A stretch of DNA of 64,000 nt from the NCBI RefSeq assembly GCF_029962835.1, contig NC_080582.1:15632032-15696031 (forward strand), written 5' to 3'. The DNA is from Magnolia sinica. Its lineage: Eukaryota > Streptophyta > Magnoliopsida > Magnoliales > Magnoliaceae. Shown one piece after another: positions 1-64,000 of this stretch. The notes under the pieces are model-generated. The model was not told where the DNA came from and made no database searches. It saw nothing but the letters and a program-made list of their open reading frames with translations. Numbering within the stretch: the stretch's first letter is position 1; each line of letters begins with the position of its first letter. The translations under genes were made by a program, and so were the position numbers.

Positions 1-446
1 AATTATGCCATGTGCCTCACTCAGACATCTCCTAACAAATTTTCTTTCTAATACAACAAAAAAGCTCATCACTTGTCCATCCTCTATTCATGAAACAAAA
101 TGAAGGTTCTTCTTGAAACAATGCTGGGTTTCAAAATCAATTTGGAAACACTATATATAAGCGTGTTTTGCATAAATGATAAAAGCCATATATATAAGAT
201 CTTGATGTCACCAAAGAATATATCAAAATCAATTTGAAGGCATTGTGGATAAGTGCATTTTGCAGATAAGTATGATAAAAGGGTGTGAAATACCTACAGA
301 GACTGTCCAGACATCACACGAACATATCATACTGCCATCCATAATGAATATAACAAGATCTGGTTTCTACAATATCAAGGAACTTAAATGTGATATAGAT
401 AGCATGTTGGCAACCAACATAAATGAATAAGAGTGATAAACTTTTA

Positions 447-653
<207 letters not shown>

Positions 654-705
654 TTAGGGAAAGCACAAAATGAAACAAGCATTGTTATGTAGACATAAAC
701 ATATT

Positions 706-850
706 TTATCTGACCAAAAGACGAGCAGCACTGGCAGCATTAACAAATTTGGAACTAATGTACAAATTTGGAACTCGTTCAGATATTCCAGGACCTAAAT
801 CGGGTTTCACTGTGATGACCCATTCTCCATGGTTGCTTTTGAACTCATAC
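706..850 (-). other. Exon-like open segment, unrecognised C-terminal exon
   Basis: The minus strand has an AG acceptor-like site followed by an open stretch of 47 codons. It begins RYEFKSNHGEWVITVKPDLG and ends AASAARLLVR before a TAA stop. Composition and the lack of low complexity look protein-like, and the end with a clean stop suggests a last exon. I do not recognise the family. It lies just upstream of the SRP54-like exon on the same strand, but the sequence is not SRP54. It could be chance coding potential. Confidence 0.3.
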
Positions 851-2548
851 CTATGATTCAAAATTTTTGAGGCATCAGCACCGAAAAAAAAAATCACATT
901 CAATTTTTATAAGGGAGTCATGATAATAAATAATAATACCACACTGCCACTGCTGTGTATATTTCATGAAACAAAATAGATACACCTAAATAGGGGATGG
1001 CCCTAACTAACCCCTCAATACAAAGGTATATAATGAAAAAAAAAACAAACCTCTATGCACAACAGCAACACTTGGATCCCTAAAAAATCAAACATCAAAG
1101 GATCAAGAGAATTGTAGCTTCACATGTACAACATGCAAGCACAGTAGCTCTCAAAGATCCCCATAACTTTCCAGCTATTTTTCTTGGGATCCAGGCCGGG
1201 TTAAATATTTCATTTAAAGCAAACAAGGGCCTTTTTTGTTCAGGTCCTAACAGTGTTCCAGACAGAATGTACAACAAAGCTAAAGAACTTGAAAATAAAG
1301 ACACTTGACCAGGATCTCCATGAACCAATCGGATTCAGATCAGTTTGATGAAGGAAGAAAAAGTCACACTGTGATGTCAAGAAAAATCCTGCAACTGCTG
1401 ATTACATCACATTTGTATGTATCCAGAAAATAGCATCTTGAACAGGACAACCATGCAATTTTTTTTCTTGTATTTACAGAGCACTTTGTAAGAATGCAGA
1501 TAGCCATGCAATTTTTCTTATATTTACAGAGCTTTGCGAAGGCAACGCACAATCACATGTCTAGGTCATCTGAGAAAACCATCAGGGGTGCCTGATGTTT
1601 GGTGATCAGGTGGGTCAAATCATCAGGTAGAGTGATAAAGCAATTGATGGTGTCAAAAATTGCCCAGTCCACATTAAATGAACATGTACACTGATGAGTT
1701 TGGTGACTGTTTTATACCAAAATCTACCCAATGCCTCTGAAAAGCAAAGAGATCTCAGGTCCATTTAGACATTTGACTGAACATTCGATAATTCCAGGGG
1801 TCTGAGGAAATGAGATCCTCTTTCCCATTCTTTTCAGTATTGTGGTGGAAGGTTGTATTGTAAACAATGCTATGACTGGTCATGTTCGATCCATTTCTGC
1901 TGTCCTATCAGTTGCCTCAATGGATAGGTACCTCCTTTTTCTTTTTCTTTTTGAGAAATGAAATTTTCATTGCTGATTAGAAAAAAGAGAAGAAGAAGAA
2001 GAAGAAGAGCTAACTCAAGATTCTACAGCAATTCTTCATGGGGATAAAAAACAGCTCAAATCTCCTTGCTTGCAACAAAATCCAATCATATCAGGGAAAA
2101 CATGAATAACCAACAAGAAAAACAGCGTATTAAGAGAAGCACAGTTCATTTTTTAACCAAAATCAATCAAGATATTAACACAAGTGATGCCAATCAGCAA
2201 AATCTGTACTCATTTCCTTAACCAAGGCAATAGAATGAGCAAGGAACGAGTATACAACAGCAGAAAATCAATATCATTTGCAAATCCTCATTTCCTACAA
2301 CAAAATCCTTGGAAACAGTGGTAAAGAAAAAGCAATGTAGGAAGTACATGCTAATGTGGCATGCTACATCAGCTAATTGCATCACTGGTCCAATGGGCTT
2401 TGTTTTTCTCTTTGCATCCAATAAGATTTTATATGTATTTTTATTTCGTTCTTAAAGGATGAATAACAAAACAAACATTGTATAGTTCTTAAAATGTCTG
2501 ATTGGTTAAGACCTAGTACACTAAATCTGTGTATGCTTCTTGTTACAG
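851..2548. other. Non-coding stretch, no recognised gene
   Basis: AT-rich sequence with short poly-A and poly-T tracts and a small GAA-type simple repeat near 1987-2008. A minus-strand open stretch at 1095-1328 with a hydrophobic start has no recognisable family and no convincing splice context. I see no other supported feature. Confidence 0.5.
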
Positions 2549-2690
2549 TGTTTTGCAGATTGCATTGAAACAATGTCGCGAAACTCATTGCCACTTCTGC
2601 TTCAATGAATTTCCAGCAAATAGTATACCATGTTCGTCATGTATGATTTCAATGTATTGCTCCCAGCATTGCCAAGAATAGGCAGGAGGA
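2549..2690 (+). pseudogene. MYND zinc-finger exon of a SET/MYND (SMYD-like) protein, broken
   Basis: After a TTCTTGTTACAG acceptor-like site the plus strand reads LKQCRETHCHFCFNEFP, then CSSCMISMYCSQHCQE and a stop. The CxxC...CxxC...YCSxxC spacing is the MYND zinc finger of plant TPR/SET-MYND proteins, lysine methyltransferase relatives. In the family the Q-E/V-Q-A-G-G run continues; here the expected CAG (Gln) before AGG is TAG, so the exon carries a nonsense codon. No SET domain or TPR exon was found nearby. I call it an isolated exon fossil. Confidence 0.55.
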
Positions 2691-3164
2691 ATACAATCTT
2701 GGAACAGTCAGCTCAAAGATACTATGCATGAGCACATATCAGACAAATTTCTGCAGAAGTGCTTGTACAAGTTCTACATCTCTATTAATGTCAGATCCGA
2801 AATGTGAATTACATAAACTGAATTTTAGAGTGTAATCCAAGTTCATGTAATTATAAGATATGAATTAGAGATCGACTAAAAAGATATGAATTCATTTTAA
2901 AGTGGAACCCAAACAGGTCCTTAGAATTTACATTCAAAAAATCCTCCAGTCTTTTTCCTATTGTGCAGGAGAACCATCTATGCACATAAAATTGCTGGCA
3001 ACTATTTTTTTTTTTTTTGGTGTATTAAAATCCTCTCACCCCAAACAGGTGACTTTCCTCCCCCAAACGCCAACTGTAACTACGTCACCTGTAACTTACT
3101 TACATTGTAAAAAGGAATCTTAGCTTTAGTTGCATTCTGCTTCAAACGATCAAAAGCACCAGCT
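2691..3164. other. Non-coding stretch
   Basis: No gene is supported here. It contains a poly-T tract near 3005-3018 and ordinary AT-rich sequence. Confidence 0.4.
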
Positions 3165-3382
3165 CTAATTTTTGGGATAAAGCCCTAAAATGATCTGTAA
3201 AAATGGATGAATGGCATGGATAAAATATATACATCATGGTGGGGCCATAGATCATGGTGGTGCTGCAGACGAAATCGGATTGCATACTGAGTTACTCAGT
3301 ACGCTCTTATTGTACTGAGTAAACTCAGTAGGGCCCACCTTAATCCCAAAATCCCTAAATCCCCATATCCCAAAATCCCTAA
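3165..3382. repeat. Half of a foldback MITE followed by an AATCCCC-rich stretch
   Basis: Positions 3165-3260 carry the inward half of the common foldback family (AAAATGATCTGTAAAAATGG ... ACATCATGGTGGGGCC), without its partner arm. A degenerate CCCAAAATCCCTAAAT repeat follows and continues beyond the Tourist element that is inserted into it. Confidence 0.5.
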
Positions 3383-3785
3383 GGGCCCGTTTGGCCGGTC
3401 GGATTGGAAGGGATTGGATGGTATTGGAAAGGATTGGAAGTTAAATCCCGGGATTGGCCTGGCGTGCCAAACAGAGTCGTGATCTAATCCCAATCCCATG
3501 GGTCTTAAGACAATCCACTGACAAAACCATTATTACCTTTAAATCCCATCCAATCCACCCTAATCCGTTCAAATTTGCCAGGGACGTGTTTGGCTCCAGG
3601 GATTGGAAGGGATGGGAAGGTTTAATCCCGGGATTGGCCGGGCGTGCCAAACAGACTGGATATAGCAATCCAGTGATATAGCAATCCCATGGATCTCAAG
3701 ACAATCCACTGACAACACCATCATTACCATGCCATCCACCCTAATACCATTCAATCCCTTCTAATCCACCCGGCCAAACGGGCCC
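3383..3785. mobile_element. Tourist-like (PIF/Harbinger) MITE with TAA target duplication
   Basis: The ends are GGGCCCGTTTGGCCGG and its reverse complement CCGGCCAAACGGGCCC. The 3-bp sequence TAA sits on both sides (3380-3382 and 3786-3788), the target duplication expected for PIF/Harbinger elements. The 403-bp interior has GGGATTGG-type motifs in both orientations and no coding potential. The surrounding AATCCCC-rich sequence runs up to both ends, which supports a clean insertion. Confidence 0.8.
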
Positions 3786-3840
3786 TAAATCCCCAATCCC
3801 CAAATCCCTAAATCACCAAATCGTTTCAATCGGTCTTGAG

Positions 3841-3841
<1 letters not shown>

Positions 3842-3883
<42 letters not shown>

Positions 3884-4013
3884 CCTCATGTGGATGTACG
3901 AGAGAGAGAGCACCGAGAGAGACAGAAACAGAGAGAGGGCGCGGTGGAGAGCGGACCGAGAGAGAGAGAGGATGCGCGTGAGTGAGAGAGGGCGGCGAGG
4001 AAGGGAGGGCGGC

Positions 4014-4058
<45 letters not shown>

Positions 4059-4080
4059 CGCCAAGGGAGGGCAGGGGTGA

Positions 4081-4112
<32 letters not shown>

Positions 4113-4125
4113 CGAGGGAATGTGG
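3842..4125. repeat. GA-rich microsatellite block
   Basis: Long GA runs at 3844-3881 and 4018-4054, with interrupted GA-rich sequence between and after them. Apparent serine/leucine-rich or arginine/glutamate-rich open frames on both strands are products of this repeat. Confidence 0.85.
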
Positions 4126-4164
4126 GCGCGCGCAGCTCTTTTGAGCGTGCGCCCAAATTTGGGC

Positions 4165-4640
4165 GAGATTGGACGGTGCTGTGGGCCCCACCATGATGTG
4201 TGATTTTCATCCATGCCGTCCATCCATTTTTACAAATCATATTAGGCTCTATGCAGAAAATTAAAGGGAAATAAATCTCAGGTGGTCCACACCACATGAG
4301 AACAATAGTGATTGGATATCCACCATTAAAATCCTCCTAAGGCCCACTGTACTGTTTATTTGACATCAAATCTGTTGATTTGGTCATCCAGGACCAGATG
4401 AAGGGAAAAACAAAAATAAGCTTGATCCAAAACTTTTATGCCTATTGATCATATTTTTAATGGTCGACGCTCATTCAACACGTTTCCTGTAATGTGGTCC
4501 ACTTGAGATTTGCATATATCTCATTTTTGGTCTCATAATGTAAAATTATCTGTAAAAATATATGGACAGCATGGATGAAACACATACATCGTGGTGGGAG
4601 CCATAGAGCACTGAACACTAGTCATTGGTTAGTGTCAGGG
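4165..4640. mobile_element. Foldback MITE, GGGCCCCACCATGATG family, copy A
   Basis: Left arm GTGCTGTGGGCCCCACCATG and right arm CATACATCGTGGTGGGAGCC with AGAGCACT are inverted counterparts, so the whole unit of about 450 bp can fold back. There is no transposase. It is nearly the same as the copy at 4985-5432 but in the opposite orientation. No target duplication was clear, so the superfamily is not assigned. Confidence 0.65.
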
Positions 4641-4873
4641 GAGTAGTCAATCCGTTCTCAAGCGTACAGAGTAAATCCTATGGGGGCCACCATAATTTAT
4701 TTATTTTATCCACTCCATCTATCCATTTTAACATGTAAAAATCATTGTATGGTCTATTGAACAGGTTGGATGACAAATAAAAATCATTGTAGGCCATAGG
4801 AAGATTTCAACGGTGGAAATCATTATTCCTAATGTGTTCCTGTGGTATGGTCCATTCCCATTCGGGCCTTCCA

Positions 4874-4940
<67 letters not shown>
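4641..4940. repeat. Partial foldback MITE ending in a GA microsatellite
   Basis: A truncated arm of the same family (GGGGGCCACCATAATTTATT) leads into a GA run at 4877-4937. Only one arm is visible. Confidence 0.6.
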
Positions 4941-4984
4941 AGAGAGTGAGTCTCTCTTACGAGCGGTCATGGGTCACATGGTCT

Positions 4985-5432
4985 GTGCTCTGTGGGCCCC
5001 ACCATGATGTATGTGCATGTTTCATCCTTGTCATCCATCTATTTTTCATTTTATTTTATGGTATGAGACAAAAAATGAGGTATATCCCAATCTCAACTGG
5101 ACCACATTATAAGAAACAGTGTTGAATGAGCGTCGACCATTAAAAACCTTTTGGGGGCCATATAAAGTTATGGATCAATCTGATATTTTCTTTCCCTTCA
5201 TCTGGGCCTGTATGACCTAATCAACAGATAGGATGTCAAATAAAAGGTACAGTGGGCCTTAGGAGGGTTTTAATGGTGGATATCCAATCACTATTGTTTT
5301 CATGTGGTGTGGTCCACCTGAGATTTATATATCCCTTTCATTTTTAGTATTTTGCCCTAATATGATTTGTAAAAATGGATGGACAGCATGGATGAAACAC
5401 ATACATCATGGTGGGACCCATAGAGCACCGAC
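4985..5432. mobile_element. Foldback MITE, copy B, inverted relative to copy A
   Basis: Arms GTGCTCTGTGGGCCCCACC and GGTGGGACCCATAGAGCACC are inverted repeats. The interior matches copy A read on the other strand through long stretches, with only scattered differences in the parts I aligned by eye. No coding content. Confidence 0.65.
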
Positions 5433-5446
5433 CAACATCCAAAAAC

Positions 5447-5593
5447 GGTTACTCGCCTCGAACATATTTCGTATGAGAAAGATATTGGGCAAACAAGATT
5501 GATTAACAATTTGAGTGAATTTTGATTTAAACATCTGAAGTTATTTACTTTTCATGTTTGGACTGATCAGATTGTCCAAAAACAATTAAAGGT
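5447..5593 (+). repeat. Direct repeat, first copy (second at 6317-6455)
   Basis: Both copies contain TTACTCGCCTC, ATGAGAAAGATATTGGGCA, AACATCTGAAGTTATTTACT and ATTAAAGGTT in the same order and orientation. The distance is about 870 bp. The origin is unknown; it may be an old duplication separated by MITE insertions. Confidence 0.6.
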
Positions 5594-5629
5594 TGTTCAT
5601 AATATCAAAAATATATAAATGAATAGAAA

Positions 5630-6190
5630 ACACAAACATCAGCTTGATCCAAAACTTCTATAGCCACCAAGAAATTTTAAATGGTAGAGGTTCAATCACA
5701 CTATTTCCTGTGGTGTGGTCCACTTGAGCTTTGGATATGCTTCCTGTTTGTTCTTTAGACCTCAAATTATCTGTTAACATGGATGAATGGAGTGGATAAA
5801 ATAAATAAATAACGGTGAACCCCACAGAGTTTACTTTGATAAAGGTAACGAGTAATTCACTTAAATGTAGTGAAGAAAGGTTTCCTTAAAACATTCATAA
5901 TCATATATTGGGCCTGCCTAAATGTGATTCACATATCCAACCCACTCATTATGTGTGTCCCACTTGGATGAGGGGTCAGACCAAGTTTCAACCGCATCCA
6001 AAACTCATGTGGGCCCCACCAAGTGCTTTTATATTTTTTAGGATGTCTTCACATAGTTTTAAATGGTATGGCCCACTCGAGTTTCGTTTACCGATGATTT
6101 TTGAGATATCTCATAACTGTAAATGGGACACATCAAATCCACGATGTTGATGTTCGACACACATCATGATGAGGCCCACAAAACTTACTA
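5630..6190. repeat. Two partial foldback MITEs
   Basis: Half-elements end near 5835 (ACGGTGAACCCCACAGAG) and near 6180 (CACATCATGATGAGGCCCAC). Opposite arms are missing or too decayed to pair. Confidence 0.5.
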
Positions 6191-6316
6191 ACATCAATTC
6201 TTAGGTTCTCACAAGGTCAGTTATAAGTTGGGTCACAATTTTAACCAGAATATTTGGCCCATTTCACATGTCTAGTTCATTCACTCTATTTTACTAATTA
6301 ATTCTCAATTTGACTA

Positions 6317-6455
6317 GTTACTCGCCTCAATCAGGCTAGATATATATGAGAAAGATATTGGGCATACAAGATTGACCAACAATTTCAGTGAAATTTGATT
6401 TAAACATCTGAAGTTATTTACTCTTCAATTTGAACTGATTAGATTGTCTAAAAAC
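6317..6455 (+). repeat. Direct repeat, second copy
   Basis: Partner of 5447-5593, with the same blocks in the same order. Confidence 0.6.
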
Positions 6456-6514
6456 GATTAAAGGTTCAATTAGTGGATGTGCCTAATAATTTAGTAATTT
6501 TATTTTTCACAAAT

Positions 6515-7824
6515 AAATTTAACATTTTTTTTTTCAAAATGTATATATTTTTTCTCTTTTAACTAAATATCATTTTTATTATAAATAAATTTAACATTTT
6601 TTTTTTACAAAATTTAGTTTTCTTTTTAAAAAAAATATATATTTTTTTACAATTTGTCAATTTTTTCACAAATTTGTTTAATTTTTTAAAATTTATTTTT
6701 CAAAATATTATTTTTTAAATCTCACTTTTGTTATAACTTTTTAATTTTTCTTGTCAAAATACAAAATCTGATTGGTGGACTTGGTATGATTTGATGGATG
6801 TCGGTCGTCTTTTTTTTTTCTTTTTCTTTTTAGATTCCATTTGGCTTAAACTATATTCCAATTCCTTTTTAATTAACAAGCAGCTTAAACTATATCTAAG
6901 CTGTGCAAGTTTACATCTCATTGCTTTGGAGACGAGTTAATAGCCGAAAAATGATAACATGAGAATGGCCTATACTAATGTATGCATTTGGTACCAATTC
7001 TTAATGTTGGCAACACCTGACATACATGTACCTCTCCAAAGGTCACACTGATTGAATGATCTTAACTGTCTGAAATTGCCGTTGGATTAATTTGGACCAT
7101 TTTCTTTTTGACTATCCTGAAGAACATTGACTTGTACTATTCTTTTTAAACATCTATATGCTTCAATCTCCTTTGGTCTGCACTTGTGTTGAAGGGCACA
7201 TCTATTATGTTGGGTAGAACACTTATTTTAATATCACAATGATTGGATAATCTCAACCATCTGATATTACCGTTGAATTTAGACCATTTTCTTTTTTACC
7301 AAGGTATTGAGGAACTTTGATTTGCACTCCTCTTTCTTAAACGTGTATATTTTTTTTTAACCTCGAGTTAACACTCTTCTTCTTCTTTTTCTTTTTTCTT
7401 TTCACGTTTACATGTTTTTAATCCCACCTTGTGTATTGTAGGCCACATCCATTTAATTTGGTATAGATCCTTTTTTTTATTCAATTTTTCTTGTCAAAAT
7501 ACAAAATCTAGTTTTCTTTTTTAAAATATATATTTTTTTTACATTTTTTCAATTTTTTCACAATTTTGTTTAATTTCTTTTTTTTTTTTCAAAATATCAT
7601 TTTTTTAATCTTACTTTTGTTATATAACTTTTTAATTTTTGTTGTCAAAATACAAAATCTAGTTTTCTTTTTTAAAAAAAATATATATTTTTTTACAATT
7701 TGTCAATTTTTTCACAATTTCATTTAATTTTTTAAATTTTCTTTTTCAAAATATCATTTTTTAATAGTAATGTTGTTATTTAACTGTTTAATTTTTCTTT
7801 TCAAAATACAAAATCTAGTTTTCT

Positions 7825-7900
<76 letters not shown>

Positions 7901-8470
7901 TACAATTTGTCAATTTTTTCACAATTTTGTTTAATTTTTTAAATTTTCTTTTTCAAAATATCATTTTTTCAATATCACTTTTGTTATATAACTTTTTAAT
8001 TTTTCTTGTCAAAATACAAAATCTAGTTTTCTTTTTTAAAATATATATTTTTTTACAATTTGTCAATTTTTTCACAATTTTGTTTAATTTTTTAAATTTT
8101 CTTTTTCAAAATATCATTTTTTAAATATCATTTTTGTTATATAACTTTTTAATTTTTCTTTTCAAAATACAAAATCTAGTTTTCTTTTTAAAAAAATATT
8201 TTTTTTTTTACAATTTGTCAATTTGTTCACAATTTTGTTTAATTTTTAAAATTTTCTTTTTCAGAATATCATTTTTTAAATATCACTTTTGTTATACAAC
8301 TTTTTAAATTTTCTTTTCAAAATACAAAATCTAGTTTTCTTTTTTAAAAAATATATTTTTTTACAATTTGACAATTTTTTTACAATTTTGTTTAATTTTT
8401 AAAATTTTCTTTTTCAAAATATCATTTTCTTATCGAAATTTTTTTTTTCAAAATTATCAACTTTATTAAA
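6515..8470. repeat. T-rich tandem repeat, period about 150-157 bp, in two blocks
   Basis: The marker CAAAATCTAGTTTTCTT recurs at about 7502, 7653, 7809, 8017, 8170 and 8325, giving steps of 151, 156, 208, 153 and 155 bp. The long step contains a (TA)n run at 7830-7895. Each unit holds ACAATTTGTCAATTTTTTC and GTTATATAACTTTTTAATTT. One unit lies apart at about 6607-6765. Between the blocks (7010-7345) is a separate imperfect duplication of about 200 bp containing GGACCATTTTCTTTTT-like sequence. There is no coding content; the apparent hydrophobic peptide is a repeat artefact. Confidence 0.8.
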
Positions 8471-8599
8471 AGTTCTTAATTTTTATTTCAAAATCTAAAT
8501 TTTTTTCTTAAACATTGTTAGTTATTTTTCTAAGCTTTTTAACGTTTTTTTTTTTCGAAATTCATAATTTTTTTTTTTGTTTTTAATGTTTGAGTTGAG

Positions 8600-9133
8600 C
8601 ATTAGTCTAATGTAGACGGTCTTTGACAGTCTCAAATAACCACAATAAGACGGCTAAGGACCGTCTCTAATAGAGACGGTCATTGACAGTCTCAAATAGG
8701 GACTGCTAAGGACCGTCCCTAATGCAGGTTATTTTTCACAGTCCTAAATTACAGGAAAAGACGGCCAACGACCGTCTCTAATTGAGACGGTCCTTGACAG
8801 TCTCAAATCACCAGTAAGAGACGGCCAATGACCATCTCTAATAGGGACGGTCTTTGACCGTCTCAAATTCCAGCATATAAGACGGTCAAGGACCGTCTCT
8901 TATTCTAGACGGTCAATGGCCGTCTTTTATCTGTAGTTAACGACGGTTTTCGACCGTCTCAAATGATTTGTGGATGTTCAAATTTTCAAGACAATAATAA
9001 GGACGGTCAAGGGCCGTCTAAAAGTTTAGAGACGGTTTACAGCCGTCTCTAAAGTGTCTTTAAACCAAGCAATTTTAGAGACGGTCCAGAACCGTCTCTA
9101 AATCCGTCATTTTTTCCCATTTTTCACGTAGTG
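8600..9133. mobile_element. End of a CACTA (En/Spm) transposon with subterminal hairpin array
   Basis: The sequence ends in TTTTTCACGTAGTG at 9133, which on the minus strand reads CACTACGTGAAAAA, a CACTA-type terminal repeat. Inside it are about 14 units of roughly 20 nt pairing GAGACGGTC with GACCGTCTC, spaced over 500 bp. This matches the subterminal repeats that bind the TNPA-like protein in this superfamily. The sequence just outside (9140 on) belongs to a dispersed repeat seen elsewhere in the window, which confirms the border. I did not find the opposite end or a transposase, so the element is partial or its other end is decayed. The T-rich array may lie inside it. Confidence 0.7.
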
Positions 9134-9139
9134 ATCTAA

Positions 9140-9690
9140 GTGGAAGATGAGCCAGGCCATAATAAGTAATATGCACCACTTAAAAACATCAAAATGCGCT
9201 TGCAGCTTATCTTGTGATTCAATCAAAAAAAATTTCATCCCTGTAATTATTATGCTGAGTAATCATTATAGTTGGTTGTAGATGTTTGACAGACTTAGGT
9301 GTCATATATACATACCAGATGGGCCACAAAATTTTCTAGCTTCATTACTTATTAAAGAAAAACAATATACCAGAGTACTTGGGTAATTTCCATTCTCCAA
9401 AAGCATGAACTTTCCCATAAAAATCCCAAATTAGAACTGGTTTATGTTTAAAATTTTAAACTATTTTTAAATTTATAATAATATTTTTAGTTTTAGCAAA
9501 ATTTTCCTAACAATATCAGAGAAAACCTCGATGTTCAAGAACCTCTTTAGAAATTCTAGAGCCAAGAAGTTCCCAAGAATGAGATTTGTCACTATGAAGA
9601 ACTATAAATGGACGAGGGCCAATCTTAGATGCATGGGAGAGATGGTGACCATCTGCCATCCAAAATGAAGATTGCAAATGGTAAGGACGG
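9140..9690 (-). repeat. Dispersed repeat R1, reverse copy, right part
   Basis: Reverse complement of sequence found at 37960-38450 and 45960-46490, with shared blocks such as CACCACTTAAAAACATC and GGTGACCATCTGCCATCC. A CACTA end abuts it on the left and a foldback MITE interrupts it on the right. Confidence 0.65.
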
Positions 9691-10160
9691 GGATTCCCTG
9701 TGAAAGCTGATGGGAAGCTAGGTGGGGCCACCATGATGTTTGTGAGAAATCCACCCCATCCAGCTATTTTTTGCATAACATGTTAAGACATGGGCCCAAA
9801 AATGATGCAAATCCAAAACTCAATCGGACTACACCACAGTATTGAATGTCCATTGTTGAAACATTCGTGGGGTCACGAAAGTTCTAGATCAGGCTAATTT
9901 TTTGTGTTTTCAGTTCATTCAAGTAGGAATGATCCTACGGATGTTATGGATTGCATATAAATCATGTTGGACCCTAGGGAGGTTTCAACAGCGAGCATTT
10001 ACCTACCCACATTTTCTTATCATATGGCCCACTTGAGTTTTGGATTTGCATTATTTTTTGGGTCATGTCCTAACATGCTCTAGCAAAATGTATGGACGGA
10101 GTGAATTTCCCACAAATATCATGGCGGGCCCCACCAGCTTCCATTGGAAGGAAGTTCTGT
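9691..10160. mobile_element. Foldback MITE, GGATTTCCTGC subfamily
   Basis: Arms GGGAAGCTAGGTGGGGCCACC and GGCGGGCCCCACCAGCTTCC are inverted counterparts around an interior of about 400 bp. The outer parts carry a TTCCTGCGAAAG-like motif shared with the copies at 18612-19115 and 24713-25235. No coding content. Confidence 0.6.
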
Positions 10161-10162
10161 GA

Positions 10163-13100
10163 AAGCTCACTTGATCTCATCGAGATAAATCCATTTTTTT
10201 GGCCTTTGATCACTGGACAATTTTTTGGTCCAAATCGATCCGATCAAAGATGGCTTCGATTCCATTGATGGGTTGTCAATGGAATCGATCTGATCAAGGA
10301 TTTAGGTTGGTAATCGAGGATTAAGGTTTTGAAAAACATGTTTAAGGCTTTTGTGAGTAAAGAAAAATCAAAGGTAGGGTTTTTTCTATAGTTTTTGAGG
10401 TTTATTCGCAGATAGATAATGTCTTTCATCTCTTATAACATTGATTATCATAGTAGATTCGTTGTCGCTTTGTGTTGTGGCTTTTTCCCGTAAGGGTTTT
10501 TTCATGTGAAACCTTGTGTTCTTTGTGTACTTTATTTATTTGATCTCTTATTGTTTGATTCAAACTCGGGGTTGCTTCCATGGATCTCCTGAAAAAGTGG
10601 TATCATAGATAACATTGGGGTTTTAAGGGGTGTTGTTTTTTTTTTTTTTTTTTTTTTTTTTTCAATATGAAAATATGACTTTTGAGGGATTTAATATTAA
10701 GTATAAAATGGAGAAGTTCACCGGAAGAAATAAGTTTGAACTATTGAAGGTTAAGATGAGAGGCATCCTAATTCAATAAGAATTGCAACACACTCTCCTT
10801 GACAAGGCAAAACATCCTGCATTTATGATTGATGAAGAGTGGGATTAACTAAATGAGAGGGTTACAACCTCGATATAATTGTACTTAGTGGACAATGTCC
10901 TGGATCAAAAGACCATCGTAGGGGAATGGACAAAACTAGATAGTTTGTATATGAAGAAATTCCTAGGTAGCAGTCTATATATATATATATTCTTTTTGGA
11001 AAGTGGACTCTTGCCACGGAAGTTTCATTAAACATGAACATTTACAAACATTCAGGTGGGATCCAACAAAAAGGCTCCAGACCGCACTTATCATAAGCCA
11101 CAAGCTATATTATTTTGGGCCTTATAGCTTGAGGATGGAACTAAGAAAATTAAAAGGAAATTCTATAATCTTAAGATGACAGAGGGGCCTGACATTAATG
11201 AACACGGACACTTTTAACAAATTTTTATATAAACTAACAAATGTGGATGTTAAGATCGAAGAGAAATATCTTGCCTAGAATATTTTAAATTCACTTCCGC
11301 TATATTTCGCGCAAAAAATATGGGAGACACACTGATCCACAGTATGGATACCATCGATGTAGGGACTATCATCTTAACCTTTCATGAGAAGCAGTTAAGA
11401 TAGAAGGACAACAATAGAGGTACCTCTATGGATGCATTGGTTATTGGGAGAATGAATACTAAAAGGGAGAAGTGTAATTCTCAATCGCGATCCAAATTGA
11501 AAGGGAAGGATAAAAAGAAGTACTGGAATTGTGTAATGACATGGCATATGAAGAAGGACTATGGGAACCCTAAAGCTCAAAAGGAAAAAATAAATAAATT
11601 AGAGAATGTGCCAAAAGAGGCCAACACAATGCAATCATGCGAGGAGGTGGATGGAGGTGATATCTTGATCACATCCAAATTTGGTTAGCTTAGTAATGAC
11701 TGGATTTTGGATTCAATGGCCTCATACCACACGACTTGTCACACGGATTGGTTCACCACATACAACGAGTACAATTGTGGGCATGTTTTTATGAGAAATG
11801 ATAATGTTTGTAAAGTTATTGGAATCAGTTCAATGCGCATGAGAATGTTCGATGGGGTGGACCATATTCTAAAAGATGTTCGACACGTTCTTGAGCTTCC
11901 AGTGGGGCGTAAAGCGATCGGTTATAAGCAGATTTACAACAAGAAGTGGGATAGATATAAGGCCATTTTGGTTGCGAAAGGGTATACGCAAAAGGAGAAT
12001 GTCACCTTTAGTGAGATTTTCACACCTGTAGTCAAGCAGGTGTCTATCATATTTGTATTGGAGATAGTTGTCCAATACAACCTGGAATAAGAATAGATGG
12101 ATGTGAGAACTACTTTCCTACATGGGGAGTTGGAGAAACACATTTACATGAAGCAACTAGAAGGGTTCAAAGTGAAGGGGATAAGAATAAATTTTGTAGG
12201 TTGAGAAGGTTTTTATATGGTCTGAAATAGTCACCTAGGCAGTGGTATAAAAGATTTGTTACTTTCATGATAAGTTATTGATTTACCAAAAGTGAATATG
12301 ATCATTGCATCTATTACAAGACATTAAATGATGGAAAGTTCATCGTATGAGTATTGTACGTAGATGACATGCTCATTGCTAGCCATAACATATCTGATAT
12401 CGAAATGTTGAAGACTTAGTTGTCAAAGATATCTGATATGAAAGATTTGGGGGCTGCAAAGAAGATTCTCGGCATATATATTTATATAGACAGACAAAGG
12501 AGCAGGCTACAGTTATCACAGGTATAATACCTTGAGAATGTATTTATTAAGTTCGGTATGGACATGGTGAAACCAATTAGCACACCCTATGCTGTCACTT
12601 TAAGAGTTCTCATGAACAATGTCCTACTACAGATGAAAAAAATTCGGTGATATCTCGTGTGCCCTATTTGAGCATTGTTGGTAGTCTGATATATGCCATG
12701 GTCTCTACGAGACGTGATATTTCATATGTAGTAGGTGTTGTGAGCAGATACATGTCTAACCCCAGTAAACAATACTTGGAGGTAGTTAAATGGTTACTTA
12801 AGTATTACAGTAGACTACGTCTTGACATTTGAAAAGTCTGAGGATAAGTTGGTAGGCTATATACGAGGATGCCGATTATACAAGTAATGTTGATAACAAG
12901 AGATCAACTTCCATCTACTCGTTTGTACTAGCAGGAGTGGATCGATCAATTGAATGTTGAAACTTCAGTCTATGATAACTCTTTCCATAAAAGTATAGTA
13001 TATGACGGTGATGGAAGCTTTCTAAGAAGGTGTTTGCTAGAGAGGGATGATAAATCAGTTTGGGCTTCAGAAGATATCTGTGCCAATAAATTGTGACTAC

Positions 13101-13993
13101 GAAAGCATGATCAATTTGGTGAAGAACTCGATTTACCATCCTCGTACTAAATATATTGATGTTTATCATTATTTTATACGACATGTGGTTAAGGAAGGTG
13201 AAGTGACTCTTAAAAAGATCCACACAAGCTCGAATCCAGCGGACATGCATACAAAGGTGGTTCCCACAAAGAAGTTCAAGTTCTATGCGACTTCTCTCAG
13301 TTTCGCGAAGACTTGACGAAGACAGAGTGTGCATGGGAAGCAACGACAATATTGGAATTATGACGGAGGCAACTAGAGATACAGCTTGAAGCTGTAGTTT
13401 GTCATTATTGAAGACATGATGGAGATTGTTATTAGATGTCTTCAATCTATCTGTAACTGGGTTTGTCGATGACATCGACAGACCACTAGATCTCATCGAG
13501 AATTTGTCGATCCCTTTAAGAAAATTTCATTTTTTGACCTTTGCTCGCTAGACAGTTTTTGGGTCCAAATCGATCTGATCGAAAATGGCTTCAATCCCAT
13601 CAATGAGTCATCGATGACACTCGATTTGATCGAAGCTCCCATTAACCGACTTGCACAATTTTGTGGAATTGCATGTTTTGTTTCCTAATTCGATTTTAAT
13701 CCTATTTAAGGATTTGTAATCGAGGATTAGGGTTTTGAAAAACCTGTTTAAAGCTTTTGTGAGCAAAGAGAAATCTATGCTAGGATTTTTTTTTGTAAGG
13801 TTTTCGAGGTTTATTCTCACATTGGTAGGCTCTTTCATCCTTTGTAACATTGATTATCATGGTGGATTCTTTATCACTCTGTGCCGTTGTTTTTTCTCAT
13901 GACAATTTTTTCACGCAAAACTTTGTATTATCGGTGTGCTTGGTTGATTTAACCTCTTATTATTTGATTCTAACTCAGGGTTGCTTCCATGCA
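10163..13993 (+). mobile_element. Fossil Ty1/copia LTR retrotransposon
   Basis: Fossil LTR element. The 5' LTR spans about 10163-10590 and the 3' LTR about 13437-13993. They share ATCGAGGATTAGGGTTTTG-like and GGGTTGCTTCCATG blocks. A primer-binding-like TGGTATCA follows the 5' LTR. Parts in order are a gag-like region with a zinc-knuckle trace, a protease-like region, and reverse transcriptase/RNase H of copia type (RYKAILVAKGYTQKE near 11960; SNPADMHTKV near 13240). It is broken at many points. By eye the LTRs differ by roughly one base in ten over an aligned stretch and also differ in length, so it is old. Confidence 0.85.
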
Positions 13994-14059
13994 TTCCCCC
14001 AGCATGCACAAGACAATTATAATTCTCGGATGCATCCACCGGAGTCGATAGAGCTTTAA

Positions 14060-14440
14060 TCTTATTGTTGTTTACACCCACAATAGAATGAAAAGAGGCC
14101 AAGTTCACTATTGGTTTCCAAGCTTGATTGGTAGGTGTGGGGCCGTGGCTAGTCTATCTAAGCCATTGATATGACGTTCCCAATCATGTATGGACCATTC
14201 CCAGTATATCTTCTCAATTGGTCAACTCTAATCTTCTCTCTGTTAGCATGCAAATACATGGTTAAAAGAAATGAACAAACAAACCACATTCACTGGAGGA
14301 AACGCGAAAGATTTGATGGCAAGGATCTTCCACTTTGAGAGTTTTTGAGGGAATTTTCCTTCCATGATAAGGGCCAACAGATCAATGGCTTGGATAGATC
14401 AACTATGAATCCCACGTCTATAAACTAATTCCTAACCGGG
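14060..14440 (-). repeat. Dispersed repeat R1, reverse copy, left part
   Basis: Reverse complement of 45600-45860, sharing GAATGAAAAGAGGCCAAGTTC, CCAAGCCATTGAT-like and CCACACTCACTGGAGGAAA-like blocks. Together with 9140-9690 it forms one R1 copy split by the foldback MITE and the copia fossil. Confidence 0.65.
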
Positions 14441-15590
14441 AACTCAGGCCTCAATTAAAACACACTCTGGCTTCTTCTACGGTTAAGAGTGCCAAAATTG
14501 CTTTTGATTGTGAAAAAGAATCCTCTCTTCCATAAGACGTCTCTTTCTCTCTCATGGAAGGAAGCATCTACCTTTCTATTTTCCTTTCCCTTTCATGCAA
14601 GAAGGAAGCATCCACTTCTTCATTGCCTTCACATCTATCTCTGGGTAGCATATATAAACATATGCAGTATGAAGCTTTCGGGCTTAATGCAGCACTTAAT
14701 GCCTCGTTAATTTTAATTGAGTTGCTACTGGAAAGTCACCAAGGAGCCAAATTTCAGGTATGTACATCTATTGAAAAATTCCTCTTTTCTCATATTAAGA
14801 GATTTTTTTCACCATGCATTCTCATAAAGTGTGCGAGTGAGATGATCTAGTTGTGTAGGGTTGAGGTGAGCTCCGGAGCCCAACCGGTTAATTATCAGAA
14901 ATGATTATTTACAAGCACCCGCACCACTCCTTATGGTATAGGATATTTTTAGCCATTGAATGCATTAAATTTATTTTATTTTTCCATCACAGCCATTCAA
15001 CGCATCCAATGACTGAAAACGCCCTGTACGACGAGGTGTGGTGCAGCCCCCTGCCTGCAGATAAACAGTTCCCTTGGATAAGTGGGTCTGAGTTTCAACC
15101 TCGGACCCAATCCACCAGCGTATGGGTTGGATCTGGATCGGTTCCAAGTCCAAATAAGGTGGGTGTGTACAATTTTTAGTATGGTTAAAATTTAGATAAT
15201 TTTATTAAATTGAGATATTTTCTTTTTCTTAAGAAGTGAATCCGTTAAGATCTTTACCAATCCCTACGTATCTCCTATCTTTTATGTGTTAATAAAATAA
15301 AGAGATTTTTATAAAATAAAACCTTGTTAATATAATATTTTTACATCCCTATACCTTTTGAAATTAAGTTTTCATAGAGCCATTTCATTATTTGAGTTAT
15401 TTGTGAAACAGGTACCTTCCCTTAATTTTCTCTAACTTCACTTTCAAGTATGATTTTTTCTAAAATAACGAAAATGCATGTGAATATAATTAATTCGGTT
15501 TTATTATAAAAGAAAATTCCTAAGAGATGAAAAAAAACAAAAAAAAAACAGAGCTTTCTCTTGACCCCATTCAATGGTTGTAACAATGTG
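14441..15590. other. No recognised feature
   Basis: Moderately AT-rich sequence. The short open frames have no family resemblance. I see no gene and no clear repeat. Confidence 0.4.
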
Positions 15591-16045
15591 GCTGCTGGTG
15601 GACCCACTATGATGTATTTGTTTTATCCACACCGTCCATCCAATTCTCCATGCCATATTAGGTCGCCCAAAAATCAAAATTCAGGTAGATCCAAATATCA
15701 GGTGGAGCACGCCATAGGAAACAATGGTGATTAAACCCCACCATTAACAACTTTCTAGGGCCCATTGTAATGCCCGCTATAATGTTTATTTTCCATTCAA
15801 CCTGTTGATTCAGTCACACAGACCTGGATGGAGGGAAGAAACAAATATCAGCTTGATCCAAAACTTTTGTAGCACACAAAAAGTTTTTAATGGTGGGTGT
15901 TCATAACCACTCTTTCTAATTGTATGGTGCACTTAAGATGTGGATCTGCCATATTTTAGGGCTTATGCCCTAAAATAATCTAGCAAAATAGATGAACGGT
16001 GTGGATTAAACACATACATCACGGTGGGCCCCACAAAGCTTAGTG
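15590..16045. mobile_element. Foldback MITE, well preserved
   Basis: Left arm TGGACCCACTATGATGTATT with CACACCGTCCATCCA and right arm AACGGTGTGGATTAAACACA with ACATCACGGTGGGCCCCAC pair as inverted repeats about 430 bp apart. No coding content. Confidence 0.65.
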
Positions 16046-18600
16046 AGGTCAACACACCTAGGAGACAGGCGGTCTCTAGCACACCACAATATCCATTTCC
16101 CCAATTTACTCTTTCCTTGCTAGATTGCCCGCTCCTTGACAAAATTTATAACATTTGAAACTTCTCTATCCCCACCATGATTTATGTGTTAGGTCTGCAG
16201 CATCCAACAATTTTACTAGAATGATCTCAAAATTAGGCATATACAAAGCTCAAGTAGGCCACAAGACAGAAAGCAGCGGGGATTGAACAGGTACCGTTGA
16301 AACATTCTTATGGTCCTTAGTAAGGTTTACTTGCCATCTAACTTGTGGGTGAGGTTACCTAATAAAGGGAAAACACAAATATAAACTTGATCCTAAAGCC
16401 TTTGGTGGCCCCAAAAAGTTTTCAACCCTGTTTTTAGATCTGACACATACATCATAATGGGCTAATGGAAGTTTTATATATCTACTCGGTTTGCTTCTCT
16501 CCTTGAAATGTACATCAAAAGTTACAGAATTTCTTATGTGTACCCCATTATGATGTATTTCTTAAATCCACACTGATATAGCATTTTTTTTTTTCAAATT
16601 ATTCTGAAATATGAGCCTAAAAACAAGGCAAATCCATAGCTCAAAGGGCCCACACCATAAGAAGCAATATGAATTGGATGTTTACTATTGAAAACTTCTC
16701 GAGGCCACGAAAGGCTCTGATCGAGCTGATATTTGTTTTTTAATTTCATCTGGTCGGTGTGACCTTATAAATAGGTTAGATGGCAAATAAACATCTTGTT
16801 TAGCCCTAGGAAGGTTTCAACTTAGTTCAACCTCCACTGCTTCTAGTGCAGTCCAATTGAACTTTTGGATGCAGTCTGATTGAACTTTGGATGCGTCTCA
16901 TTTTTGGGCTTATGTCCTATAATGATCTGAAAAATTGATGGACAGTGTGAATCTAAAACATAAATCATGGTGTGGCCGTAAAGAATTTGATATGTTAAAA
17001 GTTGTATTGGACACAATCTACACGAATGGGGAAAATCGCCGTCTTTTGTGAGGTAGAACCAGGAATGGATTATTGTGGGGCTCAGTTGATATTTGTATTT
17101 TGCATCCATGTTGTCCATCCATTTTTTTAGATCATTTTAGGGAATGGGGAGCAGATTCAATTATCAGTAGAAACAGTGTCGATTGAATGCCCTACCTTAA
17201 AAAATTAATTTGGGCGCAACTAAATGCTTCATGTACCATTTATTTGACATCTATTCTATTGACAAGGTCACATAAGCCTGGACAAAGGAAACTAATAAAT
17301 TTCATCTTGATCCAAAACTTTTGTAACCCATTAATGGTCAATCACCACTGTTTCCTATGATATGGTTCACTTGATAATTGGTGGATCTGTTTCATTTTTT
17401 GGGAGAATAATGCTCTAAAATGATCTGCTAAATGATGGATAGAGTTGATGTAGAATACATATATTAAGGTGGGCTCCATTGTCTTGGGTGAGCCTAAGGT
17501 CTCAACTAATCCACTCCCCTATTGTCATCGGCACTTGTGTGTACCAATGAGAAGCTTCGTGGTGGGTGGGATCCCTGACTATGGGGCCACCTTGATGCAT
17601 GTTCCTTAAATCCCTGGCCGTCCAATCACCTTGACAGCTCATTTTAGGGCACAATCCGAAAATTGAAGCATATCCAAAACAATCAGTTGGACCATACCAT
17701 AGGAAACAGTGGTGATTGGCTGTTAAAAACTATTAGTGGGCACAAAAGTCTTTAAAGTCTTTGATGAAGTTGATATTTGTATGCCCTTCATCTAGGTCCT
17801 GATAACTTTATATAAAGGTTGGATGGCAAATAAATGGACATGGATTAAGACCAGGTCGTATCTTTAAGCGTCCAATCAAATCTATGTGAGAGCCCATCCT
17901 GATTAATTATCTATTTATCGATGCTGTCCATCCATTTTCTAAGATCATATCAAGGTATGAGGTAGATCTAATGTTCTACTGGACCACACCAAATGGTAAG
18001 CTGGACACAGATTTCGTCCGACTCTAGTCAAACTTTTAAGCTTTCGACCAGCTCTGTTTGGGCCCACCGTGATGTATCCATTTATCCACACCCTCCATCA
18101 CTTTTCTAAGATGATACCTTGAGGCATGGGCTTAAAAATGAGGTAGATCCAACGCTCTAGTGGACCGCACCAGAGATGACTCTTACATTTAATGCAACTT
18201 GTCGTTAGTGGCTTTTGTGCATTTAATGCGACCCAAGTTTAAACATGATCTTAGAAAAGAAATGGATGGCGTAGATAAGCATAAATTCATGGTGGCCCCA
18301 CGTAGCTCTGGTCAGACGCTTAAATGTCCGATCAGACTCAAATAAGCATTTCGGTAGCCACCAAGATGTTTTTAATGGCGGAGATTCAATCAACATTGTT
18401 TCTGTAATGTGATACAACTAATATTTGAATCTGTTTCAATTTTGGAATAATGCACTAAAATAAGCTTTCAAAAAGAATTGACGGTGTGGATGTAAGTTGC
18501 TAAAATCAAGGTAGGCCCCACAATCAGGGATCCCACCTGATCCCCGGAACCACCGAGGCGGAGCCCGCGTTCTACGCCACGGTCCGTAATAAAGTAGTGG
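16046..18600. repeat. Field of partial and nested foldback MITEs
   Basis: Successive arms of the same family occur around 16160-16470, 16540-16980, 17070-17490, 17575-17840, 17890-18000 and 18050-18310, in both orientations and often truncated by one another. Recurring blocks are CAAAACTTTTGTGGCC-like, TGATTGAATGTC-like and GGTTTCAACGG-like. There is no gene. Confidence 0.6.
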
Positions 18601-18611
18601 CTGGTGGAAGC

Positions 18612-19115
18612 GGATTTCCTGCGCTCGAAACCAAAGTGGAGCCCACCCTGATGTTTGTGAGAAATCTATCCCATTCATCCGTTTTGTGAGATTAATTTAA
18701 GGCTTGAGACAAAAAAGTGATCAGGATCCATGACTCAAGTGGACCGCATTGAAGGAAAAGGTGGGTAGGAAAATTTCAACCGTTGAAACTTCCCTGGGGC
18801 TGACAATTATGTTTACATGCCATCCATACCGTTCGTAACGTCATTCCTACTGGGATGAACTGAAAACACAAATATTATCCTGATTCAACAATTCCGTAGC
18901 CTCATAAATATTTCAACTGCAGGCGTTCAATCCTCACGTTTTCAGCACATTTGAGTCTTAGATCCAGTTCATTTTTGGTTTCATGCCCTGAAATGAGCTC
19001 AAAAAGCGGATGGGCGGGGTTGATTTCTCAAAAACATCACGGTGGGCCCCACCTAAGTTTCGAGCGCAGGAACTTCCTGCAAAAGGATTTCGCAGGAAAT
19101 TCGCGTCCGTGGCTG
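18612..19115. mobile_element. Foldback MITE, GGATTTCCTGC subfamily, with long arms
   Basis: Left arm GGATTTCCTGCGCTCGAAAC and right arm GTTTCGAGCGCAGGAACTTCC are close inverted repeats, followed inward by GTGGAGCCCACCCTGATG and CACGGTGGGCCCCACC. This is one of the clearest members of the subfamily in the window. Confidence 0.7.
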
Positions 19116-19159
19116 GTGTAATACACCCCACCGACCTGGCCTTGTGTGTTGACATCAGC

Positions 19160-19545
19160 AAACTTTGTGTGGAGTCCCATCATGAGGCATGTGTTATATC
19201 CAAATTATCCATCTATTTATTGAGCTGGTAGGAAGTCTTGAGTCAAAAATATAAAACATATCCAAAGATTAAGTGAACCACATTGCAAACAAAATGCCAT
19301 GGGGGATTGAACGTCTACCATTGAAACCTTTCTGGGTCGCATAAGTTTTGGATGAATATGATATTTGCTTTTCCTCATCATCAGGTCAGTGTGACCTTAT
19401 GAAAAGATTTGATAGAAAATAAATGTTACGATGGGCCCTACGAATATTTTGGGGTAAAAATCATTTTTGAGCTCATAATCTAAAATTATCTAGCAAAATA
19501 CATGAACAGTGTGGATATAACAAATACATCAGGCCCACGAAACTT
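19160..19545. repeat. Foldback MITE, eroded
   Basis: Begins TGTGGAGTCCCATCATGAGG and ends ACAAATACATCAGGCCCACG. The arms pair poorly. Confidence 0.5.
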
Positions 19546-19780
19546 TTAATATCCTTTTAACCGTTCGTATAACCTGAGTTTGAAGATCGTCGGTGCTCAT
19601 CTCGTCACGACATATACCCACACCAGCCAATCCATTTCCACAAATCAATGGTATATGCTAGGTTGGTTGTGGGTCAAGTTAAAATGACTTGAGCACAAAC
19701 ACAGCTTGGAAAAGTGTACGTTTCCATTATAGACCGGACGGACTACCCACGTTATTTTACGCGACCCGAAAAAAACCTTA

Positions 19781-20181
19781 TGGCATGTTTGGACGGGCCC
19801 ATCCCATAGGATTATATTGTATTAGGGTGGATGGCAGGTGATGATGACTCAGTGGATTGCTGGGGATAGCTATATCCAGGGAATCTATCACTGAGTATGT
19901 TTGGCCCGCCTGGCCAATCCCGGGATTATGCCTGGCCAATCCTTTCCAATCCGTCCACCCAAACATGTTTCAGTCAAAATAGATGGGATTAGGAGGGATT
20001 AGATGGATTTCAAGGTAATGATGGTGATGTCAGTGGATTGCTGGCAATCCCATGGGATTGCCCCAATTCAGGCAAAAGTTCAACGTGCCTGTTTGGCATG
20101 CCCGGCCAAGCTTGGGATTGCTCCTTCCAATCCCTTTCAATACAATCTAATACCATCCAGTCTGCCCGGCCAAACAAGCGG
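19781..20181. mobile_element. Tourist-like MITE, diverged copy
   Basis: Ends TGGCATGTTTGGACGGGC and GCCCGGCCAAACAAGCGG are inverted counterparts. The interior GGGATTGG and CAATCCCATGG motifs match the element at 3383-3785. It lies about 215 bp upstream of the NLR1 start codon, where it could affect the promoter. Confidence 0.65.
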
Positions 20182-20395
20182 TATTTTCATAAAAAAAACA
20201 CTAACGTCCGTGACTTAAAAATCGCTTTTGGTCAGGTAAGTTTCCAGGGGAGGAAAAAAAAGGGCATTGTACGGACTCGTCTGCAATGCTAATTTTTTCC
20301 TTGGAAAATTGATGAGGGTGTGTTGCCCGGTTCATTGCCACCGTTACTTACGAGACAAGGAATTCGAATTTTGCAGGAGAGAACCAGCGTAGACA

Positions 20396-23175
20396 ATGGC
20401 AGCTTCTTGGGATGATGATGATCGACGGTGCAAAGGAGGAAGAGGAGAGATTGTGAGCCCTTTGTCACAACGCATGAGGCAACAAATATGGGATTGCTTG
20501 AGAGATGACAAGATTTCGGTATTCTCAGTATGGGGGTGGCAGGGGGTAGGGAAGTCACGGATTGTGAGACAGGTGGTCGCGGAAATGGAGGAATCTGGAG
20601 AATCTAGCCGACTGTTTGATGTGATCATACGAGTAAAAGCACCAGGGATCGAGAGTCTTGGAGAAAAGATGCTGGAGAAATTCAGAGAAGAATTCGACCA
20701 TTTGCAGGACCAGATTACAAGATACGGCAGATTAATATTTAAGCTTGAAATTGAGCTTTATAAGAAGATACGGGTTTTAAAGATGTTGGATGCAAAGGGG
20801 AGAAGGAATCGATTAATGGAGGTACAGATGGAAATCAAGGAGGCATTGGATATCCCAGAGTCCATACAATTCTCTACAGCTGCTAAGCGTATCAAGGATA
20901 AGTTAAGCGGCCAAAGGTTCCTCCTCATCTTTGAAGATGTTTGGGAAAGCTTTGACTTGCAAGAGATGGGAGTTCCAATCACAGCCCCTACCACCACCAT
21001 TGGCAGCAAAGTCGTCATCACCACTCAATCCCATGAAGTTTGTTCCAAAATGGGAGCCCAATTAAAAATCATGTTGGAGGAGTGGTCTAAAGAAGATGCC
21101 TGGGATTTTTTACAGGAAGAGACAGCTGACGTAGCTGCCCGCATTGGTTTCTCAACTGGAGACATGGTCTTGAATTGCTTTTCTTACGTCTCCTTGTTCT
21201 GTCGAAATGGATGCTCAATCGATCGAGATTTCTTGATAGAAGAGTATTGGAGGTCAGAGGGTTTTTTAGATGGGTCCTTCAATGAAGAGGAGAATAAAGA
21301 AGCAGCTTTCAAGAAAATGGGGAATCTACTGCTCAAAGAGCTGGCAGAGAGATGCATGGTGTTATTGTCCCTGGCGTCATCAAACCCAAATTACCTAACT
21401 CTCTTTCTAGAGCAGTCTTCAGAAAATTTAGCGCCTTGGGACTCTCATCCTAAGGAAGCGGAATTTAACGTCTGGCTACAAAAGCAGTTTACATTGGAGG
21501 AATCTTCAGGAGGACCATATCATGTGGATATGAATTCTCACGTGAGGCAAGTGATTGATTCTCAAAAGTTACTAGTGAAATACAACTTGGACAGGGAAGA
21601 ATCATGCCAATGGATCTCATTATCCCACAATCAGGTAGAAACACTCCAATTCAGCTCTCCCAATTGCCCTTTTATGTCGACGTTGTTGCTTAACGATAAC
21701 GATCGTTTGCAAGAAATCCTAGACAGTTTTTTCAAGAATATGACCAGACTCCGAGTTCTCGACCTTTCTTCTACAAGCATCACTTCCCTGCCATCGTCCA
21801 TGTCCTGTCTTCATGAATTACGGTTATTGAAGCTTCGAAGCTGCTGCAAGCTAGAGTCTCTTCCAGCCTCTTCTTAAAGGATATGCAGAAGCTCGAGATC
21901 CTCGATCTCCATCAAACTCCCCTGACAAAGATGGTGGAAGTATCCTTCCACAACATGCATAGCCTCCGAAGTCTCGATATCTCTGGTGCCTGCAACCTCA
22001 GTCGGCTCTCGCTCAAGGGTTGTCGCTCTCTATTGAGACTGGTCAGCCCAGATAAACTTTCAAAACTTGAGTCGCTTGATCTTTCAGGCACGAGAATTGA
22101 AGAGCTTCCACACGGAATTTTCAATATTACTAACATGCGGTGCTTGGACCTGTTGGGAATGGAGCATCTAAAGAGGGTTGACTGGAGAAAGGTTGATAGG
22201 CTTCCAGAAAAATTAAATTGGGATCGATGGGGCTTGGACTTGCTGCGTGAACAGCTCCAAGACAGCAGCATATATCGCATCTCGGTCAGTGATGCTAGTG
22301 TTTTTGAGACTTTGGACCAAAGCTCAAAACTATGGAAATCCTGCTTTCTAAAATTTTATTTCTTGGTCTGTCCCTGCGAGGGAGGGCCCAAGGATATATT
22401 TGCTTGTTTTAAAAGAAACCGATTTCTCTACCAACATATTTATATTTGATTTGAGCAGTCTTTGAGTTATGAAAGACGGTTGGAGGTTTGCGGTGGTAAG
22501 AATTCCCTATACGGTATTAGAGGATTGCTCTCGGTGATAGAATTCCTTCGTTTAAATGGCAATGTGTTCATTAAGGCATTGTCTAATCTAGGCATGAAGA
22601 TGGACCACCTTAAAGAATGTTGGATTGAGAAATGCCATCAGTTGGAGTATCTGTTCGTAGGAGGGACGTACGATGATGCGGCAATCTGTTTAGAAAATCT
22701 AAGGGTGTCGGATCTTGCCAAATTAAGGAAAGTGTGCCGAGGGGAGTTAGGAAGAGGGAGCTTCGCATGTTTAAAGAATATATATTTAGAATGTTGCCCG
22801 AAGCTCATCAACTTCTTCTCTTCTAGTATTCGGTTACAGAATCTTGAATTACTAGAAATAAAATTCTGTTGTAGACTGGAGAAGGTCTTTGAAGACGAAG
22901 GTGTGGCGGGGCAAAATGCATTTCCACAACTAGTCGATTTACGTCTTTGGGATCTACGCAAACTCAAAGGCATTTGCGGTGGGCACTTGCCGATGCTGAA
23001 GAAGTTGAAGATTCGAGAATGCCCTCTGCTGGAGAAGCTTCCTCTCCATAACACAAATGCTTCTACATCAGAAGTCGAGATCCAAGGTGAGCTGACATGG
23101 TGGGAAAGCATTAAATGGGAGGGCAACATCAAGCCAAGCAACATCCATTTCAAAGAATGGTGTCCATCAAGTTAG
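20396..23175 (+). pseudogene. NLR1: RPS2-like NB-LRR resistance gene, broken copy
   Basis: Intronless NB-LRR. Starts at ATGGCAGCTTCT with only about 45 residues before the Walker A motif GWQGVGKS. Then come RNBS-A (LFDVIIRVKAP), kinase-2 (FLLIFEDVWE), RNBS-B (GSKVVITTQS) and RNBS-D (CFSYVSLFC). There is no GLPL segment, and VDMNS stands where MHD is expected. Leucine-rich repeats follow to about residue 900. Two lesions break it: a 2-nt insertion in a TCT run just before 21877 (frame resumes at 21883), and a CGA-to-TGA nonsense codon ending the second segment at 22449. NLR proteins sense pathogen effectors and trigger cell death; this copy is unlikely to do so whole, although the first 493 codons (NB plus first LRRs) stay open and could yield a truncated protein. 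Its sister is NLR3: same start, same downstream minisatellite. Confidence 0.85.
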
Positions 23176-23329
23176 TGATTCTTCTCTGCTTAAACTATCT
23201 CTCTTTTATTTGGAACTTCATTTTTTGCATCATGCACTAATATGCGCTGCGCTTTCAATATGGATGGACGACGTGTATATAGTCACCTACATCACAGTCG
23301 GCGCTACACTCCAGGGTCTCACCACTCTG

Positions 23330-23950
23330 GGATCTCACGCAATCCGCTCCCCCTTTGATGTCAATTACCCATCATGTGACGCCCACCTTAGAAGTGGGTC
23401 GTCTATCATGTGTGGCCATCTTAATGTGGAATGCTCATCATGTGGGCCCAATTTCAAAGTGGTCGTACGTTATTTGGTGCTTGCATTATATGTGGGTAAT
23501 TCATCATTGGGGGCTGATCTTCAATGCCAACTGTCCTCTTGTGGCCGACCTTCGTATGGGTCATCCATCATGTGGGGTTCACCATCAATGTTATTATCCA
23601 TCATGTGGGGCTCACCTTCAATCTCCACCGTCCATCATGTGGATCCCACCTTTGATGTGGACCATCCAAGTGTGGACCCTACCTTTGATGTGGATCATCC
23701 ATCATGTGGTGCCTGCATTGGATATGAACCATTCATCATTAGAGGCCGACCTTTGATGTGGTATGCCTGTTATGTGGGCCCGCTTTGATATGGGTCACCT
23801 ATCATGTGGCCCACCATTAATATTATATGTCTATCATGTGGACTTCATATTTAATATGGATCATCCATCATGTGGGCCTCACTATGGATTTGGGTCATGA
23901 CCATCATGCGGGGCCACCTTTTATATGGAGTGTCCAATTCTGAGGAGTAG
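23330..23950 (+). repeat. Minisatellite of CATCATGTGGG-type units
   Basis: Imperfect tandem units of roughly 30-40 bp with the core GATGTGGATCATCCATCATG and variants. The open frames through it are repeat artefacts. It begins after CAATCCGCTCCCCCTTTGAT, a junction also found in reverse beside NLR3 (near 55590), so the array was duplicated with the gene. Confidence 0.8.
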
Positions 23951-24300
23951 GTCCCTCAATCCCACGCTGTGTGGCCCACCTTTAAGGCTATAATAAGTTT
24001 TTAATGGTCAAAAACCATAGTTTCCTGTGGTGTGGTTTACCTGAGATGTGGATTTGCTTTGTTTTTTGGAATGTGCCATGAAATGATGTGTCAAAATAGA
24101 TGGACACAGTAGATGTATACTGTGGGTTCCACCATCAGGGATCCACCCAATCCATGCTGGAAGGGGGAGTAGAAAAGTAAAAAGTTCAAAAAAAAAAAAA
24201 AAATTAAAAATAAAATTCTGATGGTGATGATTAAAGTAACTTCAAAAATAAATTTTTTATTGATAAAATTTAAAAAACAGAAAAAACCAAAAAAAAATAA

Positions 24301-24368
<68 letters not shown>

Positions 24369-24440
24369 ATATATAGGTAACATAGTGGGTACACATGAAT
24401 TTAGGACAACCTAGCCTAAGCCGGCTTGAAAATTGATAGG
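23951..24440. repeat. MITE arm and GA microsatellite
   Basis: A partial foldback arm (23990-24140) matches 54040-54230 in reverse. A poly-A-rich stretch and a GA run at 24306-24365 follow. Confidence 0.6.
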
Positions 24441-24465
24441 GCCAAGTATCAAGGCCATGCCTACC

Positions 24466-24620
24466 CCATGCGCTCATTTCCACCCTTACAAAACAAGAAA
24501 TTTGAATTTTGCAGACAGAGATGGTGCGGAGTCAGCCTCCAAAGACGATCCACGGATTAGAGAAGTGATTGTGAGCGCTTCGTCAGGACACACGAAGAGA
24601 CAAATATCAGGTATCTACGG
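24466..24620 (+). pseudogene. Relic of an NLR 5' end
   Basis: CCCATGCGCTCATTTCCACC, then AATTTGAATTTTGCAGAC and TTGTGAGCGCTTCGTCA, match the 5' end of the NLR genes (the MLSFPPLPNK start through the VVSAWS region of NLR4), with frame breaks. The match stops at ACAAATATCAGG, just before the P-loop position. It lies downstream of NLR1 in the same orientation; the inverted block at NLR3 has an equivalent relic at 53578-53705. Confidence 0.65.
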
Positions 24621-24712
24621 CAATTAATTTTTCTATCTTTTCACGAATTTAAAGATTTTCTATCTGGTCCGCGTTAACTTGTATACAGCATAGCGAATCC
24701 GCTGGGACGCGG

Positions 24713-25235
24713 ATTTCCTGCTAAAGCCTTTCCCACCAAGTTCCTATGCAGGGAACGTAGGTGGGGCCCACCGTGATGTTTGTAAGAAATCTACACCGTT
24801 CATCCATTTTGTGAGATCATTTTAGGATATTAGGCAAGAAATGAGCAGGATCCAATACTCAAGTGGGCCCAAAAGGTGAGAATTGAATGCCTACAATTGA
24901 AATATTGGTGGGGCCACATAAGCTTTGAATCAGGCTAATATTTGTGTTTTCAATTCATAACATTAGGAATGAAGGTATGAACAGTATGGATGTCATGTAA
25001 ACATCACTGTCGACACAGGAGGTTTAACTATGGTAATTTCCGTACCCACCTTCTCCTATGGTGACGTCCAATTCAGGCTTGAATCCGACTTAATTTTGTT
25101 TCAAGTTTAAATTCCATTAGCGTGAGTGTGTGGGGGAGTGATGGATTTCACATAAATATCACGATGCCCCCACCTAGGTTTCCACCAGAGTCACTTTGAA
25201 AGGCTTTTGCAGGAAATCCGCCCCTGGATATTGGA
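24713..25235. mobile_element. Foldback MITE, GGATTTCCTGC subfamily
   Basis: Left arm GCGGATTTCCTGCTAAAGCC and right arm GGCTTTTGCAGGAAATCCGC are nearly exact inverted repeats, with AGGTGGGGCCCACCGTGATG and CACGATGCCCCCACCTAGG inside. Confidence 0.75.
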
Positions 25236-27640
25236 TGGTGTACGGCACACCAGCGATCTGGCTGGTGTGGGTACATTTCGTGCGAAGACGAGTGCTGCCG
25301 CTCCATGAGCTGCTCCAAGTAATACGAACGGTTCTGAGTAGATCAAAGTTAAATGGGCTCTAAAATGATATATTTATTGTATTCATACCACAATAATTCT
25401 CACCATTAAAACTTACCGCCCGTTATAGTGTTTATTTAAAAGGTTACACAGACTTGGATGAGAAAGGTGACCCCTGGAAGGTTTCAATGATAGACCTTTT
25501 TTTAAAAAAAAATTAATCCTCAAAGCATTCTGCAGACGAGCTTGCCGTATAAAGGGACAGTTGGAATATAGCACATACCCCATGATGGGACCCACAGAGT
25601 TTGGTGACGTCAACACACCAGCTTGGTGATGTCAACACACCAGCGAAATGGATGGTTTGCGGTACACCAACCAATCCGCTTGCTTCCTTTCAAACGGTGT
25701 GGGAAACGGATTCACCTTGGTGATACGTGGGCTCCAAAATAATGTATGTGTCTGTCTATTACTTTCATCCATTTTTTCATATAATTTTATGACATGAACC
25801 TAAAACTTTGTTTTTTTCCTAGTCTATGTGACTTAATCCACAGGCTGGATGTCAAATAAACATAATAGTGGGCCCCAGGAGGTTTTTAATGGTAGACATT
25901 CAATCACTGCTATTTTCCGTAGTAAGTCCACCTGAGACTTTGATTTGCCTCATTTATGGCTGAAATATTAAAATGAAGTGTAAAATTAGATGAACAATGT
26001 GGATAAAACATGTAGATCATGATGGGCATACACAGCACATACACAGCACCGACCACTAGACACCGTGACGGTGGCAGCGTCACTGGTCAAACTGCGTCTG
26101 CGAAAGTGGGACGACGGATTTCCTGCTAAAGACTTTCGCAGGAAGGTCAGGGTCCATCGTGATGTTTGTGAGAAATCCATCCTTATCATCCGTTTTGTGA
26201 ACTTATTTTAATAAATGTGACAAAAAATGAGCTTACAGTACTTAAGTTGACTTAAGTTAGCATTATGTAAGGATTATACGTCCACAGTTAAAATATTCTT
26301 GGGGCCATGGAAGTTTCGAATCATGGTAATATTTGTGTTGTCGGTTCATCCCGGTAAGAATGGCGTAATGAATGGTATAGATGACATTTAAACATCACTA
26401 CCGACCCAAGGAGGTTTCACCTGTAGGAATTTCCCCTACCACCTTTCCCTTTAGTGAGGCCCACTTGAGTCTTGGATCCTTTTAACTTTTGGTCTCTAAG
26501 TCTTAAAATGAGCACATAAAACTGATCAGTGTTTGGTGCTTTGTCGACCCCACCATGATGTATGTGTCTCATCCACACGGTCCATCCATTTTTCAAGATA
26601 ATTTTAAAGAATGAAATCAAAACTGAGGTAGATAAAAATCTAAGTGAACCAGTAGTGTTGATTAATTGAACTCTCACCATTAAAAACTTCTAGGGGTTAC
26701 AAAAGTTTTGGCCCAAGCTGATATTTGTTTTTCACCTTCATTGAAGTCTGCGTGACCTAATCTACAAGTTGGATGTCAAATAATTGTTACAATGTGCTTT
26801 AGGAGGTTTTTAACGGTAGACATTCAATTATTACTTTCCCATGGTGTGGTCCACCTGAGATTTTGATTTGTCTAATTTATGGGATAAATGATTAAAATAA
26901 TGTATAAAAATGAATGGTGCGAATAAAATACATAGATCATGGTGGGGCCCACATAGCACCTACCATAATCCAGGGCTAGTGGCAGCGTCACTAGCCAAAT
27001 ATGATTACCTACGCTGCCATTAGCCAAATATGATTACCTACAGGCAGGTGCCTGCACCACTCTCTCCTTGTGGTATATGACATTTCAAACCGTTTGATGC
27101 ATTAAATATTCATTTATTTTAGTTTTTTGCTTTTCTATCACGAACTTGGATTATGTACGGAGTAACTCTACCCTTTAAAATAATAATAATAATAATAATA
27201 AAATAAAATCGAGAGCAAACTCTATTGGGCCATCGTGAATGTATGTAGTTTATCCATTCTGTTCATCTGTTTTTCCAGATCATTTTAAGGGTTGAGCCCA
27301 AAATTGAAACTTATCCAAAGCTCAAGTGGACCACACCACAAGAAACAGTAGGATTAATGATTTACACGGTTGAAACCATCCTAACGGTGATGTTTATTTG
27401 TCATCCAACTTGGTCATAAGATCACAGGGACATGGCTGAAGAGAAAGAAAAGATATCGCCTTTGATCTAAAACTTTGTGGCCCCAAGAATATTTCAAAGG
27501 TAGATGTTAAATTCACACTGTTTATGGTGGGTCCACTTGAGTTTTGTGGGAGGCGCCATTTTGCCTAAGCCCTAAATTTTTTTGATAAAAACGGAAAAGA
27601 TAAAATACATAAATCCCGGTGGGTCCCAATGAGTTTAATC
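25236..27640. repeat. Field of foldback MITEs
   Basis: Arms occur around 25560-25615, 25690-26050, 26105-26480, 26540-26970 and 27220-27635. Two short duplications are visible: TTGGTGACGTCAACACACCAG at 25600-25642, and AGCCAAATATGATTACCTAC at 26993-27040. There is no gene. Confidence 0.6.
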
Positions 27641-27999
27641 AAGAGAATTTGGTGCTGCTAGACTCTTGTTGAGAAGTTTTTGGAGGGACTGGTGCATACG
27701 ATAAACCGAGGGTAGACACTTAAAAATTTGAGGTCTCACTTTGAGACAATGAAAACCTACATGGAAGATGCTGAAGATCAAGGAAAATAAAGGGAAGACA
27801 GTAATTTTAATTAGAATGGATTTGAAGATCAAAGAAGTGAATGGGAATGAAAGACAACTCCAGTGAGGAGGAAGATTGAATAGGTTGTCTGGTCTGATTC
27901 CTATACCTTATTTGTCTTCAACATCAATTTTGATGGTAGTTGGATTTGGTCCTCTGCCTGAAGAATTTTAGCACATCTCTGAAGTTAAAAAGTTGGAAT
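27641..27999. other. No recognised feature
   Basis: Unique-looking sequence between the MITE field and the L1 fragment. No coding family is seen. Confidence 0.4.
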
Positions 28000-29190
28000 A
28001 TTTCTGAATTTTAGGATGTGGTCTTGTTTGTGGTTATTGTGGATGCCTTAAGCAAAATGTTGGATTAAGGGCTTCCGCGGGGCTCATTGATGGATTCGAG
28101 GTGGATAAAGGAGACTTTTAAGTGTCCCATCTCCATTTTACCAATGATAGAAACCTATTCTGGGATGTGGAGGCGTCGAAGGTGGACAATCTAGGAAGAT
28201 TATTTGTTGCTTTGAAGTAGTGTCAGGCTTAAAGGTGAATACTCTAGAAGAGTGAAATGTTGGGTGTTGACATTCTTAAGGTGGAAGTCTAGGACCTTGT
28301 GTAGGTGTTTTGGTGTAAGGAAGGATTGTTTCCTTCTTCGTACTTGGGGCTCTTGTTCTGTATTGGGAAGCTTGCGAAGCATTTGTGAGACAAGGTGATG
28401 AAGAAAAAGGAAAGGAAATTGTCGTCATGGAAACACAAACGCTTCTCTGGCTCTTTTTTTTTGGGGGGGGGGGGAGGGAAGAGGAGAAAGAGTTCATTGG
28501 CTTATCTTAACGGCTCTTGGATATTGATTTCTTCTACAGATTTAGATTAATTGGTGTGGGTCAAAGATAAAACTGAGCAATTTACAGTTTAGTGCTTTAT
28601 AGCCTTCTCATTGGGTCTCCATCCAATAAGGAAGCAGCTCATTTGGTCTTTTGGAACCCCCTAAGGTAGCGGCGTTGGTTTATTGGGTGGGGGTGGAACA
28701 AGATGCTAATGATTAATAATCTTCATAGGAGAGGAATGGTGTTAACTAACATTTGCTTGCTATGCATGCATTGCAAGGAGTCAGTCAATCATATCTTATT
28801 CATTGCATCTTCGTGAGGGAAGTGTGGGAAAGATTCTTGGGTATTTTTGGGATGGCCTGGGAGATACCAAAATCAATTGAGGGCTTTCTACAGTCTTGGC
28901 ATGGGGTCAGTGTTGGCAAGAGAGGAAGTAGATTATGGAGATTGATTCTAATGGCCAATTTGTGGGCCTCATGGCGAAGAGGAGCAACTGCTGCTTCTAC
29001 AATCTTTGTGGGGTAGCATCAGAGGTGTTTAGGTGGGCTGAGTTGAATGAAATGGAGTGGGCTTCAATCTTAATTGATCTAGACGATTGTGATCTATCTT
29101 GCATTTCTTGGGCTTCTTTATACTTCTTTTGGCTGTTTTAGCTCTTATCAATAAAATCATATCTTTTTTATTAAAAAATTTTTTTTTTAA
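28000..29190 (+). mobile_element. L1-type LINE fragment (late RT and zf-RVT region)
   Basis: Plus-strand traces of plant L1: CFPSSYLGL near 28330, KLSSWKHKRFSG near 28420, then the zf-RVT zone with LHRRGMVLTNICLLCMHCK, HCIFVREVWERFLGIFG and GKRGSRLWRL around 28730-28960. It ends near an AATAAAATC signal and a T/A-rich tail at 29150-29190. The reading frame shifts several times, so it is dead. It lacks the earlier RT core and the endonuclease. Confidence 0.7.
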
Positions 29191-30026
29191 TCCTAGAAAT
29201 CGCAAAGTGTTGAATGTGAGTTTTATATTTGTCAGGTTCAGATATGCCGATTCAGATTAAAAGATAATGTTTTGAACAGTTGGAAGTTTGGCGTCTAGAA
29301 ACTTGTTTTTCATTTTGTGGCCAAAACAGGAGTGATTTCAGGAGGGATCGGGAGTAGGAGCATAAGGAAAATCACAGAGTGAGGACGGAGGTCGAAGCTA
29401 TGGATCTTTTGTCCATTAGGGGACCAAGCTTCAAATATATCACCAAAATGCAAAGATAGGAGAAAGCAAAAGCTAAGAAAGAAACTATTGATGGCAGACT
29501 AAGAGGGAGCTGTTGAAGATTTGTTTGAAGGTTAGTGTTGATTTCAAAGTCTACTCCTTAGAAGATGTTTCTGCATGGGTAACTTCATGATGTTGCTGGG
29601 TGGAGTTACAAAAATGTTGCTGGGTGGAGTTACAAAAATGATTTGGTGATCTGTGTTGTTACTTCTATCTTCAAAATGGTGGTAGATATAGTTCTCAGTT
29701 GGTGGTAAGAAAGAGGGACTGTTATGGAGCATCATCTATTGAATGCCTTTTTTGGTTCCTCTAAAGCAATCATGTGGCATAGGATGTGGGGTATCACGTT
29801 GATGGTACAGGAGGAGGGGGAAGAAGCTTGGAAAAGAAATTGCCACTCCTTGACAGAAAAAATGGAGCCCACCATGTTTGTAGCTTGAATGAAATTTACT
29901 AATTTGATATAATGCATCTGTAGCTTGAATGGAAAAGGTAAAAGAGTTGTGCTTGTAGGCTATTTAGACATGCTTTTTCTTTTTCTAACTTGCTATTAAT
30001 TATCCTTTTTATTTGATGTCTAACAG
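29191..30026. other. No recognised gene; a 26-bp tandem duplication
   Basis: GTTGCTGGGTGGAGTTACAA followed by AAAT occurs twice in a row at about 29592-29641. The rest has no supported feature. Confidence 0.45.
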
Positions 30027-30075
30027 CTCTTCTCAGCTGTATATATTCCAAGGACCATCTGAGTTGATGCCACTT
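30027..30075 (+). pseudogene. Kanadaptin-like (FHA domain) exon
   Basis: A 49-nt island with strong splice context (GATGTCTAACAG before it, GTAAGTCTG after it) encodes SSQLYIFQGPSELMPL. This closely resembles the end of the FHA domain in plant kanadaptin/SLC4A1AP-like nuclear proteins (SSRLYIFQGPSELMP-type, from memory). A second kanadaptin piece lies downstream on the same strand at 43920-44400. I saw no neighbouring FHA exons, so it is probably part of a dismembered gene. Confidence 0.5.
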
Positions 30076-31344
30076 GTAAGTCTGAGGATATTACTGTTCA
30101 TTTTCTATGAAGATATAGTTGATATTTGGTGTATTAGGGCATACTAAACGAGTTACACGAGTCACGAGCTTGCATGCAGCTTCATGGGATATCCTACCTG
30201 TAATTGTGATTTGAATTTTTTAAGTTCTTTTGGGGATGTGTGCTGGTGCTTGATCTGAAGGGAAGAAATTGGTTTTCTTTTGTTTTTCATTCTTGTTTCT
30301 TTTTCATTTTCTTCTCAAAAATACAACGCCACCACCTACTCTGGAATATCGTATTTTGTTTTGAAGTTGAAGGGGTACAGGTTATGGATTGTGGTTTTGC
30401 CAAGAACCCTTTCATTTTTTCACCTATTTGAGGATTTTTGGGAGTGCTCATTTTCTCTAATTGTGATTGTTAGTCAAGGAAGTGGAAACTTTTGTCTGCA
30501 TAGTTATAATTTTTACACTTGTATGCTATTTGTTTTTTTCTGTTCTTATGTTTTATACAAGAAGAAAGAAAAGTAAATGTAGTTACAACAATGGCTCAGA
30601 ACAAAAGCCAAGGGCCGAAGACAAGCTCAAAGAAAAGAAAAGTAAAGAAACCAAAAGGCTACAAAGGACACCACCAGACTTGAAAAGGATTCTATCTTCT
30701 TGTGATTCAAGATTGCCGTACTGTCCTCCATCTCACCTTTATCTTTGAACTATTTGCCCTGATCATTGTGGTGTGTTATATCATTCGTCTCTATGTTAGT
30801 TTTGCCTATGTGTCAAAGCCTGCCGACTTGACCGTGAATCCATCTATTGATATTTGCATCAATGCATCTGTCAATCGATAATTTGATCTGTTCATGGATC
30901 TATCTCTAGATCCCTTCATCAAATTCCAATATTTCTAGAGCCCTTGATCAAATTCTGATCGATTTGCAATCCATCATATCTGCCATCTTTTTTCATCATT
31001 GTTATTTGTGATATCTTGTTCAAGTACTTTTTCCAGGGGATTTTCAAGTTGTTCTTTCTTTTCAAGAATCACAGAATCTCCAAGGGCTATCAACATGTCA
31101 GGCTTGGGTTCCGTCAGGCTCAGATTTAGAACTTTTCTGAAAAGAACTTCACTAAAATCACATTTCCGAAAGTGTTATTGACAATAAACAAGTTCCCAAG
31201 GGCATGAAACTTTATTTGAAACCAAAATTGACAAGAACTGTGTAGAAAGAAAAGCAAATAGATGCAAACTTTGTATGAATTGAAGAACATACAAATCTGA
31301 TGTGACAGTATAGAAGAACATATGCTGTGCTCAGATAAATGAAA
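30076..31344. other. Intergenic or intronic sequence with one exon-like stretch on the minus strand
   Basis: The minus strand from about 31137 to 30990 has a TTCTTTTCAG acceptor-like site followed by an open frame with VLNLSLTEPKPDMLIALGD and EQLENPLEKVLEQDI. It has protein-like composition but no family I recognise. The rest is AT-rich with ATCGAT/ATCAAATT-like short repeats at 30830-30980. Confidence 0.3.
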
Positions 31345-31602
31345 GTCTGAATGCAAGCGATTAGTGTACTGTTATTTCGAAGAAACTTTCAAATGTGTTT
31401 TTCATTCGAGGCCAGAGTTCCTGTTCAAAATTAGTTTATATATGTGGGGTTCATGGTTGATCTATCCGAGCCATTGATTTGTTGGCCCCCATCGTGGATG
31501 AACAATTCCCCCAAAATCTCTCAAATGCATTAACGATGTATTTGCATGCTGACAATAGGAAGGTTAGAGTTGACCAGTTGGGAGGTGGGAATGTTCCATC
31601 CA
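31345..31602 (+). repeat. Dispersed repeat R1, left part of a copy split by a LINE
   Basis: Matches 45407-45720 closely (CATTCGAGG, GCCCCCATCGTGGATG, CCCAAAATCTC). The right part of the same copy resumes after the LINE at 37956. Confidence 0.7.
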
Positions 31603-33294
31603 TGCATCACCTCTTGTGGGACAATCCCATCTCTCTTCAGGATCAGATCAGCATCACCAAGATTGGAACAAGAAGGCTTTTGGGAACATCTTCCAAAATG
31701 TTAAACAGGAAGAAGATGTAATCACCTTAGCGGAACAGGCCCTTCTCTCTTCAAGATCAGATCAGCAACACCTCTTGTTGAAAGATGCCATAGCTCACCT
31801 GGGAAAAACCCTCTTACAAAAAGAGATTTATTAGAAGAAAAAATCCCACAACGAGTGGCTTCAGGAGGGTGACGGCAACACAAAAATTTTCCTCCATTCA
31901 GTTATGGAAAGAAGACAACAAGCGATGATACACCAAATCAAGTCAGAGTCAGGTATCATCCTCTCATCCCCGGATGAAATTGAATCAAAAGTGGTTCACT
32001 ATTTCAAAGATTTGTACTCAGCTGATAGTAAGCCTCGGTCATGGGAAATAGTGGAATCTATCCCACGATTAGTCATGGATCTAGACAACGTGGAGCTTAA
32101 ATGGATCCCAAACTTGGAGGAGGTTAACGTAGCCGCTTTTAGCATTCCAGGAGATAGTGCTTCCTGTTCAGATGGCTACATGGGCAGTTTCTTTGCCCTA
32201 TGCTAGGAAATAGTTGGAGCAGATGTTCATGTGGTAGTCTGTGATTTTTTCGCAAGAAGTTTATTCCTGAGAAGCATAGGCAACACGCTTATTTGCATCA
32301 TCCCATAGATCCCAAACCCTACCAAACTCTCAGAGTACAGACCGATAAGTCTATGCAATTGCCTCTACAAACTCATAAGTCATATCCAAAGTCATAGTGA
32401 CCAGGCTAGCTTCAAACCTCCCTAAACTGACATCAGAAGAGCAAGGCGACTTCGTTCAAGGCCGAAATATATCAGAACATATTGCTCTAGCTGATGAATT
32501 GCTGGTAGAAATAGACAGAAAGATTAGAGGAAGGAATGTTATTATCAAGCTAGATATGCAGAAGGCATATGATAGAATGGAGTAGAATTTTGTTAATTGC
32601 ATTCTTCTCCAGTTTCAATTCGCAAGCGACTGGTTAGCCATGGCGAAAGGGTGCTGGAAAGACATGTGGCTCTCAACATTAGTAAATGGCAAAATGCAGG
32701 CTTCTTTCAACCTTTACGAGGTCTCCGACAAGGAGACCCTCTTTCTCTAGCTATTTTCATCCTAGTGTCGGAGGTCCTGAGCAGGGGACTCCATCGTCTT
32801 TTCCAACTAGGTATTTGCTCTCCTTTTTATGTTCCTCGCTCATGCCCCTTGATTTCTAACCTTTTATTTGCAGACGACACGATTGTATTTATTAATGAAG
32901 GTAAAGCATCTATTCAGAATCTCATATGCTTTCTTAAGAAGTACGAGGCTACCTCAGGCCAATGGATCAACTCTAGGAAAAGCTGCTACATTGTCTCGAA
33001 AAAAGCCCCACAATCCTGAATTCATACAATCACCATCTTGCCGGCTTTAGGCAAGATAAGCTTCCCATCATGTACCTTGGAGTCCCTATTTCGAATAAAA
33101 GGCTAAAAGCTCTCAACTTCCATCATCTCAAGCACAAAAGCTTATAGGAAAACAGCGGAATGGAAATCAAGAACTTTGACTCAAGCCGGGAGGATTGTGC
33201 TAATTAAACACGTGCTTTCAAGTCAACCCATCCACACTTTAGCAACAACCAACATTCTAGCCTCCATATGCAAAGAAATGGAAACTATGTTCGT

Positions 33295-34030
33295 CATTGT
33301 TGTCAAATGCGATCGCATACGTGCATACTGTTGATAAAATCGCATATGCCATCATGGCATATGCGATCTTGGCAGGTATGCCATGGCATACTTTTATATG
33401 CGACTAATATGCAATCGCATATTTCCCAATAGCCAGGAGCGGAGGAAATTTTTTTATTTTTTATTTTTTTCAATTTGGAGAACTTTTGCCTATAAATAGG
33501 CACTCATACCCCCTCCATTTTCACTATTCTTTACTCCAAAGCTCTAAATCTCTTACTCTTTTTCTCTTAAACCTCTCTCTCTTACTCTAATTTCTCTACA
33601 ATTATTTCAATTATGTTTATTTTTTGTATTTTATAAGCTGTGCTTACTTTTTGTGAATTAAGTTGTAAGTTATAACTTGTAAGTTGTTTTAAGTTATCCA
33701 TTTATCAGTGAAATTTCTTTGTTCGAAGTTTATAATAATTAGTTATCTTTTAATGTAGCCTGTTGATTGTTTTGTTAAAATTTATATAATATAATATAAG
33801 TAATTAAATATCAAACTTAATGAAACACTCAAACTATTAATGAAATAACCCAATCCAATCATGTGTACTAATCAGACAAGTTTTTCTCTATTTATTTTTT
33901 ATTTTTTATTTTAAAGAATTTTTTCAAAATTTTTTTTTTACTTTTTTTTTTTTCAAAATTTTATTATTTTTTTAAAAATATGCCATGGCATATGCGATTA
34001 TGCGATCGCATATGCGAATTGATAACATTG
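33295..34030. mobile_element. Non-autonomous hAT-type element with 8-bp target duplication
   Basis: The 8-bp ATGTTCGT is present at 33287-33294 and 34031-34038, and joining the LINE across it restores LINE sequence. Ends are CATTGTTGTCAAATGCG and the reverse of CAATGTTATCAATTCGC, followed by GCGATCGCAT-type palindromes on both sides. These features fit the hAT superfamily. The 736-bp element has no transposase, but near 33490 it contains CCTATAAATAGG and then a CT-rich leader-like stretch, which looks like a retained promoter and 5' UTR. Confidence 0.8.
33490..33600 (+). promoter_or_regulatory. TATA box and CT-rich leader inside the hAT-type element
   Basis: TATAAATA at about 33491 is followed about 30-60 bp later by a CT-rich stretch of CTCTTACTCT-like repeats, as in plant promoters and 5' leaders. 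It points along the plus strand, the same way as the host LINE. That it is a promoter is an inference. Confidence 0.4.
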
Positions 34031-34311
34031 ATGTTCGTAGACTTTATGTGGGGAGAGATAGACAATAAAAAGAAACATCACTGGGTTAGCTGGAGCAAGA
34101 TATGCTACCCCAAAAAAAAGGTGGCTTGGGCATCAGGAGGCTCCGAGAGGTCATGGCAAACTTCCGCATGAAAATGTGCTTCTCCACTCTCAAAGGGCAG
34201 TCCTTGTGGGCAAATTTATCCAAGTTAAATACTTCTCCCGTTTCATTCAAAACCCCACCTCAGCCATGCGCTTTGAATCCAAGGTGTGGAAGTCTATTGC
34301 TAGATACCTTC

Positions 34312-34981
34312 TGTTGATGCCGAAATCTGGTCATGGTACCTCACCTCCTGGTAGCCAGAGTATCTGCAATTTACTGAAGAACAAGAGAAGACATAGGGGG
34401 TGCCAATTAAGGCCGGGAACCTTTCGATGCCTAAGTCATGATATGGACTTACAATAGGCATAATAGAATCAGAGTATTTGTCGTACCTTTTATTGTAGAT
34501 GAGGCTTTTATTTATAGCCTTTGGTCCCAGAGATGTATATGGCAATAACTCTTGGATGGTGATTGTGTATTATGGAAGAGATCTTCCTCCAGACGTGTTG
34601 TGATTGACTTCCTAAGATCCTCGACGAATATCTGAGATGATAATCCTATCTTTATATATTGTAGTGTATTTGTATTCTGAGGCGGTGGTTGATATTTGAG
34701 GCCGAGGTCTTTGGTCGAGGCCGAACTCCGACGTCGAGGTCTTTGGCTAAGGCCAACCTCCGAGGTCGAGGTTATCCCTTGAGACCGTGGTCGGTACCAC
34801 CTTGTGTCGGCTTCCAAGGCCGAGGTCAGTATTTGAGGCCTGTCATTGAGGCCGAGGTAGAAAATAGCCAACACTAAAGGTCAAGGTGATTTTCTGGACC
34901 TCAAGCAATCCATAGTCATCCGGTCTAGCTGCTCGGCTCATCTGTCTCATACCTCTGATCAGTCCATTTTTATCTATAATA
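34312..34981. mobile_element. Solo LTR (probably gypsy type) inside the LINE
   Basis: Fossil LTR of 670 bp starting TGTTGATGCCG, flanked by the 5-bp repeat CCTTC at 34307-34311 and 34982-34986. No internal retroelement sequence is present and LINE sequence continues on both sides. An internal GAGGCCGAGGTC-type tandem repeat lies at 34680-34870. The gypsy assignment is by general resemblance only. Confidence 0.65.
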
Positions 34982-37955
34982 CCTTCCATTCACTATCCGC
35001 AGCTCCAGGTGGATGATCGGGAAAGGAGAGGCAAACCTCTGGAGGGAAAACTGACTAGGAAATGGGCTACTTGCATAAGTGGATGGCGTTAGAGTTCCGG
35101 TTGATGTCCTTGAAAGTAAAAGACCTTCTCACTCCTAATGGATGGAATTTAGCCCTGTTAGCAGAACATGTGTGTTCCCATCTTCTTGCTAGGATGGCAA
35201 TGAGCAAAATAAGCATATCAGATGACGAAGATGAGCTGATCTGAACATCATTTCCATCACAAAAATTCACTATTAAATCAGCATGGAACGTTTTATGTAA
35301 AGTCATAACCAGGATTGGGCAAAATGGGTGTGGCAAAGCTTATCCCGCCGAAAATATCCATGCTGGCATGGAAGGCGTTGAAAAGAGCGATCCCAGTCGA
35401 AAAGGTAGTGCAACGCCTTGGCGTTCACACATTCTCAAAATGTGTATGCTATGAGTTGCACTATGGGCAACCCTCTTAGGGAATCCAACCATCCTTCTCA
35501 TTACCAGTCACGGAGCAACATAACAACTCTGATGTTGTTCGTGTCATCCCCGTTCCAACACGCAGAGCGGACAACACCTCTGAAGGAGTCAACAAAGAAA
35601 CACAACCCATCCCAGTTGCGCCTCCTTTCCAGATCAGTAGTTCATCCTTAGGGATTGATGAAGAATCCATCGATCACCTTTTTTGCAAAGGTAGACTAGC
35701 AAAAGAGGTGTGGTCTTTCTTCAGCCACATTTTTTTTTTTTTTAATGTTCACGAAGGTCATATCCACTCTCTAGAGCAAAGGCTAAGCATATGGACCAAC
35801 AAAGCCAGTGATAGCTTGAGATTTCTCAGACTACGAGGCCTATCCCCAAGCATCATTTTGTGGGAAATCTGGTTGGCTAGAAATGCGAATAGATTTGATA
35901 ACAAACCCATCATTGCATTAAAAGTTCTTGCTAGAATCAAAAGCTGGCTTGGGGAGTTATCTCACCAAATGCCAGAGGACGGTTTCTGCCCTTTCCTTCA
36001 ACAGGTGGCCCTCCAGGTGCTGGATAACACATTCACACAGGGAAGGCGAAGGAAACCTCACTATCTCATACGGACTCCGCCGATAGAGGGATGGGTGAAG
36101 CTCAATGTAGATGGATCGTCTCAAGGAAACCCACGAGAGGGAGGAGGAGGATGGGGGAATTTGTAGGGATCATCAAGGCAACCTCATTTTCGAATTCCAC
36201 CATTACTTTGATTGAGTTACAAACACGGAAGCGGAAGCGCGAGCAGTTTTGAAGGGGATCAAGCGATGTTAATCCCGAGGGCTTCAAAGGATCATCATTG
36301 AATCAGATTTCAAAATCATTTTCAGAAGCATTACAAATCCGCAATCAGTGCCTCATTGGAAGATTTGGTATGATATAAAAGTGATCTGTCAGGAAATTGG
36401 AGGTATTAACCACCAGTTCAGTCATATTTTCAGAGAATCCAACTCGATAGCGGATTGCTTAGCCGCTTAGGCAGCAGTGGAGCCCCGGACTGGCTGTACA
36501 GGCTCCGCTCATCCCTTCCAAGGGAGGCGAGAGGTATGTTTATGATGGACAAGGCAGGCTTGGGAACCTTTCGCTGGGGATAGCGATCTCAGCCGTGGAG
36601 TCTTGTTTCCTTGCCCTTTTTCTGCCCTGTACTGCAATTTGTCATGGCTAAAATAAGGAATGATTCCCTAAGGCTGGGCCGGATGTTGTTTTGTTTTGTA
36701 GCACCTACAGCAGGCGTCTCCCAGCTGCCCAGCTGTTTAATTTCTCCGGTCATTTGATTAGTAATCCCGTGAAGAAATTATAGATTGGTTATGTTGATCC
36801 CTGTCTCAAGCTCCTACCAGTTGCCTCTTTCAACGAAGATCTCGGTGCCAGTCTCGAACCCTGAGGTGGTTCTAGTTATTCGTTCGGATTGCTCTTTGCA
36901 TATATCCCGTAAGCTGCTGTATCTAGCCCTGTTGTTTGGTTAAGGAATGTTGTGATAAGTAATTGTATGTTGTTTTGGGGAAGGTTGTTGGTTGGTGGCT
37001 ATATGTTGTGCTTTGTTGTTTGGGAGTTGTTGAGTAGTTTGGTGGGTGGAGTTGTTGTTCTTTGCTGGAGGCAGTGATCTGTGCAGTTGGTGTTTTGGGA
37101 GGCTGCTGCATGTTTGGTTTTGTGTTGTGAGTGGTGGTCTGTGGCTGCTGGTTTAAACACAAAGTGCATCAGGTGGAGCTAGAGAGATATGATGAGCTGT
37201 TGAGTGCTTGGCTGGCCCCAGTGTTTTGTTCATGCCGTCTGCTGGAGCAGGGGTCATTGGGCTAGGCTGAGAAGGTGGCTCTATAGGTCTGGTGGGCTGT
37301 CAGCTAGTTTATGGGCAGTAGTTGTGGGCTATCAGCTGGTTTGGGAGTGGGCTGTAAAGTGGGGTAAAATGTCGGTAGTTGCTTTCTATTAGAAATAAAT
37401 AGTTTAGTGAGGTGTAGAGTGGAAGTTCGGAGGGCTTCGGTTGATTATAGGTGGCAATGGGAAAGAATGCAGAGGCAGAGTGAAGCATTTTGTGTTGGTT
37501 CTCAACATTTTGGTAACGGGAAGCTGTTTCTTGGTGGGGTTGAGTCTATATATGATATCATTTGCTGCAAAACAAAAAAAAGAAAAGAAAAGAAAAGAAC
37601 AGAAAAACGATCCCCAATTGATTTTGGGATATCCCCATCAAAAAAAAAGAAAAAAAGAAGCACCTTGTATTTATAGACTTGGTAGCAGCAACTAGCTGTG
37701 GGAATGATTGAATCCCAATCAGAAGAGGAGCAGAGAATGTCTCTTTGTTGCAGGTAGGCGAGGCTGGTGTGAATCTTTATTTTCTTCAGGGTGGCTATGG
37801 CATTTTGTTTTCTTCTTTCGTTTTGCTGATTAAGAGTTATGATAGGTGAGGCCCAATGTTTTTGTGGAGCCTACCCAAAAGTCCTGTTTGTACATCCTCT
37901 ATTCATATTAACAAAGTTATAGGGGGTGTGATCCCACTTTCAGGAAAAAAAAAGG

Positions 37956-38700
37956 TTTCAGAGAAATGGTTCCTTCCACATAATGGGATGAAAGTAGCTC
38001 AGGCCTGTTTCCATTGCAATCCTCATTTTGGATGGCAGATGGTCACCATCTTTTCGGTGCACCTAAGATTGGCCCCTGGCCATTTATACATCTTTGTAGT
38101 GACAAATTTCTTTGCTCCGGAATTTCTCAGGATATTGTTGCGAAAATCTCACAAAAAATAAAATTTTTATTATGAATAAATAAATATTTTAGGATTTTAA
38201 TAATGAACTAGTAAAGTTCAACCTTGTTGAGAAGGAAAATTGTCAAACTTTCCTCTTGTATTGTTTTTCTTTAGAAAGTAATGAAGTCAAAAAAATTCAT
38301 GGCAGCCCCGCAGTTTGTGTATGACATTAGCATGTCAAACATTTGCAACCAAACATAATAATTGCATGGACCAAAAATCTTTCTTTAGATGTTTTTAAGT
38401 GGTGTATATTATTTTGTTATGGTGCCTCATCATCCTTTTAGGTTGACCAAATGTTTGGTTCTACTCAACACCATGAGGTATTACATCTGTTGGACAGCTT
38501 GGATATTATAAAAATATGTAATGGGCCCCATAATTTTCTACTTCACCAATTTCTATAAAAAAACAAGTGCAATGTGGGCATTATGGTAATTTCAGTGCTA
38601 AAAAACAGTCATTTCGGTAGGTAGGGGCATTATTTGGTAAATCCTAATTTGCGAGGAATTGTGGTAAAAATCCATAATTAAAATGTGAGATCTGTCTCAA
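37956..38700 (+). repeat. Dispersed repeat R1, right part
   Basis: Matches 45945-46680 (GGTTCCTTCCACA, CCTCATTTTGGATGGCAGA, AAGATTGGCCC, TTTTTAAGTGGTGTATATTA). Confidence 0.7.
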
Positions 38701-38739
38701 ACAACTACCAAAAGTAGAAAAGACCAAGGGATCACTTGG

Positions 38740-39325
38740 CACCATGGATTTGGGGGGATTTCAAATCTCCTAATATGTTTGGTACCATAAAGTAATTGGG
38801 GGTTTCAAATCAAGGGGATTCAAATCCCCTCAAAGAGGGGGGTTGAAATCCAAGGTGGAAGCTTGTATTACATCTAAAATCCTTCCAAGAGTTGCATGTG
38901 CAACATGTGTGTCACTTGGCTATTAATCTAGTGGGCACATGGCTCACTGATGATATCCCAAAACAATTAGATTATCAACTGCTTCACTATAATTACTTTA
39001 ATAGGATAATCTGCTCTGTCCAAACATTGCCCATTTAAATCAATAGTTAAAAATCATTGGTTAGTCACTCGGATGTGATCCTGTGCTTCGGGCAAAGTAT
39101 ATATTTCAATGGGCTTATTACAACCATTGTGTCAAAACATTACATACGTACACTAATTAGAGATATTAAAGTTGATTTAGTAATTAAATTCAAACCCCTG
39201 TAAATATAGCATGCATGACTACTTTTGGATTACAGGGATTCTGAATCCAGGGTGCCAAACACAACGGGCAGATTTCAAATCCTGGGGGTTCCAAATCCAA
39301 TCTCCCAAACAGGCCATAAGGGCCT
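38740..39325. mobile_element. MITE of the GGATTTGGGGGGATTTC type
   Basis: Begins CACTTGGCACCATGGATTTGG and ends CCAAATCCAATCTCCCAAAC; both ends contain inverted GGATTTCAAATC-like motifs. Probably Harbinger-like; no target duplication is evident. Confidence 0.5.
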
Positions 39326-39412
39326 ATTTGACTGACTCACTGGTTAAAAAAAATTGCAAATTGGCCATGTAATGGGACCCAATTTCCAGACCTACCTCAA
39401 CTTAGCTGACGA

Positions 39413-39500
39413 GAAAATGCTGGCATCACTGACTGAGATGCGACGTCTACTGCTGTCTTGGAGCTATTTGTGCAACGAATTCAGGCCACATGGGCTAGGC
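39413..39500 (-). pseudogene. NLR relic: LRR fragment fused to NLR 5' flank
   Basis: The minus strand matches the NLR segment LHEQLQDSSRRHISVGDAS (plus-strand TGACGTCTGCTGCTGTCTTG-like). Immediately to its right, 39488-39640 matches the 5' flank that precedes NLR2 and NLR4 (GGGCCAGGCA, CCCTATCAATTTT), and more flank follows at 39900-40420. The NB region, first LRRs and start are gone. This is an internally deleted NLR copy. Confidence 0.65.
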
Positions 39501-40430
39501 ATGGCCTGCAAGCTTGGCCCTATCAATTTTCAAGCAGGTTTATAATTAGGCTCGAGTCATGTTAGACCAATCCATCCCGACCTGACTTCAACCGGATTTT
39601 CTCTCTCGCTAATGGATTGCCTATTACACAATCCAATTTTTACCGTGTGGAACTTTGCTGGCCCATTGTGATTTATGTGTTAGATCCAAACAACCCTAAA
39701 AAGTAGGCACATCCAAAGCTCAACTGGACCACACCACAGGTAGCAGTGGGAGTTGAAAGACTAATTTACAACTATAGTGTGGCCCATTTGAGCTTTGGAT
39801 CTGTCTCGCTTTTGGCCTCGAGTCTTACAAGGTATGGAAAAATGGATGGACAATGTGAATCTAATACATACATTATGATGGGGGCCATGGAAGTTCCATA
39901 TGTCAACACTCCGGGTTTTCTTCTCTCTTGCAAGCAACTGAATTTATCGATGCATGAAATGTATGCATTTCTTATATCCACACTGTTCATCCATTATTTT
40001 CAGATCATTCTGAAAAACAGGGCAAGCCAACACTCAAGTGGACCACACCACAAGAAATAGTAGGAATTGATGCTACCGTTGGAAACTTCCTGTGGCCACA
40101 GAAGGCTCTGATCAAGCTGATATTTGTGTTTTAACTTCATCCAGGTATGGGTGACCTTATGAACAGGGTAGATGAGAAGTAAGTGTCATGGTTGGCACCA
40201 GGAATGTTTCAACGGTAGTTTGTTCAATCATCACTTCTTTCTATGGTGTGGTCCACTTGGGCTTTGGATGTACCTCATGTTTTGGTTCATGTTCTAAAAT
40301 ATCTGTAAATATTGATGAACAGTGTGAATTTAACACAAAAAATCATAGTGGGGCTTGGAGAAGATTCACAATTAAAACTTGCATTGCGTAGCAGGCAATC
40401 TATCCTGGAGAGAAATTCTGGGTATTTTGT
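39501..40430. repeat. Duplicated NLR 5' flank interrupted by a foldback MITE
   Basis: 39501-39640 and 39905-40430 match 63213-63640 and in part 50231-50430 (GGGTTTTCTTCTCTCT, TTTAACACAAAAAATCATAGTG). A partial foldback MITE lies at 39650-39905. Confidence 0.6.
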
Positions 40431-41017
40431 TACTGGAGTCACGAGAAATGACGCGTTCCAACCAAAAGAAATTATGAAAATAATACTCGACATTAAACAG
40501 TACAGGAGAAACATTGAATGGTTAGGATCTTACAATCTAGAAGACTGCAGGGGATCCCCCATCAATAGTGGTGCCCATCAGACCCAACAATTTGGTTAGT
40601 GCAAGTGTATAGGATCACGTGCATCAACTATGTATATGTTGATGCTCAGGACCCCTGCTCTAGGGCTATCCCACTTTGATACTTAAAGTTTTGTTAGGTT
40701 TCTGTATGAGTAACTAATAATATGCCCCTATGAGATTGACTAATATCATCTATTCATCATTGAATTTCCTAATTTATCTTGGTCTTGGGAACATCTTTAT
40801 GTGTTGGTGGGAAATTTTTTAAGCATTTTGTCATATTTAGCAATAAAGTTCTCATTTGACAAAAAAGACAAGAAAATACTCAATGGGACTGGATTACTGA
40901 TGATACCATATGAATATGACAGTTTTCATCTCTAAGCACACTCCAATACCTTGAGGGCTTGGATTACTGATGTAAGTGCCATCAAAATTCAATTTTCATA
41001 CTCCTACCAAAGGAGGG
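40431..41017. other. No recognised feature
   Basis: A short open frame at 40380-40600 has no recognisable family. Nothing else is seen. Confidence 0.4.
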
Positions 41018-41716
41018 TGATGTAGGGAAGGACATGATGGGGTGGATTCCTCAGAGTCCTTGAATCCACGAGGGATAAAATAGAAATAAATTTGAAAAGA
41101 AATTGATTGATGATAAAAATAAAAAATAAAAAATTAGTAAATTCTAATAAAAGAAATAATTTCTTTTCGAATAATTTCTAATAAATTCGAAAAGAAATTA
41201 CAATCCTTTAAATAGTGAACTCGAACCTAAGATGAAGTTTTAGAGTTAAAACTCCAACTCAAACTCCCTAAAAACGTGACTTACTATAAGTAGTAAAATT
41301 ATTATTTATAAACAGTGATGATTCCTATTAGACTTCATGGTTTTTGGCCAAAAATAGTAAGTGTCCAATTTAGCCTAACCACATTATTCTCCTAATTTTT
41401 CTAAGCCCTTTTCATGTTGGGCACGACATCAAAAGTTATGATTGAACTAAAACTTACTAAAAAAATAAAATAAAATGGACTTTTGACTGTGGATTTGAAA
41501 TCTCGCAAAGTGTGGGCAACCCAGCATAATAGGGTCAGTTGGCTAAAGTAGCTTATCTTATCCTAATATATATATGATATGTCGAAAAACTCATCCCGGT
41601 TTGTGAGATACGATTGTTTTAAGGTTCTGACGGTCCTGCTCACTTCTGCCTTTAATCAGGCCTTATCTGGTCCATCTTGGCCATGAAAGTGTCCGCGTTA
41701 GAGAAGGTCCCATGCA
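41018..41716. mobile_element. LTR-like copy related to the solo LTR at 54637-55284
   Basis: Fossil LTR-type sequence. It shares with 54637-55284 the blocks TTTAAATA, GGTTTGTGAGATACG, TCTGGTCCATCTTGGCCATG and others in the same order. The right border is approximate and no target duplication was identified. It is diverged, so probably old. Confidence 0.6.
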
Positions 41717-42990
41717 GTGATTCTCCTAAAAACTGGAGATGAAAGGGACCAAATGATTGTACTTTAATTCTTTCCAGTAATGCCTGGGAGGGTACTGCTC
41801 CCTAAATGCAGTAATTCCACTCCTTGCAGATTTTCCAACAAAACACTAGAGAGAAGGAATCAAGAGTACTTTCCTCTTTCCTTTAAAGGACTGTTTCTGC
41901 AATTACTTGAGACTGCTACAACCTTCTCCCTCATAGTCCATGCAATTCCAAAGTGATTGGAAAAAAAAACAGTGCAAAAACAAGCCACTGAACAATGGAG
42001 GAATAGGTGAACTGATTCCTCTCCTTTTTTGCACTTGTTTGGGAAGCTAACACCTCTTTTCTTTGGATGGAGCTTTGCTAAGTGCACACGTGTGTGCAAT
42101 AGAGCTCATGTACACGCCACTCATGTGCCAGCATGTCATGATAGGTTCAAGATCGAATCCATCCATCAGAAAGGAACCACTAGATTGAGGCCCCATCCTG
42201 AGAATCAGGTTGATCCACTAGTCAGGTGGGTCACAGTCTGCAAGACAAATGAGCTACTCTAAAAAAAATGGATAAAGTTTTCTAACCCATCCACCTGTTT
42301 CTAGTATTGGGGCCCGCTTGATGAGTGGACCAGATTTATTTTTGGTAGAACATGTAGAAGGTCGGACCAATCTGATGGATGGATTGGATCTCGCACCTAT
42401 GTGCCATGCTGTCAGTCGTCATCCTATGGAAGAAACAAGCAGAGGCCCACTTCCTTGTCTGACAAATTCCTCCTACAAGGGGGAGACCAAACTACTACAT
42501 CCGGATGATGAAGAAACATTGAGCAAGGGAGAGCTCCCTATCTGGGGCAAGACTTGCTAACCTCGGTAACTCCTCCTGGAAGGACCTCTCTCCGATCCAC
42601 AAGTCTTTCCAGAACTGATTTGCTGCCTGTCAACACATGAGAATCTGACCCTCTCCTTAAACTTGTCCACCACTCTACAGACTGCATTACACAGCCCAGA
42701 AGTTCTATATAAAGACGTCCTTTACCCACCAGCCCCTTTCCTGGAATCTTCCCCAACTTCTGGGAGAGTGACCTGCTTTAGTTTCCCTAACAGCTGGTGA
42801 ATTCCTCAGCCTTTGTCTTTAAGGTTCCTTGTGAATGTCAAGTTTCATTCCAGTCTACCATCAACTGACACTTTTTTCTGCAAGGTGATTTTGAATAAAC
42901 TTGGGAAGTTGGCCCCCAGTGACAACCCATCCATACTTCTTCACATTCCTGTTTCTTCTTATTTCTTTTTTCCCTTTCCATCACCCTAGT
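41717..42990. other. No recognised gene
   Basis: Contains GCACACGTGTGTGC-type dinucleotide-like motifs at 42085 and repeat-like sequence around 42140-42420. I see no supported coding region. Confidence 0.4.
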
Positions 42991-42999
42991 TCAAGTCGT

Positions 43000-43200
43000 G
43001 TTGGATCTGGTTGTCAAGGTCCTCAGTTTGGGTTCGTATTGGAAAAGCCAGCCTGATTTGATATCAGGTTGGATTCGGGTTGAGCAAATTCAGGTTGGAT
43101 TAGGATGTGTTGGGAATAATTACGTCTATTTGGGTTGGGTGGGGTCTGGTCAGGTTGGGTCCAGTTGGATCAAGTATGGTGTAAGTTGGGTTGGGTTGTG
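43000..43200. repeat. GGTTGGGTT-type degenerate repeat
   Basis: GGTTGGGTT and GGTTGGATT variants recur upstream of the small gene. A similar short stretch lies at 43700-43790. Confidence 0.55.
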
Positions 43201-43248
43201 TTGGGTTTCTGTCCTGTTTCTATCCGTCGCTTTGATTTGACGGAGGGA

Positions 43249-43449
43249 ATGGCGATGATTTCAGTGATATTGGAGCCGACGCTGGCATTCAGCAATGGGA
43301 AGAGGAGATGCAGGAGTTTGTTCTGGAAGGTTCGGGCAGAGATAAGGAGGCAGGTGAAAGCGCGGTCGAGGAGAAGGTTCAGCTTCAAATATGACCCTTT
43401 CAGCTATGCATTGAATTTCGATAATGCTGGGTCTGGATTCCTCTGTTGA
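43249..43449 (+). CDS. Small conserved-looking plant protein (66 aa, FSYALNFD motif)
   Basis: ATG at 43249 in a good context (GGGAATGGCG). The product is 66 aa: a short hydrophobic N-terminus (MAMISVILEP), a strongly basic middle (KVRAEIRRQVKARSRRRF) and a C-terminal KYDPFSYALNFDNAGSGFLC. From memory, small single-exon angiosperm proteins with a basic stretch followed by YDPFSYALNFDDG exist, and this fits them in length and layout. Function is unknown; no catalytic motif is visible, and the basic segment could bind membranes or nucleic acid. The frame is intact, which stands out in a region full of relics. It may be expressed independently; the downstream T-rich stretch (43500-43690) could hold its 3' UTR. 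Confidence 0.6.
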   Translation: MAMISVILEPTLAFSNGKRRCRSLFWKVRAEIRRQVKARSRRRFSFKYDPFSYALNFDNAGSGFLC

Positions 43450-43919
43450 ATTAGATAATAGAAATTGAAAATGGTAGAAATAGGGTAAATGGGTTTTGTC
43501 TTGGGTGGGTTCTGTTTTTGCTTCTTGTATATGGAGTTTTTTTTCTTCTTTTCAGGAACGAGTGTAGGTGAGGTAGCTTTTGTACTGGGATTTCTATCTC
43601 GATTCTCCTGGGTCTTGATTTTTTATTTTTTATTTTTCGTTTTTTAATCTTTTCTTTTCTTAATATCAGTAATGGGTTATGTCTAAAAAAAAAAAAAAAA
43701 AGGTCGGGTTGGGTTGGGCTGCGACTTGGGTCCTCTTGAGGTCAGCTTGGGCTCAGTTTGACCCCCAACCCGGCCCAACCTGATCGAGTTGCACTCCTGA
43801 TCCTGACACCCTTTTTAGCCATGCATTTTGTCCAACGTTGTGCTCATGTGTTGTTGCTGTTTTAGGAATATATTCGTACAGTCAACTCTTCCAACCATCT
43901 GCTGACATTAATTACTTAT

Positions 43920-44400
43920 GTACCAGTGATCAATGCGACTGTGCAACTTCAGAAGGAACTGTCTGCTCTGCAATCTGAATTGGATCGGATCCAATTCTTA
44001 CTGAAAATTGCTAATCCGACAAGAGAAGCTGCTCGGAGGAGGGATTCAAAAGCCCAGACATCAAAATCTAACCAGCCAGATATTCCTGTTTCCAACGTCA
44101 CAAAAAAGGCTTTTAGTGGAGCAAAAGAAAAGCTCTACGCTAGCAAAGCCTGCAAATGGTTCCTCCCATAAAGATAAAAGTCTTACCTTAGAAACAAGTA
44201 AACCTCCGGAAGGTGATAAAGATGTTAGTGACGGCATAGAAAGCAAAGTGGCCACATACACGGTCACAAAGCCTATATGGCTTGGTGCTACAGAGGACAT
44301 GTAAGTGAAAGAGAAGCAACATGTACATGATGAAGCGCCACAAAAAATGTATGAATCTGACGACTTTGTTGACATTTGGGAAAGTGGCATTTGATACTAT
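43920..44400 (+). pseudogene. Kanadaptin-like gene fragment, broken
   Basis: QLQKELSALQSELDRIQFLL and KIANPTREAARRRDSKAQ, then in another frame ESKVATYTVTKPIWLGATED and KMYESDDFVD. This is the coiled-coil and following region of plant kanadaptin/SLC4A1AP-like FHA proteins (nuclear, RNA-related). A frameshift lies between about 44140 and 44165, and a TAA stands after GATEDM where the family continues VEVKEK-like. It may belong with the FHA exon at 30027-30075 on the same strand, with the L1 and other insertions between them. Confidence 0.65.
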
Positions 44401-45406
44401 GGACTGACAACAACAAGAAAAGATACTTTGATTTCTAACCATCATTCATTCATTCCACAATAAATATAGGTCAACAGTTAAGAAGTAGAAAAAAAAATTT
44501 AGCTCCATGATTTAATGTTGAAGAGAGTATATACTGTTTAATCTTTTATCATGAACAAAATAAAGTAATTTACCTTTTACTAAATGATTCTTAAAATGCC
44601 CCCAGCAATTTAGAAACATAAAATGAATGCCAAGTGAAGCTTAAAATAGAAGAGAATAAGTATAATTTGAATTGTAAATTGTAAGATTTAAATTATAGAA
44701 TCGTAGGATTCATATAAAGAGGGATTCAAGGTGAGATTCAAATAGTTTTGCTTAAGATTCAACTCAAATCCTAAATTGCAAATAGTAGGATTTTGATGAC
44801 TATGCGCTTGTTTAATAAATGTGACCAATCACATTGAATTCATGCAGAACAATTGGGCGATGAGCGAACCTCATTGAATGACCGTTATGGTTACTGATGC
44901 ATAATTTTATCGTGGCCATTGCTCATTCCAAACTGATCAAAAGATTTCAATGAATTGCTCAGAGTCACATTCAAATGCATGTTGGATGCACTGGTTGCAG
45001 ATGTAGTGAAGTGGCTAACCATTTTGAACCCTTGCAATGATCCTGAGCATCTAAAGGGTACCGTACATTGTAGAGAACAGCTGGTTGAAGTTGTAAGCTT
45101 GTGAAAACCGTTATCGCTGCTCATGGAAGATAAAAAGTGGAGGATTTCATGGTCCATATGCTTCCTTTTGGACCTCTCTATAAACAGCAGCTATGAAAAT
45201 GGAAGATTGTAAATTCAGATGTTATGCATCGGTTGAACCTTTGTATCCATTCTGTGGGATCAGTACAAAATCAATCTGAAATTGAGGGAAACGATTCTAA
45301 CTACATTTGTTTTCATCTTTCAACAATGCCATTTTACAGTTTTTGCATGTGGACTGGAGCATCCGGAGTTAACGGATTTGATCTTAGGTTGTTATGCACA
45401 ATTGAA
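44401..45406. other. No recognised feature
   Basis: AT-rich sequence with GGATTCAAATC-like short inverted motifs at 44690-44780, perhaps a worn MITE. There is no gene. Confidence 0.4.
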
Positions 45407-46700
45407 GTCTGAATGCAAGTGATTAGTGTATTGTCATTTCAAAGCAACTTTCTAGTGTGTTTTCATTCGAGGAGGCCGAGTTCCCTGTTCAGAATAAGTT
45501 CATAGATGCAGGGTTCATGGATGATCTTTCCAAGCCATTGATCTGTAGGCCCCCATCGTGGATGGACAATTGCCCCAAAATCTCCCAAATCAGAAGATCC
45601 TAGCCATCAAATCTTTGGCCTTTCCTCCAGTGAGTGTGGTTTGTTGGTTCATTTCTTTTTAACTACAGGAGGTTAGAGTTCACCAATTGGGAGGATATAC
45701 TGAGAATGGTCCATCCATGATGGGGGACGTTAGATCAATGGCTTGGATAGATTAGCCATGGCCTCACACTTACCAACCAGGTTCGGAAACTAATAGGGAA
45801 CTTGGCCTCTTTTCATTCTAATGTGGGTGTAAACAACAAAACGATAGGGATTTGATTCTTTAGTATAAATACTGAGATTGAAAGCTCTAGCTACTAGTAT
45901 GGATGAATTTGGTAATTATATTTGTCTTGTGCAATCGGATTCCAGAGGAATGGTTCCTTCCACACAATGAGATCAAAGTAGCTCCTACTTGTTTCCACTG
46001 CAATCCTCATTTTGGATGGCAGACGGTCACCATCTTTTCGGTGCATCTAAGATTGGCCCTTGGCCATTTATAGGCCTTTGTAGTGACAAATCTCATTATC
46101 GGGAATTTCTTCTCTCTAGAATTTCTCAGGATATTGATGGGAAAATCTAGCTAAAATTGAAATTTCTCATATAAATTAATAAATGTTTTAGGATTTTAAT
46201 AATGACTAATTAAGTACGTCCTTTTTGAGAAGGAAAAGTACCGAAGTACCCTATTTATTGTTTTTCTTTGGAAAGTAATGAACTCAGAAAAAAAAAAAAA
46301 AAAAAAAGAAGCGGCCGCCCCACATAGTTTGTGTATAACCTTAGCATGCCAAACGTATTCAACCAAACATAATAATCACAAGGACCAAAAATATTTTTTT
46401 ATTGAATCACTAGTGGGCTGTGATTATATTTTGATGTTTTTAAGTGGTGTATATTATTTTTTATGGTGTGCCTCATCCTCCTTTTAGATTGACGAAATTT
46501 TTGGTACTTCTAAACACGATAGGAGATTACATCCATTGGACGGCTTGGATATCATAAAAATATGTAATGGGCTCCAAGAATTTCTACTTTACCAGTTTCT
46601 AAAGAAACAAGTGCATGGTGGGCATTATGGTAATTTCAGTGCTCTATTTGTGTGGAATTTTGTGGTAAAAATCCCTAAATAAAACGAGAGATGTCAACAT
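45407..46700 (+). repeat. Dispersed repeat R1, most continuous copy
   Basis: Uninterrupted copy of the repeat seen split at 31345-31602 plus 37956-38700, and in reverse at 14440-14060 plus 9690-9140. No protein domain is visible. It has a poly-A run at 46287-46307. The class is unknown. Confidence 0.65.
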
Positions 46701-46968
46701 CAAAGGACTCGCCGGTTAAGACTGCAAATCGGATATGTGATGGGACCCAATTTTCAGGCTTAACTCAGCGTACAGATTTTCTCATGACCCAACCCGAACT
46801 TTTATCCAACAGTGCCTATTTCTCTGGATTTGATAAACATGATTAAGAGAATGATATAAAGAATTAAGGATCCCCATCATGGAACAATTGAGTGGACCAG
46901 TCGGGATTGGGATGATCCTGGCCCAAGTTTCAGCCTTATCCATGGTTGGCTAAGGTCATAAGCATATG

Positions 46969-47011
<43 letters not shown>

Positions 47012-47402
47012 ATAGAAAATTACATCTAAATTAGGGAACATAACTGAAACCTGAAAAACCCAACCAATTCATGCAAAGCAGAAAGGCCCCATAACAAAAA
47101 TCATCTAACACCTCCGCGAGGAAAATAAAAGAAAAAAATAAATAAATTAAGTGTCCTTACTGCTGCAAGCATGATTTACAAAACAAATCCAGTACTTGTT
47201 TAACTTTCCGAAATTCATGCTAAAGAGTAACACATCCAATTTGTTCATGAAATTCATAATTCGAAGCCACTACGACTAAGTCACCTAAGTCCTATGGAAC
47301 ACCCTCTTTCTACCACAGCATCGCACAAATAAAAGAGAATTACAATAGTTCAATAAGAGAATAATAACATAATAAACAGATCCTAGTTGAAGCAGAAAAG
47401 AA
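46701..47402. repeat. CT microsatellite and duplicated 3' flank of NLR2
   Basis: A (CT)n run spans about 46972-47006. From there to 47402 the sequence matches the 3' flank of NLR4 (60020-60410) with few changes (TAATAGAAAATTACATCTAA, CTGCTGCAAGCATGATTT). Confidence 0.75.
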
Positions 47403-50230
47403 TCACTTGGTTGACGGACACCATTCTTTGAAACGGATGTTGTGTGGCTTGACACTACCTTCCCATTTTATGCTTTCCCACCATTTCAGCTCACCTTCAA
47501 TCTTGACTTCTGCTGCAGAAGCATTTGTGTTATGGAGAGGAAGCTTCTCCAGCAGCGGGCATCCTCGAATCTTCAACTTCTTCAGCATCGGCAAGTGCCC
47601 ACCACAAATGCTTTTCAGTTTGCGTAGCTCCCAAAGACACAAATCAACTAGCTGTGGAAATGCATTTTGCCCTGCCAGGCGGTCTTCTTCAAAGACCTTC
47701 TCCAGTCTACAGCAAAATTTTATTTCAAGTAATTTGAGATTCTGTAACTGAATGCTCGAAGAGAAGAAGTTCACGAGCTTCGGGCAACATTCCAAATATA
47801 TATTCTTTAGGCATGCGAAGCTCCCTCTTCCCAACTGCCTCCGGCACACTGTTCTTAATTTGGCAAGATCCGACACCCTTAGATTTTCTAAACAAACTGC
47901 TGCATCAATGTCTGCCATTCTTCCAACGAACAGAATCTCCAGTTGATGGCATTTCTCAATCCAACATTCTTTAAGGTTGTCCATCTCCATGCCAAGATTG
48001 GACAGTGCCTTAATGAACGCATTGCCATACAAATGAAAGAATTCTATCACTGAGAGAACCCCTCTAACACCGTCTAGGGAATTCTTACCACCGCAAACCT
48101 CCAGTTGTCTTTCATAACTCGAAGACTGCTCAAATCGAGTATAAATATGCTAGTAGAAAAATCGGTTTCTTTTAAAATCACGATATCTATCCTTGCGCCC
48201 TCCCTCGCAGGGACAGACCAAGAAATGGAATTTTTGAAAGCAGGATTTCCACAGTTTCGAGCTTTCGTCCAAAGACTCAAAAACACTTGCATCACCGACA
48301 GAGATGTGACGACTGCTGCTGTCTTGGAGCTGCTCATGCAGCAAGTTCAAGCCACATCGATCCCAATTCAAGTTTTCTGGAAGCCGATTTATCTTTCTCC
48401 AGTCAACCGTCTTGAGATGCTCCATTCCCAACAGGTCCAGGCACCGCAAGCTAGTCAGATTGAAAATTTCGTGTGGTAGCACTTCCATTTTCGTGCCTGA
48501 AAGATGAAGTGCCTCAAGTTTTGAATGTTTATTTGGGCTGACCAGTTTCACTAGAGAGCGACAACCCTTGATCGAGAGCCTGCTGAGGTTGCAGGCACCT
48601 GAGATGTTGAGACGTCGGAGGCTTTGCATGTTGTGGAAGGATACCTTCACCATCTTCGTCAAGGGAGTTTGATGGAGATCGAGGATCTCGAGCTTCTGCA
48701 TATCCTTTAAGAATGAAGGAAGAGCCTCTAGCTTGCAGCAGCTTTGAAGCTTCAACAACCGTAATTCACATAGGCAGGACATGGATGAGGGCAGGGAAGT
48801 GATGCTTGTGAAAGAAATGTCGAGGACTCGGAGTTTGGTCATGTTCTGGAAAAAAGCATCCGGGATTTCTTGCAAGCGGTCATTATTGTTGAGCAACAAT
48901 GTGGAGAGAAGAGGGCAATTTGGAGAGCGGAATGGGAGTGTTTCTACCTGATTATTGGATAATGAGATCCATTGGCATGATTCTTCCCTATTTAAGCTGT
49001 ACTTCATTAGGAACGTCTGAGAACCTGAGAATTCATATCCACATGATATTGTCCTCCTGAAGATCCCTCCATTGTAAATTGCTCTTGTAGCCAGTCCTTA
49101 AATTCCCCTTCCATAGATTGAGCTTTTGATGAATCTGCCCAATAATATTCATCCCACCTCTGTAGATAGGAGTGTAGCCAATTTGGGTTTGATGACACCA
49201 GAGACAGTAGCACCATGCATCTCTCTGCCAGCTCTTTGAGCAGTAAATTCCCTAATCTCTTGAAAGCCGCTTCTTTATTCTCCTCCTCATTGAAGAATCC
49301 ATCTAAAAAGCCCTCTGACCTCCAATACTCTTCTATCAAGGAATCTCCATCGATGGAGCCTCCATTTCGACAGAGCAAGGAGATGTAAGAGAAGCATTTG
49401 AAGACCATGTCTCTGGTTATTGAGAAACCAATGCTGGCAGAAACATCCGCTGCCTCTTCCTGTAAAAAATCCCAGGCGTCTTCTTTAGACCACTCCCCCA
49501 CCCTGATGTTTACTTGGGCTTTCATTATGTTACAGACTTCTTGGGATTGAGTTGTGATCACCACTTTGCCATCGATGGTGAAAGCAGGGGCCATGGCTGG
49601 AACTCCCATCTCTTCCAAGTTGATGCTTTCCCAAACATCTTCTAAGACGAGGAGGAACCTCTGGCCGCTTAGCTTAGCCGAGATTTGTTTAGCAGCAGCG
49701 TAGAAGTCGATGGACTTTGGGATATCCAATGCCTTCTTCATTCCCATCTGTACCTCCATTAAACGATTCCTTCTCCCCTTTTCATCCAACGCCTTTAAAA
49801 CCCGTATATGGCTATACAACTCCCAAGTACTCAATCTTTGGTCCTTTTTTGTCAGACGGTCCAATTCTCCTCTGATTCTCGCCTGCATCTTCTCAGCAAG
49901 ACTCTCGACTCCCGGTGCTCTTACTCGTATGATCACATCAAACAGACGGCTAGATTCTTTGGATTCATCCATCACCGCTGCAACCACCTGTCTCATGATC
50001 CGTGACTTCCCCACACCCTGCCATCCCCAAACTGAGAACACTGAAATATTGACATCTCTCAAACAGTCCCATATCTGTTGCCTCATGTGTCATGACCAAG
50101 CACTCACAACCTCTCCTCCTTGTCTGAGCCGTCGATCATCACCATCCCTGGAAGCTGCCCCTTCCTCTGCACGATCACTTTCTGCAAAATCGAATTCCTT
50201 GTTTGGTAAGGGTGGAAATGATGAGAGCAT
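47403..50230 (-). pseudogene. NLR2: RPS2-like NB-LRR gene, broken copy
   Basis: Same family as NLR4. The start equivalent to NLR4 is ATGCTCTCATCA at 50230. Motifs are P-loop GWQGVGKS, kinase-2 FLLVLEDVWE, RNBS-B GKVVITTQS, RNBS-D CFSYISLLC and VDMNS in place of MHD, with no GLPL segment. Lesions: a TGA (from CGA) at the WSR position shortly before the P-loop; a 16-bp deletion just after VDMNS near 49030-49040 that shifts the frame; and a TAG (from CAG) at the FFYQ position near 48150. The segment 50086-49007 stays open from an internal Met (MRQQIWDC) and could encode an NB-only protein of 359 aa. The C-terminal LRRs end in the family tail (RFKEWCPSTK). Flanks and start mark it as the sister of NLR4. 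Confidence 0.85.
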
Positions 50231-51340
50231 GGGCCAGGCACGTTCTGCGCCCTATCAATTTATTGATGTCTGAAAATTACGTGGGCCCACAACGATGTAT
50301 TTCTTACATCCACTTGAGCTTTGGATATACCTCATGTTTCGGCCCATCCTCTGAAATTATCTATAAATATTGATGAACAGTGTGGATTTAACACAAAAAA
50401 ATCATAGTGTGACTTGGAGAAGTCAACATATGAATTATCTGCAACCGGGTGAAAGAAGGGTGGTGGGAACTTGTTTTGAAATGTCAATTTTGAAATTATG
50501 TTAAGATGCCCGCCCACCAATATCAGATGGGTGGGAAATATGTGCACACCTCCTATTAAGTGCAAACCGTGCCATGCAATCCATTTCTCTCACAACGAAA
50601 ATGCCCAAAAAACTCTACTTCCAAATAGGCCATAGTTACATTGCATCTGGACCGTTAGTCAACAAAATGTTGCAATACCATCATTTCATTGCATATTAAA
50701 ATCCATTTCCGTAATCATTTTTCAACTTTGCCATATTGTAGGGCCCAAACGTCTTCTTGGATAGGACTGTCAATGGGCCGGGTTTGAGGTTGGCATCTGT
50801 TCGTATTTTGAACTGTTAAAGCCTGACAATTTGGCCCTAATCAAAATTTTGATTTTGCTGGAATGAGCCCGGCACATTGACAGCACTGTTCTTGGGCTTA
50901 AAACATAGTATTAAAGCTCATCTTAATAGGAACTACAATATTACAGGTTAGTCGGATATGGTTGTTTGAATACTGAGTTCAGCTGTTACGGAGGCCATAT
51001 TTCTTCCCAATTAATGGTTGCATACCCAAACATAGGAGCCGTATTGATTCTACAAACAAGAAGCTGTGGTAGTTTCTCTGATTTACTGAAACCGGCGAAA
51101 TCACAAATTCCATGGTTGATCGTCCATCATCACAACAATATTAGCAGGCAAGTTGTGTCCTCCTTGCTCTGCTAAGGGCTTGTTTGGATAAGAGGAATCC
51201 ACAGCCAAGTCACGCTGGGCCTAATGGATTTTTGGGTTTTGGCTTGGGCTCATTACTTTAAGACCATGCATACTTCAACCTTGGGCCTAATGGTGCCTGG
51301 CCCGGTCCAGCCCATATGGCCACTTGCAGCAAAAAGGCCC
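50231..51340. other. NLR2 upstream region, with flank shared with NLR4
   Basis: 50231-50430 matches the region upstream of NLR4 (63213-63600), with CCCACAACGATGTATTTCTT and TGATGAACAGTGTGG. 50430-51340 has no recognised feature apart from short GGGCCGGGTTTG-like motifs. Confidence 0.5.
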
Positions 51341-51342
51341 TA

Positions 51343-51458
51343 GAAGGATTTGATTGGGCCACGTGTGCTGTTAGATATAGGTGGGCTGGTGACCCATGTG
51401 GAAGGATTTGATTGGGCCATGTGTGCTGTCAGAGATAGGTGGGCCATGATGTTTATGT
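51343..51458 (+). repeat. 58-bp tandem duplication
   Basis: GAAGGATTTGATTGGGCCA starts at 51343 and again at 51401, with the following 40 bases (GTGTGCTGT, AGATAGGTGGGC) also repeated with few changes. Confidence 0.75.
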
Positions 51459-53440
51459 GAAATTTACTCTGACTATATGATTGGAAACAATGTATAAGGA
51501 CAACGCTCACCATCCAAAATGTTTCCCTTGGTGTGGCTCACCTGAATTGTGGATGGACTTTAATTTTGGGCTAAGGGGTCAAATTTTGGTGTGGCATCCA
51601 ACGGTTGAAGTGGATTTCATATAATCATCATCGTGGATGGTAGACAATGTAAAGATCAAGTCCTAAAATGATCTCAAATAATGGATGGACGGGGTGGATT
51701 TCTCACAAACATCAAGGTGGGCCCCACCAAGAGTAACGTGAAATGATGTGGAGAGTGCGGATTGTCTGCGTTGAAGATAGTAAAATTGAGTGCGGCTGCT
51801 TCTGATTGATCCACGTCATCACTGGATTTCTCTCTACCCATAGATTGCGTGATACACAAGGTGACTTTTAACGTCCACAATGATTTATGTTATAGATCGA
51901 AACAGATAATCAATTTTTACAGATCATTCTAAAGAATAAGCCATAAAACAAGGCACATTCAAAGCTGAAGTAGACCACAACATAAAAAATAGTGGGGATT
52001 AAACCACCACCATTAAAACCTTCCTAGAGTTCATTGTTAGGTTTTTTTTTCCATCTAACTTCTTCGTAAGATAACATATACATGGATAAAGGGAAAAAAA
52101 CAAAATACTAACTTGATTAGAGTTTTTGGTGGCCCTAAGAAATTTTCAACAGTAAGCGTACAATTCTCACTATTTCTCTAGTGTGGCCACTTGAGCTTTG
52201 ATCTACATCATTTTCTGTTTAATCCCATAAAATGGTATGGAAAATGAATAGACGGTTTGGATCTAATACTCCCCATCTTCTTCTCTGCACTTGGAATGTG
52301 CTGCACCACGGGAGCTGACTAGGTGAGACCCGGGCTTACCCAAGACACAGCGGTAGTTACCATGGTGCTCACCTTGACTTGTTTATTTTGTATGCACTCC
52401 TTTCATCCATTTTTCCAGATAATTCTAGGGTATTATAGAAACAATAAAGTAGATCCAATTATCAGGTGGACCATATCATAATAAACAGTGGTGATTAATG
52501 ATTAATAAGCCACAAAAGTTTTATGTCAAGAATATATTTGGTTTACCTCTTCATCCAGGCTTATGTGAACTCATCAACAGATTGATGGAAATAGAAGAAA
52601 CGGAAACATTAAGTTGAGCCCTAAGAAGTTTTTAATGGTAGCGTCTCAATTATTATTGTTTCCTAGAATATAATCCCGTGTCAATTATCATTGAAATCAG
52701 ATAATGGGTAATTGGATCTTCTTAAGTGTTGGCATCAAGATCTAAAATGATCCAAAAAACGGATGGACAGAGTAGATAGAGAATACACAAATCAAGCGTG
52801 GTAAGGCTGCACCGTCTTGGGTGAAGCCCGGTCTCAACTAATCATCTCGCGTGCACCACCTAGTAAGCCATCGAATTTCTTGGAGTGTGAAATTTATGCA
52901 GGCCATGCTATGATATATTTCTTAGATCCACACTGTCCGTTCATTTTTTTCAGATCATCTTAAAATATGAATCCAAAAACATTGAAAATTCAAAGCTAAC
53001 GTGGACCACCCTACTGAAGACAGTAAGAATTCATGCTACTGTTGAAAACTTATTGGGGCCACAGAGCCTTCTAATCAAGTTGATATTTGTATTTTAACTT
53101 CATGCAGATATGTGTGATCTTATGAACATGCCAGATGGAAAATAAGCCTCACAATGGGCCTTAGGAAAGTTTCAACGGTAATTTGTTTCACCCCCACTAC
53201 TTTGTGTGGGGTGATTTACTTCAGCTTTGGACGTACCTCATTTTAGGATTATGCTCTATATTTATCTGAAAATATTGATGGACAGTATAGATCTAGCACA
53301 AAAATCATGATGAGACCCAGAAAAAGTTCCACACACTTCAAGAGTTGTGTTGTGTAATGAGATAGAAATCAGTCGTATCTCGTTAGCTGAGTGACTGAGT
53401 CATCAGAAATATCGTGGAGGAATTAAAAGCAACAGCTACC
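51440..53440. repeat. Foldback MITE field and duplicated NLR flank
   Basis: Elements of the common family lie at about 51440-51740, 51870-52270, 52370-52830 and 52900-53340. 51660-51970 matches 63680-64000 (TGGAGAGTGCGGATTGTCTG, CCCATAGATTGCGTGATAC), so the segment duplicated with NLR2/NLR4 extends at least this far upstream. Confidence 0.6.
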
Positions 53441-53577
53441 ACTGGAAATTTTTGTGCCTTCAACACAGACGATCCACACTTTGCAACTTATCCCACTTCC
53501 GACACCTTCCAAAAATGGTTTACAGTGAAAAGATAGAAAAACCAATAGATGTAGATACCCGGTATTTGCCTCCTCTT

Positions 53578-53705
53578 ATGTCCTGCGTTCACAATCTCTC
53601 CTCTTCTTCTAAGCTATCCATCATCTACCATTACCTCTGCAGGATATATTTCTGCAAAATTCGAATTCCTTGTTTTGTAAGATTGGAAATGAGTGCATGG
53701 GCTAA
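53578..53705 (-). pseudogene. Relic of an NLR 5' end
   Basis: The minus strand contains GCACTCATTTCCAATCTTAC, AAGGAATTCGAATTTTGCAG and sequence resembling the GGAGAGATTGTGA region of the NLR start. It ends before the P-loop. It mirrors the relic at 24466-24620 in the inverted duplicate block. Confidence 0.6.
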
Positions 53706-54039
53706 ACATGGAATAGTCATTTTAGACCGACCCATCGGGACCAAACTTCATATGTAGCCGTTATGTCACCAATATATATTTCTAGACTTGAAGGGCCTGT
53801 TTGAATATCACCTATACCTAACAAGTAACCCTTTTTATTATTATTATTATTTGTTTATATATATATATATATAAAGCTTTTAGCAAATAAAAAATTTATT
53901 TTTGGAAGTTAGTTTGACTAGCACTATTAGATTTTCTTTTTCTTGATTAGCACTATTAGATTTTCTTAATTTTTCTTTTGTTCTTTTTTTTTCGGAAGTT
54001 TTTCTACTTTTCTACTCCCCTTCTCCCGGCACAGATTTG
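53706..54039. other. T-rich stretch with a short (TA)n run
   Basis: A TTATTATTATTATT run and (TA)n at 53857-53872, then a duplicated GATTAGCACTATTAGATTTTC-like unit at 53916-53967. There is no gene. Confidence 0.5.
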
Positions 54040-54359
54040 GTGGATCCCTAACTGTGGAGCCCACGATGTTGATGCGTGAGCCTTACATCCACGGTGTCCA
54101 TCCAATTTTACACATCACTTTAGAGCAAGATCCAAAAAATGAAGCATATCCAAATCTCTAGTGGACCACACCACAGGAAATAGTGGTGATTGATCATTAA
54201 AAACTTCTTCTCGACCACCAAAGTTTTGGATCAAGCTGATATTTTTGTGGTCCCTTCGTTCATGTCTTTGTAACCTCATCAAGAGGTTAGGTGGCAAATA
54301 AACATTCGCACATCCCCCAAGAAATTTATGGTGGGCCACACAGTAAGGGATCCAAGGAC
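54040..54359. repeat. Foldback MITE arm pair, homologous in reverse to 23990-24160
   Basis: Blocks CACACCACAGGAAATAGTGG and TTTTGGATCAAGCTGATA are family hallmarks. The left part matches the sequence between the minisatellite and the relic downstream of NLR1. Confidence 0.6.
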
Positions 54360-54636
54360 CTATTCTCTAGAATTGGACACTCCGCATAAAAGGTGGCCGC
54401 GTATGATGGAAAACCCATATAAAAAATGAGGCCCACATCATGGATGATCCACATCAAAGATGGGCTTCATATGATGGATAATTAACATTGATGGTGGGCT
54501 CATATGATAGATGACTTATATGAAATTGGGCTCCACATAATGGGCATCCCACATCAAAGGTCAGCCTCTAATGATTAATGGTTTATATCCAAGGTAGGGC
54601 CCGCATGATGGATGACCCACATCAAAGGTAGGGCCC
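54360..54636 (-). repeat. Minisatellite, part 1 (reverse of the 23.3-kb array)
   Basis: CATGATGGATGACCCACATC-type units. The array continues at 55285 beyond an inserted solo LTR. Confidence 0.75.
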
Positions 54637-55284
54637 TGACGCAGGGATGAACATGATGAGGTCGATCCACGAAGCCTCTCTGGACTCCTCACAGAGACTT
54701 CTCGAATCCACGACGAAAAAAAAACAAGAAATTAGAAATAATACTCTAGAAAATTTGTAAATTGATTAATGATTGAATAAATGAATTTACATCCTTTAAA
54801 TAAGGATACTAAGCCATGGAAGAAGTTTCGGAATTAAACTATAGCTAAAACTCCTAGAAATTGCGAGTTACTATAAATAGTAAACTTACTATTTATAGAC
54901 AATCGTGATTCCTACTAGTGCGCATGGTTTTCAGCCAAAAATAGTAAATAGTAAGTGTTCTATTTGGCTTTAGCATGCTGTTCTTCTAATTATTCTAAGC
55001 GCTTTTAATGTTGGGCGCAACTCGCAGATCCCAACGGATGAAGAGTTATAATCAAACTAAAACTTATTATAAAAAATGAAATTAAAATAGGAATTCGACT
55101 GACGATCTGATGGTATTTCGCAAATTCGGCTTGGGGAAAATCATATATGGTACATCTGATAGCTCATTCCGGTTTGTGAGATACGTTTGTTTGAAGTTCT
55201 GACGATCCGGGTCACCTCCATCTCTGATTGGGCCTTTTCTGGTCCATCTTGGCCATGAAACTATCCATGACCCGCTCTGCATCA
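54637..55284. mobile_element. Solo LTR with 5-bp target duplication inside the minisatellite
   Basis: Fossil LTR of 648 bp, starting TGACGCAGGGATG and ending CTCTGCATCA, flanked by GGCCC at 54632-54636 and 55285-55289. The minisatellite resumes directly on the other side. Related to 41018-41716. The intact TG...CA ends and target duplication suggest it is younger than that copy. Confidence 0.8.
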
Positions 55285-55610
55285 GGCCCACACTATAAGG
55301 TGGGATCCACATGATTGACAACGGATAGAGGACCACATGATGGATAATAACATTGATTATAAGCCCCACATGATGGATGACCCATATCAAGGTGGGCCAT
55401 ATGAGGACAATTCACATCGAAGATCTGCCCCTAGCTAGTGATGAATGACCAACGTTTAAGGCAAGTCCCACATAATGGACAGCCCATTTTGAAGTTGGGC
55501 CTGCATGATGAATGGTCCACATTAAGGTGGCCACGCATGATGGACGACCCACATCCAAGGTGGGCCTCACATGATGGGTAACCGATATCAAAGGGGGAGC
55601 GGATTAGGTG
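55285..55610 (-). repeat. Minisatellite, part 2
   Basis: Continuation of the reverse CATCATGTGGG array up to AAAGGGGGAGCGGATTAGGT, the same border found at 23345 beside NLR1. Confidence 0.75.
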
Positions 55611-55913
55611 AGACCCCATATCCACTGAGGTGGGTGGGACTCCTATGGTATCGACTGTCATCCACCGTCCGTCCATATTGAAAGCTCATTTTAGGGCATG
55701 ATAAAAAAATGATGCAGTTCCAAATCCAAGATGATCTACATCCAATAATTTCTTTCTAAAATTCATAATTCGAGGCCACTAAGACTAAATCAAAGTTCAA
55801 TGGAACAACCTCTTCTTTCTAGCACATAGTAACCCAAATAAAAGAGAATTACAGTAGTAGTTCAGGAAGAGAAGAATAACACAGCAAACAGGGACAGTTT
55901 AAACAGAGAAGAA
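55611..55913. other. NLR3 3' flank
   Basis: 55611-55720 matches the NLR1 3' flank in reverse; 55750-55900 also matches the 3' flanks of NLR2 and NLR4 (AAATTCATAATTCGA, AAATAAAAGAGAATTACA). Confidence 0.6.
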
Positions 55914-58647
55914 TCACTTACTTGATAGACAACATTCTTTGAAACGGATGTAGCTTGGCTTGATACTGCCCTCCCATTTTATGTTTTCCCACCATTTCAG
56001 CTCACCTTGGATCTCAACTTGTGTTGCAGAAGCATTTGTGTTATCGAGAAGAAGCTTCTCTAGCAGTGGGCATCCTCGAATCTTCAACCTCTTCAGCATC
56101 GGCAAGTGCCCACTGCAAATGCTTTTCAGTTTGCGTAGCTCCCAAAGATATATATCAACTAGCCGTGGAAATGCATTTTGCCCCACCTCGCTGTCTTCTT
56201 CAAAGACCTTCTCCAGTCTACAACAGAATTTTATTTCAAGTAATTTGAGATTCTGTAACCGAATGCTCGAAGAGAAGAAATTGATTAGCTTCGGACAACA
56301 TTCCAAATATATATGCTTTAGGCATGCGAAGCTCCCTCTTCCCAACTTCCCCCGGCACACTGTTATTAATTTGGCAAGATTGGACACCCTTAGATTTTCT
56401 AAGCAAACTGCTGCATCAATGTCTGCCATTCTTCCAACGAACAGAAGCTCCAATTGATGGCATTTCTCAATCCAGCATTCTTTAAGGTTGTCCATCTCCA
56501 TGCCAAGATTGGACAGTGCCTTAATGAACGCATTGCCATACAAATGAAAGAATTTTGCCATAGAGAGAACCCCTCTAACACCATCTAGGGAATTATTACC
56601 ACCGCAAACCTCCAGTCCTCTTTCATAACTCAAAGACTGTTCAGATTGAGTATAAATATGCGGGTAGAGAAATTGGTTTCTTTTAAAATGACCATATCTA
56701 TCCTTGCGCCCTCCCTTGCAGGGACATACCAAGAAGTGGAATTCTAAAAAGCAGGATTTCCACAGTTTCGAGCTACGGTCCAAAGATGAAAAAACACTGG
56801 CATCACTGACCGAGATATGACGTCTGCATCTGTCTTGGAGTTGTTCATGGACCAAGCCCTAGCCACATCGATCCCAATTCAATTTTTCTGGAAGCCGATC
56901 TATCTTTGTCCAGTCAACCGTCTTGAGATGCTCCATTCCCAACAGGTCTAGGCACTGCATGCTAGTCAAATTGAAAATTTGGTGCGGAAGAACTTCCAAT
57001 TTCGTGCCTGAAAGATCAAGTGCCTCAAGTTTTGAAAGTTTATCTAGGCTGGCCAGTGTCATTAGAGATCGGCAACCCTGGAGCGAGAGCCGACTGAGGT
57101 TGCAGGCACCTGAGATGTCGAGGCGTCGGAGGCTTTGCATGTTATTGAAGGATGCCTCCACCATCTTTGTCAGGGCAGTTTGATGGAGATCAAGGATCTC
57201 AAGCTTCCGCATATACTTTAAGAACGTAGGAAGACCCTCTAGCTTGTGGCAGCTTTGGAGCTTCAACAACCGTAATTCACAAAGGCAGGATATGGAGGAT
57301 GGCAGGGAAGTGATGCTTGTAGAAGAAAGGTCGAGGACTCAGAGTCTGGTCATGTTCTTGAAAAAACTGTCTGGGATTTCTTGCAAGCGATCATTATCAT
57401 TAAGCAATAACGTCGAGAGAAGAGGGCAGTTTGGAGAGCTTAATTGGAATGTTTGTACCTGATTGTGAGATAATGAGATCCATTGGCATGCTTCTTCTGC
57501 ATCCAAGTTGTTTTTCACTAGGAACGTTCGAGAACCAATAACTTTCCTCACATGAGAATTCATATCCACATGATATTGTCCTCCTGAAGATTCCTCCATT
57601 GTAAATTGCTCTTGTAGCCAGTTCATAAATTCTGCTTCCTGAGGATGATTGTCCCACGGGTATAAATTTAGTTTTTTACTCTGCTTTATAAAGAGAGAGA
57701 GGAAATTTGGGTTTGATGACGTCAGGGACAATAGAACCATGCATCTCTTCGCGAACTCTTTGAGCAATATATTCCCCTGTCTCTTGAAAGCCACTTCTTT
57801 ATTCTCCTCCTCATTGAAGAATCCATCTAAAAAGCCCTCCGACCTCCAATACTCTTCTATCAAGGAATCTCGGTCGATGGAGCTTCCGTTCTGATACAAA
57901 AAGGAAACGTAAGAAAAGCATTTAAAGACCATGTCTCTGTTTGAAAAACCAATGCTGGAAGCCACATCAGCCGTCTCTTCCTGTAAAAAATCCCAGGCAT
58001 CTTCTTCAGACCACTCCTCCACCTTGATCTTTAATTGAGCTCCCATTTCATAACAGACTTCATCGGATTGAGTGGTGATGACGACTTTGCTGCCACTTGT
58101 AACCGAAACTCCAATATCTTTCAAGTCAAAGCTTTCCCAAACATCTTCAAAGATGAGGAGGAACCTTTGGCCGCTTAACTTATCATTGATAATCTTAGTA
58201 GTTGTAGAGATTTGTATGGACTCTGGGATCTCCAATGCCTTCTGGATTCCCATCTGCACCTCCATCAACTGATTCCTTCTCCTATTTGCAACCAACTGGT
58301 CGAAAGCATATTCACCATGGAAGCAATACCAACGCTGCATAAATTTTCCTTTTTCTTTGATTCTATACGTCATTATCTTCTCTCCAAGACTCTCGATCCC
58401 CGGCGCTCTTACTCGTATGATCACATCAAACAGACGGCTAGATTCTCCGGATTCCTCCATTGCGGCGACAACCTGTCTCACGATTCGTGACTTCCCCACT
58501 CCCTGCCGTCCCCATACTGAGAACACTGAAATATTGTCGATCTCTCAAGCAATCCCATATCCGTTGACTCATGCGTTGTGACAAAGCGCTCACAACCTCT
58601 CCTCCTCCTTTGAGCCGTCGATCATCATCGTCCCTAGAAGCTGCCAT
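55914..58647 (-). pseudogene. NLR3: RPS2-like NB-LRR gene, broken copy
   Basis: Start ATGGCAGCTTCT at 58647, as in NLR1. Motifs are Walker A GRQGVGKS (Trp changed to Arg), kinase-2 FLLIFEDVWE, RNBS-B GSKVVITTQS, RNBS-D CFSYVSFLY and VDMNS for MHD, with no GLPL segment. Lesions: a 1-nt insertion around 58541 just before the P-loop (protein shifts frame after about 36 codons); a TGA (from CGA) at the TRLRVLD position near 57340; and a TAG (from TTG) near 56856. The C-terminal LRRs remain open from 56855 to the stop at 55914. Because the first lesion is near the start, little protein would be made. Sister of NLR1 by start and downstream minisatellite. Confidence 0.85.
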
Positions 58648-60019
58648 TGCCTATGCTAGAGCTCTCCTGCAAAATCCGAATTCCTAGTCTCGTGAGCAAG
58701 GGTGGCAATGGGCCGGGCAACGCAGCCCCACCCATCACCAACCTAGTACATGCCGATCTAATCCTTGATTAGTCCACCCATGCATATTGAATGCAGACCA
58801 TTGATTTGTCGGGAGCGGATTAAGTGAGACCCATATCCACAAAGGTAAGTGGGGCCCCTGATTGTGGGGATCACAGTGATGTATGTGCCTTAAATCCACA
58901 CCATCTAACCATTTTGAAAGATCATTTTAGGTATGATCCCAAAAATGAGGCCAACTCAAATCTTAGGTGGACCACATTACAGGAAACAGTCGTGATTAAA
59001 TCTTCACCATTAAAAACTTCATGGATTCCAGGGGACTGTTTATTTTCCATCCAACATGTTGATGAGGTCAAAAAAACCTAGATGAAGAGGCCACACAAAT
59101 ATCATCTTGATCCAAATCTTTTGTGGCCCACAAGAAGTTTTTAATGGTCAATCACCACTGTTTCCTGTGCTATGGTCCATCTGAGATTTAGGACTGCTTC
59201 ATTTTTTGGACGATGCCCTAAAATGAGATTTCAATACGGATGGACGGTGTAGATGTAGTCACGTGCATCACCTAATTCGCTCCTTGAATTGAGTACGGAT
59301 ATAGGTGTAGAATGCATGGACCTCGCTTCTCAGGCGAACCACAGTACAGGAAATGATGGTTATTTAATGTCCACCGTTAAGAACTTCCTGGGGGCCACAT
59401 GAGTTTCGGATTATGCTGATTTTTTTTTCTTTAATCTTAGTATTTATAACCTAATCAATATATTTGATGGCAAATAAATCTTAAAGTGGACCGTATGATT
59501 TTTTATTTTTTATTTTTATTTATTTTTTATTTATTTTTGGGTTAGCTTGTCATTACACTCCCATATGTCAGCACACACACTCCAAGTGGACCGTATGATG
59601 CTTTCAATGGTGGGTGTTCAATTACCACGATCTTGGTGTGATGTTGTCAACCTGCGATTGGTATCTACCTCGTGGCCTAAAATAATTATCTAAAATGGAT
59701 GCACGGTATAGATAAAACACACATCATAGTGGGCCTCACAAAGAACCCTATTGGCAAGGTCCGTAGACAATCGGGTCCCCATGGGAGGTAGTGGATTAGG
59801 TGCAACCCGGTCTCATCGGACACGGTGCTGCCCTGACTGTGGGGCCTACCTTGACGTATGTGATGTATATCCATACCATCCACGTATTCGCATATCATTT
59901 TAGGGCATGGCCTAAAAATTAAGCATATCTAAATCTTAGATGGAATATATATGAAAATTACATGGGTTGGGCTGAGCTCATTAGCTTATACCTTCTTTTT
60001 TTTTTTTTTTTTTTTTGAT
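58648..60019. repeat. NLR3 upstream region and foldback MITEs
   Basis: 58648-58740 is NLR 5' flank. Foldback MITE copies follow at about 58840-59275 and 59300-59755, then a partial arm to 59945. A poly-T tract at 59998-60017 precedes the NLR4 3' flank. Confidence 0.55.
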
Positions 60020-60410
60020 ATAATAGAAAATTACATCTAAATTAGGGAACATATATGAAACCTGAAAAACCCAACAAATTCATACAAAGTAGAATGGCCA
60101 CAGAACAAAAATCATCTAACACCTCTATCAAGAAAATAAAAGGAAAAAAATTAAGTCCTGCTTACTGCTGCAAGCATGATTTGCAAAACAAATCCGGTAC
60201 TTGTTTACCTTTCCCAAACTCATGCTAAAGAGCAACACATCCAATTTGTTCCTGAAATTCATAATTCAAAGCCACTAAGACTAAGTCACCTAAGTCCAAT
60301 GGAACACCCTCCTCTTTCTACCACAGCATAGCACAAATAAAAGAGAATTACAATAGTTCAGGAAGAAAATAATAAAATAGTAAACAGATTGTAGTTGAAG
60401 CAGATAAGAA
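60020..60410. repeat. NLR4 3' flank, duplicate of 47007-47402
   Basis: Nearly the same as the 3' flank of NLR2 (ATAGAAAATTACATCTAAAT, AACAAATCCGGTACTTGTTT). It would hold the 3' UTR of the minus-strand gene. Confidence 0.7.
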
Positions 60411-63212
60411 TCACTTGGTTGACGGACGCCATTCTTTGAAACGGATGTTGTGTGGCTTGACGCTGCCTTCCCATTTGAAGTTTTCCCACCATTTCAGCTC
60501 ACCTTCAATCTTGACTTCTGCTGCAGAAGCATTTGTGTTATGGAGAGGAAGCTTCTCCAGCATCGGGCATCCTCGAATCTTCAACTTCTTCAACATTGGC
60601 AAGTGCCCACCACAAATGCTTTTCAGTTTGCGTAGCTCCCAAAGACATAAATCAACTAGCTGTGGAAATGAATTTTGCCCTGCCACGCTGTCTTCTTCAA
60701 AGACCTTCTCCAGTCTACAACAGAATTTTATTTCAAGTAATTTGAGATTCTGTAACTGAATGCTCGAAGAGAAGAAGTTGATGAGCTTCGGGCAACATTC
60801 CAAATATATATTCTTTAGGCATGCGAAGCTCCCTCTTCCCAACTGCCATCGGCACACTGTTCTTAATTTGGCAAGATCAGACACCCTTAGATTTTCTAAA
60901 TGGACCGCCACATCTGCCCTTCTTCCGACAATTAGATACTCCAATTGATGGCATTTCTCAATCCAGCATTCTTTAAGGTTGTCCATCTCCATGCCAAGAT
61001 CGGACAGTGCCTTGACAAACACATTGCCACGCAAATGAAAGAATTCTGTCACTGAGAGAACCCCTCTAACACCGTCTAGGGAATTGTTACCACCGCAAAC
61101 CTCCAGTCGTCTTTTATAATTCAAATACTGCTCAAATCTAGTATAAATACGCTGGTAGAAAAATCGGTTTCTTTTAAAATGAGCATATCTATCCTTGAGC
61201 CCTCCTTCGCAGGGACAGACCAAGAAATGGAATTTTAGAAAGTATGATTTCCACAGTTTTGAGCTTTGGTCCAAAGACTCAAAAACACTCGCATCACCGA
61301 CTGATATGTGACGTCTGCTGCTGTCTTGGAGCTGTTCATGCAGCGAATTCAAGCCACATCGATCCCACTTCAAAATCTCTGGAAGCCGATCTATCTTTCT
61401 CCAGTCCACCGTTTTGAGATGTTCCATTCCCAACAGGTCCAGGCACCGCATGGTTGTCAAATTGAAAATTTCGTGTGGGACCTCTTCCAATTTCGTGCCT
61501 GAAAGATCAAGTTCCTCAAGTTTTGAAAGTTTAACTGGGCTGACCAGTCTCACTAGAGAGCGACAACCCTTGAGTGAGAGCTGGCTGAGGTTGCAGGCAC
61601 CTGAGATGTTGAGACGCCGGAGACTTTGCATGTTGTGGAAGGATACCTCCACCATCTTCGTCAAGGGAGTTTGATGGAGATCGAGGATCTCGAGCTTCTG
61701 CATATCCTTTAGGAATGCAGGAAGAGACTCTAGCTTGCAGCAGCTTCGAAGCTTCAACAACCGTAATTCACACAGGCAGGACATGGACGAGGGCAGGGAA
61801 GTGATGCTTGTGAAAGAAATGTCGAGGACTCGGAGTTTGGTCATGTTCTGGAAAAAAACATCTGGGATTTCTTGCAAGCGATCATTGTTTTTGAGCAACA
61901 ATGTTGAGAGAAGAGGGCAATTTGGAGAGAGGAATGGGAGTGTTTCTACCTGATTATTGGATAATGAGATCCATTGGCATGATTCTTCCCTATCTAAGTT
62001 GTACTTCACTAGGAACGTCTGAGAACCAATCACTTCCATTACCTGAGAATTCATATCCACATGATATTGTCCTCCTGAAGATCCCTCCATTGTAAATTGC
62101 TCTCGTAGCCAATCCATAAATTCCCCTTCCATAGATTGAATCTTGGATAGGTCTACTGGAAAATATTGTTCCGCCCACCTATTTAGATATGAGGTTAGGT
62201 AATTTGGGTTTGATGACACCAAAGACAATAACACCATGCATCTCTCTACAAGCTCTTTGAGCAGTAAATTCCCCAATCTCTTGAAAGCTGCTTCTTTATT
62301 CTCCTCATTGAAAAATCCATCTAAAAAGCCCTCCGACCTCCAATACTCTTCTATCAAGGAATCTCCATCGATGGAGCATCGGTTTTGACAGAGCAAGGAG
62401 ACGTAAGAGAAGCATTTGAAGACCATGTCTCCGGTTATTGAGAAACGAATGCTGGCAGCAACATCGGCTGCCTCTTCCTGTAAAAAATCCCAGGCGTCTT
62501 CTTTAGACCACTCCCCCACCCTGATGTTTACTTGGGCTTTCATTTCCTCACAAACTTCTTGGGATCGAGTCGTGATCACGACTTTACTGCCGCTGGTGAT
62601 AGCAGAGGCCATGACTGGAACTCCCATCTCTTTCAAGTTGATGCTTTCCCAAACATCTTCTAAGACAAGGAGGAACCTTTGGTTGCTTAGCTTAGCCGAG
62701 ATTTGTTTAGCAGCAGCGTAGAAGTGCATGGACTTTGGGATATCCAATGCCTCCTTGATTCCCATCTGTACCTCCATTAAACGATTCCTTCTCCCCTCTT
62801 CAATCAACCCCGTTAAAAGCTGTATCTGCAACTCATATGAATGTTTCAATTCTTCTCTGATTCTCGCCTGCATCTTCTCAGCAAGACCCTCGACTCCCGG
62901 AGCTCTTACTCGTATGATCACATCAAACAGACGGCTAGATTCTCTGGATTCATCCATCACCGCTGCAACCACCTGTCTCATGATCCGTGACTTCCCCACA
63001 CCCTGCCATCCCCAAACTGAGAACACTGAAATATTGTCATCTCTCAAGCAATCCCATATCCGTTGCCTCATGCGTCGTGACCAAGCACTCACAACCTCTC
63101 CTCCTTGTCTGAGCCGTAGATCATCACCATCCCTGGAAGCTGCCGTCTCCTCCGCACGATCACTTCCTGCAAAATCGAATTCCTTGTTTGGTAAGGGTGG
63201 AAATGAGAGCAT
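60411..63212 (-). CDS. NLR4: RPS2-like NB-LRR protein lacking GLPL/ARC1, the only intact copy (933 aa)
   Basis: Single open frame of 933 codons. Residues 68-75 are Walker A (GWQGVGKS), 95-105 RNBS-A (LFDVIIRVRAP), 179-189 kinase-2 (RFLLVLEDVWE, LED for LDD), 208-217 RNBS-B (GSKVVITTRS), 234-251 RNBS-C and 264-299 RNBS-D (CFSYVSLLC ... WRSEGFLDG). The 60-70 residues normally holding GLPL between RNBS-C and RNBS-D are absent. Residues 385-389 read VDMNS where VKMHD is expected. LRRs run from about 412 to 930, ending in the RPS2-like tail (LKKLKIRGCPMLEKLP ... WWENFKWEG). No coiled coil, TIR or RPW8 domain precedes the NB region. Start choice: ATG at 63212 gives MLSFPPLPNK; the ATGGCAGC start of NLR1/NLR3 is ACG here; Met48 is an alternative. 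NLRs detect pathogen effectors in the cytosol or at membranes. With key nucleotide-switch motifs altered, a sensor or decoy role is inferred, not shown. Confidence 0.85.
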   Translation of the reverse strand: MLSFPPLPNKEFDFAGSDRAEETAASRDGDDLRLRQGGEVVSAWSRRMRQRIWDCLRDDNISVFSVWGWQGVGKSRIMRQVVAAVMDESRESSRLFDVIIRVRAPGVEGLAEKMQARIREELKHSYELQIQLLTGLIEEGRRNRLMEVQMGIKEALDIPKSMHFYAAAKQISAKLSNQRFLLVLEDVWESINLKEMGVPVMASAITSGSKVVITTRSQEVCEEMKAQVNIRVGEWSKEDAWDFLQEEAADVAASIRFSITGDMVFKCFSYVSLLCQNRCSIDGDSLIEEYWRSEGFLDGFFNEENKEAAFKRLGNLLLKELVERCMVLLSLVSSNPNYLTSYLNRWAEQYFPVDLSKIQSMEGEFMDWLREQFTMEGSSGGQYHVDMNSQVMEVIGSQTFLVKYNLDREESCQWISLSNNQVETLPFLSPNCPLLSTLLLKNNDRLQEIPDVFFQNMTKLRVLDISFTSITSLPSSMSCLCELRLLKLRSCCKLESLPAFLKDMQKLEILDLHQTPLTKMVEVSFHNMQSLRRLNISGACNLSQLSLKGCRSLVRLVSPVKLSKLEELDLSGTKLEEVPHEIFNLTTMRCLDLLGMEHLKTVDWRKIDRLPEILKWDRCGLNSLHEQLQDSSRRHISVGDASVFESLDQSSKLWKSYFLKFHFLVCPCEGGLKDRYAHFKRNRFFYQRIYTRFEQYLNYKRRLEVCGGNNSLDGVRGVLSVTEFFHLRGNVFVKALSDLGMEMDNLKECWIEKCHQLEYLIVGRRADVAVHLENLRVSDLAKLRTVCRWQLGRGSFACLKNIYLECCPKLINFFSSSIQLQNLKLLEIKFCCRLEKVFEEDSVAGQNSFPQLVDLCLWELRKLKSICGGHLPMLKKLKIRGCPMLEKLPLHNTNASAAEVKIEGELKWWENFKWEGSVKPHNIRFKEWRPSTK

Positions 63213-64000
63213 GGGCCAGGCACGTTCTGCGCCCTATAAATTTTAAAGCCGGCTTGGGCTCAAGTCATTTTACACCGATCCAGCACTTTGGGTTTTCTTC
63301 TCTCTAGCAAAGCAACAAAATTTATTGAAATGTGTGAAAATTACGTGGGCCCACAACGATGTATTTCTTACATCCACACTGTTCATCCATTTTTTCGGAT
63401 CATTATGAAAAACAGGGCAATCTCCACTGCGAGGTTAAATGGGAAGTAAGCCTACGGTTGGTGCTAGAAATGTTTCAACGGTGGTATGGTCCACTTGAGC
63501 TTTGGATGTACCTCATGTTTTGGCCCATGCTATGATATTATCTACAAATATTGATGAACAGTGTGGATTTAACACAAAAAAATCATAGTGGGGCTTGGAA
63601 AAGTTTCACACTTAAAACTTGTGTTGTGTAGCACGCAATCTATCCAAGGAGAGAGATCCTGCTCAATTTTGGTCTGTCCTAAAATGATCTCAAATAAGGG
63701 ATGGACGGGGTGGATTTCTCATGAACATCAAGGTGGGCCCCACCTAGAGTAACGAGAAATGATGTGGAGAGTGCGGATTGTCTGTGTTGAAGACAGTAAA
63801 ATTCAGTGCGGCCGCTTCTGATTGATCCACGTCATCGCCGGTGACTCCACCTAACAACACGCTAGCTGGATTTCTCTCTACCCATAGATTGCGTGATACA
63901 CGAGGTGACTTTTAACGTCCACAATGATTTATGTTTTAGATCCAAACAGATTATTAGTTTTTACAGATCATTCTAAAAGAATGAGCCATAAAACAAGGCA
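63213..64000. repeat. NLR4 upstream flank with MITE pieces, cut by window end
   Basis: 63213-63640 matches the upstream regions of NLR2 and of the 39.4-kb relic. 63680-64000 matches 51660-51970. A CCTATAAATTTTAAAG stretch at 63231-63246 lies too close to the start to be an obvious TATA box. Partial foldback arms lie at 63345-63600. There is no other gene. Confidence 0.6.

Follow-up and report, generated by a model that had tools for sequence, protein, structure and literature searches.

Can an NB-LRR protein that lacks part of its nucleotide switch be retained by selection and, if so, what might it do? This question is raised by the gene NLR4, located in a 64,000-nucleotide stretch (C10:15632032-15696031, hereafter the window) of the 1.84-Gb Magnolia sinica genome. 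A family that stays intact despite the absence of HD1 would allow one to ask directly whether NLR-like proteins need the nucleotide switch in order to work.

The open frame of NLR4 was uninterrupted from 60411 to 63233 on the minus strand and, counted from the ATG at 63212, comprised the 933 codons announced in the original prediction. Pfam matches of NLR4 were to NB-ARC/AAA and LRR families only, including LRR_RPS2. The other three copies in the window, NLR1, NLR2, and NLR3, each contained frameshifts and/or stops, leaving NLR4 as the sole intact window copy. That three of the four copies are broken is a point that the original prediction had not made.

60414 to 63212, minus strand: NLR4, intact NB-LRR frame of 933 codons, no CC found, no ARC1/HD1
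60414 to 61979, minus strand: LRR region of NLR4, RPS2-like by Pfam, start taken from the translation, conserved among copies
20393 to 23172, plus strand: NLR1, same family, broken (frames 20393-21877, 21817-22449, and 22450-23175)
47406 to 50089, minus strand: NLR2, same family, broken (frames 49007-50089, 48150-49097, and 47403-48149)
55917 to 58544, minus strand: NLR3, a further broken family member, interrupted by in-frame stops (frames 57339-58544, 56859-57338, and 55914-56858)

In NLR4, the sequence ADVAASIRFSITGDMVFK sits between RNBS-C and CFSYVSLLC. The passage from RNBS-C to RNBS-D had been predicted to take about 15 residues, and exactly 15 were counted. The same junction was found in NLR1, NLR2, and NLR3, at the places previously given for it to within about 10 bases.

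62415 to 62468, minus strand: NLR4 junction, about 65 residues of HD1/ARC1 including GLPL gone
21125 to 21175, plus strand: NLR1 junction without ARC1
49397 to 49450, minus strand: NLR2 junction without ARC1
57921 to 57971, minus strand: NLR3 junction without ARC1

From ADV (end of RNBS-C) to CF (RNBS-D), the spacing was 14-15 residues in all 13 intact family members, versus 78-82 residues, including GLPL, in eight of nine canonical CNLs from the same genome; the ninth, L004, gave no match to the spacing pattern, although its GLPL segment is visible in the alignment. The deficit, about 64-67 residues, corresponds to the HD1/ARC1 helices with GLPL and agrees with the 65-70 residues originally proposed. 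GLPL was absent from the 13 intact copies, and the family is without the HD1/ARC1 part with GLPL that the NB-ARC of a canonical CNL has. Pfam NB-ARC matches ended at position 169-174 of the 248-position profile in the four window genes (171 in NLR4). On the solved CNL 9h2l, the family profile aligned up to residue 330, with a weak piece (3.4 bits) restarting at 416. A segment hidden in an intron was ruled out for this junction, because the frame runs unbroken through it in the 13 intact copies and a single open frame covers the segment in the genome's canonical CNLs.

A search of the M. sinica genome with 227 residues of NLR4 returned at least 98 matches, with 150 of the 326 candidates scored. 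Among the matches listed, 41 span the junction, and in all 41 the matched DNA leaves no space for the segment, which rules out a local deletion in NLR4 alone. Forty of these 41 lie in a 1.4-Mb cluster (C10:15.25-16.67 Mb) and one lies on scaffold C1. Canonical CNLs among the matches listed align to query position 82 at most, i.e., up to the junction. Close relatives carrying GLPL, which the original prediction had set out as evidence against itself, were not found among the own-genome matches listed; the best GLPL-bearing match of the junction query reached 45% identity over 71 residues, the rest being lower.

A tree of the 31 loci matching at least 201 of the 227 query residues divided the cluster into four clades, with the C1 copy in addition. 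Frames were intact in 13 of these 31 loci and broken in 18 (among the matches listed). The intact set consisted of six loci among L009-L019, six of the eight in the L028 clade, none of the six in the NLR1 clade, and the C1 copy, which is unlinked to the cluster and has the same architecture. For 12 of these 13, the locus as delimited stops 19-26 codons short of the frame end; their open frames are 894-955 codons long. Because the junction is common to all cluster clades and to a copy on another scaffold, these comparisons indicate that the loss of the segment predates the family duplications, as had been suggested.

The nucleotide-binding motifs upstream of the junction were retained. The P-loop GW(Q/N)GVGK(S/T) was present in all 13 intact copies, and the family has the P-loop and kinase-2 expected of a canonical CNL. 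An MHD motif was not recognisable in the WHD of the 13 intact copies; the closest candidate is (D/Y)(M/V)(N/D)S, e.g., VDMNS, the alignment of which is uncertain.

62988 to 63011, minus strand: NLR4 P-loop, GWQGVGKS, present in 13 of 13 intact copies with S or T as last residue
62649 to 62672, minus strand: NLR4 kinase-2/Walker B, LLVLEDVW, E replacing the first D, as in 13 of 13 intact copies
62046 to 62066, minus strand: NLR4 YHVDMNS, best candidate for the lost MHD position, alignment uncertain

Twelve of the 13 intact copies have an open frame that starts about 45-90 residues ahead of the P-loop, and the alignment row of the remaining one, L019 (P-loop GKT), is similar. Using 11 canonical N-termini (170 residues) as queries, no CC domain was found upstream of nine family loci (2.4-5.9 kb each; best E 0.13). 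The 4.7 kb preceding NLR4 and the rest of the window yielded no stronger match (best E 0.13). A CC domain on an upstream exon was accordingly rejected for the upstream stretches and the window searched, within which the family lacks the N-terminal coiled coil of a canonical CNL. NLR4 has instead the composition of a noncanonical NL, namely NB and LRR with no CC, TIR, or RPW8. The lack of a recognisable CC domain and MHD motif in the family goes beyond the original prediction.

To describe selection on the shortened protein, omega was estimated by pairwise codon maximum likelihood in 15 pairs, with NB and WHD taken without two variable loops (HV1 and HV2, see below). In the remaining NB/WHD, omega was below 1 in all 15 pairs, significantly so in 11. 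Between NLR4 and L036, it was 0.46 in NB+WHD (2ΔlnL 12.6) and 0.43 in the LRR; between NLR4 and the C1 copy, these values were 0.46 (2ΔlnL 13.5) and 0.52. All codons outside HV1 and HV2, taken over five independent pairs, gave an omega of 0.45 (2ΔlnL 95.3). Values of about 0.45-0.5 are moderate, and omega climbs to 0.85 or higher in close pairs, where it is not significant; for L028-L032 and L036-L037, the whole-gene omega of 0.85 was not significant and is weak evidence. In most deep pairs, dS was lower in the LRR than in NB.

Neutral evolution of the NLR4 frame was simulated at 0.05-0.17 changes per site, with indels left out; none of the 500 runs made at each of the four levels was stop-free, and neutral copies would have about 6-18 stops at the divergences tried. 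Since omega was below 1 on post-loss divergence and no simulated neutral frame remained stop-free, the shortened protein is judged to have been maintained in some lineages after the loss. The selection postulated originally is thus supported by the intact frames, the omega values, and the simulations alike, and a lack of purifying selection, part of the other outcome that would have spoken against it, was not observed. On sequence evidence, NLR4 is a member of a maintained NB-LRR family with a shared architecture, related to RPS2/RPS5-like CNLs.

Aligned with canonical CNLs, the family carries an extra in-frame insert past RNBS-A (HV1) and a lengthened stretch in the WHD (HV2). The length of HV1 differed strongly between copies and that of HV2 less so, with the changes in frame.

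62796 to 62864, minus strand: NLR4 HV1, in-frame insert in the NBD after RNBS-A
62112 to 62219, minus strand: NLR4 HV2, insert in the WHD, limits set by pattern (those used in the analysis are a few codons narrower)
20678 to 20797, plus strand: NLR1 HV1
21374 to 21472, plus strand: NLR1 HV2
49778 to 49879, minus strand: NLR2 HV1
49094 to 49198, minus strand: NLR2 HV2
58284 to 58373, minus strand: NLR3 HV1
57621 to 57722, minus strand: NLR3 HV2

Variation was measured on 11 of the 13 intact copies, the near-duplicates L015 and L034 being left out; these copies are paralogues, not alleles. A sliding window revealed two peaks of amino-acid change, at NLR4 codons of about 105-135 and 325-355, and low values throughout the LRR (pN 0.03-0.13 per window). 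Entropy was at least 1.5 bits in 54 of the 859 columns scored among these 11 paralogues: 30 in HV1/HV2 (51 columns scored), 14 in the LRR (503 columns), and 10 elsewhere. Only 4 of 114 exposed LRR strand positions reached this value. Tryptophan and tyrosine together made up 8.6% of HV1 and 10.7% of HV2, versus 3.2% of the LRR; when W, Y, F, and H were counted, the proportions were 13.1% in the WHD and 12.1% in HV1, so aromatics are common in the WHD too.

Regional NG86 omega was 1.1-2.5 in the loops. The NB and WHD cores gave 0.2-0.8 and the LRR 0.37-0.45; the short pre-LRR piece gave 0.3-0.5, except in clade B, where a value of 4.9, resting on 0.2 synonymous changes per pair, was set aside. 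Maximum likelihood was then applied to five phylogenetically independent pairs picked from an IQ-TREE tree. Omega was 2.23 for HV1+HV2 (2ΔlnL 11.1), 4.86 for HV1 (15.7), of which the alignments include indels, and 1.17 for HV2 (0.3). A second alignment of the same pairs gave 1.96 for HV1+HV2 (2ΔlnL 8.3) and a non-significant 1.24 for HV2. In a second set of six pairs (seven were planned, but the pair with L035 was left out, this locus not being among the 19 open NB frames), the values were 1.94 for HV1+HV2 (2ΔlnL 10.2) and 1.95 for HV2 (5.2). Leaving out one pair at a time yielded 1.84-2.11. When divergence was fixed from the flanks, omega rose to 4.62 for HV1+HV2 and 2.67 for HV2; the free fit was preferred as the more cautious. 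Of 100 runs with control codons misaligned on purpose, 2 produced a significant omega above 1; both belonged to the 40 runs in which at least 60% of columns were misaligned.

These analyses show that variation gathers in HV1 and HV2, the in-frame loops of the NBD and the WHD, respectively, that their pooled omega is about 2, and that the LRR is conserved. In two trios of canonical CNLs (L002-L004 and L051-L053), omega was 0.61 in the LRR versus 0.35 in NB-ARC, and 0.41 versus 0.22, respectively; in these trios, the LRR evolves faster than NB-ARC, the reverse of the variation in the NLR4 family. Two AlphaFold2 models made from window-only rows had a mean pLDDT of 37.0 and 40.7, too poor for placing the loops in space.

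The closest known systems include canonical RPS2/RPS5-type CNLs, with which NLR4 shares the NBD motifs through RNBS-C, RNBS-D, and the LRR_RPS2 match. Its best PDB match was 9h2l, which we read from this match as an RPS2/RPS5-type CNL. It differs from such proteins in that no CC was found, HD1/ARC1 with GLPL is missing, MHD is unclear, two variable inserts are added, and the LRR is not where the variation lies. RMES1A/RMES1B and BPH40 of grasses, as described in the available sections of PMC12513424, are likewise NL proteins without an N-terminal domain, arranged in tandem clusters and with an NB expected to be noncanonical. However, in the same sections, the P-loop GKT of RMES1 is changed to AAS, entropy is higher in the second LRR, and no loss of HD1 from the RMES1 NB part is mentioned, whereas the NLR4 family has GVGKS/T, not (A/G)AS, and varies in the NBD and WHD, with few variable LRR columns. 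An RMES1-like family was therefore ruled out by the P-loop and by the location of variation. NRG1C has also lost its N-terminal domain and acts on other NLR complexes, but it belongs to an RPW8-type lineage and is not described as a large diversifying cluster (PMC13133928). NB-LRR proteins that lack an N-terminal domain are numerous, and most have yet to be explained (PMC13133928).

The loops resemble the high-entropy patches of hvNLRs, which include bulky aromatics (PMC8226289, in the text available). According to that text, the variable residues of all 30 hvNLRs examined lie mainly in the LRR, with some NB-ARC sites (RPP1, RPP8), whereas in the NLR4 family more than half of the high-entropy columns are in the NB/WHD loops. 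The available part of PMC12513424 sets the hvNLR threshold at over 10 positions that exceed 1.5 bits of entropy in a near-allelic series. Seven magnoliid genomes, including Liriodendron, contain large CNL clusters in which most genes lack one or both terminal domains (PMC8724549, available portion); GLPL is counted there among five conserved NBS motifs and, unlike what is seen here, no GLPL-less class is described in that portion. No family with ARC1/GLPL loss or with variation in the NB part was found in the open-licence papers covered, some available in excerpt, a result that argues weakly for its absence.

In canonical NLRs, ADP is bound jointly by NBD, ARC1, and ARC2, with GLPL and MHD as motifs of the pocket (PMC9519389, in the available text). 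A protein without HD1, MHD, and CC should not, we infer, switch or signal alone; it is established NLR biochemistry that makes the originally proposed inability to switch in the usual way plausible. Without HD1/GLPL, CC, and MHD, there would be no ADP/ATP cycling and no channel of its own. NL proteins lacking an N-terminal domain can act in immunity, as with RMES1A/B (available sections of PMC12513424) and NRG1C (PMC13133928), and a nematode effector binds the NB-HD1 hinge of NRC2, so that NB-ARC domains are attacked (PMC10156107, in the part available). On these grounds, we tentatively favour a reading in which the NLR4 family may be a non-switching, helper-dependent decoy or sensor with a variable surface on NB/WHD. 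The HD1/ARC1 segment was lost before the family spread, with frames kept under selection afterwards. A protein of the kind proposed would rely on another NLR or a helper. It would bind a constant partner through its conserved LRR, and its variable NB/WHD loops would meet ligands that change fast, most likely effectors with which pathogens or herbivores attack NB-ARC domains. No canonical NLR partner was found in the 64-kb window, where the best 30 matches of 10 canonical NB-ARC stretches all fell in NLR1-4. A more specific version, possible but doubtful, is that the lineage discarded both its executioner (CC) and its switch (HD1), and that the variable recognition surface moved from the LRR to the two aromatic-rich NBD/WHD loops, with the NB fold as a static display scaffold and the conserved LRR docking a partner.

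The same lack of a signalling part (no CC found, no HD1) and the same conserved LRR would also suit a regulatory NL like NRG1C, a shortened NLR that would compete with full-length partners or cap them and would damp immunity. Its loops would then follow changes in partner NLRs and not in pathogens. Negative regulation by NLs shortened at the N terminus has a precedent in NRG1C (PMC13133928). Regulators of this type would usually be few and conserved, however, and this family counts dozens of copies whose loops change fast and, among the matches listed, no full-length close relative (45% over 71 residues for the best GLPL-bearing match); we regard this possibility as rather unlikely. The broken frames invite another reading, that of a decaying cluster whose function was lost with ARC1, where intact frames are survivors or partly the product of gene conversion and the loops are unconstrained linkers. 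The 18 broken loci of 31 (among the matches listed), including three of the four in the window and all six of the NLR1 clade, fit this idea, as do an omega of about 0.5, which is not very low, the lower dS of the LRR in most deep pairs, as expected of gene conversion, and HV2, which by itself is compatible with an omega of 1 in the main pair set. Against it stand the stops expected in neutral frames and the failure of any simulated frame to stay open, the post-loss omega significantly below 1, including in the remaining NB/WHD, the omega above 1 in HV1, the in-frame changes in loop length, and the unlinked intact copy with the same architecture. Decay of the whole cluster is thus unlikely.

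It could also be that the nucleotide switch was retained, with NBD and WHD alone binding nucleotide, the loops replacing the HD1 contacts, and the LRR recognising ligands as usual. All 13 intact copies have kept a P-loop and residues resembling Walker B, and the NB core is under purifying selection, which is consistent with this. The canonical pocket motifs GLPL and MHD (available text of PMC9519389), however, are lost or can no longer be recognised, and the LRR is not where variation concentrates, making this reading improbable.

The oddest feature of the family, the placement of its variation in two NBD/WHD loops and not in the LRR, had no part in the original prediction. If the loops favoured here as part of a decoy or sensor were the ligand-contacting surface, this would run counter to the rule that the specificity of plant NLRs evolves mostly in the LRR, and would offer compact, non-autoactive scaffolds for receptor design.

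At least five relatives carrying only the nucleotide-binding domain (NBD) were present among the genome matches listed, with a frame of 239 aa in all five:

L055, 939-1655: NBD-only relative, 239-aa frame
C10, 15353296, 15748837, 15923681 and 16258949: four more NBD-only relatives, 239-aa frames

The frame of L055, the only one of the five that was read, ended short of the RNBS-C motif and was followed downstream by an RNase H-like frame, identified by eye. A retrotransposon-like frame was also observed in the window:

35480-36166, + strand: 228-aa frame whose translation, judged by eye, resembles a portion of a non-LTR retrotransposon

Within the C10 cluster, the two-gene blocks L014/L032 (minus strand) and L015/L034 (plus strand) were found in opposite orientation at 15.25 and 15.53 Mb, with a spacing of ~260-280 kb and a dS of ~0.011-0.012; this repeat may have arisen by inverted duplication in the recent past, or it may stem from the assembly. 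Unlike other clades, that of NLR1 (L024-L027, L029, and L031) contained no intact copies (0 of 6), and HV1, the hypervariable NBD insert, was almost identical among its members. Finally, a pair of family copies, L040 and L057, was located on another scaffold, unlinked to the C10 cluster (C1:3151833-3160565), with one copy intact (894 codons) and the other broken.
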